Shown here one piece after another: positions 1 through 8,838 of a stretch of 8,838 nt of DNA. This DNA is from an uncultured Gammaproteobacteria bacterium. Its GTDB lineage: Bacteria > Pseudomonadota > Gammaproteobacteria > GCA-2729495. A program made the translations under genes and the position numbers. The DNA is taken from contig CAMYJV010000108.1 in NCBI GenBank assembly GCA_947258805.1, positions 1-8,838 of the forward strand. Reading direction: 5' to 3'. A model generated the notes under the pieces. That model did no database searches. It was given only the letters and a program-made list of their open reading frames with translations, and was not told the DNA's origin. How positions within the stretch are numbered: position 1 is the stretch's first letter; each line of letters starts with the position of its first letter.

Positions 1-1
1 G

Positions 2-538
2 GAATTCGAAGCGGTGACGTTGGACAGCCTGGCGGAGCAATTGCTGCGGCTGGGCGAGTACGCAGGCACCGGCGAGGCAGCGGCGCGCGCGGCGGCGGCG
101 CTGCGCAGTGGCCTGCAGGCGCTGCGTGACCGTTACCGGGCAGCGGCGTCGTGAAGGGTTTTCTACCAGGTTGCCGGCGAACCCCTGTTCACCGTGAGCA
201 ATCGACATGTGATCGGCCAGATGATCCAGCTTTGCGGAGGGGTCAATGTGTTTGGCGACCTGGCGGAGTTGACGCCGGTGGTGGGCATAGAGGCGGTGCT
301 CGAGGCTGCCCCTGAGGTCATCCTGATTGGTGCCGCCGCCGAGGGCCAGTCTGGCCGGGGCGACTGGGCGCAGTGGTCCGCCCTGCCGGCGGCGCGCACC
401 GGAGATATCTATTCGATTGACGCTGACCTGGTCAGCCGTCCCGGACCGCGGGTCGTGCTGGGTGCAAAACAGGTGTGCGACGTGTTGGCGGTAGCGCGTG
501 GACGAGCCGGACTCAGTCCTGCTCTTTCTGCCAGATAG
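2..538 (+). CDS. btuF: BtuF-like periplasmic cobalamin-binding protein, 5'-partial, interrupted by in-frame TGA
   Basis: This is the C-terminal part of a periplasmic vitamin B12-binding protein of the helical-backbone metal-receptor family, which hands cobalamin to an ABC importer. The frame is open from base 2. The first 50 codons fit the central helix and its following segment (EQLLRLGEYAGTGEAA, then LRDRY). A TGA at 152-154 then interrupts, and the same frame continues at once with RVFYQVAGEPLFTV, LCGGVNVFGDL, APEVILIG and RPGPRVVLGAKQVCDVL, all classic C-lobe signatures of BtuF. A GTG at 194 could start a 114-residue ORF, but that would lack half a fold and any signal peptide, so it is not a credible start. 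The gene is either a recent nonsense pseudogene or carries a sequence error. Its last 26 bases overlap the convergent adenosyltransferase gene. The N-terminal lobe lies outside the window. Family assignment is secure; functionality is doubtful. Confidence 0.8.
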
Positions 539-1064
539 GCTCTTCTCGACGGGCTGCGCGGTTCAGCACACGGGCGATCACAAACAGCAGATCTGACAGC
601 CGGTTCAGATATTTCAGCGCGAAATCGTTCACCGGCTCCTGACCCGCGAGGGTCCAGCAGCGGCGCTCGGCGCGCCGGCAAACGGCGCGCGCCACATGAC
701 ACGCGGCAGCCGCCGGCGTACCGCCGGGGAGAATGAAGTCCTTCAGAGGCGGCAAGCCGGTATTGAATGCGTCCAGCTGCTCTTCGAGCACCTCGACGGC
801 CCTGGCGCCGATCACAATATGTCCGGGCATGCACAGTTCGCCACCGATATCGAATAATCGGTGCTGAACGCGAGTCATGCAGCTGCTCACGGTCTCCGGC
901 AGCCCGGTTTCCGCCAGCATGATGCCGATGGCGGAATTGAGTTCGTCCACCGTGCCGTAGGCTTCGACGCGCAGGTGGTCTTTGGCGACGCGCTCACCGG
1001 TGCCAAGTCCGGTAGTGCCGGCGTCGCCGGTGCGCGTATAAATCTTGGTTAGTCGATTGCCCAT
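513..1064 (-). CDS. PduO-type ATP:cob(I)alamin adenosyltransferase
   Basis: This cytoplasmic enzyme transfers the 5'-deoxyadenosyl group of ATP to cob(I)alamin to make adenosylcobalamin, the coenzyme of B12-dependent mutases and the ligand of many B12 riboswitches. At 183 residues it is the normal length for the PduO/MMAB family. The N-terminal ATP-binding motif TRTGDAGTTGL (about residues 10-20) is intact, followed by VEAYGTVDELNSAIG. The C-terminal helix signature RAVCRRAERRCWTL and the YLNRLSDLLFVIAR segment are also present. The ATG at 1064 sits directly before the conserved N-terminus; only a weak ribosome-binding site is visible. It lies 113 bp downstream of btuB on the same strand with no terminator between them, so co-transcription under the B12 riboswitch is likely (inference). 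Its 3' end overlaps btuF convergently. The fold is unrelated to BtuR/CobO, so that symbol is not used. Confidence 0.95.
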   Translation of the reverse strand: MGNRLTKIYTRTGDAGTTGLGTGERVAKDHLRVEAYGTVDELNSAIGIMLAETGLPETVSSCMTRVQHRLFDIGGELCMPGHIVIGARAVEVLEEQLDAFNTGLPPLKDFILPGGTPAAAACHVARAVCRRAERRCWTLAGQEPVNDFALKYLNRLSDLLFVIARVLNRAARREEPIWQKEQD

Positions 1065-1177
1065 GGATTCATCTTACCCAAGTTGCCGCGGTTCCGGTTG
1101 GGACTGCGTTGGCCCAAGGTTTCGTTTTCCGCGGCCACGCAGATGCCGGGGCGCCGCCCACCTTTGGCTGTGGAGGC

Positions 1178-3115
1178 TTAGCGCAGGCGCATCCGAATGC
1201 CGGCGTAGTAGGCCTCTCCCGGCGTAGCGTAGCCGAACACGTTCTCATAATCCTTGTCGAACAAATTTTCGGCCCTGGCATAGACGGATATTTCTGCCGT
1301 GATTGCGTAGCTGGCAACAAGATCCACCAGCGTGTATTCGTCTATCTGCACCCGCTGCTGTGTGAACGCCGGCGGCGGGAAATAGTCATCCTGTTGCTTG
1401 CCGCTGTATGAGACGTTCAGGTTCAGGTTGGCGCGGTCTTCGAGGAAGCCGTAATTCACATTCAGGGCCGCCATGTGGCGCGGTCGCCGAATTTCCCGCC
1501 GTTTGCCGCCGTTGAGCGCATCCGGTTCCTTCGCATCGGTATACGTGTAGGTCGCGTTGGCATCCAGTCCGGCCGGCAGCCTTGCGTTCAGGCCCACCTC
1601 GATACCACTGCGGCGGCTCGTGCCGTCTTCGTTCCTGGCAGTAAAAGTGCCGGCACCCGGATCGAAGACGAAGCCGTTAATTTCGTCGTCGACCTCGTCA
1701 TAAAAGTAGGTCAGCTCCAGCTGCGCGCGTCCGTCGAAGGCATCTTGAGTGACGCCTGCGTCAAAGCCGCGGGATTCCTCGGGCTTCAGGTCGGGGTTGC
1801 CGGCGAAGTCGCCCGGGAAAAAGCCGAAGCGTTCCGTAAAGGTGGGTGATTTCTGACCCTTGCCGGCGCTTGCGTGCAAACGTGTGCCGGTGTTTTTCAC
1901 GCGCCACGTGCCGGCAAACCGGTATGTGGTTTCGCTGTCAAAGTCGGAATTGTCGTCGTAACGCACGCTCGCTGACAGGTTCACCGATTCCAGTGGCTGC
2001 AGCAGGTATTCGGCGATCAGGCCCGTGTTGTCCATTTCCTGGTCCTGGTTCGGATCGCCAAAGACGATGGGGCCGCGCTGCTGATACTCGTCGCGTTCAT
2101 GGTCTACCGCCAGCGTCAGGCGGTTCGTGCGCGCGACGCTGCCAAAGTCGTAGTTGGTCTGGTAGTAGAAGCCGTAACGCTCACCTTCGTAATCCACCGG
2201 ATCGTTGCCGGCGCGCCCGTCCTTGTTGTCGCGGTCGGAGCCTGCATAAGTGAACTGCAGACGTTGGGTCCAGCGCCGGTCCAGCAGGGCAAGGTCGCTC
2301 GTCGCCCGGATGTAGAGAAGTTCCACATCGCTCTTCAGCGGCGTATCGGCTGGCAGGCCGGTGGCCAAATCGACGTCGTCAAAGTCCGTCGTCGCGTCTG
2401 AATAGCGCCCGAACATGGCGAAACTCAGCTTCTCCGTGGCGTCAAAGCGGCCGTGCAGGCTTGCTGTCACGTTGTCGTAGCCGTCGTCTTCGCCGCCGTT
2501 GCGCGAGTTGTTGTCGCCGTCGGTGTCGTAGGCTGATGCGCTGAAATCCACCGCACCCTTGCCGAAGTCAGCGCCCGCGTGGCCACCAAAAGCGCGGCTG
2601 CTGAAGGATCCGGCTTCGGCAAAGGCGCCGATTCGTCGCGAGTCTCCGGTCCGCCGTGTCTCGATATTAATCACGCCGGCCATCGCGTCGCTGCCCCACA
2701 GGGCACTTTGCGGGCCGCGGACGACCTCCACGCGCTGAATGTCCCAGCTCGTTAGCTGTTCAAAGCTGAATGCGTCGCCGGCGGCCGGATCATTCGCCTC
2801 GACGCCGTCGATTAATACCAGTACATGATTGGCTTCCGAACCACGGACCCGCACCTGGGTCTGGGCGCCGAAACCGCCGACGCGGCTGACGGCCACGCCT
2901 GGCAGATCCTGCAATAGGTCAGAGATGAATACCGGCTTGCGGCGTTCGATCTGTTCGCGGTCGATGACCGATACCGTGCTGCCTACGTGTGTCAAAGGTT
3001 GCGCGGTACGGTTTGCACTGATTATCAGGTTATCCACGACCTCGGCCGCGCTGACCGCGCAAGAAGACAGAAAAGCAATGGCGGCGGTAACGCCGTGATT
3101 GCAACGGTTTTGCAT
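1178..3115 (-). CDS. btuB: TonB-dependent outer-membrane cobalamin receptor, BtuB-like
   Basis: This 645-residue outer-membrane receptor imports vitamin B12 using TonB/proton-motive-force energy. The ATG at 3115 was chosen over the open upstream extension (to 3211) because it begins a clear signal peptide (MQNRCNHGV, hydrophobic AAIAFL, cleavage near AVSAAE) and follows GGAGGGG about 8 bases upstream; the extension would lie in the riboswitch expression platform. The mature N-terminus holds a TonB box, DNLIISA (about 28-34), close to the DTLVVTA of E. coli BtuB. Next comes a plug domain with LLQDLPGVAVSR, VRVRGSEANHVLVLIDGV and VEVVRGPQSALWGSDAMAGVINI, then a TonB-receptor beta-barrel with Asp-rich loops (for example DTDGDNNS). 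The barrel ends RAENLFDKDYENVFGYATPGEAYYAGI and RMRLR, without the usual terminal Phe. BtuB rather than a siderophore receptor is supported by plug similarity, the upstream cobalamin riboswitch and the adenosyltransferase downstream. Confidence 0.93.
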   Translation of the reverse strand: MQNRCNHGVTAAIAFLSSCAVSAAEVVDNLIISANRTAQPLTHVGSTVSVIDREQIERRKPVFISDLLQDLPGVAVSRVGGFGAQTQVRVRGSEANHVLVLIDGVEANDPAAGDAFSFEQLTSWDIQRVEVVRGPQSALWGSDAMAGVINIETRRTGDSRRIGAFAEAGSFSSRAFGGHAGADFGKGAVDFSASAYDTDGDNNSRNGGEDDGYDNVTASLHGRFDATEKLSFAMFGRYSDATTDFDDVDLATGLPADTPLKSDVELLYIRATSDLALLDRRWTQRLQFTYAGSDRDNKDGRAGNDPVDYEGERYGFYYQTNYDFGSVARTNRLTLAVDHERDEYQQRGPIVFGDPNQDQEMDNTGLIAEYLLQPLESVNLSASVRYDDNSDFDSETTYRFAGTWRVKNTGTRLHASAGKGQKSPTFTERFGFFPGDFAGNPDLKPEESRGFDAGVTQDAFDGRAQLELTYFYDEVDDEINGFVFDPGAGTFTARNEDGTSRRSGIEVGLNARLPAGLDANATYTYTDAKEPDALNGGKRREIRRPRHMAALNVNYGFLEDRANLNLNVSYSGKQQDDYFPPPAFTQQRVQIDEYTLVDLVASYAITAEISVYARAENLFDKDYENVFGYATPGEAYYAGIRMRLR

Positions 3116-3120
3116 GTGGT

Positions 3121-3198
3121 GTCCCCTCCACGCGGCCCCGCGTGGTTCCGGTTCCCGATCACCAAGGGGAGTGGAGGCACAGTCGTTGTCAGCGACTG
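3121..3198 (-). promoter_or_regulatory. Candidate expression platform of the B12 riboswitch (SD-sequestering, alternative hairpins)
   Basis: Between the B12 box and the btuB start, the RNA (- strand) can form competing structures. CCUCCAC (3177-3171) is perfectly complementary to GUGGAGG (3131-3125), which contains the btuB Shine-Dalgarno. Alternatively, CCACGCGG (3145-3138) pairs with CCGCGUGG (3135-3128), a hairpin that uses part of the same SD strand (3128-3131) but leaves GGGG of the SD free. A further 6-bp hairpin (3193-3198 with 3180-3185) lies just upstream. There is no U-run, so control of translation initiation is more likely than transcription termination. The pairings are seen directly; the switching model is inference. 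Confidence 0.5.
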
Positions 3199-3228
3199 GG
3201 CGAGCGCCCACCGCACCCTCGTCCCTGG

Positions 3229-3441
3229 GCCAGGCCGGTCTCCGGGCTGACGAGCAGGCGCATTGCGCCTGGCCGACTCACCTTCCCGCGCTCGTGCGCA
3301 GTGGCTGCGGATCCTGGGTGGATACGCGGAGCCGGTTTGACTCGATCACCGTTGCGGGGGCAGCGCCGGAATCTGCGAACTGCGAAGGTTCAGCAACACC
3401 GGCTTCCCGTTATTCCGGCCTGACGGCCGGAAGCACCTGGC
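3229..3441 (-). ncRNA. Cobalamin (B12) riboswitch
   Basis: Reading the - strand, conserved elements of the cobalamin aptamer occur in the expected order. The 5' P1 strand is GCCAGG (3441-3436). It is followed by GGGAAGCCGGTG (3408-3397), the core GCCCCCGCAACGGTG (3361-3347), GCCACTG (3305-3299), GGGAAGG (3287-3281) and the B12 box GTCAGCCCGGAGACCGGCCTG (rc of 3231-3251, its last two bases trimmed in places by divergence). The 3' end CCTGGC (3234-3229) closes P1 with a perfect 6-bp match. Adenosylcobalamin or a related corrinoid would normally repress the gene downstream, here btuB 114 bases further on, and probably the adenosyltransferase after it. The aptamer starts 35 bases after the stop of the upstream ATPase gene, so only the genes downstream are under its control. 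Confidence 0.95.
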
Positions 3442-3451
3442 TTGAGACGAC

Positions 3452-3479
3452 TCTAAAGGCCCCGTCGGTTGGCGGTCAA
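3452..3479 (-). promoter_or_regulatory. Candidate sigma-70-type promoter for the riboswitch-btuB transcript
   Basis: On the - strand TTGACC (3479-3474, 5 of 6 consensus) is followed after 16 bases by TTTAGA (3457-3452, a weak -10). Transcription would begin near 3445, just before the 5' strand of the riboswitch P1 helix at 3441, which is where it should start. The -35 overlaps the stop codon of the upstream ATPase gene. The good placement supports the call; the poor -10 limits it. Confidence 0.4.
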
Positions 3480-4279
3480 GGTTGGCGGGCGACGGGGAAC
3501 AAAATGGTCTGGCCGTCGAGTTGCAGGCTGGCGAAGGGTACCTGGTACAGCGACTCGAGTTGCTTGGCCGTGAGCAAATCCGCGGCGGTACCGAAAGCCC
3601 AGCGACCGTCCCCGTACAGCAACAGCGCGTGGCTCGCATAGCGTGCCGCGAGCATCGGGTCGTGCAGGATGGCAATCACGGCCTTCCCGTCGGCACACAG
3701 GGCCTCCAGGCAATCAAGCACCATGAAGCGATGCTGTGGGTCGAGATGATTCAATGGTTCGTCCAGCAGCAACAGGTGCGGGTCCTGGGTCAGCAGTGTG
3801 GCGATGGCGAGGCGTCGTCGCTCGCCACCGGACAAGCTAACCGCGGCCCGGTGTTCCAGTCCGTGGAGATCGACGGCCCGCAGCGCGGCGCGCGCCAGCT
3901 CGATGTCGGTGGGCGACTCCCAGTGCCAGATTCCGGTCTGCGCATGCCGGCCAAGCAGGGCCATCTCCAGGACCGTGGTCGGGAACGGGTCCGCCTGATG
4001 CTGCAACAGCATGCCCAGGTCACGCGCCACCCGGCTGCGCGGCAACTCCCCGAGTGCCGAGCCGCCAAGCTGCCCCTGGCCCGCGGTGGCGGCACGCAGG
4101 CCGGCAAGGGTCAACAGGGTCAAGGTCTTGCCGACGCCGTTAGGCCCCAGCATGGCGACAAAGTTGCCTGGCTCGATCTGCAACGCCAGGTCTTCCACCA
4201 GCAATCGATCGGCCACGGCAATCGTCAATGCCGAGCAGCTCAGGCGGTTGGCGGGCCTCTGGCTCCGGGTGGGCGTCAT
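3476..4279 (-). CDS. BtuD-like ABC transporter ATP-binding protein
   Basis: This 267-residue cytoplasmic ATPase subunit belongs to the importer class for iron-siderophore, heme and cobalamin. All nucleotide-binding motifs are intact: Walker A GPNGVGKT (45-52), Q-loop Gln93, ABC signature LSGGE (149-153), Walker B LLLLDEP (169-175), D-loop NHLD (177-180) and switch His206 in AILHD. Length is typical for BtuD/FhuC-type subunits. Placement immediately upstream of the B12 riboswitch and btuB, plus btuF nearby, makes cobalamin the likely substrate, but sequence alone does not exclude heme or siderophore. No membrane permease (BtuC) is encoded in the window and the gene is preceded by a terminator, so it appears to be transcribed alone. 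The ATG at 4279 is the first usable start; no strong Shine-Dalgarno is visible. A TTG about 18 codons further in is a weaker alternative. Confidence 0.9.
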   Translation of the reverse strand: MTPTRSQRPANRLSCSALTIAVADRLLVEDLALQIEPGNFVAMLGPNGVGKTLTLLTLAGLRAATAGQGQLGGSALGELPRSRVARDLGMLLQHQADPFPTTVLEMALLGRHAQTGIWHWESPTDIELARAALRAVDLHGLEHRAAVSLSGGERRRLAIATLLTQDPHLLLLDEPLNHLDPQHRFMVLDCLEALCADGKAVIAILHDPMLAARYASHALLLYGDGRWAFGTAADLLTAKQLESLYQVPFASLQLDGQTILFPVARQP

Positions 4280-4323
4280 GGCTGCAGCATACCGGCTGGC
4301 GGCTGCGCAGCCGTCGGCCGGGC

Positions 4324-4350
4324 AAAAAAAACCCCGCTAGGGAGGCGGGG
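4324..4350 (-). terminator. Strong rho-independent terminator
   Basis: Reading the - strand, CCCCGC (4350-4345), a 7-base loop and GCGGGG (4337-4332) form a GC-only 6-bp stem, extendable by one U-A pair, followed by eight T (4331-4324). There is no T-run on the + strand side, so it terminates only - strand transcripts. It ends 44 bases before the ATPase start codon. The only gene body it can serve directly is the predicted small RNA upstream, or read-through from the gene ending at 4829. Confidence 0.9.
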
Positions 4351-4546
4351 TATACGGGTTATTGTTGTTGTCGCGAATCGGTTAGAAGGTCAACAGCGAG
4401 GCTGTGGTGGATTATCGTTGTTGTTATCGCTCGTGCCTCTACTTCTTATTATTGTTTTACTTCTTATTTTTTGGCGTCTTCTGGCTTCGATGTCTGGTGA
4501 TCAGATGTCGAATTGCCACTGTTGCCTCCAACCTTTTTTGTGCGCA
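4324..4546 (-). ncRNA. Predicted sigma-54-driven, A-rich regulatory small RNA (CrcZ/CrcY-like architecture)
   Basis: No convincing protein gene covers this stretch. On the - strand it runs about 223 nt from the predicted sigma-54 start to a strong intrinsic terminator. It contains four tracts of A-rich triplets: AAAAATAAGAAG (4471-4460), AACAATAATAAGAAG (4456-4442), GATAACAACAACGATAAT (4428-4411) and ACAACAACAATAAC (4371-4358). These are (AAN)n runs of the kind that bind the distal face of Hfq and, in Pseudomonas, the Hfq-Crc complex (consensus AAnAAnAA). The combination of sigma-54 promoter, repeated AAN motifs, no long ORF and a terminator is the known layout of CrcZ and CrcY, which titrate Hfq/Crc to relieve catabolite repression. 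Local base composition is markedly more AT-rich than the neighbouring genes. Homology to CrcZ cannot be shown here; the layout is seen, the function is inferred. A short 5' peptide ORF (4519-4457) leaves open an mRNA or dual-function role. Confidence 0.55.
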
Positions 4547-4556
4547 GCTATAAGTA

Positions 4557-4573
4557 AGCAAGACCCGTGCCAA
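4557..4573 (-). promoter_or_regulatory. Sigma-54 (RpoN) -24/-12 promoter
   Basis: The - strand reads TTGGCACGGGTCTTGCT, an exact fit to the sigma-54 consensus YTGGCACG-N4-TTGCW, with the invariant GG at 4571-4570 and GC at 4559-4558 at the required spacing. Transcription would start about 12 bases downstream of the GC, near 4546. No CDS begins downstream before the terminator at 4350, so it drives the predicted small RNA. A sigma-70-like reading (TTGGCA, 15 bases, TATAGC) overlaps it but has poor spacing. Confidence 0.75.
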
Positions 4574-4685
4574 CACTAGAAATTAGAGGCACATGAATGG
4601 CTTGGCTTGTCCTGATCCAGCATTTTCCGGACGCAGCTGCCACATGTGTAATAGATACCGACACCTTCAAGCTGCCCCAGGTGCT

Positions 4686-4732
4686 GAAAAACCTTGGTCA
4701 GAGTGCTGATCGGGCGGCGAAAAACCATGGTT
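4686..4732. repeat. Pair of palindromic elements, candidate enhancer (UAS) for the sigma-54 promoter
   Basis: Two near-identical 14-mers, GAAAAACCTTGGTC (4686-4699) and GAAAAACCATGGTT (4719-4732), share a start-to-start distance of 33 bp, close to three helical turns. Each has an AACC-nn-GGT core; the second is the perfect palindrome AACCATGGTT. They lie about 150 and 180 bp upstream of the predicted sigma-54 start, the usual distance for tandem sites of an enhancer-binding protein that acts by DNA looping. The repeat is seen; the role as a UAS and the identity of the activator are inference. Confidence 0.45.
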
Positions 4733-4759
4733 CAAGGCCCCGACAGGCCTGCGCCTTTG

Positions 4760-4783
4760 CCGGCCTCCGGAGCTGTGGGCCGG
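4760..4783. terminator. Possible weak hairpin terminator after the propeller-amidohydrolase gene
   Basis: CCGGCC (4760-4765) and GGCCGG (4778-4783) can form a 6-bp GC stem with a 12-base loop, about 46 bases past the stop codon at 4829. No T-run follows on the - strand, so it is not a canonical intrinsic terminator; it may be a transcript-end stabilising stem or coincidental. A smaller AGGCC/GGCCT hairpin lies just beyond, near 4735-4749. Confidence 0.25.
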
Positions 4784-4828
4784 TTTATCGAAACCCGCTA
4801 AATACCGCAGAAACGCCCATTTGACCGT

Positions 4829-7711
4829 TCACGGACTGTAAAACTTTCCAACGCCCGTGGCGGGCAGCAGGCTGGCGGCTCGGAACACGCGGCCGTTGAT
4901 CACTGTCACTTCGACGTTCGCGGCTGCATCGATGTCCTTCAGCGGGTCGCCGCGTACCAGGACCAGGTCGGCCAGCAGGCCGCTCCGAATGCTCCCGACG
5001 GAGTCTGCGGCGCCGATGGCCTCAGCCGCGTCCAGCGTCGCCATCCGCAGCACCTGGAAGGGCTGCAGGCCCGTCTGGCGCAGCAGCCGCAGCTCCGCAT
5101 GCAGGCCGAGGCCGGCCGGCACAGCCGGGGCTCCGCTGCCGGCCACAATACGGGCGCCGCGGCCAACGGCCCGGAACAGGCTTTGCCCCGCGGTTCGGGC
5201 CTCGGCTCGCAGCGCCGTGCTGAAGGTGGCGGCCTGCGCGTTCCAGCTTTGCTGATACCAGCTCAACTCGGCCGGTCGCAGCAGGTTGGCAAGGCGCGGA
5301 TCTGTCGTGAAACCGTCGCCGGCCAGCAGCAGGCCGGGCAGGCCGATGGCGCTCAGGGCAGAGACGCTGGTGAGCCCGGCGGCGCCTGCGACGTCGATCA
5401 CGTCGCCGTAGATGAAGCGGTTGGCGGCGTCTGGATAGCCAACAGTCTCGCCGATGCGCCCGCGCAGCGGAATCTCGCGGGCCCCGAGCAGCGCGCCGGG
5501 GAATGCGTCGGCCGCAATGGCCGCAAGCCCGCGGGCGCCGGCCCGCGTGATTGTGTCAGCCCGCTCGGGCCCGCTGCGCTCGTCGCAGACGGCAATGGCC
5601 ACGGCCGCCAGTTGTTCCGCGGCAGCCCATGCGCTGCCTTCACCGCAATCCGACACCACCGGAAACAGCCGCGGTCCGGGCCGCTGGCCGCTGGCCCAGC
5701 TTTCCCGGCGTTCCACGCTCGCGACCCTGTCGTGCACCAGGTCGCGCACGCTGGTCACGCCGTAGGCCAGCCACGCCCGCCCGGCTTGCTGCCCGACGGG
5801 GCGCCGCGGCTGCACCGCGAGGTCCATCAGACCGGGCAGCACGGTCAGGTCCCTCGCGTCGAGCAGTTCGCCGGGCGGCGGGTCGCGCCAGGGGCCAATA
5901 GCCTCGATGCGATTGCCGGCCACCACGATGTCCTGGGCAAACTGGTAGCCCGGACCCAGGCCATCGAAGACCCTGCCTGCACGAATGACGAGCCGGCGGT
6001 CTTTGGGTGGCCGGGCGGGTTGCCAGGTCAGCGTCACGGGCATGGGCTGCACTTCGCCGCTCGCGGCTGACCAGGTCATGGGCCCCGACGGGCCGAGCCA
6101 TGCCAGCGTGTTGCCGCCGTCGATCCACTGCGGCCCCGTCGCGCCTGCTGCAGCTGCGGTCACCGGGTCTTCCGCCGGTTGCGAGCCGATGACCCGAGAC
6201 ACAGTCAGGCGACCGTCGTCGAGGGTTGCGATGTGCGCGCCATTCGGCGACAAGAATTCGTTAGCCAGCGGTGACAAACCCGGGTCGGCAAGACTCGCGG
6301 TGGCGCCCTCTCCATCGAAAGCCAGCTGACGACCGCCGCCGAGCGCCACGATCAAACGCCCGTCGGGCAGCCATTGCGGCCGGACCGTATCGGGCAGCCC
6401 GCGGGCGAGTTCCTGCACCTCGCCCGACTCGATGTCGACGCGCTTCAGCGCCAGCGTGCGTGCGCCGGGATGGGGCTCGGCGAGATAAGCGATGGCGCCG
6501 CTGTCCGGTCGCCAGGCCGGATAGAACGCTGCAACGGGTTCAGTCGTCAGCTCTCGCATTGCGTTGTCGCCGAGGTTCAGCAGCCACAGCTGCAAGCCGT
6601 CGCCGCGATCGGACACAAAGGCCAGCTGCGTGCCGTCCGGTGCGCCGGCCAGTTGCGTATCCAGGAATGGCGCCGTTGTGAGCTTGCGAACCACACCACC
6701 GGACTCGTCCAGTTCCCAGACATCGCCCAGCGCGGTGACGAACTGGCGCGAGCCGGCCCGGGCGATGCCGGTAATGCCGCGCACCGGCGTCGGCTCGGCG
6801 GCCGGGATGCCGGCGGGTGAGAGAGCGCGACTCGTGTCCGGCAGCGTCAACCGGGCCTGGAAAGCCACGTCTGTACCGCGAAAGTCGTCGAAACGGCGCC
6901 GCCGGATGCGGCCGTCGGCCACGTAGATGAACTGTTGTCTGTCGAGCCAGAGCGCAGGTGAGGTCAACACGTTTTCGCCGCGCGTGAGCGCCTTCACCAC
7001 GGGCGGGTCGGACAGAATCGCCATTCGCAACTCGCTGATGCCGGGCGTCCGGTACACGAATGTCAGCAAGGTGCCGTCAGGCCGCCAGGACGGCGTGTGC
7101 AGTCGGCCGCGGCTGTTGACGATGCGTTCGGCCCGCCCTTCTGCACCGATCGCGTACAGCGCGTCACCGTCAGCTCCGGCCGCTATGTAAGCGAGCCGGT
7201 CGCCCCGGGCGGCGTAGGCCGGGTCGCGTTCATCGCCCGCGGCGGAACTTCGTTGGCGCAGGTTCAGCGTATCCGGCTCGATTTCCCAGATACTGAGGTC
7301 GCCGCCGCGGTTGGACACGAAGGCGACCCGCTGACCGTCGGGATGCCAAACTGGGCCATAGTGATCGTAGTCGCCGAAGGTGAGCTGTTGTGGCGCACTG
7401 CCTTGGGCGTCGATAGCCCACAGCTGCCGTCGGCCCGGCACGCCGGCATCGAACACGATGCGCTGGCCGTCTGGCGACAGGGCCGGTCGCCTTGCGAGGA
7501 GTTCCGGGCCAGTCAGGGCCTGGGCGCTGCCGTCGGCGGCATTCACGGTCCAGATCAGCCCGGCGAGGTCGAAGCTGAGCCGGGTGCCGTCGGCGTTTGC
7601 CGACACGTGGATGTCGGTGCCTTCCTGCAGCGTCACGACGGTTTGCGCGTGAATGGCCAGGCTGATGCCCAGGACGAAGCTGGCAACCAGCCAGTGACGT
7701 GGGCGCTGCAC
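4829..7711 (-). CDS. Exported TolB/PD40 beta-propeller fused to a degenerate amidohydrolase-type domain
   Basis: The frame is open to 8140, but everything upstream of 7711 overlaps the preceding gene and is low-quality Arg-rich sequence. The GTG at 7711 starts a 960-residue protein with a signal peptide (basic RPRH, hydrophobic LVASFVLGISLAI, HAQ cleavage), so it is exported. Residues about 25-560 carry PD40/TolB-type propeller repeats such as LSPDGQRIVF, WHPDGQRVAFVSNRGGDLSIW, SWRPDGTLLTF, GAPDGTQLAFVSDRGDGLQLW and WRPDSGAIAYL. Residues about 572-960 align with metal-dependent amidohydrolases: LVIRAGRVFDG, VLPGLMDL, YGVTSVRDL, HAELRLLRQTGLQP, ATLDAAEAIG and GSIRSGLLADLVLVRGDPL. The catalytic HxH after PGLMD is A632-V-Q634, and the expected GTD is G858-S-G860, so hydrolase activity is doubtful. 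Fusions of this type with an intact active site are known in Proteobacteria as uncharacterised secreted peptidase- or imidase-like proteins; substrate is unknown. It follows the GGT-like gene by 2 bp, implying translational coupling. Confidence 0.88.
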   Translation of the reverse strand: MQRPRHWLVASFVLGISLAIHAQTVVTLQEGTDIHVSANADGTRLSFDLAGLIWTVNAADGSAQALTGPELLARRPALSPDGQRIVFDAGVPGRRQLWAIDAQGSAPQQLTFGDYDHYGPVWHPDGQRVAFVSNRGGDLSIWEIEPDTLNLRQRSSAAGDERDPAYAARGDRLAYIAAGADGDALYAIGAEGRAERIVNSRGRLHTPSWRPDGTLLTFVYRTPGISELRMAILSDPPVVKALTRGENVLTSPALWLDRQQFIYVADGRIRRRRFDDFRGTDVAFQARLTLPDTSRALSPAGIPAAEPTPVRGITGIARAGSRQFVTALGDVWELDESGGVVRKLTTAPFLDTQLAGAPDGTQLAFVSDRGDGLQLWLLNLGDNAMRELTTEPVAAFYPAWRPDSGAIAYLAEPHPGARTLALKRVDIESGEVQELARGLPDTVRPQWLPDGRLIVALGGGRQLAFDGEGATASLADPGLSPLANEFLSPNGAHIATLDDGRLTVSRVIGSQPAEDPVTAAAAGATGPQWIDGGNTLAWLGPSGPMTWSAASGEVQPMPVTLTWQPARPPKDRRLVIRAGRVFDGLGPGYQFAQDIVVAGNRIEAIGPWRDPPPGELLDARDLTVLPGLMDLAVQPRRPVGQQAGRAWLAYGVTSVRDLVHDRVASVERRESWASGQRPGPRLFPVVSDCGEGSAWAAAEQLAAVAIAVCDERSGPERADTITRAGARGLAAIAADAFPGALLGAREIPLRGRIGETVGYPDAANRFIYGDVIDVAGAAGLTSVSALSAIGLPGLLLAGDGFTTDPRLANLLRPAELSWYQQSWNAQAATFSTALRAEARTAGQSLFRAVGRGARIVAGSGAPAVPAGLGLHAELRLLRQTGLQPFQVLRMATLDAAEAIGAADSVGSIRSGLLADLVLVRGDPLKDIDAAANVEVTVINGRVFRAASLLPATGVGKFYSP

Positions 7712-7713
7712 CG

Positions 7714-8820
7714 TCAGTCTGCAGGTGCCCAGGTGCCGCCGGTACGGCGCGGATCGGCCGCTACCGCGAACCCTTCGCGGGGCGACCAGGACACGGCACC
7801 AACACCGCCGAAAAACATCGACAGGGCGGGAAAGCCACGCGTTGGCTGGTCCGCACCGATATCGAGACCGGCTTCGCAGGCCACGCGGTAATCGTCGCCG
7901 GCAAACTCCACGTGCAGCCGCGGATGCCGGACCGCCGCGTCCAGCGGCATCTCGAGCTGCAGGTGATTGATCAGCGTTTGCAGGATCGCCGTAGTGATGC
8001 GGTCGGCGCCGGGCGAGCCGATGGCAATGACTTCTCCGTCTGCGCTGACGGCCGTCGTCGGCGCCATGTTCGACGGCAGCCGACCACCGGGTGCGCCGGG
8101 CTCCAGGCCGCGCTTGTTCAGTTCCAGTTCGCCGAGACAATTATTCAGCCAGATGCCGGTCTCCGGCGGCATCTCGCCGGCGCCATAACCTGCCGACACC
8201 GTAATGCTGCAGGCCAGCCCGTCACTGTCTACGGCTGACGTGTGGCAGGTGGAGCCCGATTCCAGGATCGTAGCCAGGTCGCCAGCCCCGGCGGCCGCCA
8301 GCAGGCGATCTGCATCGGCCTGGAGATCGTCGCTCAGGTCCAGGCGCGAACACCGGTAACCGAGCACGGCGCGCTGCACGTCGACCAGGTAGGCGAGGCC
8401 AGCCTGGTCCCACTGCCTGGCCGGAGCCCGGCTCATCAGTTGGAGCATCGCGCTGAGCACCGCTCCGCCCACGGCCGGTGGCGGGTTGGTGGCGATCTCC
8501 CAGTTGCCCACGTGGCTCACCAGGCTGTCCCGCCGCATAACCTGGTAGGCGGCCAGGTCCTTTTCGCTCAGCCGGCCGCCCGCAGCTTGCACGAACCCCG
8601 CCATGGCCCTGCCCAGTTCCCCGGTGTAGAAATCGGCGGCGCCATGTTTTGCGATGCGCTCCAGCGTATCTGCAAGATGCGGCACCACGATATTTTCACC
8701 GGCGCTTTTCAGGCGCCCGTCGGCATGGTGCAGTGCTGAATAGCCGTCGGCGGAGCGCCGGAAAATGGGTTCGCCGGAATATTCGAGGTAATAAAAGGAC
8801 GCCGGCGGCTTTGTACTCAT
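7714..8820 (-). CDS. Gamma-glutamyltransferase-like Ntn hydrolase, N-terminally incomplete
   Basis: Gamma-glutamyltransferases are self-processing Ntn hydrolases that cleave gamma-glutamyl bonds of glutathione and related compounds, usually in the periplasm. The 368 residues match the C-terminal two-thirds of the family (usual length about 500-580): end of the large subunit (DTLERIAKHGAADFYTGEL, ATNPPPAVGG), then the processing site GSTCHTSAVD, where Thr191 would be the nucleophile at the start of the small subunit, then GIWLNNCLGELELN, PSNMAPTT and GSPGADRITTAILQ. The second residue of the usual TTH/TSH is Cys, and the glycine pair of the oxyanion loop is Gly-Ala. No signal peptide or substrate-Arg region is present at the visible start. 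The ATG at 8820 is preceded in frame by TGA at 8829-8827, so the missing N-terminal part is either in another frame beyond the window (frameshift/split gene) or lost. Likely a broken or split gene; family call is strong. Stop is 2 bp before the propeller gene. Confidence 0.82.
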   Translation of the reverse strand: MSTKPPASFYYLEYSGEPIFRRSADGYSALHHADGRLKSAGENIVVPHLADTLERIAKHGAADFYTGELGRAMAGFVQAAGGRLSEKDLAAYQVMRRDSLVSHVGNWEIATNPPPAVGGAVLSAMLQLMSRAPARQWDQAGLAYLVDVQRAVLGYRCSRLDLSDDLQADADRLLAAAGAGDLATILESGSTCHTSAVDSDGLACSITVSAGYGAGEMPPETGIWLNNCLGELELNKRGLEPGAPGGRLPSNMAPTTAVSADGEVIAIGSPGADRITTAILQTLINHLQLEMPLDAAVRHPRLHVEFAGDDYRVACEAGLDIGADQPTRGFPALSMFFGGVGAVSWSPREGFAVAADPRRTGGTWAPAD

Positions 8821-8838
8821 CGACGGTCATTTTGCCGA

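Follow-up and report, generated by a model that had tools for sequence, protein, structure and literature searches.

A predicted sigma-54-driven, A-rich small RNA family with a PEP-CTERM-type control region in gammaproteobacteria

Described systems and the layout of the locus

Sigma-54-driven RNAs that capture Hfq have been described for the CbrAB/CrcZ system in Pseudomonadaceae. Hfq prefers A-R-N repeats, and its class II (distal-face) small RNAs include ChiX and MgrR. CrcZ was reported to sequester Hfq-Crc (PMC6292655), and CbrAB was called unique to Pseudomonadaceae in a review (PMC8871633). For PEP-CTERM genes of proteobacteria, Haft et al. (2006) described an upstream control region made of a 17-nt motif ending in TTTACA, a spacer of 32-92 nt and a sigma-54 site, and PrsR was their predicted activator of this region (PMC1569441). 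The section on the region mentioned a few additional sites before other genes and named no RNA, and the stimulus of PrsK-PrsR was called obscure (PMC1569441). A paper of 2023 reported RpoN dependence of one such PEP-CTERM gene together with a predicted upstream enhancer, the parts concerned giving no direct proof for PrsR (PMC9850573).

The window, by which we mean the whole analysed stretch of 8,838 nucleotides, comes from an uncultured Gammaproteobacteria bacterium. On its - strand, a perfect sigma-54 promoter, an A-rich RNA of about 223 nt and a terminator follow one another from 4573 to 4324, just as an earlier note on this DNA had described. The sigma-54 (-24/-12) promoter TTGGCACGGGTCTTGCT lies at 4557..4573 (- strand). 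Upstream of it, at 4647..4662 (- strand), stands an enhancer (UAS), GTCGGTATCTATTACA, a predicted PrsR site of the kind of motif 1 in the PEP-CTERM control region. The predicted small RNA gene occupies 4324..4546 (- strand), with its 5' end placed by the promoter spacing and a conserved GCGCAC start. The intrinsic terminator ACCCCGCCTCCCTAGCGGGGTTTTTTTT, which the note had put at 4350-4324, was present and proved one base longer (4324..4351, - strand); it is kept in both type I alignments described below.

On its own, the promoter is modestly above chance: the pattern TGGCACN5TTGCW had one match in the window, with 0 mismatches, against 0.40 expected with at most one mismatch, and 63 of 200 shuffles contained at least one match. 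Terminator-like sites across the whole window numbered 4 against 5.9 expected, with no excess over chance. We judged the element to be real because promoter, enhancer and RNA were conserved in all 57 loci examined. Of these, 33 (counting the window) belong to type I and 23 to type II, a distant subfamily; L179 is an outlier.

Distribution, fold and A-rich tracts of the RNA

One named relative, found through the amidohydrolase gene beside the RNA, was a Chromatiales MAG (L001; 75% identity in the best segment), which carries the same promoter, RNA and terminator at the same place as the window. BLASTN matched 41 of 296 genomes of this MAG's order at E<=1e-3, with 31 of the matches reaching E<=1e-16, and an alignment of 29 sequences from promoter to terminator had a mean column identity of 72%. 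Further searches used R1, a covariance model that covers the RNA but neither its promoter nor its enhancer. It matched 56 of 396 genomes at E<=1e-6, 32 of them strongly (94.9-228 bits) and 24 more weakly (40-60 bits); the genomes of the ten weaker BLASTN matches were not among these 56. We retrieved 25 R1 loci: the 24 weaker ones plus L163, the one strong locus that was new. The window RNA scored 225.2 bits against R1, a model built with the window sequence among its inputs. Applied to 369 genomes sampled from the class, R1 matched 16 at E<=0.01. Strong matches were limited to two (225.8 and 200.2 bits), both within the order of L001, and none of the remaining 14 exceeded 34.9 bits. When the RNA in 16 sources was scanned with Rfam 15, no family attained its gathering score.

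Among the 24 weaker loci, 23 aligned with one another as type II, having a sequence of their own, A-rich blocks and a long-range stem GUAACUG/CAGUUAC. The remaining one, L179 (G084:C253), shares the enhancer, the promoter and the amidohydrolase gene upstream; it fits neither subfamily, was left out of the type II alignment, and is possibly a third type. The RNAs of two type I loci, L014 and L015, were identical. In L026 and L027 the terminator is tandemly repeated 3' of the RNA, with extra copies of the CCCACCGGGG-T8 end. Judged by its sequence conservation, the element is a genuine RNA family, common to dozens of related gammaproteobacteria, and the predicted RNA gene, promoter and enhancer are strongly supported.

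For type I, a covarying long-range fold was obtained from 26 RNAs, with 34 pairs and 88.2% of cells paired, a figure favoured by the derivation of the structure from the same sequences. Changes on both sides occurred in 13 of the 34 pairs, against 5.5 in shuffles (0/500 shuffles reached 13), and the covariation score was 0.131 against 0.070 in shuffles and above all slid versions, an excess that kinship can also produce without structure. The long-range stem P2 joins GGTT at 4530..4533 (- strand; GGUUUCU in many relatives) with CTAACC at 4380..4385 (- strand; AGAAACC in many relatives), and four of the seven pairs of this helix showed changes on both sides. A conserved hairpin, UUCGACAUCUG...CAGACAUCGAA (4486..4512, - strand), contains helices 5 and 6 with 94-95% of cells paired, and two inner helices were paired in 69-76% of cells only. 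Next to the hairpin lies the conserved GCCAGAAGACGC (4474..4485, - strand), with the stretch GCCAGAAGA that recurs in most type I and all type II RNAs; it may be a pairing or protein-binding site. Near the 3' end, GACAACAACAA was invariant in 29 and in 26 aligned type I sequences; L028 and L163, which are in neither type I alignment, deviate there.

The earlier note saw no convincing protein gene in the RNA interval, and we found likewise: closed reading frames in the window RNA do not exceed 24 codons, and a conserved frame was sought in 51 RNAs and none was found, neither start nor length being kept. An alternative to an RNA, a short coding sequence rich in K/N codons, would have in its favour a GTG with an upstream GGAGG and a frame of 20-24 codons in the window, as well as longest frames of 43-44 codons in two relatives (L001 and L008). 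However, the longest frame has 12 codons or fewer in 16 of the 26 type I RNAs, and the covariation speaks for a folded RNA. We rejected this explanation for want of a conserved frame and regard it as extremely improbable.

The A-rich parts of the RNA are block 1, an (AAN)n tract at 4439..4472 (- strand) and a putative Hfq distal-face site; block 2, ATAACAACAACGATAATCC, an A-rich tract at 4409..4427 (- strand); and block 3, GACAACAACAATAACCC, at 4356..4372 (- strand), which is the longest invariant type I stretch outside the terminator and not a feature of type II. In the window RNA, AAnAAnAA motifs number four (0.49 in dinucleotide shuffles) and runs of (AAN)>=3 cover 48 nt (4.5 in shuffles); 0/2000 shuffles reached its motif count or run length. 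Relatives showed the same enrichment. The 26 type I RNAs had on average 4.0 AAnAAnAA motifs (0.65 shuffled) and 46.7 nt in such runs, and 25 others (23 type II, L163 and L179) had 3.8 motifs (0.63 shuffled) and 42.5 nt. The (AAN)n content was thus about 6-9 times that of shuffles, a control that is generous to A-rich enrichment as whole-RNA shuffling disperses locally clustered A. Real CrcZ (L035, 396 nt) has five AAnAAnAA motifs and 63 nt in runs, a density similar to that of this RNA. Conservation of both promoter and AAN tracts, on which the earlier note had made its proposal depend, was observed in the relatives.

Neighbouring genes, enhancer and predicted activator

The earlier note placed the RNA between a B12-uptake ATPase gene and a propeller-amidohydrolase gene, away from cbrAB, and Pfam bore this out. 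The upstream neighbour at 4829..7654 (- strand, start not fixed) matches PD40 and Amidohydro_1, and the downstream neighbour, a btuD-like ABC-transporter ATPase gene at 3476..4279 (- strand), matches ABC_tran. Across the loci, upstream neighbours were amidohydrolase, pdxH- or pheA-like genes, the last two names being our reading of the sequences with no family search behind them. Of the 33 type I loci, 15 have the amidohydrolase gene upstream, as do 24/24 other loci, and its presence in both sets supports common descent of type I and the others. Downstream, btuD was found in 28/33 type I loci and in 0/24 others; three of the five type I loci without it have less than 200 bp of downstream sequence, and one of the 24 others has only 221 bp. 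In terms of synteny, then, the promoter-enhancer-RNA unit is constant and the neighbours on both sides are variable. Since neither neighbour is constant while the unit persists, a trans-acting unit is the simplest reading.

The same data bear on whether the RNA is a regulatory leader of btuD, acting as an attenuator within a B12-import operon. In the window btuD starts 45 nt past the terminator, and the adjacency in most type I loci fits such a leader. Against it, btuD is missing downstream in all of the other loci and also in L019 and L026, the window contains, apart from the RNA, a cobalamin riboswitch (RF00174, 84.3 bits; 3216-3455, - strand) ahead of a TonB-dependent receptor gene, and the consensus fold prediction, which was not aimed at one, shows no alternative antiterminator fold. 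We rejected the leader on the changing neighbours and consider it very improbable, although the adjacency to btuD could reflect a local role in the type I subfamily. A cobalamin riboswitch also lies near the RNA in L010, L012 and L163.

Upstream of the promoter, the element GTCG-N7-T(T/G)AC(A/G) was found at -90 to -92 from the promoter start in 57/57 loci. In the first 31 loci (window included), to which the pattern was fitted, it occurred in 31/31, at -91 in 29 and at -90 in two, and shuffled upstream regions matched it at 0.5% per locus. Tests independent of this fitting come from the 25 loci that R1 added later and from the genome-wide sites described below. All 25 of those loci, found by a model that includes neither site, carry the enhancer and the sigma-54 promoter upstream. 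The promoter pattern (T/C)GGCA(C/T)-N5-TTGC fits 57/57 loci and none of those examined is without a promoter, an invariance that is partly by construction in that the locating pattern fixes the core letters. The spacer of about 75 nt between enhancer and promoter shows little conservation otherwise (mean 0.24 bits per position). Such a fixed enhancer distance despite changing neighbour genes is the mark of an enhancer-dependent sigma-54 promoter. Within the spacer, at -32 to -21 from the promoter start, 55 loci showed a short conserved AA-N5-T(G/A)-N-TT, which could be an IHF (DNA-bending) site.

The enhancer and promoter match the PEP-CTERM control region of Haft et al. as described in their text, rather than by its logo, and the spacer of about 75 nt falls within their 32-92 nt. 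Some of the RNA-bearing genomes also have these two motifs in front of PEP-CTERM-like genes. The difference is that the control region drives a PEP-CTERM protein gene, whereas here the motif pair precedes, and would drive, a small RNA. A strict search for the pair in 31 RNA-bearing genomes found the RNA promoter in 31/31 and four further sites, with 0 matches for a reversed control. With a looser promoter pattern, 28/31 genomes were matched and the non-RNA sites rose to nine; this search fixes the last base of the enhancer as A and thereby misses the RNA promoter of three genomes, and its reversed control matched twice. Six of the nine non-RNA sites precede genes for proteins with a PEP-CTERM-like C-terminal signal. 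Two of these six proteins passed the TIGR02595 cut-off and the other four matched PEP-CTERM models weakly; with this count and the two matches of the reversed control, some of the nine sites may be chance matches.

Individual sites were of several kinds. The G175 site falls within coding sequence and looks spurious. At L079 (G166:C248, ~865-960), enhancer and promoter stand before a frame of about 70 aa, followed by a terminator-like hairpin; the frame had no NCBIfam match at E<=1. At L092 (G078:C1, ~107034-107118), the enhancer and a sigma-54-like promoter are not followed by any evident reading frame, but about 130 nt on there is a hairpin, rich in GC and with a T run; this is possibly a second PrsR-type small RNA.

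PrsR (TIGR02915) exceeded its cut-off in 159 of the 296 genomes of L001's order. RNA-bearing genomes accounted for 44 of 52 (45 with the borderline G157), against 115 (114) of 244 others, an association with Fisher p of about 5e-7 or lower, ignoring kinship; the 52 leave out the RNA-bearing genomes G666, G670, G676 and G678. The 44 genomes over the cut-off matched at E 1e-199 to 1e-217, and in seven RNA-bearing genomes (G100, G178, G144, G116, G278, G179 and G230) the best PrsR match reached only about E 1e-104 to 1e-112. These gene searches, like those for Hfq, covered the genomes of relatives rather than the window's own. PrsR as the predicted activator of the RNA promoter is well supported by the sites and by this co-occurrence. 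Among the papers searched, none combines PrsR with a small RNA and a few mention PEP-CTERM or exosortase together with small RNA; by title and the start of the abstract, the two with both PEP-CTERM and Hfq look unrelated.

Comparison with CrcZ and proposed function

CrcZ, CrcY and CrcX of Pseudomonadaceae (RF01675) share with this RNA a sigma-54 promoter, AAnAAnAA motifs, a terminator, the lack of coding and the proposed capture of Hfq. The earlier note's description of a CrcZ-like layout outside cbrAB (sigma-54-type promoter, AAN-rich noncoding RNA and terminator) was supported. They differ in several respects. CrcZ has about 396 nt, against about 223 nt here, and a different sequence and covariance model; it has CbrB-type activation and lies next to cbrB, whereas this RNA has a PrsR-type enhancer, does not adjoin cbrB and has no demonstrable Crc.

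These differences have to be weighed against the possibility that the RNA is a relocated CrcZ homologue, transcribed under CbrB and RpoN, that serves carbon catabolite control by titrating Hfq/Crc. The common layout speaks for it, as does an A-rich density near that of real CrcZ. Sub-threshold RF01675 matches were also obtained in five of ten distant relatives (19.0-27.5 bits, best E=0.00074), and Crc-like proteins of 39-47% identity are encoded in 30/31 RNA-bearing genomes. The gathering score of RF01675 is, however, 95 bits, and matches of 11-30 bits occur anyway in 27 of 274 genomes of the class, in which a single genome, of Pseudomonas type, exceeded the cut-off. The covariance comparison with CrcZ that the note had envisaged gave no match at E<=10 for the window and none at E<=1 in five type I loci, and in the reverse direction R1 scored the true CrcZ of that Pseudomonas-type genome at 11.6 bits (E=0.35). 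CrcZ membership was rejected on the lack of an RF01675 match over threshold, on this low R1 score and on the lack of a full-length CbrA match.

As to the activator, the note's expectation of a CbrB/RpoN-driven RNA held for the sigma-54 promoter and failed for CbrB, the enhancer being of the PEP-CTERM/PrsR kind. The conserved upstream element differs from the TGTTAC subsites of CbrB and matches PEP-CTERM promoters. Among the matches listed, full-length CbrA was found in none of the 31 RNA-bearing genomes, the matches covering the C-terminal kinase part alone (from about residue 570), and a control genome matched fully. CbrB was rejected as activator on the enhancer site and on this CbrA result. 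Of the genes that the note had named for a genome search, hfq and Crc-like genes were each present in 30/31 relatives and full-length CbrA was not among the matches listed.

A role in Crc-dependent catabolite repression, also put forward in the note, was not supported. Four Crc-like proteins of the 30 were read (L116, L117, L118 and L119), and all of them keep QE(T/V), GDWN and SDHAPL, which we take by eye to be exonuclease-III-type motifs; Pseudomonas Crc has QDT, GSLH and SQHAAL at these positions. They may represent the nuclease form ancestral to Pseudomonas Crc, and Crc orthology of the Crc-like proteins is doubtful. All in all, we hold a CrcZ homologue to be very improbable.

The explanation that we consider the most probable, with some confidence, is a stand-alone, trans-acting RNA driven by PrsR and sigma-54 that titrates Hfq, CrcZ-like in its working but not CrcZ. 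By analogy with CrcZ, this favours the alternative that the note itself had offered, another RpoN-controlled Hfq-sponge system. Upon activation of the PrsK-PrsR two-component system, PrsR would bind the enhancer at 4662-4647 and drive sigma-54 RNA polymerase at 4573-4557, giving an RNA of about 223 nt that ends at the terminator. For these two steps, PrsR binding and sigma-54 transcription, the conserved sites are strong evidence. The long-range stem would close the RNA and leave a strand of about 100 nt, rich in (AAN)n and mostly unpaired, with a second A-rich stretch before the terminator. These strands could present several A-R-N sites for the distal face of Hfq, by which the RNA would capture Hfq; this capture would relieve or re-route Hfq-dependent control while surface and exopolysaccharide genes are induced. 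The gene, the promoter, the enhancer at its fixed distance, the predicted fold, the A-rich enrichment and the lack of conserved coding can all be read from the aligned sequences. Hfq uptake is put forward because Hfq prefers A-R-N repeats and because the RNA resembles CrcZ, and we infer binding, titration and the physiological outcome from this analogy.

The class II Hfq small RNAs, ChiX and MgrR, offer another comparison, as they share A-R-N repeats and a U-tailed terminator with this RNA, which is more A-rich and under predicted sigma-54/PrsR control. An RNA under the same PrsR/sigma-54 promoter might accordingly be an Hfq-dependent pairing RNA of the distal-face ('class II') kind, in which the A-rich tracts anchor Hfq and GCCAGAAGA pairs with mRNAs. 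The presence of GCCAGAAGA in 27/33 type I and 23/23 type II RNAs, needless for a plain sponge, points in this direction, and so do the terminator with its U tail and the Hfq gene in 30/31 genomes. On the other hand, six type I RNAs and L179 are without GCCAGAAGA, and the roughly 47 nt of (AAN)>=3 runs per type I RNA are more than anchoring would need in a class II RNA. We regard a pairing RNA as an unlikely, though not negligible, explanation, and a pairing role of GCCAGAAGA alongside Hfq uptake as possible.

Coming back to the Hfq-titrating RNA, the broader proposal is that the PrsK-PrsR exosortase/exopolysaccharide system drives its own family of such RNAs as an independently evolved counterpart of CbrAB-CrcZ, by which a surface-assembly signal would reset Hfq-dependent control cell-wide; to our judgement this could equally well turn out right or wrong. 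If true, it would be a second family of sigma-54-driven Hfq-capturing RNAs, not recognisably akin to the first in sequence and tied to the PEP-CTERM/exosortase regulator, and would suggest that sigma-54 two-component systems have acquired outputs of this kind more than once. PrsK-PrsR, itself still poorly understood, would then have a compact reporter and be linked to RNA-based control on a global scale.
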